Source: Candidatus Omnitrophota bacterium (GTDB lineage Bacteria > Omnitrophota > Gorgyraeia > JAUYCX01). Taken from it: a stretch of 64,000 bases of DNA. Each line of letters opens with the position of its first letter. Position 1 is the first letter of the stretch. The stretch is from positions 1 to 64,000 of the forward strand of contig JAUYCX010000041.1 in the NCBI GenBank assembly GCA_030692045.1. The letters run 5' to 3'. A program made the position numbers and the translations under genes. The notes beneath the pieces are model-generated. The model was not told where the DNA came from. It ran no database searches and saw only the letters and a program-made list of their open reading frames with translations. Positions 1 through 64,000 of the stretch are shown piece after piece.

Positions 1-1679
1 AACTCCGAACCTAATTTTAAAAACATAGGTATAGTCAAAATCAAAGCTAAAAGCAGCAATCCCACAGTGAGTTTGCGGTGTATGAATATCCAAGCAAGTA
101 TCCTTCTGTGCCACTTGCTTAAGAAACGGGTGGCAAAATGATCTTCTAAGGAACGCGGCTTAGTCTTGCGTAAGAATATCATTACTAATGCGGGAACTAA
201 AGTAATTGAGAGTATAGCGGCCAAAAATATTGTAAACATTTGGGTTGCCGCCATAGGCCTGAAGAGCCGGCCCTCTTGTCCTACCAGGCTAAATAGCGGA
301 ATAAAACCAACGACTGTAACCATCAGCGAAGAGAAAATAGGAGGGCCTACCTCCTGCATCGCCGCTATCATTATCTGGCTTCTAGCGCCTTTAATTTTTC
401 CTTCTTTTAATTCATTTAATTTAGTATGCACATTTACTACCAACACTACACCTACATCCACCATATCTCCGGTAGCAAGGATTATCCCCATGATGGACAT
501 GATATTCACGGTTAACCTTAACCCCAACATAGGTATAAATGCAACTATAGCTGCTATGGGCAAAATGATAATTGGCATCATAGCTGAAGGAATATGCAAG
601 AGAAAGAAAATTATCATTACGGCTACAATAAGAAAGTCTTCAATTAAGACCTCGTTAATGGTCTCTAAGGATTTTAGAATGAGTTCGCTGCGGTCATAAG
701 TTGTTACTATTTTGACTCCTTTAGGCAGGTTAGGCTCTATTTCTTTAATCTTCTCCTTTACCCTGTCTATTACACTAAGAGCGCTTTCGCCTTGGCGCAT
801 TACCACGATTCCGCCCACTACATCGCCCCTGCCATCAAGGTCTGCCACTCCTCGGCGAATATCCGGGCCAAGAGAGACATTACCAACATGTTTTATTAAA
901 ATCGGCGTGCCGGTTTTATAGTCAGCTCCTACCACAATATTTTCTATATCCTTTACTGACCTGGCATAGCCGCGACCGCGCACCATGTATTCTCTGCCAG
1001 AGAACTCGAGCAAACGGCCTCCAACGTCATTATTGCCTTTGCGTATGGCTTCGACTACTTCTGTAATTGGTATTTTAAAAGCGAGGAGTTTGTTTGGCTC
1101 AACGTTTACCTGATATTGCCTCACAAAACCGCCGATAGGAGCAACCTCAGCTACGCCTGGAACGCTTTGAATATAGTAACGTAAATACCAATCCTGAAAA
1201 GTACGCAGTTCCGCTAAAGAATGCTGTCCGCTCTCATCCACCAGTGCATACTGAAATACCCAGCCCACACCAGTAGCGTCAGGCCCAAGCTCAACACGCA
1301 CCCCTTCAGGTAAACGAGAAGTTATTTTTGAAAGATATTCTAAGGTTCTTGACCTTGCCCAATAAATATCTGTGCCGTCTTGAAAGATTACATAAACAAA
1401 AGAGTAGCCGAAATCCGAAAAACCTCGGATTGCCTTTACCTTTGGCGCGCCTAATAAAGAAGTAACAATGGGATATGTGACCTGGTCTTCGATAATATCC
1501 GGTGAGCGGTCCCAGCGGGAATAAATAATGACCTGGGTATCAGAAAGGTCTGGTATAGCATCAAGCGGTAGATTCCTTAAGGCCAATACTCCGCCTAAAA
1601 CTGCTACTGCCACCAGGACAAAAACGATAAATTTATTTTTGGCGCAATATTCAATTACTTTTTCAATAAAAGTTCTCAT
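1..1679 (-). CDS. cusA: CusA/CzcA-type heavy-metal efflux RND transporter, partial (C-terminus beyond left edge)
   Basis: Reverse-strand translation from ATG at 1679: MRTFIEKVIEYCAKNKFIVFVLVAVAVLGGVLALRNLPLDAIPDLSDTQVIIYSRWDRSPDIIEDQVTYPIVTSLLGAPKVKAIRGFSDFGYSFVYVIFQDGTDIYWARSR..., typical CusA N-terminus. Open to position 1, so absent from the ORF track. Confidence 0.94.
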   Translation of the reverse strand, partial: MRTFIEKVIEYCAKNKFIVFVLVAVAVLGGVLALRNLPLDAIPDLSDTQVIIYSRWDRSPDIIEDQVTYPIVTSLLGAPKVKAIRGFSDFGYSFVYVIFQDGTDIYWARSRTLEYLSKITSRLPEGVRVELGPDATGVGWVFQYALVDESGQHSLAELRTFQDWYLRYYIQSVPGVAEVAPIGGFVRQYQVNVEPNKLLAFKIPITEVVEAIRKGNNDVGGRLLEFSGREYMVRGRGYARSVKDIENIVVGADYKTGTPILIKHVGNVSLGPDIRRGVADLDGRGDVVGGIVVMRQGESALSVIDRVKEKIKEIEPNLPKGVKIVTTYDRSELILKSLETINEVLIEDFLIVAVMIIFFLLHIPSAMMPIIILPIAAIVAFIPMLGLRLTVNIMSIMGIILATGDMVDVGVVLVVNVHTKLNELKEGKIKGARSQIMIAAMQEVGPPIFSSLMVTVVGFIPLFSLVGQEGRLFRPMAATQMFTIFLAAILSITLVPALVMIFLRKTKPRSLEDHFATRFLSKWHRRILAWIFIHRKLTVGLLLLALILTIPMFLKLGSE

Positions 1680-1803
1680 AATTAATGAGCCTACAACTTA
1701 CGGAACGATAGTGAACGTAAGTTGTTTATACGAATTAATCCCCCCTGCTTTCTTACAAAAGCAAGAAGGGGGATAAGTTCGGACTAATAAGTTATGTCCT
1801 CAC

Positions 1804-2991
1804 TTATTGTCCGTGCTTGTGCGATTCTCCACTAATCGCGGCTTTTAATCTACTTTCCGAATCGATGAAGAAGTTACCAGAAGTAACAACAAGGTCTCCT
1901 TCATCTAAACCATCCAATACCTCATAATATCCGCCTGCTTTATGGCCTAAAGTTACCTTGCGCGATACGAAATGCCCTTCCGGTTGAGCAATAAAGACTA
2001 TCCTGCGTTCTCCTGTATCCATCACCGCTTCTTCAGGCACAGCTAATTTTTCTCCCATCTCCACTTTAATCTTGGCATTCACAAACATCTCGGGTTTAAG
2101 TTTATTCTCTATATTCTTTATTTTTGCCCTTACATTTATTGAACGTGTATTAGGATCTAATACCGGCGTAATAGAAACTACTTCTCCTTCAAAGACATCC
2201 CCCGGATAGGCCACAGAGTCTATCTCGATGATTTGGCCAACTTTTACCAATCCCACTTCATATTCATAGATAGTCATATAAACCCACACTATATCTTCTT
2301 CAATGGGCAGATAAAGACTGGAATCAGCCTTACTGCCTGGAGACAATTCTTCAATCTGCGCCTTGCTCATTCCCAAAAGCAAAAGTTTTCTTTTTGCTGC
2401 TTCGGCCAATGATTTCATCTGTTCTTTTATTAATGTCAGATTGCTGTCTTTGGTATTTTCCTGTACCTTAAGCGCTTCGATATATTCTTGCTGGGCAACA
2501 TATAATTCTGGGTCATAGGCAATCCTACCTACGGTGTTGATTTCCTTAACCAACTTTCTTTTCTGAACCGCTTCTTTTTTTACGCCGATAAACTGCTGGC
2601 GTTCATAGCTAATATGGATGCCGGTTGATTCCGTTTCTTTTTCTTCTTCATAAACCGGTATATAGTCCATACCCATCTGATCCTTCGCGGGCACGGGGGA
2701 TGTAACTTCGGGATTCATGGGATTGCGGTAATATAAAATTTTACCTGGGGACTGGGCTTTCTTTTCTATTTCTTGCGCCACTTCTTTTTTTACGAGTTTC
2801 ATCCCGCAGATAGTGCAATCTCCTGGTTTATCCGAGGTATAACCGGGATGCATAGGACAATAATAGATTTCTTTTTGAGAACTGCCGGCATAACCCTTAT
2901 GGGGCTGATACCGGCAACTTAAAATAAAACCTAGCACAAGTGCAGCTATAGATATAACTATAACAATGATAACAATATTTTTCTTTTTCAT
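1804..2991 (-). CDS. cusB: Efflux RND periplasmic adaptor (CusB/HlyD family) with N-terminal heavy-metal-binding domain
   Basis: YYCPMHPGYTSDKPGDCTICGMKL metal-binding motif, HlyD-type core; adjacent to CusA and a TolC-like gene. Confidence 0.88.
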   Translation of the reverse strand: MKKKNIVIIVIVISIAALVLGFILSCRYQPHKGYAGSSQKEIYYCPMHPGYTSDKPGDCTICGMKLVKKEVAQEIEKKAQSPGKILYYRNPMNPEVTSPVPAKDQMGMDYIPVYEEEKETESTGIHISYERQQFIGVKKEAVQKRKLVKEINTVGRIAYDPELYVAQQEYIEALKVQENTKDSNLTLIKEQMKSLAEAAKRKLLLLGMSKAQIEELSPGSKADSSLYLPIEEDIVWVYMTIYEYEVGLVKVGQIIEIDSVAYPGDVFEGEVVSITPVLDPNTRSINVRAKIKNIENKLKPEMFVNAKIKVEMGEKLAVPEEAVMDTGERRIVFIAQPEGHFVSRKVTLGHKAGGYYEVLDGLDEGDLVVTSGNFFIDSESRLKAAISGESHKHGQ

Positions 2992-4253
2992 TTTTTCACC
3001 TCGCTTAAATCTATACCCACAGCCCGCTCTAAATCTGCTAAGTTCATATTGTATTCCACTAAAGCCTTATAATATTCCATTTTAGTTTCTATAAGCATTC
3101 TCTGATTATCTACCAGCAGCATAAAATCTCCCTTGCCCGAGGAAAAAGCTGCTAAAGAACTAGCGATAGAACTCTCCAATATCGGTATAAGATTGGTTTT
3201 ATAGAGATTGATTTTATTCTTGGCAATTTTTATCTTCGTAGCTAAATCTTTGGTCTCAACAAATGCCTTATTTTGCATTGCCTTATAAGCAGCTTCTGCT
3301 TCTTCGAGGTTAGCGATAGCCTCTTTTACTTCATAGCGCTGTTTTGTCCAAAACCAGAAAGGCAGACTAAATGATAACATTAAATCCCACGGGCCAATTG
3401 AACCAGAGGTTATTCCGCGCTGGACTAAACCAGCCATTAAATCAGGCAAGAAACTCCTTTTGGCTAATGATTTGGCATATTTGTTTTTTTCTATGGCATA
3501 AGAAAAGATAATTAGCTCTGGCTGATTTAACAGTGTTTCCCGATAAAGAGATTTAATATCAACTTGAAATAAGAGATTTTCGTTTAATTCTGGCGTGCCC
3601 ACAGGAAGTTCTGGCTCCCTATTAAGCAGAGTGTTTAAGCGTGTTTCTTTGGCTGTTCTTTCCTCTCTTAAATTTAAAATCGTATTACTTAATCTGGCAA
3701 TCTCCAAATTCAATTTAAAAAGTTCTTCCTGTGTAATTTCTCCTATTGCATATTTTGCATCAGCGGTTTTGACTATTCCTTTTAACAAAGCTAAACTTTG
3801 CTTATTTAATTCTATTTCCGTATCATTCATAAATAAATTATAATATGCATTTTTGACAGAATTTATGACCTCAAGCTCTTTCTGTTTATATTCAGAGGCT
3901 ACCATTTGTGATTCTACCAGCGCAATCTTTCCTTTTAAAGAAAGCTTGCCAAAAAAAGGAAACATTTGAGATATAGAAAGCATTCTATCCTCGGACATAG
4001 TCTTATCCAATTTTAAAGTGCCTCTCTGGATTTTTTCGAAAGTAAGCCCCACATTCGGATTATCCAAAGACTTTGCTTGAGGAATGCGTGCTAATGCAGA
4101 CTCCCAGCGCTTTTTTGCTGCTAAGATTTCTGGATTATTCTTTTTTGCCTCTTCAATTAAAAGATTTAAAGAAATAACATCCTGCGAAAAAAGCATTCCA
4201 GAATTTAGAGAAAATAAGCAAACCAAAAATATACTAAGGATTTTTTTAAGCAT
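2988..4253 (-). CDS. TolC-family outer membrane efflux protein (CusC-like)
   Basis: Signal peptide, OEP-like repeats, overlaps the adaptor gene by 4 nt. Confidence 0.85.
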   Translation of the reverse strand: MLKKILSIFLVCLFSLNSGMLFSQDVISLNLLIEEAKKNNPEILAAKKRWESALARIPQAKSLDNPNVGLTFEKIQRGTLKLDKTMSEDRMLSISQMFPFFGKLSLKGKIALVESQMVASEYKQKELEVINSVKNAYYNLFMNDTEIELNKQSLALLKGIVKTADAKYAIGEITQEELFKLNLEIARLSNTILNLREERTAKETRLNTLLNREPELPVGTPELNENLLFQVDIKSLYRETLLNQPELIIFSYAIEKNKYAKSLAKRSFLPDLMAGLVQRGITSGSIGPWDLMLSFSLPFWFWTKQRYEVKEAIANLEEAEAAYKAMQNKAFVETKDLATKIKIAKNKINLYKTNLIPILESSIASSLAAFSSGKGDFMLLVDNQRMLIETKMEYYKALVEYNMNLADLERAVGIDLSEVKK

Positions 4254-4268
4254 CTTTAACCTTAAGCT

Positions 4269-4538
4269 TTATTTTATAAACCTTTCTACGGAATCAATCA
4301 GTTCTCTTATCTTTTCAGAACCGTTCTTAGATCTAATAGAATCAGCCACGCAGCTTTCCAGATGGCGCTTCATTACACTTAAAGCCGCTTGTTCTAAAGC
4401 ACGGCACACCGCGGTAATCTGATTGATTATCTCAATACAGTAACGCTCCTCAATAACCATTTTCTGTAAACCGCGTATCTGGCCCTCGATTCTTTTTAGC
4501 CTTAAGAGAACCTCATCTTTTGTATCCTTGTTAATCAT
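4269..4538 (-). CDS. CsoR/FrmR (DUF156) family metal-sensing repressor
   Basis: RLKRIEGQIRGLQKMVIEERYCIEIINQITAVCRALEQAALSVMKRHLESCV; conserved Cys/His/Cys positions; first gene of the cus operon. Confidence 0.92.
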   Translation of the reverse strand: MINKDTKDEVLLRLKRIEGQIRGLQKMVIEERYCIEIINQITAVCRALEQAALSVMKRHLESCVADSIRSKNGSEKIRELIDSVERFIK

Positions 4539-4560
4539 ATATACCCCCTACCAGTATATA
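4538..4560. promoter_or_regulatory. Candidate CsoR-type operator
   Basis: TATATACCCCCTACCAGTATATA directly upstream of the csoR-like start; resembles C/G-tract pseudo-palindromic CsoR operators. Confidence 0.45.
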
Positions 4561-4659
4561 GTATATCTGGAAAGACAAGTTTGTCAAGGCTTTTTTTAAT
4601 TTTTTAAAGGCCTGAATTTAAAAGAAAGATTTGATTAAGAAAAGTTATTATGGAACGAC

Positions 4660-4851
4660 CCACGGGCAAGCCCGTGGTACCTATATTTACCCCGCCTCGT
4701 AAGATGTGCCAAAATTCTCTACGATAATTTTGGCACACTCGGCGGGGTTATCCGCCGACTTGCTTTGGGCTTGCCCCTTAAGTGACATCCGCCGAAGCAT
4801 TATTTCCCATTTATCCCCGAGCAAGCTCGGGGTTTTCTGCGAAGGCGGATA
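4660..4851. repeat. Nested palindromic intergenic element
   Basis: CCACGGGC/GCCCGTGG; CCCCGCC [GTGCCAAAATT...AATTTTGGCAC] GGCGGGG; CCCCGAGC/GCTCGGGG; ATCCGCC...GGCGGAT. Confidence 0.8.
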
Positions 4852-4882
4852 AAAAAACGATAGCCGCGGGTTGCGGCTATCG
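4851..4882 (-). terminator. Rho-independent terminator for the 4907..5446 gene
   Basis: Minus strand CGATAGCCGC AACCC GCGGCTATCG followed by TTTTTTT. Confidence 0.85.
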
Positions 4883-4906
4883 TAAAATTATAAAAGTTTA
4901 TTTAGT

Positions 4907-5446
4907 TTAATTAGTTATTGAACTTACGTAATTTTGGGTTAGGATTTCTTTTAAAGAATTCCTACAAGCTTCCCCTGGAATTAATACTAAATTGTACTCT
5001 TGATTTAGTAAGCCATGTTTATGATAAGGACTGACCCTAAGAATTCTTGCATTACATCTTATGGAGTTTGCGTAATTAACACTATCTTTATGCTTAAAGA
5101 TTATTTCAACAGGTGTATCTGTGGGTAAGTTCTCAACTATTTTACAAGATATTGCTTCCAAATTGATATCATTTGGCACCGCAGTTAAACATATCTGGTC
5201 TTTTTTAATAACTAACCCCAAATTTAAAGGAAATCTTCTGTAGCGCCTTTTCTCAATAAACAAATCATGTTCTTTATCTTCTTTTAAATAAACCTTCTTC
5301 CAAGCTTCGCCATATTTTTTTATCCAATCTACCGCAGCTGTTGCAAAACCAATCTCTTGACCTCTCTTCTCGCTTTCAATCCATTTATGTTTTCTTATTT
5401 CTGCTAACGCCCTAGAATCTTTCAAAAAAGAAAATCTTTTTTTCAT
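4907..5446 (-). CDS. PilZ-domain-like protein
   Basis: EKRRYRRFPLNLGLVI... followed by PilZ-like beta barrel (NARILRVSPYHKHGLLNQEYNLVLIPGE); second PilZ motif degenerate. Confidence 0.5.
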   Translation of the reverse strand: MKKRFSFLKDSRALAEIRKHKWIESEKRGQEIGFATAAVDWIKKYGEAWKKVYLKEDKEHDLFIEKRRYRRFPLNLGLVIKKDQICLTAVPNDINLEAISCKIVENLPTDTPVEIIFKHKDSVNYANSIRCNARILRVSPYHKHGLLNQEYNLVLIPGEACRNSLKEILTQNYVSSITN

Positions 5447-5586
5447 CCGTGGTCTCCTTTTTTAATAAATTTAAAAGTAATTATAGCAGACTTTGGAATG
5501 AAGTCAAGGTTTTTAAGCGCAACTTAGGAGGATTTTGTCGACGAGTAATTAAAAAAATAAAACACGAAGCGAAAAATTAATAAAAA

Positions 5587-5802
5587 TTATTTAAATTTAC
5601 CTTTTATTGATTGCGGAAGGATATTTTTGTAAAGATCCCTAAAATAATTAAAGAAATTATTCCAGTTCAAACTGTAGCTTGTCCTAAGATACTCTATGCC
5701 GGCTATATCTTCTTTCCATTGTTTAGTAACAATTGTGTTGCTCTTAAAAAAAATAAAACCAATAAAATAGATTATCATGATAATTAGTAGAAATCTTCTC
5801 AT
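5587..5802 (-). CDS. Small membrane-anchored hypothetical protein
   Basis: 71 aa ORF with one N-terminal TM, abuts the next gene. Confidence 0.55.
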   Translation of the reverse strand: MRRFLLIIMIIYFIGFIFFKSNTIVTKQWKEDIAGIEYLRTSYSLNWNNFFNYFRDLYKNILPQSIKGKFK

Positions 5803-5803
5803 T

Positions 5804-6505
5804 TCATTCTCCCTTCTTACTTAAAAATGACTTTTTAATAAAGACGCCCAAAATTATTGCCAAAGCTAAGTAGATTAAACTAAAAACAAAAATAATCTTA
5901 TTGTTTAAAAAATATTCCGCCATCGCATTAGTATCCTTAAAAATACTTAAGCCAACCGCAGCCAAAATAAACTGCAGCCAAAATATGCGCAGTGGCGAAC
6001 CCAATGCACAGGCTAAAAAATACTCCTTAAAGGAAACTCGAGTTAATCCAGCGGCGATATCCAAGAAACGAAAGGGAATAAGTGGCACGGCCCTTAAGAC
6101 AAACACCCCAAAGAATCCCAATTTAGAGATTTTTTTATCAAGATTAGCAAAACTTCCTTTTAATTGGTTTTCTACAAAATGCCTGCCTAAAAAGTGGCTG
6201 AGGTTAAAAAGAATCACGGCATTTATTATTTCTGCCAAGAAAACTAAGGCGCTGCTTAAATACGCACCAAAGATAATCGCTCCCACTACCTTGAAAATGT
6301 CTTTGACAAACCAGATAAAAAAACTTAACACTACATAAAGGAAAATAAAAAGTATACCTGCAATAACAAAGGGAAATTTTAATAAGAGGCTTTGTAAATA
6401 ATTTGTATCGATTTTGCAGTACCGGCCCAATAACCAGCTAAAAAATAGAATTAAAATTAAGGCAAGAAAATTGAAAAGATTTTTTGAAGCAGATTTTTCT
6501 TTCAT
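5804..6505 (-). CDS. TVP38/TMEM64 (DedA/SNARE-associated) family membrane protein
   Basis: Hydrophobic protein with GVFVLRAVPLIPFRFLDIAAGLTRVSFKEYFLACALGSPLRIFW-type signature. Confidence 0.8.
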   Translation of the reverse strand: MKEKSASKNLFNFLALILILFFSWLLGRYCKIDTNYLQSLLLKFPFVIAGILFIFLYVVLSFFIWFVKDIFKVVGAIIFGAYLSSALVFLAEIINAVILFNLSHFLGRHFVENQLKGSFANLDKKISKLGFFGVFVLRAVPLIPFRFLDIAAGLTRVSFKEYFLACALGSPLRIFWLQFILAAVGLSIFKDTNAMAEYFLNNKIIFVFSLIYLALAIILGVFIKKSFLSKKGE

Positions 6506-6533
6506 GGATAAACCTTAGCTTATCCTTAAAAAG

Positions 6534-6812
6534 CTATTTTTTATTTTTTGATTTATCTACTTTTTTGTCTTTTAACCTTTTCTTCTTTCTATCTTCAAGC
6601 CCTAATTCCTTCCAAAGCTTATCTCCTAAGCACTCCCGTGCTGACTTACACCAGTCAATGCAAGAAGGAAGTTTATCTTGCCTTACTTCAGTTTTGCAAT
6701 TAGGGCATTTACGTTTTAATTCGTCAGAAAAAAACTCAATTAGATACCCGCAAGCTGGACACTTTATTATCTTAGCATCTAAACCTTTTTCTCTGCCGGG
6801 ACATCTATCCAT
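6534..6812 (-). CDS. Zinc-ribbon hypothetical protein
   Basis: CPACGYLIEFF...RKCPNCKTEV plus C-terminal CIDWCKSARECLG. Confidence 0.6.
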   Translation of the reverse strand: MDRCPGREKGLDAKIIKCPACGYLIEFFSDELKRKCPNCKTEVRQDKLPSCIDWCKSARECLGDKLWKELGLEDRKKKRLKDKKVDKSKNKK

Positions 6813-6814
6813 CG

Positions 6815-7036
6815 CTAAACTGCCTCAACACTTTTTATTTCAGGAACCTCTTTTTTTAGAATTCTCTCAATGCCCATCTTCAACGTCATCTGGCTCATTG
6901 GACAGCCTCCACACGCGCCTGTAAGCCTTACCTTAACAATGCCATCAGAAGTTACTTCCACCAATTCCAGACTTCCACCGTCAGCTGCAAGCATGGGCTT
7001 AATCTTTTCTATTGCTTTCTCAACTTTTTCGCGCAT
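6815..7036 (-). CDS. NifU C-terminal-domain Fe-S scaffold protein
   Basis: MREKVEKAIEKIKPMLAADGGSLELVEV...GACGGCPMSQMTLKMGIE; start reassigned downstream of the track start. Confidence 0.9.
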   Translation of the reverse strand: MREKVEKAIEKIKPMLAADGGSLELVEVTSDGIVKVRLTGACGGCPMSQMTLKMGIERILKKEVPEIKSVEAV

Positions 7037-7037
7037 A

Positions 7038-7706
7038 TTATCCTCCATATTTAATTTGTGATAGCACTTTTTTATGCTTGGCACAAAAATCTCCCTTTAT
7101 TATCTGTGAAAAAATCAAATCCTTCTGCCAATGGCTATTGTAAAGCCGACAACTTTTTGTTGAGCAAAAAGGATTACCCAATATCCAAAAAAATATTGCT
7201 TGGGCTACATAACCTTTTAAAACTTCAGTTAAGCGCTTATCACCATAATCAATAAACTTACCCCTAAATTTTTCTTTAAGCCAATCTTTCTTTAATTCCC
7301 AAATACCTAAAGACTCAAACTGTTTTTTGTAAAGATAATATTTCTTGCCTTTTGCAGGAGCTTCTACTATGCCTGACAATGAAATTACAACGGGCTGACT
7401 AAAAATTGCCGCACGTAGATGCAATCGCTTAAACTCATCCTCTGTGGCGATAAGCCTATCAGTTAAAACTATATCGCAAGTGGTTTTTCCTTTAGAGGCT
7501 GAGATTTTATTAAACGCCTTATGGGTATTTAAAAGATCAAAAACTATTCCCCTTGTTTTAATTATTTGACTTTTTAAATGAATGACTTTAACCTTTATTT
7601 TGCCAAAGGTTTTTGTGATAAATTTACTTAATTTTTTAAAATCTATTTCCCTTAGATTCTCATGATATATATAAACAGTTTCGGGTAAAAAAAACTTTTT
7701 CAACAC
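7038..7706 (-). CDS. Degenerate archaemetzincin-like protein (possibly DUF6775)
   Basis: C-terminal AIFFWILGNPFCSTKSCRLYNS...FCAKH aligns with archaemetzincin HExxHxxGxxHCxxxxC...FCxxC but lacks the HExxH histidines. Confidence 0.5.
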   Translation of the reverse strand: MLKKFFLPETVYIYHENLREIDFKKLSKFITKTFGKIKVKVIHLKSQIIKTRGIVFDLLNTHKAFNKISASKGKTTCDIVLTDRLIATEDEFKRLHLRAAIFSQPVVISLSGIVEAPAKGKKYYLYKKQFESLGIWELKKDWLKEKFRGKFIDYGDKRLTEVLKGYVAQAIFFWILGNPFCSTKSCRLYNSHWQKDLIFSQIIKGDFCAKHKKVLSQIKYGG

Positions 7707-7709
7707 GCT

Positions 7710-8501
7710 TTATTTCTTAAGAATCTTTAATACAACTTCGGCAGCCTTCTTTCCGGAAAGCAGCATCGCACCAAAGGTAGGCCCCATTCGTGGAAGTCCA
7801 TAAGTTGTTGTTACTGACATCCCGCATACAACTAATCCCGGATGGACTTCACTCGTGTGCTCAACAACTAAATCCTCTGAACGCTCAACCCACATCGCGC
7901 CAAAGCCTGGCATCTTTATTAAGCCGCGCTCTTCAAGTTTTCTTACTACACTTGCATCATGGCCTGTGGCATCCACTACAACCTTTGTCTCTAAGGCAAC
8001 TGGGTCAACGCAGGTAATCTCCCGAGGGAGGCTGGAAACAGGGGTCCAATTTACTACAGCTCCGGCAACGCGATTATTTTCCCTTAAAACTAAATCATCA
8101 AAAATGGTCATATTGGCGAACTTTACACCTGCATCGCAAGCCGAAGCAATTAATTTAGAACAGGCATGGGGGCCATCGGCAACAAAAAGACCTTTACTAT
8201 ACTCTTTATAAGGAATGCCCAATTCTTTAAGCACTAATTGTCCGGGCTTACGCACAGTAAGTTTATTCATTAAATACCCGCCAATCCAAAAGCCACCCCC
8301 TAAATAATTATTGCGTTCAATGATAAAAACCTTAATATTCTTTTTGGCAAGCTCTCGCCCTGCCATAAGGCCAGAGGGGCCTGCACCCACAATTAAACAA
8401 TCACTCTCCACATATTTCTGGAATTCCTTGGCAAACTCGGCAACGATTGCGCGAGTTACCTCCTTTTCTCCCACATTTGCAAATATCTTTTTTGTCTTCA
8501 T
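7710..8501 (-). CDS. thi4: Thiamine thiazole synthase (Thi4 family)
   Basis: [61 protein letters not shown]. Confidence 0.93.
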
Positions 8502-8607
8502 AAAGCTCTCCTTTTCAAATGAGCCTACAACTTACGGAAACGAAAGTTGACGTAAGCTGTGGTCTTACTTTATTATATCACACTTTTTTTTACGACCAAA
8601 ATATTTC

Positions 8608-8964
8608 CTATGATGTTACAATTTTAATTTCTTTCTCTTTAAGATAATTAAGCGCCTCTTTTAAGTATGCATCCTGATTATGTTCCTTAAGATGCTTTAA
8701 GTGCGCCTTTATGACATTGGTGCCTTGTTTTACAATATTATCCATTACCTTTGTCTCTACGTATTTTTCTGCCTCTCTTTCTACAACAGTAATTGCCCCT
8801 TGAGGACAATAGCCAAGGCAAGCACCCAAGCCATCACAGTATAAATCGCTAACCAGCCTTACCTTTCCATCTATTATCTGCAATGCCCCTTCAGGGCAAT
8901 TGGGAATGCATAAACCACAACCATTACATTTTTCTTCATCTATTTTTATAATTTTTCTCTTCAT
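8608..8964 (-). CDS. 4Fe-4S ferredoxin-type protein
   Basis: CNGCGLCIPNCPEGA and CDGLGACLGYCPQGAI. Confidence 0.9.
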   Translation of the reverse strand: MKRKIIKIDEEKCNGCGLCIPNCPEGALQIIDGKVRLVSDLYCDGLGACLGYCPQGAITVVEREAEKYVETKVMDNIVKQGTNVIKAHLKHLKEHNQDAYLKEALNYLKEKEIKIVTS

Positions 8965-9009
8965 ATTCTTATAATAAATTATCTTTAATCAAAGGTCGTT
9001 ATAACCTTT

Positions 9010-9642
9010 TTAATTGAAACTCTCAACTGTGAATAAACCTTTAACCTCTTCAAATAAAACTATTCTTACCCTTTCCTGCCACATTTGTATAAATTTTTCT
9101 TTTTGTTGCCTATCTGCTGTTCCTACGACACATTTTGTAAAAAGTCTCGATAGCTCTTCTTTTTGTGGAATGCGTTCTGGATAATATGTAACTTTGACTG
9201 ACTTTTTATTATCGTCCCGAGTAAAAACAAAGGCATTTGGCTCTTCATTCTTTTCGTCAAAAACTAATTTATCCTTGCGCTCAAACCTTTCTCCCAAACC
9301 AGCAAATCCAGTTTCTGGCGCGGCGCCTGTTATAAGGCTAATAACTTGCGAAATAGGGCCATTGGCGCCATGCTCAACACTACCCAAAATCTTAACACTT
9401 ATCTCTCCTCTTATGGGAATTTCATTGCCATAAAGGACTTTGAGAGCCTTTTGTGTTATTTTGTAAGCACCAGATACCGCCGGGCAAGAATGGCCAGCTA
9501 ATTTTACAGCATCGCTATAAGTAAAAACAAATTCTTCTGCCTCATCAATTGCGCCCAAAAATACTGCTAATGGCTCTTTTAATTTTATCGGCTCAACATC
9601 ATCATAAAAGGGCTGTTTCCATTTTATTTTAACTTCGCACAT
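9010..9642 (-). CDS. FmdE-like domain protein (tentative)
   Basis: GHSCPAVSGAYKITQKALKVLYG resembles the FmdE HxxCPG motif; start moved to MCEVKIKW preceded by AAGGAG. Confidence 0.5.
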   Translation of the reverse strand: MCEVKIKWKQPFYDDVEPIKLKEPLAVFLGAIDEAEEFVFTYSDAVKLAGHSCPAVSGAYKITQKALKVLYGNEIPIRGEISVKILGSVEHGANGPISQVISLITGAAPETGFAGLGERFERKDKLVFDEKNEEPNAFVFTRDDNKKSVKVTYYPERIPQKEELSRLFTKCVVGTADRQQKEKFIQMWQERVRIVLFEEVKGLFTVESFN

Positions 9643-9654
9643 AGTTACTCCTTC

Positions 9655-9890
9655 AATGAGCAGACAACTTGTGGAACGAAGTGACCACAAGTTGTAGTCC
9701 GCCACGTTTCTTGGCGGACGTCTGCGAATTGAACCCAGCACTAATTTTTGAAAAAGCGCTTTTTTAAAAATAAAAGGGGAATCTAATAACTAATCCAACA
9801 ATTCTGAATAACGCACTATTACAAAAATTAGTGCTGGGTCAAATTCAGGCTTATAACTTACGTTCGCTTACGCTCCGTAAGTTATGCCTT
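9655..9890. repeat. Composite nested palindromic intergenic element
   Basis: AATGAG-CAGAC-[ACAACTTGTGGAACGAAGTGACCACAAGTTGT]-[GTCCGCCA..TGGCGGAC]-GTCTG-CGAATTGA-[ACCCAGCACTAATTTTTG...CAAAAATTAGTGCTGGGT]-[ATAACTTACG...CGTAAGTTAT]-GCCTTCATT. Confidence 0.85.
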
Positions 9891-10356
9891 CATTTACCCA
9901 TTCCTCAGAAAGAATATCTCCTTGAAGACTTACAACTATAGATTTAACAGGAATCTTTCTCTTGGCTTCTTGTAAAGCTTGCTGTGCCATAGCCACTAAA
10001 CCACCGCAACAAGGCACCTGCATAATCATTACAGTAAGAGTATTAATCTTGGCATCATCAATAAGAGATTTTATTTTTTCCACATACTCATCCTGGCCTT
10101 CATCGAGTTTGGGACAAGCAATGGCAATGCTTTTTCCTTTTAAATAATCTTTATGAAAATCTCCTACGCTATACGCCACACAATCAGCTGATAAAAGCAC
10201 ATCTGCTTTCTGGTAATAAGGTGCCATTGGCGAAACCAAATGAAGTTGTATTGGCCACTGCATAAGTTGTGACTGCCTTTTACCAGACTCATCACCCGCC
10301 GTTTCTTTCTTTCTAAAATCTTGCATTCTTGAACCAGGACAACCTTCCATAGCCAT
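9868..10356 (-). CDS. Fe-S/ferredoxin-like Cys-rich protein
   Basis: MAMEGCPGSRMQDF...QLHLVSPMAPYYQKADVLLSADCVAYSVGDFHKDYLKGKSIAIACPKLD...QVPCCGGL; preceded by AAGGAGG. Confidence 0.65.
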   Translation of the reverse strand: MAMEGCPGSRMQDFRKKETAGDESGKRQSQLMQWPIQLHLVSPMAPYYQKADVLLSADCVAYSVGDFHKDYLKGKSIAIACPKLDEGQDEYVEKIKSLIDDAKINTLTVMIMQVPCCGGLVAMAQQALQEAKRKIPVKSIVVSLQGDILSEEWVNEGITYGA

Positions 10357-10374
10357 TTTGCTGCCTCCTTTTTT

Positions 10375-10472
10375 AATGAGCAGACGATTTATGGAATGAA
10401 ATGACATAAATCATAGCCCGCAGGGCGTCTGCGAATTAAATCCGCCAAGTTTTGTGGCGGATGGCTTCATTT
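10375..10472. repeat. Nested palindromic intergenic element
   Basis: AATGAG-CAGAC-[GATTTATGgaatgaaatgaCATAAATC]-...-GTCTG-CGAATTAA-[ATCCGCCA..TGGCGGAT]-GGCTTCATT. Confidence 0.85.
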
Positions 10473-11222
10473 GATATCTTCTGGAGCAAAACAACAATAT
10501 CCAATAGCATCAAATTTTTTGCGCACTTCTTTCCACTCTTCTTTTTCTAAAACCTCAAGCGCCATAGGATAAAGAATATTGTCTTCTTTGTAAATATGCT
10601 CCTCTAAATTCTTAGTCAAAAATTCTATCAGAGGCGTAATTCCTTCTAAAAATTCCTTAAAATCCTTTTCTTGTTGGGCCATCGCAATTTCATTGAGGCT
10701 CTTCTTTTTCGCTTTAAATTCCGCATGATCTTCTTTAAAAATTTGAGGTGGCTCAGTTATACCATGCTCTTCCAATCGAGGAAAAAGGGCTTCCTCTTCT
10801 CTTTGATGGTGCTTTTCAGTTTCTAAGAAGAAGTGAGAAAGTTCTTTTAAGGTGTTAACCTGCTGCCTTGCCTTTTCAAAAGAATTTACAATGCTTAATT
10901 TTTCTAATATGTGTTTAAGTCTTTTTAGGTTACGTTTTATTATCTTGTGTTCATCCTTCAAAATAGAGATTGGATGTGATGCTGGCAGTCTTATGCGCTT
11001 TGCCTTTGCGTGAAGCTCTTCCTTCATTACATCAAGGTGAACATCACAAAGTCTTTTTAACTCGTTGCGACTAACGCCTTCCTGAATAAGCTCCTGCTCT
11101 GCCAAAGCAAGCTCTGTGGGATTAGTATCTCTAAAATATTTCCTCACCTCTTTTTTTACTTTATCGAGTTCTTCTGGCTTTGCTTCATGCAATTTTTTAA
11201 GTGCTTGTTTTAATCTTTCCAT
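10467..11222 (-). CDS. DUF438 plus hemerythrin (HHE) domain protein
   Basis: N-terminal DUF438-like region, then HPISILKDEHKIIKRNLK...HHQREEEALFPRLEEHG...HIYKEDNILYPMAL. Confidence 0.85.
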   Translation of the reverse strand: MERLKQALKKLHEAKPEELDKVKKEVRKYFRDTNPTELALAEQELIQEGVSRNELKRLCDVHLDVMKEELHAKAKRIRLPASHPISILKDEHKIIKRNLKRLKHILEKLSIVNSFEKARQQVNTLKELSHFFLETEKHHQREEEALFPRLEEHGITEPPQIFKEDHAEFKAKKKSLNEIAMAQQEKDFKEFLEGITPLIEFLTKNLEEHIYKEDNILYPMALEVLEKEEWKEVRKKFDAIGYCCFAPEDIK

Positions 11223-11306
11223 AAATTCATCTCCCTGTTCTTTTGATTAATCTTAAATTTTTTTCTTCTTTCAACATAAAGTATAATCCAATAGTTAATT
11301 TTTTGC

Positions 11307-11322
11307 TTTGATTTAAGTCAAA
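11307..11322. promoter_or_regulatory. FNR/DNR-type box upstream of the hemerythrin gene
   Basis: TTTGATTTAAGTCAAA; TATACT -10-like hexamer (minus strand) at 11285-11280 puts the box centre near -41.5. Confidence 0.6.
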
Positions 11323-11363
11323 AAATAAAAAAATATTTATTTGTGATTTTAAGAAAATTTGTG

Positions 11364-12056
11364 TTAAATTTTGCTGCCCGAGGATATACTTTCCAGAAAC
11401 TTAAGGTTGAGGATGGTAATTTTATTGGCTTGGATTGAAATAGCTTTCTTTTCTTTTAATTTCTTTAAACTGCGGGAGAGGGTTTCTGAAATTGTACCGA
11501 GGCTTTTGGCTAACTGTTCTTTTGTTAGGTTAAGTTTGCACTCTATTCCTTTTGGTGTTCTTAACCCAGATTGCTTAGATAATTCTAATATATACCTTGC
11601 AAGGCGCGAAGTAACCTCTTTTAGCGACAACTCTTCAATTGCTACTGAAAACTTTCTCAGCCTTTGCGAGAAAGAACTCAACATCTTAAGGCTTAAATCT
11701 GGCGATTCTTTCAAAAGTCTTAAAAACTCAGCTTTGGGAATGTATAGTAATTGCGAATCTGTTAATGCCTCAGCATAAGCAGGAAAGGTTTCTCCAGAAA
11801 AAATTGCTGCTTCAGCAATTGTCTGCCCAGTAGTAAAAATGTCGAGTATAAATTCTTTGCCCGAGGAAGATAGTTTATACACCTTTATCCTTCCTGAAAT
11901 AACCAGATAAAAACCTTTTGCCAAATCGCCCTCAGAAAAAATCAATTCTTCTTTTTTGTATTTTTTTATAAGCGCTATATGATTAATATTTTCTAATTGT
12001 TTTCTGGTAAGGGATAAAAAAAGAGGGTTTTCTCTAATTAATACATTTAAATTCAT
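11364..12056 (-). CDS. Crp/Fnr family transcriptional regulator
   Basis: cNMP-binding fold, HTH_Crp with LTKEQLAKSLGTISETLSRSLKKLKEK. Confidence 0.92.
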   Translation of the reverse strand: MNLNVLIRENPLFLSLTRKQLENINHIALIKKYKKEELIFSEGDLAKGFYLVISGRIKVYKLSSSGKEFILDIFTTGQTIAEAAIFSGETFPAYAEALTDSQLLYIPKAEFLRLLKESPDLSLKMLSSFSQRLRKFSVAIEELSLKEVTSRLARYILELSKQSGLRTPKGIECKLNLTKEQLAKSLGTISETLSRSLKKLKEKKAISIQANKITILNLKFLESISSGSKI

Positions 12057-12057
12057 A

Positions 12058-12699
12058 CTATCGCGACAACCTCACAAAAATCTGCTTAGCAATTTCTGAG
12101 TCTATAGCAAACTGGGTTGAGCTAATCTGAAATACATAGGAAGGAAACTTTTGAATTAAAGATATAGCTACCCCTGGCAAGGCACCCATGGCTAAAAGTT
12201 TATTTAATTTTTCATGGTCTTTTGTATTTAGATATGCAATTTTCCCTTTTTGACCTGGCTGCATTTCTGTAAGTACCACGACTAAGGCGGCGGCTTTCTT
12301 TTCAAAAACCTTGCAGCAATTTCCCGGAGGAATGGGTTTGCCGTGCGGACAAATCTTTGGGTGGCCCAAGAGAGTGCAGACATTTTCTTCAACCCCTTTA
12401 TGCAAGAGATGTTCAAAGCGGCAGCTCACTTCATCTATCAACTTTTGCTTTATGTCTAAAACATCCGTGAGCAATCGCTCAGCAAGGCGGTGGCGCCTTA
12501 TAGCTGCTTCGGCTTCTTTTTTACCTTTTTCTAAAAGGATTATGTGGCCAGCTTCTATCTTAATATAACCCAGAGACAAAAGCTCTTTTTGTGCAGGGTC
12601 GTCGCGCACAATTCCTAAATCCAGTGGTTTCTTACCCTCCTCCTCTTTTTGTATCCAGAGCGCCTCTAAAACCTCTTCTGCACGTTCGCTTAGTTCCAT
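12058..12699 (-). CDS. DtxR-like metal-dependent regulator with C-terminal FeoA domain
   Basis: DtxR dimerisation region RHRLAERLLTDVLDIK...CRFEHLLHKGVEENVCTLLGHPKICPHGKPIPPG; FeoA-like C-terminus. Confidence 0.85.
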   Translation of the reverse strand: MELSERAEEVLEALWIQKEEEGKKPLDLGIVRDDPAQKELLSLGYIKIEAGHIILLEKGKKEAEAAIRRHRLAERLLTDVLDIKQKLIDEVSCRFEHLLHKGVEENVCTLLGHPKICPHGKPIPPGNCCKVFEKKAAALVVVLTEMQPGQKGKIAYLNTKDHEKLNKLLAMGALPGVAISLIQKFPSYVFQISSTQFAIDSEIAKQIFVRLSR

Positions 12700-12716
12700 A
12701 AAATTCTCCTTCCGAA

Positions 12717-14162
12717 TTATTTTATCACTACATTAAAGAATTCTAAAATAGAATTTAAAATATATGCCACAAAAAAAGAAATAAAAAGAATAAACAAAGA
12801 TATATACGCTCCGGTTTTAATTCCCCTTTCCTTAATATTCATCAGCAACTGTGCAATGCAGGGTAAAAATAGCGTTAATGCAACGCAAGCCACAACCAAC
12901 TGTCTGCCAGTTAATAGTCCTTGCTTATTTAAATCATAAAGCCCTGCTGCACCGTAATCTCTTCGAAAAAATCCGAACAAAAATATTTCTGCGGCTTTAT
13001 CGGGTAAACCGATTAGCCGAACAGGAAATTTCAGAAACCCAACCAGAATATTAAAAATGCCTACTAACTCTCCCAGCCAAATCAGAAAACTTGCAAAAAT
13101 AAAAATGGGAAACACCTCTTTAATATACCAGCGCACACGGCTGTAAGTCTTTCTTAAAACATTGGAAACTTGAGGCCATCTCAGCGGTGGAATTTCCATA
13201 TAAAATGAAGGCATCTCTCCGGGGATTATCCAGCTTGACAAAACTCCTACAAATAGAAAAACAAGACTTATTACGATAATCCAAATAAACATAGCTAGCG
13301 GCCTACCGCCCAACAATGCCATAATCACGCCCAATTGAGCAGAGCAGGGAACTGCTAACGCTAAAAGAAGAGTGGCAATAATGCGCTCGCGTTTAGTAGG
13401 AAGCGTGCGAGTAACCATTGTTGCCATTGTATCACAGCCAAAACCCAAAACCATGGGAATAACTGCCCGGCCGCTTAAACCAATTTTTTTAAACAGCTGA
13501 TCAATAAGCATAGCTAAGCGCGGAAGATAACCTGAGTCCTCAATCACAGCAAATACCAGAAAGAATATTGTCACGATCGGCAGGATTATCGCCACAGCAT
13601 ACCTAACTCCCAAAGTGAGAACTCCATATTCGCCCACTAAAAGCTCTTGAATAATTTTAAAAGGGATAATGGCAGTAAAAAATTTAGTTAGAGCGGGATT
13701 GATAATCTGTTCAAACACTTTAACTTCAAGAAAATTTACCACAACCCCGGCACCAAAATCTCCCACGAATTTATAAAGCCCATAATAAAGAATAATAAGT
13801 AAAATCGGGCCTCCCATAAAAGGATTCATCAAAATTTGACTAAACTTTTCTTTTAAGGAAAACTTATTTTTTTCGCTAAACCGCATTACCCTTTGGCAAA
13901 TTTGGTTTGCTTCTTCCTGGCGTCTTAGAGAAATTAAAAAACTGAGAGGCTGCGAATAGCTTTCTTTTGTGCGAGAAATAATTTCCTGTATCTGTGGGAA
14001 ATCCTGAGGTTCTTTTTGCTTGACTAAGCCTTCAATCTCCCTATCCTCTTGAAGTAATAATAAAGAGATGGCTCTTTTAGAGACAGGATAATCAGCAATT
14101 AAAATCTTCTCAATAAGCTCAACGGCAATTTCCAGGGTTGTTTCTTCTGACATACTCTTCAA
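12717..14162 (-). CDS. feoB: FeoB permease part (gate domains), separate ORF
   Basis: GFGCDTMATMVTRTLPTKRERIIATLLLALAVPCSAQLGVI; Gate domains. Confidence 0.9.
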   Translation of the reverse strand: MKSMSEETTLEIAVELIEKILIADYPVSKRAISLLLLQEDREIEGLVKQKEPQDFPQIQEIISRTKESYSQPLSFLISLRRQEEANQICQRVMRFSEKNKFSLKEKFSQILMNPFMGGPILLIILYYGLYKFVGDFGAGVVVNFLEVKVFEQIINPALTKFFTAIIPFKIIQELLVGEYGVLTLGVRYAVAIILPIVTIFFLVFAVIEDSGYLPRLAMLIDQLFKKIGLSGRAVIPMVLGFGCDTMATMVTRTLPTKRERIIATLLLALAVPCSAQLGVIMALLGGRPLAMFIWIIVISLVFLFVGVLSSWIIPGEMPSFYMEIPPLRWPQVSNVLRKTYSRVRWYIKEVFPIFIFASFLIWLGELVGIFNILVGFLKFPVRLIGLPDKAAEIFLFGFFRRDYGAAGLYDLNKQGLLTGRQLVVACVALTLFLPCIAQLLMNIKERGIKTGAYISLFILFISFFVAYILNSILEFFNVVIK

Positions 14163-14691
14163 TCCTTCCTTTTAAGATATCCATTCCTCGGCCGGTTAGA
14201 GAAACTGTGGCAACAACTGGAATATTCAATTCCTGTTCTAAACGATTTAATTCAAATTCTACTCCCAAATCCTCTGCCTCATCCATAATGTTTAAAACCA
14301 AAATCAACGGGAGCCTTGCTTCGATAAGTTGAAGAGTTAAGGGAAGCATTCTTTGCAAACTCTTGGCATCAACTATATGAAGAATTATTTCTGGACATTC
14401 TTTAAAAATAATTGAGCGGGCAACCCTTTCTTCTTCAGTGATTGGTAAAAGCGAGTACATTCCAGGGGTGTCAATTACCTCAAATACAAATTCGCCAATT
14501 TTACAAATCCCCTTAGAAACTTCAACCGTTGTTCCAGGATAATTGGAGACAGTGGCATAACTGCCAGTCAAATTATTGAATATCACTGATTTGCCAACAT
14601 TGGGATTGCCAACAATTGCGATTTTTCTTGTCTGAGTTGCTGAGCAAGTATTTTTTTCTAAAGGATTTATTTTTTTAAAAAAACTAAACAT
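14119..14691 (-). CDS. feoB: FeoB G-domain part, separate ORF
   Basis: GNPNVGKSVIFNNLTG...NYPGTTVEVSKG...DTPGMYSL...LNIMDEAE; overlaps the permease ORF by 44 nt in another frame. Confidence 0.92.
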   Translation of the reverse strand: MFSFFKKINPLEKNTCSATQTRKIAIVGNPNVGKSVIFNNLTGSYATVSNYPGTTVEVSKGICKIGEFVFEVIDTPGMYSLLPITEEERVARSIIFKECPEIILHIVDAKSLQRMLPLTLQLIEARLPLILVLNIMDEAEDLGVEFELNRLEQELNIPVVATVSLTGRGMDILKGRIEEYVRRNNPGNCR

Positions 14692-14695
14692 TGCT

Positions 14696-15412
14696 TTAAA
14701 AAGGCGCTCCTATAATCAACCGAGATTGGAAATCATCAGAATTATGATTTGTGCCAAAAGCAACACCCATTGACCACCAGAATTTGTTAGCACGGTAAGC
14801 AATAGTTGGCCCAAGCAAAAATTCTTTATCCGAATAACTTCCCTTTGATTCTATGCCAGCTTTAAAGCTTGAAGAAAAAATCCTGTTTACCCCTATAGCG
14901 TAGCCAAAATCTGTTTTACCTTCATTTTCTAAAGCGCGTTCTAAGACCTGATTATAGCTTAAATTAAAATCTCCGATATCCTTGGCTAAAACCAATTTTG
15001 CTTCTATTTCATTTGGCTTGGAAAAATCGCTATTTCTTTTATATTCAAGATAAAAAAGCGTATCCAACGGCAATGTTTTCTTTTCTGCCAGGCGATATCG
15101 AGTTCTTATCTTAAAGCCATCATATTTAAAATGGCGGTCTTTTTGTTTGTTTTTGTTGAGGAATTGTTGATAAATCGCTACATCCCAATGATCTGTTAAG
15201 CCATATTCATATTCTAACCAATGCTTTAAGGTATTTTTATTAGATGCATTATTATCCGGTAATTCTGTAGTTAGATAATACTCAACCTCAGATTTACCTT
15301 TTGGCATAGTCATATATTCGTAAGTCCAGACATAGGCTCTTTGGTCAGCAAAACAAAATGAAGCTAAAGCAAAAAATATAATCCCAAAACCAACCAGAAA
15401 TTTGTTAAACAT
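14696..15412 (-). CDS. Predicted outer-membrane beta-barrel protein
   Basis: Signal peptide and alternating beta-strand pattern ending in F; within the Fe cluster. Confidence 0.55.
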   Translation of the reverse strand: MFNKFLVGFGIIFFALASFCFADQRAYVWTYEYMTMPKGKSEVEYYLTTELPDNNASNKNTLKHWLEYEYGLTDHWDVAIYQQFLNKNKQKDRHFKYDGFKIRTRYRLAEKKTLPLDTLFYLEYKRNSDFSKPNEIEAKLVLAKDIGDFNLSYNQVLERALENEGKTDFGYAIGVNRIFSSSFKAGIESKGSYSDKEFLLGPTIAYRANKFWWSMGVAFGTNHNSDDFQSRLIIGAPF

Positions 15413-15465
15413 AGAAACTGCACCTTTCGCATAAACCTTACCTCCAGCTTTCTGGTCAGCTTGGA

Positions 15466-15639
15466 TTAATTTTTAACCTTTGCCTCTCCTATTTTAGAGT
15501 CAGCTTTCTTCAAACGAATCTTCTCGTGCCTTTCAACTGAAACAATACAAGAATCCTGAACCTTGATTATTATTTCTCCAAATTTTAAGTCCTTAACCAA
15601 AGCGAATATATTTTTAAGGATAGTCTCGTTAATGCTCAT
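15466..15639 (-). CDS. YezD/DUF2292 family small protein
   Basis: ILKNIFALVKDLKFGEIIIKVQDSCIVSVERHEKIRL; start at MSINET. Confidence 0.75.
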   Translation of the reverse strand: MSINETILKNIFALVKDLKFGEIIIKVQDSCIVSVERHEKIRLKKADSKIGEAKVKN

Positions 15640-15643
15640 TTTA

Positions 15644-16093
15644 TTATTTACATTTTTGGCAGTAGCCAAAGATGTCCATCTTGTGTCTTATGGGAGTGAA
15701 ATTGCTTTTTCTTGCAAGCTTTTCCTGCAGACGTTCTATGTCTGAATCAAAAACCTCAAAGAATCTGCCGCATTTAAGACAAATAAGATGATCGTGATGC
15801 TCATGGCCAAAATTATGCTCAAGCCGAGAGGTTCTATCTCCAAAATCAACTTCTCTGGCTAAGCCTGTCTTTTGAATAAGTTTAAGGGTTCTATAGACTG
15901 TGGCGTAACCAATCTCAGGGTAAGCTCGACGAATAACCCGATATAACTCGTCACAGCTGACGTGTTTTTCTGTTTTTAAGAAAACTTCTAACACCTTAAG
16001 GCGTTGGCTAGTAACTTTTAGATTACTTTTTTTAAGACTGCTTTTGAATAATTCTATTTCTTTTTGCATAACTATCTGTGTAATCTGTGTCAA
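15644..16093 (-). CDS. fur: Fur family transcriptional regulator
   Basis: RLKVLEVFLKTEKHVSCDELYRVIRRAYPEIGYATVYRTLKLI...HEHHDHLICLKCG. Confidence 0.93.
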   Translation of the reverse strand: MTQITQIVMQKEIELFKSSLKKSNLKVTSQRLKVLEVFLKTEKHVSCDELYRVIRRAYPEIGYATVYRTLKLIQKTGLAREVDFGDRTSRLEHNFGHEHHDHLICLKCGRFFEVFDSDIERLQEKLARKSNFTPIRHKMDIFGYCQKCK

Positions 16094-16099
16094 TGAAAC

Positions 16100-16114
16100 T
16101 GAAAATCATTTTCA
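16100..16114. promoter_or_regulatory. Candidate Fur box at the fur-like gene
   Basis: TGAAAATCATTTTCA, 7-1-7 palindrome immediately upstream of the start. Confidence 0.65.
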
Positions 16115-16139
16115 TTATACAAATAAAAAAAATATTGTC

Positions 16140-16265
16140 AAGCAAAATTTGCTAACTAGCGTTTAAATTTTGCTTGATGCCGAAAATACTTTTTCGGCGC
16201 AAGCGAGAAAATACAAACTTGTGCTTATTTTTTCGCTAGTGTCGAGAAAACTTTCTCGACCAAAG
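16140..16265. repeat. Nested palindromic intergenic repeat
   Basis: CCGAAAAT..TTTTCGG, GCGAGAAAAT...TATTTTTTCGC, GTCGAGAAA...TTTCTCGAC. Confidence 0.65.
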
Positions 16266-16480
16266 GTCTTCTTGAAAATTTATAGATAGTTAAAAAGTAG
16301 ATTAACTGGTGAGAAATTAGAAGGTTAAGATTTTATCTGATTCAGCAACTATCTTATACATATCCTTCATTGTTGAGATGGGACATAAATTTGAACCTTG
16401 ACTATTACGCTGTTTTAGGCAGGTATCACAAGTGAATATCTCGTTACTGGAATTTAAAATTATATTTATAAGAAATATTC

Positions 16481-17221
16481 TTACTTATGGGCTCTAATAT
16501 TAGCACAAATTGCTAATGGGTGTCCTGTACGGGCATTGCGACATTTAGAAATGACTTCTGTATCCTTGAATCCCATTTTCTCCATAAGAGCCAAAAAATC
16601 TTTTTCCACTAACGCGCCTCCAATGCATCTAAACCAATCGCTGTGATTTTTTCTTTCATCTTCTGAAAAAGGCTCTTTTAAAACAATCTCACAAAATACA
16701 GTACGGCCTCCTGGCTTTAATACGCGGTAAACTTCTCTCATCACCGCATCTTTATCAGGAGAGAGATTATATATACCGTTACTGGCAACGACATCAAAGA
16801 AATCATCGTTAAAAGGTAGATTGTCGGATTCACCAACAGAAATCTCCGCATTCTTTATTCCTGATAGCTCCATATTTCGCTTTACCTTATTGACCATATC
16901 TTCTGATATGTCTAAACCATAGACTTTGCCCACTTCTCCAACCGCCTTGGCATAAAAGTAAAGGTCCAATCCTGCTCCACAACCCAAATCCAAAACTATC
17001 TCTCCTTCTTTCAGTTCTACAAAAGGCTGGGGGTTATTTGCTCCGGTAAAGGATTCGGTCAGAGAAGGAGGTAAATTATCCAATACCTCTTTAGGGTAAC
17101 CTACTTTTAAGGCAAAGATTTTGCCTACTGGGAAATTAAATACACCGCAAGGATTTTTTGATACGTCGCTATATTTATCTTTCACCAACTTCTTAATTTC
17201 ATCGGGATTTAGATTGAGCAT
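16481..17221 (-). CDS. SAM-dependent methyltransferase, arsenite-methyltransferase (ArsM)-like
   Basis: DLGCGAGLDLYFYAKAVGEVGKVYGLDISEDMV...SDWFRCIGGAL with conserved Cys. Confidence 0.75.
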   Translation of the reverse strand: MLNLNPDEIKKLVKDKYSDVSKNPCGVFNFPVGKIFALKVGYPKEVLDNLPPSLTESFTGANNPQPFVELKEGEIVLDLGCGAGLDLYFYAKAVGEVGKVYGLDISEDMVNKVKRNMELSGIKNAEISVGESDNLPFNDDFFDVVASNGIYNLSPDKDAVMREVYRVLKPGGRTVFCEIVLKEPFSEDERKNHSDWFRCIGGALVEKDFLALMEKMGFKDTEVISKCRNARTGHPLAICANIRAHK

Positions 17222-17229
17222 TTAAACCT

Positions 17230-17583
17230 TCAAAATACCAGCGTTTGCTTACTTGTTTTTATGGCATTGGCAACATCTGTCAGACAACAAACTTCTGCGC
17301 CTTCAATTAACTCTTCTTTTTTTAGTCCTTTTACTTCACAGCAACTTCCGCAAACCAAGACCTTGACACCAAGCTTAATCAAATCTGACAACTTATGGGC
17401 AAGATTTAAACCCTTCAATTCCTCAGGTGGATTCTGGGTTTTCTTAGCACAGAAAACCGCCTCATCAAACAAAATTATCTCAGCCTCTATATTCACATCC
17501 AACAAACCTCCGGCCAGACGTATCCCATTCCAGGAACGCATAGTAGTAGGTCCTTCATTAAGAATAACTGTCATTTTATCCAT
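17230..17583 (-). CDS. DsrE-family protein
   Basis: VILNEGPTTMRSWNGIRLAGGLLD...VLVCGSCCEVKGLKKEELIEGAEV. Confidence 0.75.
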   Translation of the reverse strand: MDKMTVILNEGPTTMRSWNGIRLAGGLLDVNIEAEIILFDEAVFCAKKTQNPPEELKGLNLAHKLSDLIKLGVKVLVCGSCCEVKGLKKEELIEGAEVCCLTDVANAIKTSKQTLVF

Positions 17584-17608
17584 ATTTTACCCCTTTTCAA
17601 TTCATCTT

Positions 17609-17794
17609 TTATTTCATTCCGCACTTTTTTAAAACCCACATCATAGGACACCAATTGGTAAAGACGGATTGAAAAAGACTAAAACCGACGAACGCGGTAA
17701 ACCATAGCCATTTTGGGCTTACAAAATAAGATAATAGAAGGCTGCCTAAGACGAAAAAACCCGCAATACCCCTCAATAATCGTTCTAATGTCAT
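17609..17794 (-). CDS. DUF2892-family inner membrane protein
   Basis: MTLERLLRGIAGFFVLGSLLLSYFVSPKWLWFTAFVGFSLFQSVFTNWCPMMWVLKKCG; true start is well inside the track ORF. Confidence 0.8.
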   Translation of the reverse strand: MTLERLLRGIAGFFVLGSLLLSYFVSPKWLWFTAFVGFSLFQSVFTNWCPMMWVLKKCGMK

Positions 17795-17809
17795 CTTTCT
17801 CGCTTCCTC

Positions 17810-18070
17810 AATGAGCACATAACTTATGGAGCAGCTATTTAATGTGTTCCGACATAAGTTATAAGTGCGAATTGATCCCTTTGAGCGTATCAAAATTATT
17901 GTAAAGAATTTTGATACATCTTGCGAAAAGGGATAATCCAATTAAACCCCGATAACAAAACGCTTCGAAAATCCATTCTGTATTTTCTCGCAGTTATCGG
18001 GGTAAGTTCGCACTTATAAGTTATGTCGCTTACATCTTTAATCTAAAGCTCCATAACTTATGTGCTCACT
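17810..18070. repeat. Large nested palindromic element filling the gap between two genes
   Basis: Terminal inverted repeats TGAGCACATAA(C/G)TTATGGAGC (plus from 17812, minus from 18069); internal GTATCAAAATT/AATTTTGATAC, CCCCGATAAC/GTTATCGGGG, CGAATT/AAGTTCG. Confidence 0.88.
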
Positions 18071-19353
18071 TAAAAACTGTAGCGCACCCGCACAAACGCG
18101 TTTTTGTTCTTCTTCATCATCCCAAAATCCGTAATACCATCCTCTCCCCAAGGAATATTAATTCCAAAGGTGAGTTTCCACTGGTCGGTAATATCATAGG
18201 CACACGATGCGCGCGCATAGCCATCTTTATCCGAAGGCGACCAAAAGTTAAACAGCCCTACCATCACGGTCTGGTTTTTATAGAATTTGGTGATTCGCTG
18301 GGTCAAAAGGTGCCGGTATTCGTCCCAAAAATAATCAGACGACAGAAGCGCCTCCTTGTACGCGGCATAATCGAGTTTCTGTTCAAAAAGATACTGCGCC
18401 CCGACCTTAAGGTCATTGCCCAGGTCCTTATCGTAGCCTATCAGCCATTTGAGTATGGAATTCTCAATGAGGCGGTTATTGCCTTCGACATCCTGGCGCG
18501 AACGGTAATAGCCTATCTCTGCATTGCTGATACCGCCGGCAAATGAGCCGCGCACGCTTGCACCGTAGGCATCCAAGCGCTCGTAGAAAAGCTGGCGGTT
18601 GGCCTCATCCAAGTAACTGCGCGGCGAAGGGTCAAATCCGCGGTAATAATACAGCGCGCCTTCCGTGCTACCGAAAGTCCGGTAAAGCCGCAACGCATAC
18701 TGCATGTTCTCCGTCTGCCACGCGGGCTTAACGGCGTTACGCTCGCTGGCGCGGCCGGTAATACCTCTCTGGAAGCTATCAAAAAAAGACAACCTGTCCC
18801 CTTCTGGCATGGTATTGGGGGTAAAATACGGGATAAGTACAAAATCGATGTTGACTGTTTTAGGGTACAGTGATATACGCAGTGCATCGGATGGTTTTTT
18901 CAGATACTCATCATCCCTTCCGATGTAAAACGAAATGTAATCCTTGGGAAAAAGATCGTTGATAAAAAGGTAATCCCCTGTTCCCCATGTCAGCACCTGC
19001 CTGCCGGCCTTGATATCTATTATCCTTGTCGGGCTGAAAGCAAGGTTAAGCTCGCGCACCTCATAGGAGCCGGTCGTGTCAAAATACTCATCCAAAAGAA
19101 AATCGCCTTTGTACGTGACCACGCTGTTCCAGTGGGAAAGAAGATTCTCCCCCGGGATTCCGTAGCGGGTCTTTAATTGCACCCGCTGTTCAAGCATGTT
19201 GTAATCCTGATGTTTGGTAAGCCGGTCCTGGCTAATGCGGCCAGCGTAGGCCTGTTCAACAAAACCATGCCACTGCGGAAGCTTGGCTGCCTGCGCCGGG
19301 AGCGCGTATATAGACGAAATCACTACAGCAATTACAAGCGCACCCTTCATCAT
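18070..19353 (-). CDS. Predicted outer-membrane beta-barrel protein (DUF1302-like)
   Basis: Signal peptide ...LPAQAA, WHGFVEQAYAGR..., AGRQVLTWGTGDYLFINDLFP, terminal YSF. Confidence 0.7.
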   Translation of the reverse strand: MMKGALVIAVVISSIYALPAQAAKLPQWHGFVEQAYAGRISQDRLTKHQDYNMLEQRVQLKTRYGIPGENLLSHWNSVVTYKGDFLLDEYFDTTGSYEVRELNLAFSPTRIIDIKAGRQVLTWGTGDYLFINDLFPKDYISFYIGRDDEYLKKPSDALRISLYPKTVNIDFVLIPYFTPNTMPEGDRLSFFDSFQRGITGRASERNAVKPAWQTENMQYALRLYRTFGSTEGALYYYRGFDPSPRSYLDEANRQLFYERLDAYGASVRGSFAGGISNAEIGYYRSRQDVEGNNRLIENSILKWLIGYDKDLGNDLKVGAQYLFEQKLDYAAYKEALLSSDYFWDEYRHLLTQRITKFYKNQTVMVGLFNFWSPSDKDGYARASCAYDITDQWKLTFGINIPWGEDGITDFGMMKKNKNAFVRVRYSF

Positions 19354-19354
19354 C

Positions 19355-28786: not shown

Positions 28787-30166
28787 TTATTTAACTAAAC
28801 TAATACTTTTATCATAATCGCGCTCATCAACCAAAAGTTTTTTTTCTGATAATGGTCCAACCATAAGGGATAAAAGTCTAACATAGCCTTCACAGTCATC
28901 AACTACCACAGAAATACCTTCGCTTTCCAGCCGTGTTTTGATTATCAAAATATCTTTAATATCAGAATGACGAAATACTTCTCTTAAGCTTTTTCTGTTT
29001 TGTAAAGAACTAAGGATTCGCAAAGTTATACCAACTAATAAAACTACTTCAACTCCTGCAAATGGTATGTGAATCTTGAGTAATCTATAAAGAAAAACTG
29101 GCAGGAAAGCAACGCCACATAAGAATATACTCCAAATCAATACAATGTTTCTTGCCATTACACGACCTATATATTCTGCAGCTGTTTTTTCTGTAACCGC
29201 CCCTTCTATAGATAATCTGAATCGCTTCATTTTGGAAATTACTTCTAGTGGATTAAACACTACTACCGTATAAAAATAACTGAAGAAAATAATTAATATG
29301 ACCCAAGAGAGATACGAAATCCATGTTCCGTGAATCAATATAGTTGTTATCCAAGACAGTATGGGACTTGCTTGTTCGCCCCCCAGTGCATTGATTGTCG
29401 CAGGAAACAATAATATAGAATGAGCAAAATAAATTGGAATTATCCCGGGAAGGTTAAGCGGTATTGACATTGTTATGTTCTTTGTCTTCTCGCTGGAGAA
29501 AACTACAGGCACTTTCTTTTCTCGTCTTAACATAAGTATAATTATTACAAGTGATAAGATTAATAACAATCCTGCTATTATCACTTTAAGTTGGTTTAAA
29601 GTAACTAACTCTTCCAAGAACTTTAGCAATGGAGAACGCATTTTAACCAATAATCCTGAAAGAAAAAATAAAGAAATTCCATTGCCTATACCGTGCTTAT
29701 TGATTTGCTCGGCCATCCAGATGATAATTAACACTCCGACAGTTATAGATAACATAGAAACCAATCTGAAAACAACAGTAGGGCTATTAACTAAATAAAC
29801 TCCATCCGCAGTATGTAATTTTTCTATCCACAGAGTAAGAAATAAAGATTGAACCAATCCGAGAAAAATAACTCCTGCATAAATTAATTGATTTATTTTT
29901 CTGATTCCTAGAGTTTCATTTTCTAAAATATTCCTGAGAGAAGGAAGTATAGCGATTAGAAGCATAAAAATAATATGAATAGATACATATGGTACAATAT
30001 CCAAAGAAAAAATGGAAACGCGATGCATAATCTGCTCAAACCCACCCATATCGGGCATAGAAACAAGAGACTTTAGGATGCCGTAATTTACTCCTGGCAC
30101 AGGAATAAATCTACCAATCCAATAAAGGGTAAGGAATAAACATGTTATCAAAATACGCTTCCACAT
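28787..30166 (-). CDS. Solitary SecY paralogue with C-terminal DUF2007-like domain
   Basis: SecY-like multi-TM (GRFIPVPGVNYGILK, KHGIGNGISLFF, NLPGIIPIYFAHSIL, VVVFNPLEV); tail RHSDIKDILIIKTRLESEGISVVVDDCEGY...KLLVDERDYDKSISLV. Confidence 0.8.
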   Translation of the reverse strand: MWKRILITCLFLTLYWIGRFIPVPGVNYGILKSLVSMPDMGGFEQIMHRVSIFSLDIVPYVSIHIIFMLLIAILPSLRNILENETLGIRKINQLIYAGVIFLGLVQSLFLTLWIEKLHTADGVYLVNSPTVVFRLVSMLSITVGVLIIIWMAEQINKHGIGNGISLFFLSGLLVKMRSPLLKFLEELVTLNQLKVIIAGLLLILSLVIIILMLRREKKVPVVFSSEKTKNITMSIPLNLPGIIPIYFAHSILLFPATINALGGEQASPILSWITTILIHGTWISYLSWVILIIFFSYFYTVVVFNPLEVISKMKRFRLSIEGAVTEKTAAEYIGRVMARNIVLIWSIFLCGVAFLPVFLYRLLKIHIPFAGVEVVLLVGITLRILSSLQNRKSLREVFRHSDIKDILIIKTRLESEGISVVVDDCEGYVRLLSLMVGPLSEKKLLVDERDYDKSISLVK

Positions 30167-30319
30167 TGCTATCCTCCTTGTTTCTCCAGTTATAATAAAG
30201 CTCAAATTAGTAAATTAGTTTAATAATAGGGACGTTCTATTTTTTAATGAGGGCGCAACTTATGGAGCGCAAGCGACATAGGTTGTCTGGCCGAATTAAT
30301 CCCGCAGCCTGCTCGAAAA

Positions 30320-30898
30320 TTATCGAAAAGGAATTGGCAAATACCTATATTCCTCTTCTTCAATATTTAATTTATAATATTCATCTATTTTCATCATTAA
30401 TGTAATTTTGTAGATACGATTATCCAGAACTATCCTTGCCTTTTCATTTAATTTAAGCACAACTGTTGCTTTGCTATTCGAAAATTGTCTAATATCTTTA
30501 ATCTTAAAAGCTGAATTACTAGTATTATATTTGACAGAATAACGACTTTGAGTTGGAATTGTAACGTCAGACTTTGAGGACGGTTCAGAAATTCCTGTTA
30601 TTATTGGGTCAACTACAAGTTTTATGTTGGGCCCCTTTTCCTCAACAAATACTAAAGTATGTGCACTTTTCCCAAGTTTAACAATTTGATTATTAATATC
30701 GTTTAATGATATTTTATGCTCATATGATGTGCTTTCCCTTACAAGTGGCCAATTAGTATTTAAAAATAAATACCAGCTAATAGACAACCAAATTATAAAA
30801 ATCCAAATAGGGGATAACAAAAAAATAGATTTTAAGAATCTGCTTGAATCAGATTTTACATTCTTGTTACTTTTTTTCTTAGGTGATCGCTTTGTCAT
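30320..30898 (-). CDS. Hypothetical single-TM protein
   Basis: 192 aa, basic N-terminus then one TM and an exported domain. Confidence 0.6.
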   Translation of the reverse strand: MTKRSPKKKSNKNVKSDSSRFLKSIFLLSPIWIFIIWLSISWYLFLNTNWPLVRESTSYEHKISLNDINNQIVKLGKSAHTLVFVEEKGPNIKLVVDPIITGISEPSSKSDVTIPTQSRYSVKYNTSNSAFKIKDIRQFSNSKATVVLKLNEKARIVLDNRIYKITLMMKIDEYYKLNIEEEEYRYLPIPFR

Positions 30899-30963
30899 GG
30901 TATAAAGGGGACGGTTCTATTTTTCCCGCCTCAACAAAAATTCGAAGCGGGCTATTTATTATT

Positions 30964-31884
30964 TCATTCTATCGCTAAATGTTCCTTTAACAGAGATAAT
31001 GCGTCTAATTCAAGTAGAAAAATGTCGGTGTTAATCTTGGACCTAAAGTGTTGTTCCACCCATCTTCGTTTTGATCTCTCTAGTTCATATGCCGTAGCAG
31101 TAATAGTTTTATCTTTCATTAGGCTTACATTTAATCTTTCTAAATTTGTTTCATCAAAACTAAATCCTAAAATATAGATTTTATCTGCCTTTTCTATTAA
31201 TTTATATGCTGCTTGAAATTCTTGACTTTCCCCAACTTCTCTTTCTTCAGTTAGTAATTTAATATTGTCTCGCGCATTTCTAAGCCTAACAAAGCTGTCC
31301 TTCTGGTATAAATACGGAAACCCATTTCCATTCTGCCAAGGTAAGAAATCAAGCTGGCCATAAAGATGAATAATAGGAATATTTTTTATTTTTTCAGCAC
31401 ATTCTTGATAAGATTTGTTAAATTGATTTGCTAGTGCTTCGAAAAGGAATTGCTCTAGCGACCTATCATAATTGAAGGTAATAAATGAAATCTCGTTTTT
31501 ATCAAACTCTTCAAATGAAGATTTGAGTCTATCATACAAATACATATACCAATTATCTCCTGAATCCCTTAATCTTTGATCCCTTTCACATGGAAGAAGA
31601 TAAGAAGCGATCGTCATCTTCCCAATATTCATAAATTCTTTTCTGTGCTCAAGAAAAAAATCAATAGAATAGAGGCTGCTTCTAGAGAACTCTGTAATAA
31701 ATTTATCAACACTTTGGGCATAAAAACTTTCATCTTCTTTTTCATTCACAGGTACTAACGCCTGAACTACGGCTGCTTTTCGAGTTCGTCCACAAATCAA
31801 GTTCCGTAGTTGTATACCTGTAGGATATTCAAATGGAGCACTGGCTCCAGCCCCTAGAATAAATAAAGTTTTTGTTTTTATCAT
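30964..31884 (-). CDS. SIR2-like NAD-binding domain protein
   Basis: FILGAGASAPFEYPTGIQL...FITFNYDRSLEQFL...IIHLYGQLD...IYILGFSFDETN. Confidence 0.7.
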   Translation of the reverse strand: MIKTKTLFILGAGASAPFEYPTGIQLRNLICGRTRKAAVVQALVPVNEKEDESFYAQSVDKFITEFSRSSLYSIDFFLEHRKEFMNIGKMTIASYLLPCERDQRLRDSGDNWYMYLYDRLKSSFEEFDKNEISFITFNYDRSLEQFLFEALANQFNKSYQECAEKIKNIPIIHLYGQLDFLPWQNGNGFPYLYQKDSFVRLRNARDNIKLLTEEREVGESQEFQAAYKLIEKADKIYILGFSFDETNLERLNVSLMKDKTITATAYELERSKRRWVEQHFRSKINTDIFLLELDALSLLKEHLAIE

Positions 31885-32334
31885 CTTTACGCCAGTATCT
31901 AATGAGAAAATTTGGGTCGTTTCTATCCCTGTACTTTCAGTACAGGAATTCCGCATTAGCTTTTAAATTGCTTCGATAGATAATCCTGCGAAGCCAAGCG
32001 CGAAAGCCGCTTGGCGAAGCAGGGCAAAAATTCGAAGCGGCTGGTTTTCCAAACTTTGCACTTTAAACTTTATACTTTAAACTAAAAAGGCAACCCTTCG
32101 ACAAGCTCAGGGTAAACCCCCTACTTTTCGAGAGTTGCCTTAAGAAATTTTACTCATTTTATCACCGCTTTACGAGATCACTATTCCTAATTCATCAATT
32201 GCATCTTTTACAACATCATCCCAACCTTCTAAGCCGAATTCCACACCCTTTTGAACCCTTTCTAATTCGTAGATATTTAATTTTCTCTACTAAAACTAAT
32301 CCAAATCAGGTTTGCGATCAAAAAAATCAAAAAC

Positions 32335-33336
32335 TCAAACAACCTGAAATTCTAATTGAAACTTTTCTTGTTTGCGTCTTTCTCCAAAAAAAAGGTCTGT
32401 TTTCTGTGTTTCATCTAATTCTTTTAGTCTTTTTTCTGCTATCTTTACATACTCACGATTTGAATCTATCCCGATATAGTTTTTACCTAGTTTCTTAGCC
32501 GCAACTGCAGTCGTCCCGCTGCCAACAAACGGATCTAAAACTACCGCACCCTTAGAAAAAGCAGAAAGTTTTATTAAATACTCACAAATAGCTAAGGGCT
32601 TAACTGTCTTATGCGTATTATATTCTCCTTTTTCCTTTTTTGTGGGTTTAGGCAAAAGAAAAGTTCTATCAATAAGTTCATTTATACTTTCCACAGTAAA
32701 AACATTGGAAGGATACATATTATTACCGATTTTTACCTCGGTATTAAATAAACCAACGTCATGTTTCAACATATTATTTAAATAGGTTTGATCAACTGGT
32801 TTCTGCGCCATTGCTATTGGTTCGAAACAAGATTTGATTTGCGGAGTTTTCCAACCATTTAATTTTTCTTTAATCTTATTTTTTGCTCGTTGATCAATCT
32901 CCATCTTGTTTATTAAATGGTCTAAACCCATTGCTTTCGCCTGATTTTGTGTATAAAGCCATATGAAGGCATCTCTTATTTCAAAACCAGCATCATCAAT
33001 TGCGCAGGCCATTCTATGATATAGCCTAGGACTTGAAAAAGAAAAGAAAAAGCCACCTGGCTTCAAGGCCCTGAACACTTCTTCGGATATCTCTAAATAC
33101 CAATTATAAAACCTTTTTCCTTGCTCTCTTTCAAATTTCATTCCCGCAGGTAATGATTTTATTACATATTGATTGCTTTGATTAGAAACTTTGCAGTGAT
33201 CCCAATTATTATCTAGCTTATCCAAAAAATAAGGCGGGTCAGTCAAAACTACATCTATGGAATTGCTCTCAATCTTTGGAAACAATTCCAATGCATCCGC
33301 ACACACAATTTTATTAATAAAATCTTTATTCTTCAT
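32335..33336 (-). CDS. Type II DNA methyltransferase (DPPY class, likely N6-adenine)
   Basis: DVVLTDPPYFLDKLDNNWD then DPFVGSGTTAVAAKKLGKNYIGID. Confidence 0.9.
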   Translation of the reverse strand: MKNKDFINKIVCADALELFPKIESNSIDVVLTDPPYFLDKLDNNWDHCKVSNQSNQYVIKSLPAGMKFEREQGKRFYNWYLEISEEVFRALKPGGFFFSFSSPRLYHRMACAIDDAGFEIRDAFIWLYTQNQAKAMGLDHLINKMEIDQRAKNKIKEKLNGWKTPQIKSCFEPIAMAQKPVDQTYLNNMLKHDVGLFNTEVKIGNNMYPSNVFTVESINELIDRTFLLPKPTKKEKGEYNTHKTVKPLAICEYLIKLSAFSKGAVVLDPFVGSGTTAVAAKKLGKNYIGIDSNREYVKIAEKRLKELDETQKTDLFFGERRKQEKFQLEFQVV

Positions 33337-33338
33337 GG

Positions 33339-33761
33339 TTAATTAATTCTGTCTGGTTTCTTACCTTTAAATTCATGAAATAAAATTCTGTAAACTGCTT
33401 TTTTAACCTCCCTATCGCAACTTTTTATTACTTGAGGATTAGCTAACTTTATCACTCGCCCCTTGTCATCATAAATCCATCTATTTCTATCATCCCTATT
33501 GCATTTTTGGCATTGCGGTATTATGTTTCCCGCAACCAAAGGCTTGTTTGGGTCCATATGAGCCTTCTGTAAAATTGTTTTTGTTGCTGGCCAATGGAAA
33601 TGCGGCTTGCCTTCTTGAGAACCACAAGTAGCACATCTAAAATTATATTTTTCCTTTATTTTTCCCCAATCATCAGTATCTATTATTCTATGCCCTTTTT
33701 TAAAAGAAGGATAAGGCTGCTCTAATGGAAGTTTCCGGGGACGCGTACCTATTCTATTTAA
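33339..33761 (-). pseudogene. HNH endonuclease, likely restriction partner of the methyltransferase; 5' end without a canonical start
   Basis: Open frame upstream of the track ORF: TRPRKLPLEQPYPSFKKGHRIIDTDDWGKIKEKYNFRCATCGSQEGKPHFHWPATKTILQKAHMDPNKPLVAGNIIPQCQKCNRDDRNRWIYDDKGR...; no ATG/GTG/TTG before 33557. Confidence 0.7.
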
Positions 33762-33847
33762 TTAACTAAGCTCTCTTTCCTTCCCCCTAAATCCCTCGAC
33801 CCTTCCAACCTCTTCCAAAAATCTTTAAAAACCTCCAATCAGGCCTT

Positions 33848-34534
33848 TTATTTTAATATATCCAGTATTCCTCTTTCCTTTGTCTCTTCCAAGCCCTTTA
33901 TTATCTTTTTTTGCCATTTCACAGGCACAGAAGCAAAAACCTTTCTGATTATCTCTATCTCACCCTTGTTAATTAAAGCTTTTAGGATTTGGACTGCAGT
34001 ATTTCTGTCCTTAATCGCTTTTTCTTCCTTGAATCTGCGCTGGGAAATAATCAATTTATGCAAGGCGAAATTGGCAGGATGAGGCGAGGTTAAATAGAAA
34101 TTTTCAACCTTAACCCTAATTGTTTTGGCAGACAAGAAACTAAGGAATCTTAAGGCAACAGCGTTCATTCCTAATTTAGGTAAAGGGACCGGCTTATCTG
34201 TACCCCTGCTTTTCTCTGGAACTAAAAATTCAAGTACAAGGTCAGGATGGTCAAGTTTAAGATATCCTCTAGTGCCTCTAATCATTGTCACGAACCCTAA
34301 ATCCTTAAGAAGTTCAGGTATATTTACCTCTTCTTTTATTCTCGATGGATTATCAATCAAAAAGTCGATATCCCTTGTCTTTATCGTTGCTTGGTCAATG
34401 AATGGAATATTATAAAAATATTCTTTATAAAAATATACACACCAGCTTCCTATAAGGATAAAATCATTCAGTATTCCGGCGTTGTTAAAACGCCTCAAGA
34501 TCTCAAGACATAATTCAGACTGCTTCTTTTCCAC
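33848..34534 (-). CDS. Nucleotidyltransferase-fold protein (toxin-like)
   Basis: ILIGSWCVYFY...IKTRDIDFLIDNPSR; overlaps the upstream small gene by 20 nt. Confidence 0.65.
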   Translation of the reverse strand: MEKKQSELCLEILRRFNNAGILNDFILIGSWCVYFYKEYFYNIPFIDQATIKTRDIDFLIDNPSRIKEEVNIPELLKDLGFVTMIRGTRGYLKLDHPDLVLEFLVPEKSRGTDKPVPLPKLGMNAVALRFLSFLSAKTIRVKVENFYLTSPHPANFALHKLIISQRRFKEEKAIKDRNTAVQILKALINKGEIEIIRKVFASVPVKWQKKIIKGLEETKERGILDILK

Positions 34535-34835
34535 GTAAAGCTCTCCTTAAAAACCTAATCTGTTTTTTTACCTGCGACAATAAATTTCTGTATTTAGCCC
34601 TTAGTGCTTTGACCTCTTCAAACTTCTTTTTTTCCTCATCGGCTATCTTTCCTTTATAAATATATTTTATTTTTTTGCCTATTCTTTTTACTAAATAGCA
34701 ATATTCGCGGCCTCTTATTTCTCTGACTGCGAGGCATCCTTTGGGTAATTTTCTCAAGGCTCCTTCATATTCCCTTCTCATCCGAAGAGAATTCTCAAGC
34801 TCCTCTGCCAAAACGCCCTTTATTACTCCCTTCAT
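34515..34835 (-). CDS. Small basic protein paired with the nucleotidyltransferase (possible antitoxin)
   Basis: 106 aa; first gene of two-gene operon with a repeated operator-like upstream region. Confidence 0.55.
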   Translation of the reverse strand: MKGVIKGVLAEELENSLRMRREYEGALRKLPKGCLAVREIRGREYCYLVKRIGKKIKYIYKGKIADEEKKKFEEVKALRAKYRNLLSQVKKQIRFLRRALRGKEAV

Positions 34836-34845
34836 AATTCCTCCT

Positions 34846-34944
34846 GTTACCCAACAAACTACTATATAATATAACTTGTTAGGTAACTGATGTCAAGAAA
34901 AAATTACCCAACAAATCTACAAATCAAGTATTTTGTTGGGTAAT
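34846..34944. promoter_or_regulatory. Tandem operator-like palindromes upstream of the nucleotidyltransferase pair
   Basis: GTTACCCAACAA...TTGTTAGGTAAC (34846-34887) and ATTACCCAACAAAT...ATTTTGTTGGGTAAT (34903-34944). Confidence 0.75.
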
Positions 34945-34949
34945 ACGTA

Positions 34950-35597
34950 AGTTTACTAAGTGCGAATAAATGAAGCTCTATGGGCTTACGCCCATAGCAT
35001 CTTTTCATTCTTCGGCGAAATCCGCCGAAGCCATACCCTCCTTCGCTTAAAGAACTTTCGTCTTCAGCTTCGGAGGGTTATCCGCCTTTTTTTCCGCCAA
35101 AGGCGGATCTGCCTTCGGCATGACATCTACGGCCTTATGGCCGTAGTGTTCAGGCGAAGGCGGATAAGGGCGACCCCGATAATATCGGGGTCGCCCAATG
35201 TGTCATTATACCCCTTTGCTCTTTTTGCCACAACAAAAAGGGCGGGTGCGTGTTTTACGCCAACACCCTTTCATCAGCAAGTTGTATCGGGTGACGAGGA
35301 TTGATTTCGAGCCGCACGTCGAAAATTCGAAGCGGGCAAGGTGTCCGACGTATCGTCGGACGAGCGAGAATTTTCGTCGAGCGCGGGTCTTCCTCGCTGG
35401 GGAAGACCAAGCGGTGCGGCGAAAAACAAGCCTCGGCAGGACCCGATATTGAAACAATTTATCCGCCTACGTCCGCCACAGAATTTTGGCGGACTTCGGC
35501 GAGATTTAATTCGCAGACGTCCGCCAATGAAACAATGGCGGACTACAATTTATGTCTCCGCCTTCGGCGAATCCATAAATTGTCTGCTCTTTAAATA
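34950..35597. repeat. Long composite of nested palindromes between the TA-like pair and mnmG
   Basis: CTATGGGC..GCCCATAG, CGACCCCGAT..ATCGGGGTCG, two GTCCGCCA..TGGCGGAC hairpins (35471-35494, 35519-35543), GCAGAC..GTCTGC, ACAATTTATG..CATAAATTGT (35545-35583). Confidence 0.8.
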
Positions 35598-37436
35598 AAC
35601 CATCAGAATTGACAAAGCCGCAGGCGTTACACCAGAAATTCTGCTTGCTTGGCCCAAAGTTAAAGGAGAGAATTTTATTAACTTTTCTTTTATCTCCCGA
35701 GAAAGTCCGGCAATTGTAGTATAATCAATATCAGGAGGAACTTTAATCTGCTCAATCTTTCTAAATCTCTCAATTTCAGAAAGCTGTCTTTCAATAAAGC
35801 CGGAATATTTGGTTTGTATCTCCACTTGCAAGGCAGTATCTTGGCAAATCCTTTTATTTGAATGGTTTAATTTTTTAAGCATCTCGTAAGAAATCTCCGG
35901 CCGCTTTAATAAATCCTCTAAGGTCGTGGCATTTTTTAAAGCGCTGCTTTTGTATCTTAAAAGATAGCGGTTTACTTTTGCTGTGGGAAAAATCCTAGTT
36001 TTTTTAATGCGCTTTAATTCAGCGTCAATCTCTTGAGATTTCTTAAGCACTTTTTTAAAGCGCTCTTTAGTTAAAAGTCCTAATTCAAAACCGATTTTAC
36101 TTAAGCGTAAATCTGCATTATCTTCTCTTAAGATGAGACGATATTCCACGCGAGAGGTAAACATCCTGTACGGCTCATTAGTGCCTTTGGTGGTTAAATC
36201 ATCAATTAAAACTCCGATATATGCTTGGGAGCGTTCTAAAATAAGCCCCTGTTTATGCTTCACCCTTAAAGCTGCATTTATTCCGGCAATTAAACCCTGA
36301 GAGGCTGCCTCTTCATAACCCGTTGTGCCATTAATTTGTCCGGCTAAAAATAAATTTTTAATGCGCTTGGTCTCAAGGGTGGGATAAAGTTCAGTAGGAT
36401 CAACTACATCATGCTCAATGCCATAGCCCGGACGGGTAATTACAACCTCTTCTAAGCCTTTTATGGAATGCAACATTTTAAGCTGGATATCTATTGGCAG
36501 GCTGGTGGATAAACCATTAGGATAATATTCAAAGCTGTTTCTTCCTTCGGGCTCTAAAAAAATCTGATGGCGCTCCTTATCTGAAAATTTGACCACCTTA
36601 TCCTCAATAGAAGGGCAATAACGCACTCCTGTTGCCTTTATTATGCCGGTATAGAGTGGTGACCTATCTAAGCCTGTTTTGATAATCTCGTGTGTCTTTT
36701 GATTAGTGTAAGTAATATAACAGGGAAGCTGTTTTCTAATTGTCTTCATTGTTGTAAAAGAAAAAGGAACGGGGTTTTTATCTGGCGGCTGAATCTCAAG
36801 TTTGGAAAACTTGATTGTGCGTCCATCCAAACGCGCGCAAGTGCCGGTTTTAAAACGCATAATTCTAAAACCCAATTCTTTTAAATTTTGAGAAAGATTA
36901 ATTGACGCTGGCTCGCCAATTCTTCCGCCGGGAAAATGTGTAAGGCCTATGTGAATTAGGCCATTTAAGAATGTGCCAGGAGTTATTACTACTGTTTTAG
37001 CAAAAATCTCTTCATTTAAATTTGTTTTTACACCTTTAACTGCATTGCCGTCAATCAAAATTTCTAAAACCTCAGCCTGCTTTAGAAATAAATTCCTTTG
37101 TTTCTCTAAAATGGATTTAATGTAGAGTTTGTAGGCAACTCTATCTGACTGCACTCTGGATGAACGCACAGCTCTACCTTTGGACATATTAAGCCTGCGG
37201 TATTGAATGGCAGTTGTATCTGCGGCTTTGGCCATTTCTCCGCCTAAGGCATCAATCTCTTTGACTAATTGTCCTTTACCTACTCCGCCGATTGCCGGAT
37301 TACAACTCATTAAGCCAATAGTGTCCATTTGCATAGTGACAAGCAAGGTTAAACAACCCATGCGGCTTGTGGCCAAAGCCGCTTCAATCCCTGCATGTCC
37401 TGCACCGATAATTATGCAATCAAATGTCTTAGTCAT
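35550..37436 (-). CDS. mnmG: tRNA uridine-5-carboxymethylaminomethyl modification enzyme MnmG (GidA)
   Basis: [19 protein letters not shown]...[24 protein letters not shown]-terminal 12 aa encoded by repeat DNA. Confidence 0.97.
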
Positions 37437-37599
37437 GGCATTTGCTTTTTTGGAAAATAAGGAATTATATTATATTACTTCTCTTTAGAATTGCCTATAT
37501 CTTAGTAGGGAGCTCTGAAAAAGTCTACTTTTTCAAGAATGGTTTTTCAGAAATTTCTAGTAGGCAGGAGTTAGGATACGTTTTCTGTGATAGTACTTT

Positions 37600-37854
37600 C
37601 TAGGCTATAACCCTGTACACAATATCATTCTCGTGAACCTTGCCAGTAACCTTTATACCAACTGAATCGCCGGCTTTAGCTTCAGTAACGGATGCGTGTT
37701 CTATTTGCATAGAGTCAACAAGCTGGGTAAAATCGTCGCTACAGCCTTTGATATGGATAGTATCGCCAACTTTAAGGGTGTCGGTAAGTTCAATAATACC
37801 AACACTGATTTTGCTAAAACAGTGCGAGATACTGCCGATTTGTTTCTCCTCCAT
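37600..37854 (-). CDS. Translation-elongation-factor-like small protein (EF-Tu domain 2 fold)
   Basis: MEEKQIGSISHCFSKISVGIIELTDTLKVGDTIHIKGCSDDFTQLVDSMQIEHASVTEAKAGDSVGIKVTGKVHENDIVYRV; start preceded by GGAGG. Confidence 0.8.
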   Translation of the reverse strand: MEEKQIGSISHCFSKISVGIIELTDTLKVGDTIHIKGCSDDFTQLVDSMQIEHASVTEAKAGDSVGIKVTGKVHENDIVYRVIA

Positions 37855-37871
37855 CACCCACCTCCTTGTCT

Positions 37872-37955
37872 TTACGGTTTCATTCTGGCCACGAATACAA
37901 TTATAGCAATTAACCATGTTGCCCCAACTATGAGCCATTTTTGTTTATCGGGCAT
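37872..37955 (-). CDS. 27-aa small transmembrane ORF
   Basis: MPDKQKWLIVGATWLIAIIVFVARMKP* with GGAGG upstream; ends just before the elongation-factor-like gene. Confidence 0.6.
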   Translation of the reverse strand: MPDKQKWLIVGATWLIAIIVFVARMKP

Positions 37956-38028
37956 TCCTTTACCTCCTGACATTATTATAATATGCCGATGAAAAATTGT
38001 CTATGGAAACTTGGGGGCAACGTCCCTC

Positions 38029-39312
38029 TTATTCTCTGGCAAATCTGACAAGCAGCCCCAAAATCTCCCGTCCTAAGAGTTTGCCTAAACTTCCTTTTTT
38101 AGCGGCGGTTTCGCCAAATTCTATTGAGCCATCGCTCTTAATTTCTGCGCCGCAGATAAGAATAGGCACCGGGTCGGCTGAGTGGGCTTTTAAATTGCAG
38201 GGGGTTGAGTGGTCGGCTGTAACACAGATAATAAAATCTTCTAATTTTATTTTAGGTATTAAATTTCCAAAGAAAAACTTGTCAATTGCCTCAATGCTTT
38301 CCTTTTTCTTCTCAAAATTTCCGTCGTGGGCTGGCTCATCAGGGCCTTTAATATGGATGTAAAGCCCATCAAAATTTTTAATCTGACCTTCTGCAATTTT
38401 TGCCCATACACTAAAGTCAACATCTGGATGTCCAGTAGAAGATGGAACGCTAACAATCTGTAATCCTGTTAGAAGTGCAATACCTTTTTCCACCGGCATT
38501 TCTACAAATGAGCCAAAATTTAAGCCGTATTTTTCTTTTAAGGGAGGAAATTTGGGAAGAGAATCTCCAGCGTCTCTGGCAACAATACAGTTTCCCGGCA
38601 TCTTGGCATCTAAAACTCTTTTTTTGTTCACGGCTGATTCATTTAAAACCTTGATTGCCTTAAGGGTAAATTCATTTAAAAGCAAAGCCCCTTCTTGGGC
38701 TTTAGGGTCATTTTCATATCCGGGCATTGGTTTGCTCTCTAAAATAAAATTTTCAAATTTTTCTTTTGCCACACCAAATACACCCTCGCGCGCATAGGCA
38801 GGGTCGGTATTGGTTATCCAGCCAGAAAGCCTGCTTCGCATTGCGTGAATTACCAAAACCCCTCTATGGCCAATAGTATTTCTAAACTCAAAGGTGGCGT
38901 TAGATAATGTAATTTTGGAATTAAGTTCTTTGGAAAGCGCGGTTGCCTCTTCTGTAGTTAAATTCCTGCCAACCCGTCGGTCAATGATTGTGCGATTATC
39001 TTTGGCTACGGTAGCAAAGTTTATTCGAAAAGCTGCATCACCGTCATTAAAGGTTAGCCCTTCGGCAAAACTCTCAAGCGGGCCACGGCCAGTATAATAT
39101 TTGCGGGCATCATAACCTAAGAGTGAAATCACGGCGATATCTGATTCAGGGGCAATTCCCTCTTTAACAGTATAAACTATTCCGGTTTTACCTTTTTTGG
39201 CGAGGTTGTCTAAGTGAGGAATGTGGCTAGCTTCAAGGGGAGTTTTATCGTCCAGCTCTTTAATCGGCAAATCACCTAAGCCGTCGAGGATAATGTATAA
39301 AATTTTTTTCAT
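38029..39312 (-). CDS. apgM: Cofactor-independent phosphoglycerate mutase, ApgM (archaeal) type
   Basis: ILDGLGDLPIKELDDKTPLEASHIPHLDNLAKKGKTGIVYTV...HIKGPDEPAHDGNFEKK. Confidence 0.93.
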   Translation of the reverse strand: MKKILYIILDGLGDLPIKELDDKTPLEASHIPHLDNLAKKGKTGIVYTVKEGIAPESDIAVISLLGYDARKYYTGRGPLESFAEGLTFNDGDAAFRINFATVAKDNRTIIDRRVGRNLTTEEATALSKELNSKITLSNATFEFRNTIGHRGVLVIHAMRSRLSGWITNTDPAYAREGVFGVAKEKFENFILESKPMPGYENDPKAQEGALLLNEFTLKAIKVLNESAVNKKRVLDAKMPGNCIVARDAGDSLPKFPPLKEKYGLNFGSFVEMPVEKGIALLTGLQIVSVPSSTGHPDVDFSVWAKIAEGQIKNFDGLYIHIKGPDEPAHDGNFEKKKESIEAIDKFFFGNLIPKIKLEDFIICVTADHSTPCNLKAHSADPVPILICGAEIKSDGSIEFGETAAKKGSLGKLLGREILGLLVRFARE

Positions 39313-39382
39313 ATTCGGGACTACTTTAAAAATTTAATTCCGGCAAACAATCCGCCAAGTTTCGCGGCGGATTGTGCCGTCA

Positions 39383-41665
39383 TTAACATTTAGAGAATCC
39401 ACAAACATGGCATTTACTGCAGCCCTCTTCATGTTGAAGAGCACTTCCGCAGTCTGGGCAGACTCCTACAATATTATTTGAATCATTAAAATTTATAATC
39501 GCAGGAATCGCGCTATTTTCCTTAGCTGCAAGAGAAACGCTAACCTCTACCCTTGAGGTAATACCTGCACCGTTGCCCAACCTTTTTTCAATTACTCTGG
39601 CAATGGCATCTGCGCAGGAGAAAATCCTAGCTCCCTTTTCCCACGACGGCGAAGGGCATCTAATACCGTGAAGCTGTTCAATAATAGACTTAACCTCAAT
39701 CTCTGAACGTAATGCCAAAGAAACCAATCTTCCAATTGCCTCAAGCTGCGAGGCAGCACAACCGCCAGCTTTGCCCATTTGCGTAAAAATCTCGAAGGGC
39801 TTGCCATTCTCGTCGGTATTGATGGTTACATAGAGGTTGCCGCAGCCAGTAGAAACCTTTGTGGTTGTGCCGGTAGTCACCTCGGGCCTTGGCCGGGGCT
39901 CAATCTTTCCTGAAATAGTTAGGATTTTATTATCTTCTTCCCTTCGCTCAATATTTAAAACTTGTTCTTCCCTGCTTCTATCACGGTAAATTGTTACACC
40001 TTTACAGCCCAATTTGTAAGCCGTCATATAAACTTGGTATACATCTTCTATACTTGCAGAATTAGGAAAGTTAACGGTTTTAGAAACTGCGTTGTCAGTG
40101 TATTTTTGGAATGCCGCCTGCATCTTAATATGCCACTCGGGTGAAATATCATGAGCGCTAACAAATACACGGCGCACATCCTTAGGGATTTCCTTAATAT
40201 CTTGAATGCAACCCTTTTGAGCAATTCTTTCCATTAAATCTTGGCTAAAAAAACCCAGTTCTCGCGCTACCTCTTCAAAAACATTATCTACCTCCACCAA
40301 CTTATCCTTATCCATTACTGAACGATAATAGGAAATAGCAAATATTGGTTCAATTCCTGAGGAGCAAGGGCCTGCAATAATACTGATTGTGCCAGTGGGG
40401 GCAACGGTAGTTAAGGTGGCGTTTCTTAATTTGTCAGCTGCATCACTTGCGAAAATACTTTTTTTAAAGGCTGGGAAGCATCCTTTTCTCTTGGCGAGTT
40501 CCTGAGATTTACGACGCGCCTCTTTTAAAATAAAAGATATAACAGTTTCAGCAAGCTTTACTGCCTCATCAGAATCATAAGGGATGCCTAAACGCGCAAG
40601 TGCCGACCCCCAACCCATTATGCCTAAGCCAATCTTGCGGGTAAGCTTAGTATTCTTTTCGATTTCAGGCAAAGGAAATTTATTTACATCAATTACATTA
40701 TCCAGAAAATGAACTGACATTTGAACAGTGTGCTTTAATTTTTCCCAATCAATCTCATATTTGTCTGCTCTTTTTAAAAGCATCCTATATAAATTTATAG
40801 AGCCTAAGTTACAACTTTCAAAAGGTAAAAGCACCTGCTCACCGCAAGGATTCGTAGATTCATATTTTCCTAAGGCAGGGGTGGGGTTAAATTCGTTCAT
40901 CCGGTCAATGAAGATAACGCCTGGCTCGCCATTTTTATGCGCCATCTTTACAATCAAATCAAATACAAACTTGCTATTAAGACGCTTTACTATTTTTTGC
41001 GTGTGTGGGTCAATTAAATCGTAATCCTCACCCCTTTCCAAACGCTTCATAAAATCATTAGTTACAGCAACGGAGATATTAAAGTTGGTAATGTCGGTAT
41101 TGGATTCTTTGCAGGTAATAAATTCTAGGATATCAGGATGGTCGACTCTCAAGATTCCCATATTTGCTCCGCGACGGGTTCCGCCCTGTTTAACTGCCTG
41201 TGTTGCGGCATCAAAAACCTTCATAAAGGAAACCGGTCCCGAGGCAATGCCGCCCGTAGATTGCACTACACTGTTCTTGGGACGCAGCCTAGAAAAAGAA
41301 AATCCCGTGCCGCCGCCTGACTTATGAATTAAAGCTGTTGCCTTAAGGCTCTCAAAGATGGATTCCATAGAATCTTCTATCGGCAAAACAAAACAAGCGC
41401 TTAACTGACCCAATTCTCTTCCGGCATTCATTAAGGTAGGAGAATTAGGCATAAAGTCTAATTCTGCCATCATTGTATAAAATTTCTCTTCGGTCTTAGC
41501 AATATCCTCTTTATTAAAGCCATAATGCTCATCTGCTTGGGCTATTGCCTTGGCAATACGCCTAAACAACTCTTGGGGAGTTTCTATAACTTTACCCTCG
41601 GCATCTTTTTTAAGATATCGCTTTTCTAAGACCTTTAAGGCGTTGGCAGATAATTTTAAAGCCAT
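39383..41665 (-). CDS. nrdJ: Adenosylcobalamin-dependent (class II) ribonucleotide reductase
   Basis: PTLMNAGRELGQLSACFVLPIEDSMESIF...ESTNPCGEQVLLPFESCNLGSINL...; C-terminal CPDCGSALQHEEGCSKCHVCG. Confidence 0.95.
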   Translation of the reverse strand: MALKLSANALKVLEKRYLKKDAEGKVIETPQELFRRIAKAIAQADEHYGFNKEDIAKTEEKFYTMMAELDFMPNSPTLMNAGRELGQLSACFVLPIEDSMESIFESLKATALIHKSGGGTGFSFSRLRPKNSVVQSTGGIASGPVSFMKVFDAATQAVKQGGTRRGANMGILRVDHPDILEFITCKESNTDITNFNISVAVTNDFMKRLERGEDYDLIDPHTQKIVKRLNSKFVFDLIVKMAHKNGEPGVIFIDRMNEFNPTPALGKYESTNPCGEQVLLPFESCNLGSINLYRMLLKRADKYEIDWEKLKHTVQMSVHFLDNVIDVNKFPLPEIEKNTKLTRKIGLGIMGWGSALARLGIPYDSDEAVKLAETVISFILKEARRKSQELAKRKGCFPAFKKSIFASDAADKLRNATLTTVAPTGTISIIAGPCSSGIEPIFAISYYRSVMDKDKLVEVDNVFEEVARELGFFSQDLMERIAQKGCIQDIKEIPKDVRRVFVSAHDISPEWHIKMQAAFQKYTDNAVSKTVNFPNSASIEDVYQVYMTAYKLGCKGVTIYRDRSREEQVLNIERREEDNKILTISGKIEPRPRPEVTTGTTTKVSTGCGNLYVTINTDENGKPFEIFTQMGKAGGCAASQLEAIGRLVSLALRSEIEVKSIIEQLHGIRCPSPSWEKGARIFSCADAIARVIEKRLGNGAGITSRVEVSVSLAAKENSAIPAIINFNDSNNIVGVCPDCGSALQHEEGCSKCHVCGFSKC

Positions 41666-41695
41666 ATTTTCACTCCTTTCTCATCCAAAGAGTAT

Positions 41696-41742
41696 AACAT
41701 ATATATTGTGGTGTTTCAAGATTTGAATACAATATGTTGTGT
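41696..41742. promoter_or_regulatory. Two candidate NrdR boxes upstream of nrdJ
   Basis: AACATATATATTGTG (centre ~41703) and AATACAATATGTTGTGT (centre ~41734), 31 bp apart. Confidence 0.5.
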
Positions 41743-41902
41743 TTATACGGTGAGTGACTTCTCATTGCGGAAGTACCTTTTTAAAAAAACTTTTAGGTTT
41801 TTTTAAGAAGCAGAGGGCAGGAATTATTATGAGGACTTTTTTATTCCCTCCATTTTGGATTTTATCATTTTTCTCTAGGTTGTCAAGTGTTAAAAATATT
41901 TT

Positions 41903-42949
41903 TTAGACTTTTTTGTCGTTTAACTCATGAGCGATATCAACTGTTAATTTATGAACATCCTCTGCCAGCTCAACATTCAATGTGCCACAGCCGCAGCTAG
42001 GGGTAATAATCACCTGATTCTTAAGCATATCTTTTTCGCAACCTACCTTTAAAATTTTATCCAACAATAAATCTTTTAAAGATTTTTCATTGACCACATC
42101 CGAATTTGGCACAATGCCCCAGGCCAGTATACCACCCCGCTTAAAGAAGCTCTCTAATTCCTTAGGATACAAAAGAATAGTATCCAAGAAATTATAGGCA
42201 TCGAAATTTAAAATATCAATTTGGGTCTGCATTATAAGACCCCAATCAGTATTACCGCAGCAGTGAATCCCTGCTAAAGCATTTTCTTGATGAATGGCGG
42301 CAACCACCTCATCAATTCGAGATACCACCTCTTCTCTTTTTAAAGAAACATAACTTGAACCTATTGACACTAAATAAGGCTCATCAATAAAAATTATAAT
42401 TTTGAGTTTTGATTTTTGATTTTTGATTTTTCTTATCTGCCATCTTGCTTTCATAGCAAGTGTTTCGGTAAGTATTTCCTGCAAATCTTTGTTATAAATA
42501 ACCGGGCGGCTGTTTTGGTCCTTAATGGTTAAGCCAAAACTTATTGGGCCAATTGTTTGGCCCTTGAAATAATTAATCCCGTTTAAATCTTTAATATTCT
42601 TAAGCATCTCGAAAAAACCGCAGGCATATTCCTGGCAAATACAAAAATAATTTAAATCATTATCCGAATATGCCTTTAAAGTTTCTTCCATTTTGTTTAA
42701 GAAGCCTGGCTTTTCTGTATCTATATAAATTCTCTGACTTTTTTCATCTATTACTACACCGGGTAACCCAGAGCTAAACTGAACATACATATTCTCTAAA
42801 AATGAGCGCTTAACAAGCTGCGGCCAAAATATTATGTCATCTTTGAAATTATCAAGTATAAATTGACAGCCTTGGGTTTTATCAAGATGGGGAAGGCTTC
42901 CTACGCCTGTGGCAAGAAATTTTTGAGTAGAAATGGGGAAGGTTTTCAC
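41903..42949 (-). CDS. Cobalamin-independent methionine synthase/UROD-like TIM-barrel protein
   Basis: GVGSLPHLD start, IHCCGNTDWGLIM, TPSCGCGTLNVE. Confidence 0.7.
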   Translation of the reverse strand: MKTFPISTQKFLATGVGSLPHLDKTQGCQFILDNFKDDIIFWPQLVKRSFLENMYVQFSSGLPGVVIDEKSQRIYIDTEKPGFLNKMEETLKAYSDNDLNYFCICQEYACGFFEMLKNIKDLNGINYFKGQTIGPISFGLTIKDQNSRPVIYNKDLQEILTETLAMKARWQIRKIKNQKSKLKIIIFIDEPYLVSIGSSYVSLKREEVVSRIDEVVAAIHQENALAGIHCCGNTDWGLIMQTQIDILNFDAYNFLDTILLYPKELESFFKRGGILAWGIVPNSDVVNEKSLKDLLLDKILKVGCEKDMLKNQVIITPSCGCGTLNVELAEDVHKLTVDIAHELNDKKV

Positions 42950-43944
42950 GAAAAGTGGCTGCAGGATTCTCTAATGACCAATTCGGTAGGTAAAATTGCC
43001 TTTAATGTTGTTTTTTTGCCTTGCATTATTGCATTTAGTTCTTTGACTGCTTGCGCTGCCATAGAAAAAAGCGGTTGCCTCATAGTAGTAAGGGAAACCG
43101 GCCCGTATAAGCTTGCTGGGTTATCATCAAAACCTATAACCGAAATATCCTTAGGCACTTTTAGGCCTTTTTCCATAATCACGGCAATTGCCTCCTGTGC
43201 CATATCGTCGCTAGCAACGAAGATTGCTGTGGGAGGATGGGTTAAATCCAATAATTTCAAAGTAGCAACCCTGGCACTGCGCCGGGAAAAATCACCCTTT
43301 TCAATATAATCTTCCTTTAGAGGGACATTTTTCTCTTTAAGTGCCAGCTTATATCCTTCTAAACGCTGTTGTGCACATTGTGTAATTAAACTTCCAGTAA
43401 TGGTTGCAATATTTTTGTGGCCTAATTCAACTAAATAAGTAACAGCGGTTTTTGCCCCCTTTAAATTATCAATTCCCAGATAATTAACTGGCAAATCTTT
43501 AATGATGTTATTTATCACAATGCAAGGAATATTTTCTTCTAAAATGCTTTCTAATTGTTGCCTATTTTCAATTATATCTGCAAAAATTACACCACCCAAG
43601 TTACTGACGTTTAGCAATTCCCTGCCATCGGTTAGATGCAACAACAAATCTAACTTTAGTTGCTCGCAGCTACTGCCCACCCCGCGGATAATCTCCACAG
43701 CATAAAATGAAGAATAGACACCTTCATAGCGCGGAATTATTAAACCCACTGCACGACTTTCACCCTTGGCTAATTGTTGGGCGCTTATGTTAGGTTTGAA
43801 TTTAAAAAACCTTATGGCTTCTTCTACCTTTAAGCGATTAGTTTTGGAAACGGTGGGGACATTGTTAATTACGCGCGAAACCGTAGTAATAGAAACTCCT
43901 GCTCGGCGGGCGACATCCTCGATACTAATCTTTTTTTTAGCCAC
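42946..43944 (-). CDS. LacI-family transcriptional regulator
   Basis: SIEDVARRAGVSITTVSRVINNVPTVSKTNRLKVEEAIR; periplasmic-binding-like core. Confidence 0.95.
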   Translation of the reverse strand: MAKKKISIEDVARRAGVSITTVSRVINNVPTVSKTNRLKVEEAIRFFKFKPNISAQQLAKGESRAVGLIIPRYEGVYSSFYAVEIIRGVGSSCEQLKLDLLLHLTDGRELLNVSNLGGVIFADIIENRQQLESILEENIPCIVINNIIKDLPVNYLGIDNLKGAKTAVTYLVELGHKNIATITGSLITQCAQQRLEGYKLALKEKNVPLKEDYIEKGDFSRRSARVATLKLLDLTHPPTAIFVASDDMAQEAIAVIMEKGLKVPKDISVIGFDDNPASLYGPVSLTTMRQPLFSMAAQAVKELNAIMQGKKTTLKAILPTELVIRESCSHFS

Positions 43945-44062
43945 TTTTTAAACGCTAATTTTCGCGAATCCCTGCCTACGGCAGACAGGTAACGCTAATT
44001 CTCGCGAATTTGTCTTCTTTTAGTATTCGCGTTAATTCGTATTAAATCAGCGATAATTCGCG

Positions 44063-45211
44063 TTATTTTACCAAATCGCCGATTTGAAGGGGTTGGCTTT
44101 TTTGTTTAATATCTGCGGCAGAGATATCCTTTCTGGTCTGGATTACCTCAATTGAGGCAATTTGTTTATTATCGCGATAAACCTTAAGACTATCCCCTGC
44201 TTTGACGCCTGAATTTTCTCCCAAATCGATAATCACAAAATTATTTGCTTCATTTACCGAAACAACCTTTCCGATTAAATCCGCTGGAAGCATTATGCCT
44301 TTTGAAGAAGTGCTGCTTCGCACAACAATTGGCGCAAGTTCAATAGACTTTGATTCAGCCGCTGTGGCTGCTTGTCCTTTAAGCCTTCCCTCTAAATCTT
44401 TTTTAATATCTAATACTTCATCGATGCGCCTGCGAACCAAAATATCGGTTTCCTGCAAGCGTTTGTTCAATTTATCCTTCTCAACCACCAACCTCTGTAA
44501 TCCTCTTTCTAGAGAAACTTTAGAGGTTGCCAAATCCTTAATCTGATAACGTAGAGATAGATTTTCTTCTTTTAACTTACTCAATTTATCCTCAATGCTT
44601 TTTTTGTCATTTTTCTCTTTGGCTAAATCTAAAGCCAAATTATTGGATAGGTCAGTAGTATATTTAATCTTTCTTTCTAAATCTTCATTGCTTTGTTTAA
44701 GCTTAGTTATCTCAACCTCAATTTCAGCCTTTGTCTTTTTTACTTCCTCTACCTGGATACTGGCATCAGAAAGTCGTGATTTTAAATCACTCAATTGCAA
44801 TTCCAAACCCGCCTTCTCTTTTAACACGCCCGCCCAATGTGCTTCATCTGTGGGCGCAGCAAGCGTTGCGCCCTCTCTAGCTGCTTTAGGCGTAGTTTGA
44901 AGCTTAGAAACTAAATCCTCTTTCTCCTTTAAAACCAGCTCGTACTTGCCCTTCCAGCTATCGCGGTCAGTAGAAATCTCATCCATATCCTTTTTGATTG
45001 TGGACAATTTATCTTCGAGCCTCTTCTTTTCCGACTGAATATTCGATATCTGAGCAAACAAATCATCGGCCTTCTTGCGTAATTCATTTTCTTTTTGGGA
45101 ATACTGTTTTATAAGTTCCTGCTTAGAATTATTTATTGCAACAACTAATAATAAACTTCCAAAAAATAAGGCGAATAAAATTATAATGATAGCTTTAGCA
45201 CCTTTCATCAT
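44063..45211 (-). CDS. Coiled-coil protein with N-terminal TM and C-terminal SH3-like domain
   Basis: Long heptad region; tail IGKVVSVNEANNFVIIDLGENSGVKAGDSLKVYRD. Confidence 0.7.
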   Translation of the reverse strand: MMKGAKAIIIILFALFFGSLLLVVAINNSKQELIKQYSQKENELRKKADDLFAQISNIQSEKKRLEDKLSTIKKDMDEISTDRDSWKGKYELVLKEKEDLVSKLQTTPKAAREGATLAAPTDEAHWAGVLKEKAGLELQLSDLKSRLSDASIQVEEVKKTKAEIEVEITKLKQSNEDLERKIKYTTDLSNNLALDLAKEKNDKKSIEDKLSKLKEENLSLRYQIKDLATSKVSLERGLQRLVVEKDKLNKRLQETDILVRRRIDEVLDIKKDLEGRLKGQAATAAESKSIELAPIVVRSSTSSKGIMLPADLIGKVVSVNEANNFVIIDLGENSGVKAGDSLKVYRDNKQIASIEVIQTRKDISAADIKQKSQPLQIGDLVK

Positions 45212-45315
45212 ATTTGGCCCTCCTTTAATGACGATATAAGTTATGTCGTCATTTGAACTATAACAAAATAAATTTATAAATTCAAGTAAAATCTATGTCA
45301 AAATTTTAATTACTA

Positions 45316-46554
45316 CTACAATTGCGCAAAGATTTGACGCACCACAAGGCTTGCGGCACCCAAGGCAATAGAATTTTCTCCTAACCTTGAGGGAATAATT
45401 TTAACTGACCTGGACATCTCTTCAAACGCCCAACAAGACACCGTATCCTTTATAGTATCCAAAAGAACACTACCGGCTTCCTCTATTCCTCCTCCTACAA
45501 CTACAACTTGAGGATTCAAAAGATTAACTAAAAAAGCAATTTTTACACCCAGCCGTTTTCCTGCCAACCTAATTGACTCAACAGCCAGAGAATCGTTTTC
45601 CTTGGCTGCTTGAAAAATATCTCTTAAATTAATTTTATTAATATCATTGCTGGCTAATTCTAAGATTCTACTATGCCGGGTTTGGTTATCTTTGGAAAGC
45701 CCTTGCCTTACATTTGAAAGTATGCCTAAATCAATCTCCCAGCGTTTCATAAAACAGGGACTGCCAAAATTGCAATTAAACAAATTATCCTCTTTTGTAT
45801 TGTATATGGCTGGTTCTCCTGCGCAGCCGCAACTTCCTCGATAAATATAACCATTAAGCATTAACCCCACGCCTACCCCAGAAAACATATATAAGATGTT
45901 CTCAATTTGCGGCTCTAAACTTAACCAATGCTCTGCAAAACAGGCAACTGTTGCGTCATTCTCTATTAAACAGGGTAAATTAAATTCTTTTTCAATTATA
46001 TCCTTTAAAGGGATGTAGATAGAAGCATAGATACAGCCTTTGTCGTCTATTCTTTCTGGCCATCGTATGGTGCCTGACTTGCTGTCAACAATACCTGCAA
46101 TTCCTATGCCAATGCCTTTTATTTTGCTTTTTTCTGACTCTGATTGTTTGATTAATTCTCTAATTATCTTTAAAACACAATCAACTATCTCTTTTGCCCT
46201 GGCATTGGGTCTGTTTTCTTTAACGCGCGCGATAATCTTGCCGTCGAGGTCTGTAATAACTCCCACCATGTCCAGTAGGTTTAACCCCACACCAATAGTT
46301 AAGCCAGCATCAGCGTTTAAATCTAAAAGTACGGGCCTTCTGCCGCCAGTTGATACATCAAATTCTTTCTCGCAAATCAAGCTTGAGCGCAATAACTCTT
46401 CGATATAATTTGTAACCGTGACCACATTTAAGCCCGCTAACCTGGAGATGTCGGTTTTGCTTAAGGGGCCGCTGCGCCGGATAGTCTCAAGGATGACTAA
46501 ATTTTTTCTGGAGCGCTCGCTAAATTCTTCACCCATTAAAGCAGGAGATTTCAT
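45316..46554 (-). CDS. ROK-family transcriptional regulator (NagC/XylR type)
   Basis: HTH GPLSKTDISRLAGLNVVTVTNYIEELL plus ROK fold GIGIAGIVDSKSG. Confidence 0.92.
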   Translation of the reverse strand: MKSPALMGEEFSERSRKNLVILETIRRSGPLSKTDISRLAGLNVVTVTNYIEELLRSSLICEKEFDVSTGGRRPVLLDLNADAGLTIGVGLNLLDMVGVITDLDGKIIARVKENRPNARAKEIVDCVLKIIRELIKQSESEKSKIKGIGIGIAGIVDSKSGTIRWPERIDDKGCIYASIYIPLKDIIEKEFNLPCLIENDATVACFAEHWLSLEPQIENILYMFSGVGVGLMLNGYIYRGSCGCAGEPAIYNTKEDNLFNCNFGSPCFMKRWEIDLGILSNVRQGLSKDNQTRHSRILELASNDINKINLRDIFQAAKENDSLAVESIRLAGKRLGVKIAFLVNLLNPQVVVVGGGIEEAGSVLLDTIKDTVSCWAFEEMSRSVKIIPSRLGENSIALGAASLVVRQIFAQL

Positions 46555-46744
46555 TTTAGCACATTTTCTTTCTCCGTGGCTTAATCGCTCCTATAATTAT
46601 ACTATAAAAAATCTAATCTACTAAACAAAAGATTAAAATTATATTATTTGAAATGATTAGTTACGTTTTTTTTAACACAGATGGGCACAGATAGATTGGC
46701 TTAAGATATGTTTTTTAACACAACTTTGAAATCAATACAAAAGC

Positions 46745-49498
46745 TTAAAATTTTCTGTTATAAAATATTCTGAATAAATGTTGCGTATCCAAAGTAAGCG
46801 TGCCGCCACCTAAGGGGTCACTTGTCGCAGTGCCAAAGGGCGTGTAACTACCTACACCATATTCAAAGACAAGTTCATCTGTTTTGGAAAATTTCTTGCG
46901 TGCCTGGGTAAAGAAATTATGGTGCCAGGCCATATCACGGCTAGTTAAATCATCCCAAAACTTAGCATACGTGTAATCGAATGCAAAACCTAATGTGTCA
47001 GTGGGCATATAGGTTAATTCCAGTCCAAAATGGTTCATATTGTCGTCAATTGGCCCTGCAAATTCAAAACCACTGTGCGTATAGTTAAGGTAGATATCCA
47101 ATTTTTTCTCAATGGGAGTAAGCCGAATCCCGCCGCGCAAAATCTGCTCATACTCATAAGGGGGAAGCGGAAACAATGACTGGTCAGAGACAAAGAACTC
47201 TTTTTTGCGCCAACGCACTCCTTCATACCCATAATGGTAAACATTAAAATCCTGAAAAATATCTCTGGGGAAATTGTCATATGCAACAGTTGAATCATTG
47301 GTATGTTCATAGATGCCATCAAGCGACAACCACTCCCGTGGCTGATATTCCAAACCAAAAGAAAGCGTATTGAGACTGGGGTCTTCGCCACCAATAATAG
47401 AGTCGTTGCGATAAGGAATGTCCGAATCAGTATCAAAGATCAAGGGGTCTTTATTAGCTGTTGTTTTGGGTAAATCGTGATTAAGATAGAGAAACTTTGA
47501 AGTCAAAAATGGCGCAATCTTATACATCCATTCGGTTCGCGAGACTGTTTCAACATATTCACCGCCGGTTCTGTGGACATTGCGGGAATCTAACAATCCC
47601 TGGACATTGCCCTTAAAAAGGCTTGTTTCTATGCGCATTCCAATGGTGTTTCTATCTTTATCAATGCCGTCGCCAATTCTAAAAGGAGCGATATCATCAT
47701 AGCTTAGAGGCGAGGTCAGAACTCCTGTTGAATAGTAATCGAAGGGCCTTTTAAAATGAATGTGCCTGCCCCAATAGGTATCATCACGCGTTTCTCGATA
47801 GGTTGAAAGTTGCGGGTCAAAGGCTTCATCTAATTGAGCTGCATACAAACGCAGTTTAAAAAATTTCTGCTGTTCTTCTTTTGGCTTTAACTGATGATAG
47901 TTCGTATCGAGAATATCCTCGCCAGAAAAATCTGACAAAAGCGAAACAAAGTATGCGTCTCCTTTATTACTTGTCTTGTAGTCGCCGCTGGTGTATTCGC
48001 TGGTTTTATCCCATTCACTCGATGAGTGCGCTGTCTGCGCAGATATTTTAAACCCTGCAATAGGAGCGAAGGCAACATCAAAGCCTGCAACCTGATTTTT
48101 TGCGTCAACCTCACTTTTATTGTAGCCATAGCGCAAGGTATAAATGGTACCAATGTCAAGGTTATCGCTTATGCCTTGTTTAAACCTCAGCGCACCTGGA
48201 ATACTATCAACTCGCTCATAATTCTGCCAGAGTGTTTTGGGGGTAGCAACTGTTGCTGTAAGAGTGGTTTCATCCGAGGGACTCCAATTGAATGAACCTC
48301 CTCTTAGCGCAGTTAACCTTGTTCCGTCGCTGTCGCGGGTAAAAAATGATAGGCTGTCATCCCATTCGCCTTTGGTAAAATCAGGTGGAATAACTCCATT
48401 ATTGAACGTTCCGGGCTTCCAACTATCAAGCCAAGGGCTTTCTTCCCACCAAATATGGTGATTGGATAATTGTAATGGGTCATCAGAAGTCAAAGCTTCA
48501 TCTTGATACGCCATGGGAAAAACCCTAAGGCCTACGGTTTCATTTGGTTTATAATCAAACCAGAATTCTCTCACGGGCCAGAAGAAGCGGTTTATTTTTG
48601 TTTCGGGAATAGTGAAACTTCTGATGGTTCCAGTTCTGTCTTTAGTGATTTTAGTCTGAGAAATTCTTCCGTCTTCCACTTTTATTTCCGGCAAATCAAA
48701 GAAAAATCCTAAACGGCTACTGGAAACAGTTTGGTTAACAGTATAACCTGTATTAGACCAGTACAAGAGTTGCACCTCGGCTGTATCACCGCCGCTGCCA
48801 GTAATATTTATCTTATCACTCTTGCCAGTAAAACTCCAAGGATCAACAGTAATGTTAGAATGAAAACCAAACCCTGCCTTACTAAGGGTATCAATATCGA
48901 CGCGTAACCGGTCATATATAGCCGGGTCATAAGTATTAAGCCGGTTGTTAAGGGCAGTGTTATTGTTGAGGCGCCACTCCCTTTCATTTAAATCAAAGTT
49001 GGCGCGCTTCCAGTACCCATCAGTCGAGGTAACACCTATCCCCATTTTTGTCTCACCAGCAATCTTTGCTTGACGAAAAAGGTATTTGTCTTTTTCTTGC
49101 GTTTGCGGCTTTGGGTGGATGGTGATTTCTGGTTTTTGCTCTTCCAAGGCCCGCTCAATTGCTTCTTGGCGCTTTTCTATTTTAGGGATTTCTGGCTCAG
49201 TCTTAATTTCTTCAGGCTCTTTCTTAAGGGGGGCCTTGGATATTTGCTGTGAAGCTGGTTCTATTTTTTCCTTAATAAGATTTAGGTATTTTACAGCCTC
49301 TTTATTATCAGGATTAAGAATTAGCGCCTTGTTAAATTCATGGCCTGCTTCTGAATAATCCTTATTAGCATAATATTTTTTTCCTAACTCAACTAAGAAA
49401 TCATCAACAGAAGCAAAGGCTGGGTTAATTAAAATCAAGAAAAACAAAATTCCGCCAATAACCAAAAAGCCCTTATTTTTAAAATTCTTGTTTATCAT
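46745..49498 (-). CDS. Large TPR plus outer-membrane beta-barrel protein
   Basis: Signal peptide, TPR (YYANKDYSEAGHEFNKALILNPDNKEAVKYL), linker, long beta-barrel ending in YNRKF. Confidence 0.7.
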   Translation of the reverse strand: MINKNFKNKGFLVIGGILFFLILINPAFASVDDFLVELGKKYYANKDYSEAGHEFNKALILNPDNKEAVKYLNLIKEKIEPASQQISKAPLKKEPEEIKTEPEIPKIEKRQEAIERALEEQKPEITIHPKPQTQEKDKYLFRQAKIAGETKMGIGVTSTDGYWKRANFDLNEREWRLNNNTALNNRLNTYDPAIYDRLRVDIDTLSKAGFGFHSNITVDPWSFTGKSDKINITGSGGDTAEVQLLYWSNTGYTVNQTVSSSRLGFFFDLPEIKVEDGRISQTKITKDRTGTIRSFTIPETKINRFFWPVREFWFDYKPNETVGLRVFPMAYQDEALTSDDPLQLSNHHIWWEESPWLDSWKPGTFNNGVIPPDFTKGEWDDSLSFFTRDSDGTRLTALRGGSFNWSPSDETTLTATVATPKTLWQNYERVDSIPGALRFKQGISDNLDIGTIYTLRYGYNKSEVDAKNQVAGFDVAFAPIAGFKISAQTAHSSSEWDKTSEYTSGDYKTSNKGDAYFVSLLSDFSGEDILDTNYHQLKPKEEQQKFFKLRLYAAQLDEAFDPQLSTYRETRDDTYWGRHIHFKRPFDYYSTGVLTSPLSYDDIAPFRIGDGIDKDRNTIGMRIETSLFKGNVQGLLDSRNVHRTGGEYVETVSRTEWMYKIAPFLTSKFLYLNHDLPKTTANKDPLIFDTDSDIPYRNDSIIGGEDPSLNTLSFGLEYQPREWLSLDGIYEHTNDSTVAYDNFPRDIFQDFNVYHYGYEGVRWRKKEFFVSDQSLFPLPPYEYEQILRGGIRLTPIEKKLDIYLNYTHSGFEFAGPIDDNMNHFGLELTYMPTDTLGFAFDYTYAKFWDDLTSRDMAWHHNFFTQARKKFSKTDELVFEYGVGSYTPFGTATSDPLGGGTLTLDTQHLFRIFYNRKF

Positions 49499-51635
49499 AG
49501 TGAACAATGTAATCAATCATCTCCTTTACGTTTTTATTTTCTTTTGCTAAGGCAAAGGGTATTGCCCAAATTGCCATATTACGCATATAATGGTCGCCGA
49601 ATAAATATTTTCCAGTCTTTGCATCTATCATATCTGGCTGATTCCAGGGATTAAGCGAAACTGCGCTTGCCTGGTAAATATTCTCTGCTAAAGAAAGCGC
49701 TTCTTTTGTAAAACCTTCATAAATTGCCAAAGAGGCAAAGGCATAATTTAAACCAATCCAAATATTTTTGGAATGCCAGCAGGTATTATCTACCTCTTGT
49801 TTAGAAAGCATAGAATTAATTGCGCCAAAATTGGAGGCCCTTGCATTTACAGATAGAATGTATCTAATAGCTTTTTGCACAAGTTCTTTTGGCACAATAT
49901 AATCCAATCCTAAAACATGGGCATACCATTGACCAATGAGCTGGCCTACAGTTGAAGCTTCGCCTCTTATTTTACCATTATTATAACAAATAAAATATCT
50001 GCCATTCCACAACTTTTTTACAAAATTTTCTCTTGCCTTTTTAAACCATTCAAGACAAGTATGCTTTGTCTTTTTGTCAGAAACAATATCTGCCATTTCC
50101 TTCATTGCCAAAAGACTGGCTAAAAATATACTCCCTACATAACTCGAGGCTCCAAAAAATGGCCAGAGGTCAAATGTCTGGTCACAACCCTCATTATCAG
50201 GCAAGAAATCGCCATCTTTATCAGTAGATAAAATCCATTCTAAAGCATTCTTTGCGGCAGGATAGAATTCTTCTAAAAATTTCCTATCCCTATCGAACCA
50301 TAAGAAATCCCTATAAACCATAAGCATAAATTTTGGGTTCAAGTCTTTCCAAAGCAATGGTGTGGTGCCGCAACTGGGCATTCCAAATCTCTTGTGTCCC
50401 AAATCATGGGGTATGTAACCACTTTGTTTTTGCGCCTTTAAAAACAGACGCATTTCTTTAATTTCTAATTCTGGGAAAAACAAGGCCGTGGCAATTGAGC
50501 CATAAAAACGCACATCCAATGTCCCCATTAAAGAACACATACAGGGCGCCTCTAAAAGAGCAAACTTATCTGTCTTTGTCCAGAAACTGCTCGAGTAAAA
50601 TGGATAAAGATTATTTATAAGAGCGTCCTTTAACCACAAAGGTAAATCACAATCATTTATTTTTTTCTGCCACCCCAAAGAAGCAGACAAAAGTTTTTCC
50701 CTTTTATTGTGAACATAGTGAATAACCTCGTCAGTATTTTTAAAATTATTTTGATAAAAGTGGCCTTCTGAACAGTTAGTAAAATACCAGGAAAAATATA
50801 TGGGAATTTCTTTTGTCACCCCGGGTGGAATTTTAGTTTCCACACACAAGGCGGCTCCTAATTGAAAGCTTTCACTAGAAACACAGTCTTTTGAATTTAT
50901 ATTGGGTAAGCGAGCAAATTCCAATAAATATTCCCAAGCCTTTAAAGAAATCTTGTTTTGTTCAAAGTGAAATGCCTTTTTTTGTAAATTAAATTCTGCC
51001 AAATAAGAAATTTCTCTGTCATTACTCTTAGGGGCGGCTATGGAAAAGGTGCCGGCCAGGGTATCTGTTTCCAAAGGGTTAATGCTTGAAAAATCAATAC
51101 TGATAAATTTATCTTCGTCTCTAACTACATTTTTCCTTCCCACACCCCAGTAGCTTACGATATTCCTTGCCATTATTGCCAAACTTATAAAAACATCTTC
51201 GTCTGTTTTATTTTCTAATTTGAAACTAAATGCGGCTTGCGGCAGGCTTGAATTTGAAGCATCCTGAGGGATAAAAAATGAACCTGCGTGAAGTATAACT
51301 TTGATAGGCAATTCTTTGTCAATGAATTGCAGAGTGGCAAAAGGAAAATTTCCTTCAAAGTCAATTCTTTCGATATTTTTATAATTATCAATCTTAACTG
51401 TCTGCAGGAGTTTGGCAAAATTCAAACGGCTATTTTTTACAACCAATCCAAAATGAAAGCCTAGAACACCCTTTGCCTCTTTATTTTTTTTTGAATTTGT
51501 CAGGGGATTATCCAAATTATTCAGGAAGGTAAAAAAGTCTAACGCGCCATTAGGCAGAATCTCTATTTTTCCTGCGCCAATTCCGCCTAAGGGAACGCCA
51601 GACTTTAATTTTTGTGAAGAATTAAATTTGACCAT
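49479..51635 (-). CDS. GH116-type glycosidase (GBA2-like)
   Basis: GVPLGGIGAGKIEILPNGALDFFTFLNNLDNP...MGTLDVRFYGSIATALFFPELE...NEGCDQTFDLWPFFGASSYVGSIFLASLLAMKEMA. Confidence 0.85.
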   Translation of the reverse strand: MVKFNSSQKLKSGVPLGGIGAGKIEILPNGALDFFTFLNNLDNPLTNSKKNKEAKGVLGFHFGLVVKNSRLNFAKLLQTVKIDNYKNIERIDFEGNFPFATLQFIDKELPIKVILHAGSFFIPQDASNSSLPQAAFSFKLENKTDEDVFISLAIMARNIVSYWGVGRKNVVRDEDKFISIDFSSINPLETDTLAGTFSIAAPKSNDREISYLAEFNLQKKAFHFEQNKISLKAWEYLLEFARLPNINSKDCVSSESFQLGAALCVETKIPPGVTKEIPIYFSWYFTNCSEGHFYQNNFKNTDEVIHYVHNKREKLLSASLGWQKKINDCDLPLWLKDALINNLYPFYSSSFWTKTDKFALLEAPCMCSLMGTLDVRFYGSIATALFFPELEIKEMRLFLKAQKQSGYIPHDLGHKRFGMPSCGTTPLLWKDLNPKFMLMVYRDFLWFDRDRKFLEEFYPAAKNALEWILSTDKDGDFLPDNEGCDQTFDLWPFFGASSYVGSIFLASLLAMKEMADIVSDKKTKHTCLEWFKKARENFVKKLWNGRYFICYNNGKIRGEASTVGQLIGQWYAHVLGLDYIVPKELVQKAIRYILSVNARASNFGAINSMLSKQEVDNTCWHSKNIWIGLNYAFASLAIYEGFTKEALSLAENIYQASAVSLNPWNQPDMIDAKTGKYLFGDHYMRNMAIWAIPFALAKENKNVKEMIDYIVHYDKQEF

Positions 51636-51652
51636 TTAAAATAAAAGAAGAG

Positions 51653-51680
51653 GGGGCAGGGAAATTAATTTCCCTGCCCC
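51653..51680. terminator. Perfect intercistronic hairpin
   Basis: GGGGCAGGGAAATTAATTTCCCTGCCCC, between the GH116 start and the upstream lipoprotein gene stop. Confidence 0.6.
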
Positions 51681-51699
51681 AAAAGGCTAATACGTTTCT

Positions 51700-52341
51700 C
51701 TATTCATAAGCTATATCGTCTAAATAAAATGTAGCTCCATTTGGATTAACATCAATGTTAGTTGCCCAGCAAAAACCACCGCTAATATAGGAAAGGTCCT
51801 TACCGCGTAAATCAATTGTATACTCTTTCCATTCCTTTGCCAATATAACCGGGCCAATGGAGGCGATATCTGAATCGGGATATTCGCCGGTTATGCCGCC
51901 AATTTTAAACTCTTCAATCCTTTCTCCTCCATTCTCGCCGCGAGCAAAGAATTTTAAGTAGGTTGCGCCGGTTAAATCAAAACCGCCCTTGCGTGTACCC
52001 CAGTTATTGGCAGGATTCTGCCAATAAATCCCTGCCCAGCGAGCACCTTGCGAGGACTTGGAAGAGTAAACAATTTTTATGCAGGTTTCACCTGAATGTG
52101 AATTTTCTAATGATGCATCACTAAAAGTTATATCATTAAAATCGCCCATCCAGCCTGAAGGTATAAAATGATTATCACCCGCGCCCTTATCTGTGTAAAC
52201 ATTAAAGGATTTAAAGGATGTTTTTTCAGTGTCAGAAGGCGCTTGTGCATCAACTTTTGATTCAGCATATTTCCCACAGCCGACTAAACTAACTAAAACT
52301 AAGTAAAATAAAATTATCTTTATTTTTAACATCTGCCTCAC
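51700..52341 (-). CDS. Lipoprotein with CBM-like beta-sandwich
   Basis: Lipobox LVSLVGC; GATYLKFFARGENGGERIEEFKIGG...WKEYTIDLRGKDLSYISGGFCW. Confidence 0.7.
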   Translation of the reverse strand: MRQMLKIKIILFYLVLVSLVGCGKYAESKVDAQAPSDTEKTSFKSFNVYTDKGAGDNHFIPSGWMGDFNDITFSDASLENSHSGETCIKIVYSSKSSQGARWAGIYWQNPANNWGTRKGGFDLTGATYLKFFARGENGGERIEEFKIGGITGEYPDSDIASIGPVILAKEWKEYTIDLRGKDLSYISGGFCWATNIDVNPNGATFYLDDIAYE

Positions 52342-52349
52342 CTCTCTTA

Positions 52350-53213
52350 TTATATCTCTGCTAACTGTTCTCTTGCGCCATCAACGGGTTTCCAGAACCA
52401 TCCCTTAGGGTCCCAGCATTGGCTATAAGAAAACTCATCAATGATTCTTTTAAATGCCGCTTTGGCTTCTTCGATTTTATTGGCACTGCGCAAAGCCTTG
52501 CCTTGAATAAATAAGCAGGTTCCCACATCATTTAATGCCCAATAGCTAAAAATCTCCTCATTAGTTTTCCAAGGATATGCCTTTAAGGAAGACTGCATCT
52601 GTTTGGCTTTATCTTTATAAAGGTCAATGCATTTATTGGTGTAGACCAAGACTGCATCTAAATCATTTGCATCAAGCGCTGCCCAAGCCTTAACCGTTAA
52701 AGTCTCAGAGCGATAATCACCAAAATCATAAGACTTGCCAGTTTCAATTGCCATTAATCTTTCCTTGGCCGCCTCAGCTGGCTTCCAGAACCAACCCTTA
52801 GGGTCCCAACATTGGGCAAAAGAATATTTATCTATAACTGTCTTGTAAGCCTCTTTTGCCTCTTCATCCATTTTTGCTTTTCGAAAGGCTTCGCCCTGAA
52901 TAAATAAACAGGTTCCTATATCATTAAGCGCCCAATAGTTAAACACATCCTGATTAGTACCGCCCTCAGCTTCTGACTTAACATAATCTTTAAGCGATGC
53001 TTGCATTGCCTTTGCCTGCTCGGTGTAAAGTGTAATACACTTATTTGTAAAGGCTAATACTGCTTCAATATCGCCTTTATCTAAAGCCTCCCAAGCTTTT
53101 GTAGTTAAAGTTACGGAACGATTATCGCCAAAATTATATTCTGCTTTTGATATGGCAGGCATAATCAAACTTAAAGCCATTCCTAAAATCAACACTAAAA
53201 TTATTCTTTTCAT
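52350..53213 (-). CDS. Exported protein with two copies of a TPR-like WDPRGWFW domain
   Basis: FTNKCITLY...LNDIGTCLFIQGEAFRKAKMDEEAKEAYKTVIDKYSFAQCWDPKGWFW, repeated in the same protein. Confidence 0.75.
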   Translation of the reverse strand: MKRIILVLILGMALSLIMPAISKAEYNFGDNRSVTLTTKAWEALDKGDIEAVLAFTNKCITLYTEQAKAMQASLKDYVKSEAEGGTNQDVFNYWALNDIGTCLFIQGEAFRKAKMDEEAKEAYKTVIDKYSFAQCWDPKGWFWKPAEAAKERLMAIETGKSYDFGDYRSETLTVKAWAALDANDLDAVLVYTNKCIDLYKDKAKQMQSSLKAYPWKTNEEIFSYWALNDVGTCLFIQGKALRSANKIEEAKAAFKRIIDEFSYSQCWDPKGWFWKPVDGAREQLAEI

Positions 53214-53228
53214 TTTCTCTCCTTTGTT

Positions 53229-53272
53229 TAATGAGCACATCCGCCAAAGTTCTGTGGCGGATAAGTGCGAAT
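53229..53272. repeat. Palindromic intergenic element copy
   Basis: AATGAGCACATCCGCCAAAGTTCTGTGGCGGATAAGTGCGAATT upstream of the 53213 start. Confidence 0.75.
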
Positions 53273-53315
53273 TTGATCTTCTTTTTCCTTTTTACTTTAT
53301 GCTAAACCACCTCCT

Positions 53316-54533
53316 TTAAGGAATCTGGAAATTATATCCTCCTGCAAATGAAGAAATGGCATAGAAGGACGTATCAATAAACCGCAACCACCAATCAGCT
53401 CTTATTTGTCCCTGAATCCAATCAATCCATCCGCCTTTTATGCCGTTTGGGTCAAGAGTTTTCTGCCATAAACCGCTACGTAGTGTCCAATTCCGTGCAG
53501 AATCAGCATAGCGATTTTGCCCTAAATCTAACCAGCACAGCGAGGCTTGAAAGGAAAAACCCGGAGACTTTCTATCCCTTTCATTGCCGTCATTCCAAAC
53601 ACATGCTCCATCAGATTTTTGTAAATTTGTATGAATCCATTCTCCCACACGATTTTGGCCAACTCCCTGCGCCGGTAAATCCAGCATCTGAGGAGCATAA
53701 TTAATCCATTCATGAAAATTGGGATCAATTGGCTGGTCATTCTGATCAACAACGCGATACCAAACACCAAAATCAGGACTATTGACATCACTTATGTATA
53801 GATAATTATCAATCCCGGTAATAATGTTTAAGCTAGCCGCACGGCACAAATCTGCAAACACCAAATCATTTTGAATCATTGCCCACTGCTCTGCTGCCTT
53901 AAGTGCCCAATACGCAAAGGCATTATCCGAAGTCCATCGCCAAGAATTATATTGTCCGTTTTCATCCTTTCCGCCCCCTAAAAGACCATCGTCATTACCA
54001 CCTTTGTTAGCCGGGTCTTGGCAGGATAAAAGAAACTGAGCTCCTTTTTTCATAGAAAGATATCGGTCAGGCCTAAACCCGAGTTTATAAAAGGCAATCA
54101 TAACCTCGGCGGTTTGGGTAGGAGATTTGGACAAAACTACAGGTTGTTCATAAGAATATTGATCGTACCAAGCGCCATCCATTTGATGCTGAACCCTTAC
54201 CAAATAATCCGCAGCGAGTTGAGCCCGCTCCGCATAGGATGGTTCACGCAGGATATCCGTGGCCATAAGAAGCCCTAAAATAGCCAAGGCATTCTCTCGA
54301 GGCACAATCCATGTAGGTTGCTGTCCATAAATATTATTGATGGCTCCGTGAGCAGGATGCGCCAGATTATAAAATTGGCAGTATTGAATATAGCCAGCTT
54401 CCAAGCGAACCAAGCCCGGAAGAATGAGAGAATAATTCAGCGGAGCCGGCAGGGCTCCAAGATGATTGACAGTCACAAAAATACAGATAAAAATAGCAAA
54501 GATTTTTAAAAATAATTTAGTAAATTTTTTCAT
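53316..54533 (-). CDS. Exported (alpha/alpha)-toroid-like protein, possible glycan-active enzyme
   Basis: Signal peptide MKKFTKLFLKIFAIFICIFVTV; helical-repeat enzyme-like pattern (ADYLVRVQHQMDGAWYDQY, AQFLLSCQDP). Confidence 0.6.
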   Translation of the reverse strand: MKKFTKLFLKIFAIFICIFVTVNHLGALPAPLNYSLILPGLVRLEAGYIQYCQFYNLAHPAHGAINNIYGQQPTWIVPRENALAILGLLMATDILREPSYAERAQLAADYLVRVQHQMDGAWYDQYSYEQPVVLSKSPTQTAEVMIAFYKLGFRPDRYLSMKKGAQFLLSCQDPANKGGNDDGLLGGGKDENGQYNSWRWTSDNAFAYWALKAAEQWAMIQNDLVFADLCRAASLNIITGIDNYLYISDVNSPDFGVWYRVVDQNDQPIDPNFHEWINYAPQMLDLPAQGVGQNRVGEWIHTNLQKSDGACVWNDGNERDRKSPGFSFQASLCWLDLGQNRYADSARNWTLRSGLWQKTLDPNGIKGGWIDWIQGQIRADWWLRFIDTSFYAISSFAGGYNFQIP

Positions 54534-54539
54534 GAAATT

Positions 54540-54570
54540 TCTACTCTCTCCAAATCCTCTGATATTCATA
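54540..54570 (-). pseudogene. C-terminal stump of a second TIM-barrel glycosidase paralogue
   Basis: Minus strand CGTTATGAATATCAGAGGATTTGGAGAGAGTAG = RYEYQRIWRE*, matching the C-terminus GYYEYQRIWREK* of 61660..63981. Confidence 0.7.
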
Positions 54571-54577
54571 ACGGACA

Positions 54578-54645
54578 ATTCCGGGGAACAATTCCGGGGA
54601 CATCATACTGAATTGTCGATAATTAAGTATTGTGTCCCCCGAATT
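54578..54645. repeat. REPIN-like pair of REP sequences
   Basis: AATTCCGGGGAACAATTCCGGGGACA...TAATTAAGTATTGTGTCCCCCGAAT, same motifs as flank the RAYT. Confidence 0.75.
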
Positions 54646-54656
54646 TTCCCGTTATT

Positions 54657-55076
54657 TTATATTGACCAAAATGTTTTTTCCTCAATAACCTTTCCAGTAT
54701 CATCCAACGACACTTCAAATTTCTTGACCTTGGCATTTATAATCAAAGGAAAACCTGAAGTAATAGATACAATTTTTCCCATTACATCATATTTAATTTC
54801 ATTAAAATCGTATCGCCCAATATTTGCTGTATCTTCAATTTGGTAATGATCCACATTACTTATCCGAAGAATTGACTCTACGATCGGTACGCTCAACTTC
54901 TTCATAAAGAGTATCCGCTTAATTATTCTTTTGTCGGCCTGATTTTCTCGCTTTAATTTTATTTCCAGAGAGGCTAAAGAGGCATTAAATTTAACATCAT
55001 CTTTTTCAAACCATTCATCATGAATTAAGCCTACAATTTTATTAATTTCTTCTGGATTATTTATGACAATATTCAT
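54657..55076 (-). CDS. Hypothetical protein downstream of orphan Rhs toxin tip (possible immunity protein)
   Basis: 139 aa ORF 3 nt after the Rhs tip. Confidence 0.55.
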   Translation of the reverse strand: MNIVINNPEEINKIVGLIHDEWFEKDDVKFNASLASLEIKLKRENQADKRIIKRILFMKKLSVPIVESILRISNVDHYQIEDTANIGRYDFNEIKYDVMGKIVSITSGFPLIINAKVKKFEVSLDDTGKVIEEKTFWSI

Positions 55077-55079
55077 TTA

Positions 55080-55361
55080 TTACCTCCCTATTCTAATATG
55101 TAGAGCCTTACCACTACCCTTGATACCCTGTCGCCATATATTTAGTTGAATATGAGGATACTGATGAGGGCCACCAACATGACCTGGGCTAGAACCTATC
55201 TTTCCCATCCAAGTTCCAGTACCAGTACTTGCCGCCCATCCTGATAGAGAAGCAGCGGTAATCAATGTAGACGCTGTTGATTTCCAAGTTTCGGGTGTCC
55301 AGAGAGCAGCAACAGTACCAGGGATTGCCCATAAAGGATTGTAATTCCGGGGACATATCAC
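55080..55361 (-). pseudogene. Orphan Rhs C-terminal toxin tip, detached from its core
   Basis: NPLWAIPGTVAALWTPETWKSTAS...GPHQYPHIQLNIWRQGIKGSGKALHIRIGR*; its 5' end is the REP at the RAYT. Confidence 0.65.
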
Positions 55362-56020
55362 TTAATTATCAGTTTTGGACCCGGTTTCTTCTTATGTAAT
55401 GCTATCCCAAGTTTTCTCGCTAAGTAGTCTATAAAAGCTCTATCCCCTAACGGCCTGCCTGTTTGACCGTGCCTACGAAAGAGCTTCAGGTCTTCTGGAC
55501 TTTCTTCTTCAGATAGATATTCTCTCCAGTCTTTTATTTCCTCAAGAAGATAAAAGTTAGTTAAAATCGGTGTTTCACTTTTATTAACATGGGCTCTAGC
55601 GCTCGACCAGAGATAATCTTCTGCCTTTCTGACAAGTCCAGCTCGAACTGGATTTCTCTCAACGTAGCGAACAGCTGCGTATAAATATCGCTCATCCACA
55701 GGAAAGCTAGAGAATCTGCCTTGCCATAAATAACCACGCCATCCTTCACGGAAATTAATCATACGTGTGTATTTTCTGTGTGTAGTGCCTATGCCTTTAG
55801 CCAAACTATTCTTTATATGAGGAACAACTATTAGATGGACATGATTATCCATTAAGCAATAAGCCCATATATCTAACAAAGAACATTTTGACTCTTCACT
55901 CAAGAGATCAAAATATATCTGTTTATCTTCTTCTTTGAAAAAGACATTCTGTCTGCGGTTGCCTCTTTGAACAATATGATGAGGCATATCCAAAGCTACA
56001 ACCCTTGCTAAACGTGCCAT
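55358..56020 (-). mobile_element. REP-associated tyrosine transposase (RAYT, Y1_Tnp/IS200-like)
   Basis: MPHHIVQRGNRRQNVFF...YCLMDNHVHLIVVP...YLWQGRFSSFPVDERYLYAAVRYVERNPVRAGLV; flanked by GGGGACA REP motifs. Confidence 0.93.
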
Positions 56021-56022
56021 AT

Positions 56023-56337
56023 TTAAATATTTTCATTAATTTCAAGAATTAAGACTTTAATTAAGTATTGTGTCCCCGGAACTCTTGGTGAATAATAGCG
56101 GGCACGATAGTAGTAAAGCCCGGCATCTTCATCAAATTCTCTGCCGGTGAATAAATAGCGATTGCCTATTTGCGATGTTTGGTTAGGATTCTCATAAACA
56201 TCATAAGAGTAGCTTTCCACAACATTTCCCTGAGGATTGGTTATGTCAGTAACACTGCCTAAGCCATCATAGTGGTAATAGTAAGTGTTGGCAGCTCGAT
56301 ACATTGTCAAAACTTCATCAATGCCTTCTCCAAAGTA
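56023..56337 (-). pseudogene. Orphan Rhs core fragment bounded by REP sequences
   Basis: YFGEGIDEVLTMYRAANTYYYHYDGLGSVTDITNPQGNVVESYSYDVYENPNQTSQIGNRYLFTGREFDEDAGLYYYRARYYSP, then REP-encoded codons. Confidence 0.85.
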
Positions 56338-56356
56338 TGTCCCCGGAACTCTGTTT

Positions 56357-64000: not shown

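Follow-up and report, generated by a model that had tools for sequence, protein, structure and literature searches.

The accessory SecY channels known so far come chiefly from Gram-positive bacteria, each with its own SecA2. For DUF2007 (PF09413), the other family considered here, we know of no established function. Among the papers searched, none pairs DUF2007 with SecY, or Omnitrophota with SecY; this is not proof of novelty, but it agrees with a preliminary description of the locus studied here, which knew of no described SecY-DUF2007 system, and the channel appears to be undescribed. In the structure of the E. coli ribosome-SecYEG complex, loop 6/7 of SecY reaches into the exit tunnel, and residue R357 of loop 8/9 forms a stack with 23S A1392 (PMC4737761). 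With the R357E substitution, SecA ATPase activity is no longer coupled to plug opening (PMC6021171), whereas ribosome-induced gating still took place in planar bilayers (PMC3689939).

The gene that we analyzed lies at positions 28787..30166 (minus strand) of a 64,000-nucleotide stretch (the window) of contig C76 from a Candidatus Omnitrophota genome. Its reading frame is intact and extends upstream as far as a TTG at 30205. A Shine-Dalgarno-like AAGGAGG, read from the sequence at 30173..30179 (minus strand), lies before the ATG at 30166, and no site of this type precedes the TTG; thus, the coordinates proposed in the preliminary description, which give 459 aa, hold. When the 472-aa frame from 30205 to 28787 was searched, PF00344 matched residues 64 to 397 (167.8 bits, E 5e-49), which places the SecY core at 29015..30016 (minus strand). 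The AF2 model was good over the core (pLDDT about 76-96 over most blocks), and its best Foldseek matches were solved bacterial SecY structures (best TM 0.7-0.85), as expected of a member of the SecY/Sec61 superfamily. PF09413 matched residues 408 to 467 (E 3.5e-6, 27.5 bits against a gathering threshold of 25.7); this DUF2007 domain, at 28805..28984 (minus strand), was also matched by a hidden Markov model (HMM) of stand-alone proteins, described below. It stands where a canonical SecY has its C-terminal tail, as the preliminary description had proposed. We rejected a normal SecY C-terminus as an explanation for the tail, since the short basic end of the YEG/YDG type (e.g., YEGFMKKGRIRGRR) seen in the canonical SecYs inspected is absent. 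AF2 gave no usable fold for the tail, either alone or within the protein, and no DUF2007 structure turned up when the PDB was searched with the tail sequences. The domain had also been called a sensor, a label whose sole basis is the Pfam family name and which we do not retain. The window gene encodes an additional SecY that ends in a DUF2007 domain.

The protein resembles canonical SecY (PF00344, TIGR00967, encoded in the spc operon) in its core, its GIGNG motif region, and a mostly hydrophobic pore ring, but it scores 170 bits against the canonical equivalog TIGR00967, whose cutoff is 253.6. Unlike canonical SecY, it has a shorter loop 6/7, lacks the R357-P-G motif, carries DUF2007 instead of a basic C-tail, and is encoded outside the ribosomal operon. 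Nor is it a Gram-positive SecY2, as it reaches only 59.7 bits on TIGR02920 (cutoff, 249.6) and 68.2 bits on NF009082 (cutoff, 353). In contrast to the SecA2/SecY2 system, no secA is linked to the window gene, and the sole SecA of the genome is encoded on another contig. The domain is homologous to stand-alone DUF2007 proteins (PF09413); here, however, a membrane channel carries it as a C-terminal fusion.

The genome (G000; 2.19 Mb in 119 contigs, with a completeness of 96% and a contamination of 7.5%) encodes a canonical SecY with the usual basic tail inside the ribosomal-protein operon on contig C14 (C14:47949-49208), to which the window protein is 35% identical. The window gene is therefore not the only secY of the genome and was rightly called a paralogue. 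It was also rightly called solitary: the genome has one secA (on C84) and one secE (on C14), neither of which adjoins the gene, and the ribosomal operon is on a different contig. Contig C76 most likely belongs to this genome. Its tetranucleotide usage agrees with that of C14 (r = 0.95; GC 0.384 and 0.385), which makes bin contamination an unlikely source. Agreement is somewhat lower (r about 0.8) in the stretch from 26 to 36 kb, which holds the paralogue, and other parts of the window deviate likewise. The best-scoring named matches to the window protein were SecYs of Candidatus Omnitrophota, and its closest matches, at about 35-37% identity, were canonical SecYs. We found no close relative among viral contigs, and other genome contigs gave SecYs of 27-33% identity with canonical C-termini, a weak negative given that the search favours close relatives. 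A mobile origin was considered and rejected: the plasmid matches listed were SecYs of less than 31% identity, and the annotated ones examined were one ribosomal-operon secY and two Lactobacillus SecY2s beside secA.

The genes around the paralogue were inspected as well. Downstream, and a neighbour only, a gene at 27700..28749 (minus strand) fuses a DUF1016 N-terminus (DUF1016_N) to a staphylococcal-nuclease domain, not to the YhcG PDDEXK nuclease that a neighbour at locus L045 carries. Upstream, at 30964-33336, a SIR2-like protein adjoins an N4/N6 DNA methyltransferase, as in a defence island. A pair of genes encoding a 110-aa protein and a 133-aa DUF5674 protein lies at 26682-27412; the same pair is found at L037 (2401-3098), immediately upstream of the SecY paralogue there, and may be a common mobile pair. 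The single-transmembrane protein encoded upstream of the gene at 30320..30898 (minus strand), once suggested as a partner of the channel, has to be set aside, as a homologue search found none in the 391 other genomes, including all 16 with the same type of SecY.

A search of 392 Omnitrophota genomes with the window protein found 25 other genomes with two SecY matches, none of them a close relative of the window copy. A complete second SecY, in a frame of 477-562 aa, was present in 11 of the 25, and the remainder mostly held one SecY split over contig ends. In all 11, the extra length lay at the C-terminus, where a domain of about 75-85 residues follows the last helix. Using a profile of the relatives' part after the last SecY helix (A2), we found the SecY-DUF2007 architecture in 17 of the 392 genomes, spread over eight families, of which one belongs to a different class; family f34 alone supplied eight of the carriers. 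The second SecY of the carriers coexists with a canonical SecY. Our distribution sample comprised Omnitrophota, Acidobacteriota, and Hydrogenedentota. The architecture was not detected in the 297 Acidobacteriota and the 68 Hydrogenedentota genomes; the tail profile matched only four Acidobacteriota proteins, all stand-alone (117-152 aa), and nothing in Hydrogenedentota.

To compare the cytosolic face, we scored loops and pore on an alignment to E. coli SecY and measured loop 6/7 between fixed anchors. Loop 6/7 (C4; 29456..29524, minus strand, position from the AF2 model) spans 29 residues in the window protein and 34-37 in canonical SecYs (36 in a comparison over the same anchors); in the relatives it spans 25-32, except at L037, which has 36. 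In loop 8/9 (C5; 29168..29233, minus strand), the R357 position is R or K in all 41 canonical rows (30/30 from the phylum and 11/11 others). It is V in the window protein (codon at 29195-29197), and among 15 relatives there is no R and a single K. P358 of the R357-P-G motif is missing from the window protein and all 15 relatives (16/16), and in family members the DUF2007 domain stands in place of the canonical YEGFMKKG tail. Given the published roles of loop 6/7 and R357, the elements eroded in this family are those that serve ribosome docking and SecA coupling in canonical SecY. Loss of R357 alone leaves ribosome use possible, as in one study ribosome-induced gating was not abolished by R357E (PMC3689939).

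The lost R357-P-G motif and shortened loop 6/7 would also suit a SecA-independent insertase for membrane proteins that works with YidC or SecDF, with DUF2007 recruiting nascent membrane proteins or a chaperone. We regard this alternative as unlikely, in part because changes at R357 alone do not prove SecA independence. The two Lactobacillus SecY2s illustrate the point: like SecY-DUF2007, they have lost R357 and have a somewhat shorter loop 6/7, yet they adjoin their own SecA. They differ from SecY-DUF2007 in having kept the PG of the loop 8/9 motif and in having no DUF2007 tail. The parallel fits an altered docking face on accessory channels.

The six pore-ring positions are mostly hydrophobic, although four isoleucines of canonical SecY are replaced by V, F, Y, and L in the window protein, and the SecY core is kept across the family. 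The variable isoleucines, the degenerate docking face, and a hint of signalling that comes from the Pfam name only would be compatible with a regulatory or decoy paralogue, which titrates SecE or SecA, or senses the envelope via DUF2007, and transports no protein. We consider such a role quite improbable: the pore and core are preserved, the relatives show constraint on core as well as tail (see below), and one member has a SecE of its own built into the chain, which better suits a working channel.

We next considered whether the tails are homologous. A profile built from the tails of other members, without the window, did not detect the window tail. The relatives' tails mostly fall below the threshold of PF09413, and DUF2007 is the family that they match most often (8/14; best E 1.6e-4). 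An HMM built from the four stand-alone DUF2007-like proteins of Acidobacteriota matched 16 of the 17 tails. Among these was the window tail, whose score (12.8 bits, E 0.008) exceeded all 2000 shuffles. Because the four proteins had been found via the relatives' tails, this test is independent for the window tail only. These profile matches identify the window tail as DUF2007 and link it to the family tails only through the wider DUF2007 family. Since it escapes the profile of the other tails, a separate fusion in the window lineage is possible. In a tree of 57 SecY cores, from which the tails were left out, a branch (96/97) separated the window copy and 15 complete relatives from all canonical SecYs, of this phylum and of others, with the window copy nearest the canonical side. 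The tree thus favours a single origin of the SecY-DUF2007 family; long branches, with an attraction warning from the tree program, keep this short of proof. The window copy resembles the family in being an additional SecY, in the erosion of loops 6/7 and 8/9, in its DUF2007 tail, and in its side of the tree.

Substitution rates were estimated in two pairs of relatives. For L038/L039, dN/dS was 0.13 in the core (dN 0.15, dS 1.15) and 0.10 in the tail (dN 0.10, dS 0.95); for L065/L066, it was 0.09 in the core (dN 0.09, dS 1.00) and 0.16 in the tail (dN 0.10, dS 0.63). These ratios indicate that the SecY core and the DUF2007 tail are both under purifying selection in the two pairs. They bear on the least probable explanation that we weighed, a decaying or transient functionless duplicate with a chance DUF2007 fusion. 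The scattered occurrence (4% of genomes), rapid evolution, lack of a conserved neighbour, and isolation of the window copy would agree with decay. However, the same architecture in eight families, dN/dS values of about 0.1, and an unbroken frame preceded by a good ribosome-binding site make such an origin very improbable. Collectively, these data describe a recurrent, constrained SecY-DUF2007 family and not one odd gene, a stronger finding than the preliminary description claimed.

We then asked which genes accompany family members. No conserved partner gene was found, and the gene neighbourhood varies between families. In most carriers there is a single standard SecA and a single separate SecE, and no secE or secG lay near the gene at the 12 loci first examined, save a fused SecE at L037. 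There, the chain ends in a SecE domain (PF00584, E 0.009 and 3.4e-4), which makes it a single-chain SecY-DUF2007-SecE. One genome that carries SecY-DUF2007 also has a second SecA-like frame (G199:C9:112848-114014; 687 aa, 301 bits). Further SecA_DEAD matches in carriers lie mostly within very long frames, and the incomplete genome G235 has only a SecA fragment. In part of family f34, the gene is near an ABC-2 transporter, a TPR protein, and a cytidylyltransferase. At L038 and L039, which belong to one genus, the order is yajC-secDF-recJ-secY2-(433 aa)-GspD secretin; secY2 begins two bases after recJ at L039, and the 433-aa gene has a weak GspC match at one of the two loci. This linkage to secDF and a secretin was seen in that genus only. 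The secDF linkage, together with the lack of a dedicated SecA in most carriers, is what else speaks for the insertase, but no YidC linkage was seen among the neighbours scanned.

As a separate observation, SecA_DEAD (PF07517) matches in Omnitrophota genomes fall within open frames of 5,521 to 45,379 aa at several loci (G074:C1:1265408-1266121 and 1197128-1197727; G007:C89; G278:C31; G384:C129; G170:C93; G051:C6), those in G384 and G170 scoring about 240-250 bits. Giant ORFs are known in Omnitrophota, and the word SecA is absent from the paper that reports them (PMC10066038).

We infer that the window paralogue is most likely a specialised export channel, as first suggested. More specifically, we think it probable, with considerable room for doubt, that SecY-DUF2007 is a functional accessory SecY, an alternative translocon that would forgo the known mode of ribosome docking and in which DUF2007 would serve docking or gating. 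Such a channel would pair with the housekeeping SecE (in one member, a SecE is fused to the chain) and would take selected substrates post-translationally. The drive could come from the single SecA acting through a changed interface, or from the proton motive force with SecDF, and DUF2007 would sit at the cytosolic funnel as a docking or gating module. Substrates are likely to be envelope or extracellular proteins, since in one genus yajC-secDF-recJ precedes the gene and a GspC-like gene and GspD follow it. A bolder version, which we put forward only tentatively, is that the family forms a separate class of bacterial Sec translocon, to date observed in Omnitrophota only, without known ribosome docking, gated by DUF2007, single-chain with SecE in one lineage, and dedicated to envelope or predation cargo.

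A recurring second SecY outside the Gram-positive bacteria, mostly without a second SecA, whose elements for ribosome and SecA coupling are eroded and whose tail has given way to a soluble domain, amounts to a natural test of what SecY can do without, and DUF2007 gains a concrete setting in a membrane channel.

What the first reader, a model, noticed from the sequence alone, without database searches (positions are those of the whole stretch)
54578..56352. Rhs orphan cassette dissected by a REP-associated tyrosine transposase
Downstream of the full Rhs protein and its candidate immunity gene lie an Rhs core fragment (GEGIDEVLTMY...YYYRARYYSP), a RAYT, a detached toxin tip and another candidate immunity gene. 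The core ends exactly at YYSP where REP sequence begins, and the tip begins at REP sequence on the other side. This is an orphan core-tip-immunity module split at the core/tip junction.
Basis: partly seen in the sequence, partly recalled or inferred. Interest (0 to 1): 0.8.

Follow-up and report, generated by a model that had tools for sequence, protein, structure and literature searches.

The report
Transposase insertions beside Rhs toxin cassettes
In this uncultured bacterium a small transposase sits inside the remains of a spare antibacterial toxin module, and similar transposases turn up just behind about a quarter of the Rhs toxin genes examined in its class, which may help to explain how these modules are broken up and rearranged.

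Summary
The observed parts are there. All are on the minus strand: a 252-base Rhs core fragment, a Y1/HUH transposase (RAYT-like) with inverted ends, a headless toxin tip and an immunity-like ORF. Tip homologues are fused to Rhs in other genomes, so this is Rhs debris. The claim of a clean split at the core/tip junction fails: in two uncut homologues 72 and 77 residues lie between the core's YYxP and the tip's NPLW, and here they are absent. The core fragment also carries the same 15-base repeat end on both sides.

The wider result is more interesting. In this class (Omnitrophota-like) RAYT genes lie within 5 kb downstream of the Rhs core in 25 of 104 Rhs loci scanned, 24 of 25 on the same strand, as Rhs–immunity–RAYT. 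Control families: 0 of 30 (HsdM), 3 of 115 (ParE), 2 of 56 (rve). The RAYTs belong to many subfamilies, so the position was colonised repeatedly. Against a RAYT-specific role, rve transposases are about equally enriched near Rhs per element.

Verdict: a recurrent insertion hotspot at Rhs module boundaries, a new variant of the known orphan-module/transposase theme. Active tip shuffling by RAYTs is possible, not shown.

The parts
56683..61542 (-). full-length Rhs protein, 1619 aa, with its own tip
   Evidence: RHS_repeat 3.3e-79, DUF6531, two 3keto-disac_hyd domains; Rhs_assc_core 6.8e-15
56357..56677 (-). first immunity-like ORF (106 aa, hydrophobic)
   Evidence: position; homologue (39%) behind a homologous tip in L146, G024; no Pfam family
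56338..56352 (-). outer REP-like end AGAGTTCCGGGGACA at the 5' side of the core fragment
   Evidence: exact 15-mer repeat
56086..56337 (-). Rhs core fragment, 84 codons
   Evidence: TIGR03696 1.7e-7; 73% DNA identity to the adjacent Rhs core over 195 bases
56058..56085 (-). 5' end of the RAYT element (REP-like)
   Evidence: 24-base inverted repeat with 55345-55368, 88%
55358..56020 (-). RAYT-like Y1/HUH transposase, 220 aa, open; its TGA overlaps the tip's GTG (GTGA)
   Evidence: Y1_Tnp 1.1e-13; HxH (H60, H62) and Y119 invariant in an alignment of 78 sequences; overlap read
55343..55370 (-). 3' end of the RAYT element
   Evidence: inverted repeats I1, I3
55080..55361 (-). headless toxin tip, 93 aa; homology starts at NPLW (residue 8)
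   Evidence: 51% over 72 aa to G182 Rhs, 38% over 87 aa to G045 Rhs; no Pfam, NCBIfam or PADLOC match
54657..55076 (-). second immunity-like ORF, 139 aa
   Evidence: one distant homologue (31%) besides itself in 384 genomes, G144, with no Rhs gene among its listed neighbours
54590..54645 (.). 56-base hairpin made of two opposed REP-like ends (REPIN/MITE-like)
   Evidence: fold -12.5 kcal/mol, z -4.7; repeats D2, D4

Best explanation
The interval is the debris of a displaced Rhs module (core end, tip, immunity) behind an intact Rhs-immunity pair, colonised by a RAYT element and its REP-like ends; about 220 bases between core and tip were lost. It is one case of a general tendency in this class: the stretch just behind an in-use tip-immunity pair tolerates and retains RAYT elements, so module boundaries become RAYT boundaries. 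Shown: the parts, the missing linker, the enrichment, the position, the many RAYT subfamilies. Inferred: that insertion followed displacement, that the loss accompanied insertion, and that retention is passive (dispensable DNA between modules) rather than a service to the toxin system.
For: Tip homologues fused to Rhs. Missing 72-77 residues. In 99 genomes, Rhs clusters with a listed RAYT within 5 kb: 11 of 49, against HsdM 0 of 30, ParE 3 of 115, rve 2 of 56. A second sample, not chosen by RAYT: 13 of 60 Rhs loci, all downstream at 0.56-2.83 kb, 12 of 13 same strand, 0.48 expected. By local scan 12 of 44 in the first set, so 25 of 104. Tree: the 25 Rhs-side RAYTs need 18 changes of label (shuffled mean 20.1) and at least 8 are forced by starred branches. 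In the same genome a second RAYT type sits at the same kind of boundary (C60, C59).
Against: rve transposases near Rhs: 2 of 56 elements, against 11 of 150 listed RAYTs, not distinguishable (p = 0.52); this favours the passive reading over a RAYT-specific one. RAYTs are usually on the strand of the gene before them anyway (51 of 68), so 24 of 25 is a modest excess (Fisher p = 0.017). No uninterrupted version of this orphan module was found, so the order of events is inferred. Close relatives of this RAYT elsewhere are mostly not near Rhs (2 of 80 loci have an Rhs core motif within the held flanks). Nearly all material is draft genomes.
Confidence: 0.62

Rival explanations
1. Active cassette exchange: tip, immunity and RAYT form a unit whose left limit is core homology and whose right limit is the RAYT end. 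An incoming unit pushes the resident tip downstream and beheads it, leaving a headless tip right at the RAYT's 3' end.
For: Six loci have a second tip-immunity pair right behind the RAYT; homology supports the tip in four: window, C59, L142, L140 (weak, 1.9e-4); L139 and L145 by position only. In G024 a homologue of the window's first tip and immunity (40%, 39%) is followed directly by a RAYT 53% identical to the window's. In G145 two Rhs genes share core (77%) and RAYT (88.6%), while the tip-immunity DNA between them does not align. In the window's genome one RAYT type has, by contig ends, three copies, each behind an Rhs module.
Against: RAYTs at Rhs are not one lineage. The G024 RAYT is not the nearest relative of the window's, so the triad need not be inherited as a unit. 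In most of the 13 second-sample loci the genes behind the RAYT are unrelated. DDE (rve) transposases are enriched alike. [quoted passage not shown]
Confidence: 0.17
2. One reading: a complete orphan core-tip-immunity module cut at its core/tip junction by one RAYT insertion.
For: Core and tip abut the two RAYT ends, and both are Rhs pieces.
Against: 72-77 residues missing between them; a further copy of the repeat end at the far side of the core.
Confidence: 0.12
3. Unrelated fragments: core end and tip come from different Rhs genes and were brought together by repeat-mediated rearrangement between REP-like ends.
For: The core is bracketed by identical ends on both sides; a further close copy of the full end lies at G000:C92 and a short one at C34.
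Against: Order and strand are those of an ordinary orphan module.
Confidence: 0.09

Closest known systems
Orphan rhs-CT/rhsI and cdiA-CT/cdiI modules (Poole et al. 2011, PMC3150448; passages seen)
   Same: A full toxin gene followed by headless or part-headed tip plus immunity gene; [quoted passage not shown]
   Different: There the interrupting elements are assorted; here RAYTs of many subfamilies recur at one position. Retained homology there reaches VENN or DPxGL; here the tip starts inside the pretoxin.
[quoted passage not shown] passages seen)
   Same: Transposase genes between tip-immunity modules.
   Different: E. coli islands and CdiA; no RAYT or REP is mentioned in the passages seen.
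H-repeat of E. coli Rhs elements (PMC3032704, passages; its DDE/ISAs1-type nature is recalled)
   Same: A transposase-like repeat associated with C-terminal tips.
   Different: H-rpt is a different transposase family (recalled); the RAYTs here are Y1/HUH enzymes with inverted ends.
RAYT/TnpA-REP with flanking REPs (REPtrons) (PMC6006769, PMC8266576; passages seen)
   Same: A Y1/HUH enzyme gene flanked by copies of its own end sequence, with solo copies elsewhere.
   Different: Single ends here do not fold into a hairpin, and I identified no GT[AG]G foot.

Membership tests
RAYT / TnpA-REP | Y1/HUH transposase domain | tested here: met
   Pfam Y1_Tnp 51.8 bits against a cut-off of 23; HxH and Tyr invariant in an alignment of 78 sequences
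RAYT / TnpA-REP | reaches the curated NCBIfam REP_Tyr_transpos cut-off | tested here: not met
   58.4 bits, cut-off 80; IS200 model 18.4 against 55, so it lies nearer RAYT than IS200. I therefore say RAYT-like.
RAYT / TnpA-REP | gene flanked by REP-like ends with solo copies elsewhere | tested here: met
canonical REP | single unit folds as a hairpin with GT[AG]G at its foot | tested here: not met
   three single ends do not fold better than shuffles; only the double copy 54590-54645 does; I saw no GT[AG]G foot by eye (no scan run)
canonical REP | enzyme cleaves the repeat in vitro | not testable with these tools
   needs a cleavage and strand-transfer assay
Rhs orphan module | tip homologous to tips of full Rhs proteins | tested here: met
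Rhs orphan module | remnant of core in front of the tip | tested here: inconclusive
   a core fragment is present, but a RAYT lies between and 72-77 residues are missing
Rhs orphan module | cognate immunity gene behind the tip | tested here: inconclusive
   ORF in the right place; its only homologue found (G144) has no Rhs gene among its listed neighbours
mobile tip-immunity-RAYT cassette | same tip, immunity and RAYT lineage found together in different genomes | tested here: inconclusive
   one triad (L146), but its RAYT is not the nearest relative of the window's

The most novel reading that the evidence does not exclude
RAYTs are the tip exchangers of Rhs loci in this class. Single-strand cleavage at the RAYT's ends fixes the right-hand limit of incoming tip-immunity cassettes and core homology fixes the left-hand one; headless tips at the RAYT's 3' end are the displaced residents, and the RAYT end can even lend them a start codon (GTGA overlap here; starts reading SPE from the end sequence in L145 and L228).
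Probability: 0.15. Interest if true: 0.85.

Novelty: new variant of a known kind. Interest (0 to 1): 0.58.

Why it matters
How polymorphic toxin genes acquire and lose tips is known mainly as recombination in the conserved core; what sets the other breakpoint is open. A transposase type that recurs right behind the tip-immunity pair, in some 20-25% of the loci scanned here and from many lineages, is either a good marker of past module boundaries or part of the machinery. Strain series can tell the two apart. It also suggests that RAYTs, usually described as single-copy and host-serving (recalled), have a preferred neighbourhood in at least one bacterial class.

Tried and rejected
Rejected: a clean junction split (linker missing); a single Rhs-dedicated RAYT clade; an origin of the core fragment as a recent copy of the neighbouring Rhs (73% only); a known toxin family for the tip (no Pfam, NCBIfam or PADLOC match; best solved-structure hit a chance match at E 0.42). 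The zero RAYTs upstream of Rhs cores is no fair control, because upstream is mostly the Rhs gene itself. An impression of a tmRNA gene in L051 was not confirmed by ARAGORN and is dropped. Structure prediction was not run, as only a handful of tip homologues was in hand.

Limits of the samples: the RAYT list shows 150 of 270 matches, the same list for all control families. 44 of 49 Rhs clusters were fetched and scanned. The second sample took 60 loci down the list, not strictly in order; 9 loci close to a contig end were left out beforehand, a few later rows were passed over (a third G145 locus, G314:C63, G135:C31; G182:C160 was already held), and 48 of the 60 had 2.5 kb or more downstream. The 25 are not fully independent: L178 and L181, L220 and L221, L138 and L139, and the window and C60 each come from one genome. 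L228 is the same locus as L020. The Poisson figure uses Pfam-based density against detection by my own HMM, so it is rough.

Full report
What is there. The window is G000:C76 of a 2.19 Mb draft genome in 119 contigs. The core fragment is exactly 252 bases, 84 codons, between two identical copies of AGAGTTCCGGGGACA. The RAYT ORF is open, matches Y1_Tnp at 1.1e-13, and keeps the HxH pair and a tyrosine that are invariant in an alignment of 78 sequences (their catalytic role is recalled). Its outer ends are an imperfect 24-base inverted repeat. Behind the second immunity-like ORF stands a 56-base hairpin made of two opposed ends (z = -4.7). The RAYT's stop codon overlaps the tip's first possible start in a GTGA.

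The tip. It has no match in Pfam, NCBIfam, PADLOC or solved structures. Among 197 genomes two others encode a relative: in G182 it is the C-terminus of an Rhs frame of 1421 aa, in G045 it follows Rhs-type sequence from the contig start. A third Rhs protein, in G235, shares the first 30 residues and then carries another tip, so NPLWxxPG...TPETW belongs to a shared pretoxin segment.

The junction. In G182 and G235 the distance from the core's YYxP to NPLW is 72 and 77 residues. In the window the core stops at YYSP and the tip starts at NPLW, so this stretch, with the GRF and DPxG motifs and the first half of the pretoxin, is gone. The split is therefore not at the core/tip junction in the exact sense claimed.

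Surroundings in the same genome. The RAYT protein has five matches in the genome, the window included. One (C60) lies between a full Rhs with a CPBP-type ORF behind it and a short Rhs of 573 aa with its own signal-like N-terminus (the CPBP and signal-peptide labels are recalled). One (C71) lies about 60 bases in front of a 2559-aa Rhs. Two (C51, C30) have no Rhs in the held stretch. The C60 type has further partial copies at contig ends: its 5' end closes C60 and C59, its 3' end opens C59 and C117. The simplest reading is a chain Rhs–immunity–RAYT–ORF–short Rhs–immunity–RAYT–headless tip–immunity–short Rhs–ORF–RAYT–hicBA (the hicBA label is recalled). In C59 the headless tip starts within about 30 bases of the RAYT's end and is 41% identical over 93 residues to the tip of the C60 short Rhs; the ORF behind it is 33% identical to that tip's immunity ORF. 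So the window's arrangement, RAYT then headless tip then immunity, occurs twice in this genome with two different RAYT types.

Across the class. In 99 genomes I listed Rhs core ends (71 matches, 49 clusters) and Y1_Tnp genes (270 matches, 150 listed). 15 of the 150 lie within 15 kb of an Rhs core, all 15 on its strand. Within 5 kb: 11 of 49 Rhs clusters, 9 of 45 without the window's genome; controls on the same list: HsdM 0 of 30 (p = 0.003), ParE toxin 3 of 115 (p = 0.0001), rve transposases 2 of 56 (p = 0.004). A local HMM scan of 44 of the 49 clusters gave 12 with a RAYT downstream within 5 kb. A second sample of 60 Rhs loci from other genomes of the class gave 13, all downstream at 0.56-2.83 kb, 12 on the same strand, against 0.48 expected from mean density. 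Gene maps show Rhs, then as a rule a small immunity-like ORF, then the RAYT, often 60-200 bases on. Together 25 of 104.

What the RAYTs are. Their ends differ from locus to locus; in some loci no inverted ends above the shuffled level were found. A tree of 65 RAYTs scatters the Rhs-side ones: 18 changes of label, shuffled mean 20.1, at least 8 forced by starred branches (some long branches, and the background rows are partly a sample biased to the window's RAYT). This is repeated colonisation, not one dedicated enzyme.

What follows the RAYT. In the window, C59, L142 and, weakly, L140 the ORF behind it is homologous to Rhs tips; in L139 and L145 a small ORF pair of the same layout follows without homology support. 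In most loci of the second sample the genes behind it are unrelated. In G024 a homologue of the window's first tip (40%) and first immunity ORF (39%) is followed at once by a RAYT 53% identical to the window's, but in the tree it is not the window RAYT's nearest relative. In G145 two Rhs genes are 77% identical over 6 kb and their RAYTs 88.6%, while the tip-immunity DNA between does not align.

Evidence against a special role. Per element, rve transposases are near Rhs about as often as RAYTs (2 of 56 against 11 of 150, p = 0.52). RAYTs elsewhere also tend to share the strand of the gene in front (51 of 68), so the 24 of 25 seen here is a modest excess (p = 0.017). Of 80 loci with close relatives of the window's RAYT only 2 show an Rhs core motif. 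The plain reading, that DNA behind tip-immunity pairs is dispensable and RAYTs are common elements in these genomes, explains most of this.

Literature. Orphan modules, their disruption by IS elements, and arrays with intervening transposase genes are in print (PMC3150448, PMC4927057; passages), as is the H-repeat associated with E. coli tips (PMC3032704; passages). Searches of the open library for RAYT with Rhs (whole word), for 'REP-associated tyrosine transposase' with Rhs, and for Rhs with H-repeat, transposase and orphan returned no paper; RAYT with polymorphic toxin returned three, of which I saw only the listing. Most subscription journals are not in that library, so 'not in print' is not claimed.

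Judgement. Observation confirmed; interpretation right in kind, wrong at the junction. The general association is new to me and testable; an active role for RAYTs in tip exchange remains open.

Noticed in passing
L102:921-2642 and L103:920-2665 (G000:C60, C59): Short Rhs proteins of 573 and 581 aa with similar signal-like N-termini joined to the last part of the core and a tip: possibly self-secreted small Rhs toxins.
   Followed up: partly
L164 (G082:C4:1-13000) and G082:C2:87-100 kb: Long arrays of part-headed Rhs cores, six on one strand in 8 kb of C4, with no RAYT in the stretch.
   Followed up: no
window 56683-61542: The full Rhs carries two 3-keto-disaccharide hydrolase-like (PF06439) stretches in its N-terminal part, unusual for an Rhs protein (recalled).
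   Followed up: no
L145 oriented 5621 and L228 oriented 8647: The RAYT 3' end supplies a GTG start reading SPE to the ORF behind it, so end sequences may lend start codons to headless ORFs.
   Followed up: partly
L025 4835-4910, L018 4788-4860, L053 1539-1824: Repeated partial 5' ends in front of RAYTs, spaced tens to about a hundred bases, as if ends accumulate on that side; the window's core fragment between two ends may be an extreme case.
   Followed up: partly
L051:4450-4895: Another Rhs C-terminal fragment ending at a RAYT element with different ends (GGTGCCACAC type).
   Followed up: partly
L102 oriented 9697-10032, L220 oriented 5608-6261, L208 oriented 4653-5447: DDE-type transposase ORFs (labels recalled) in opposite orientation between immunity ORF and RAYT in three Rhs loci, fitting a general insertion hotspot.
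   Followed up: no
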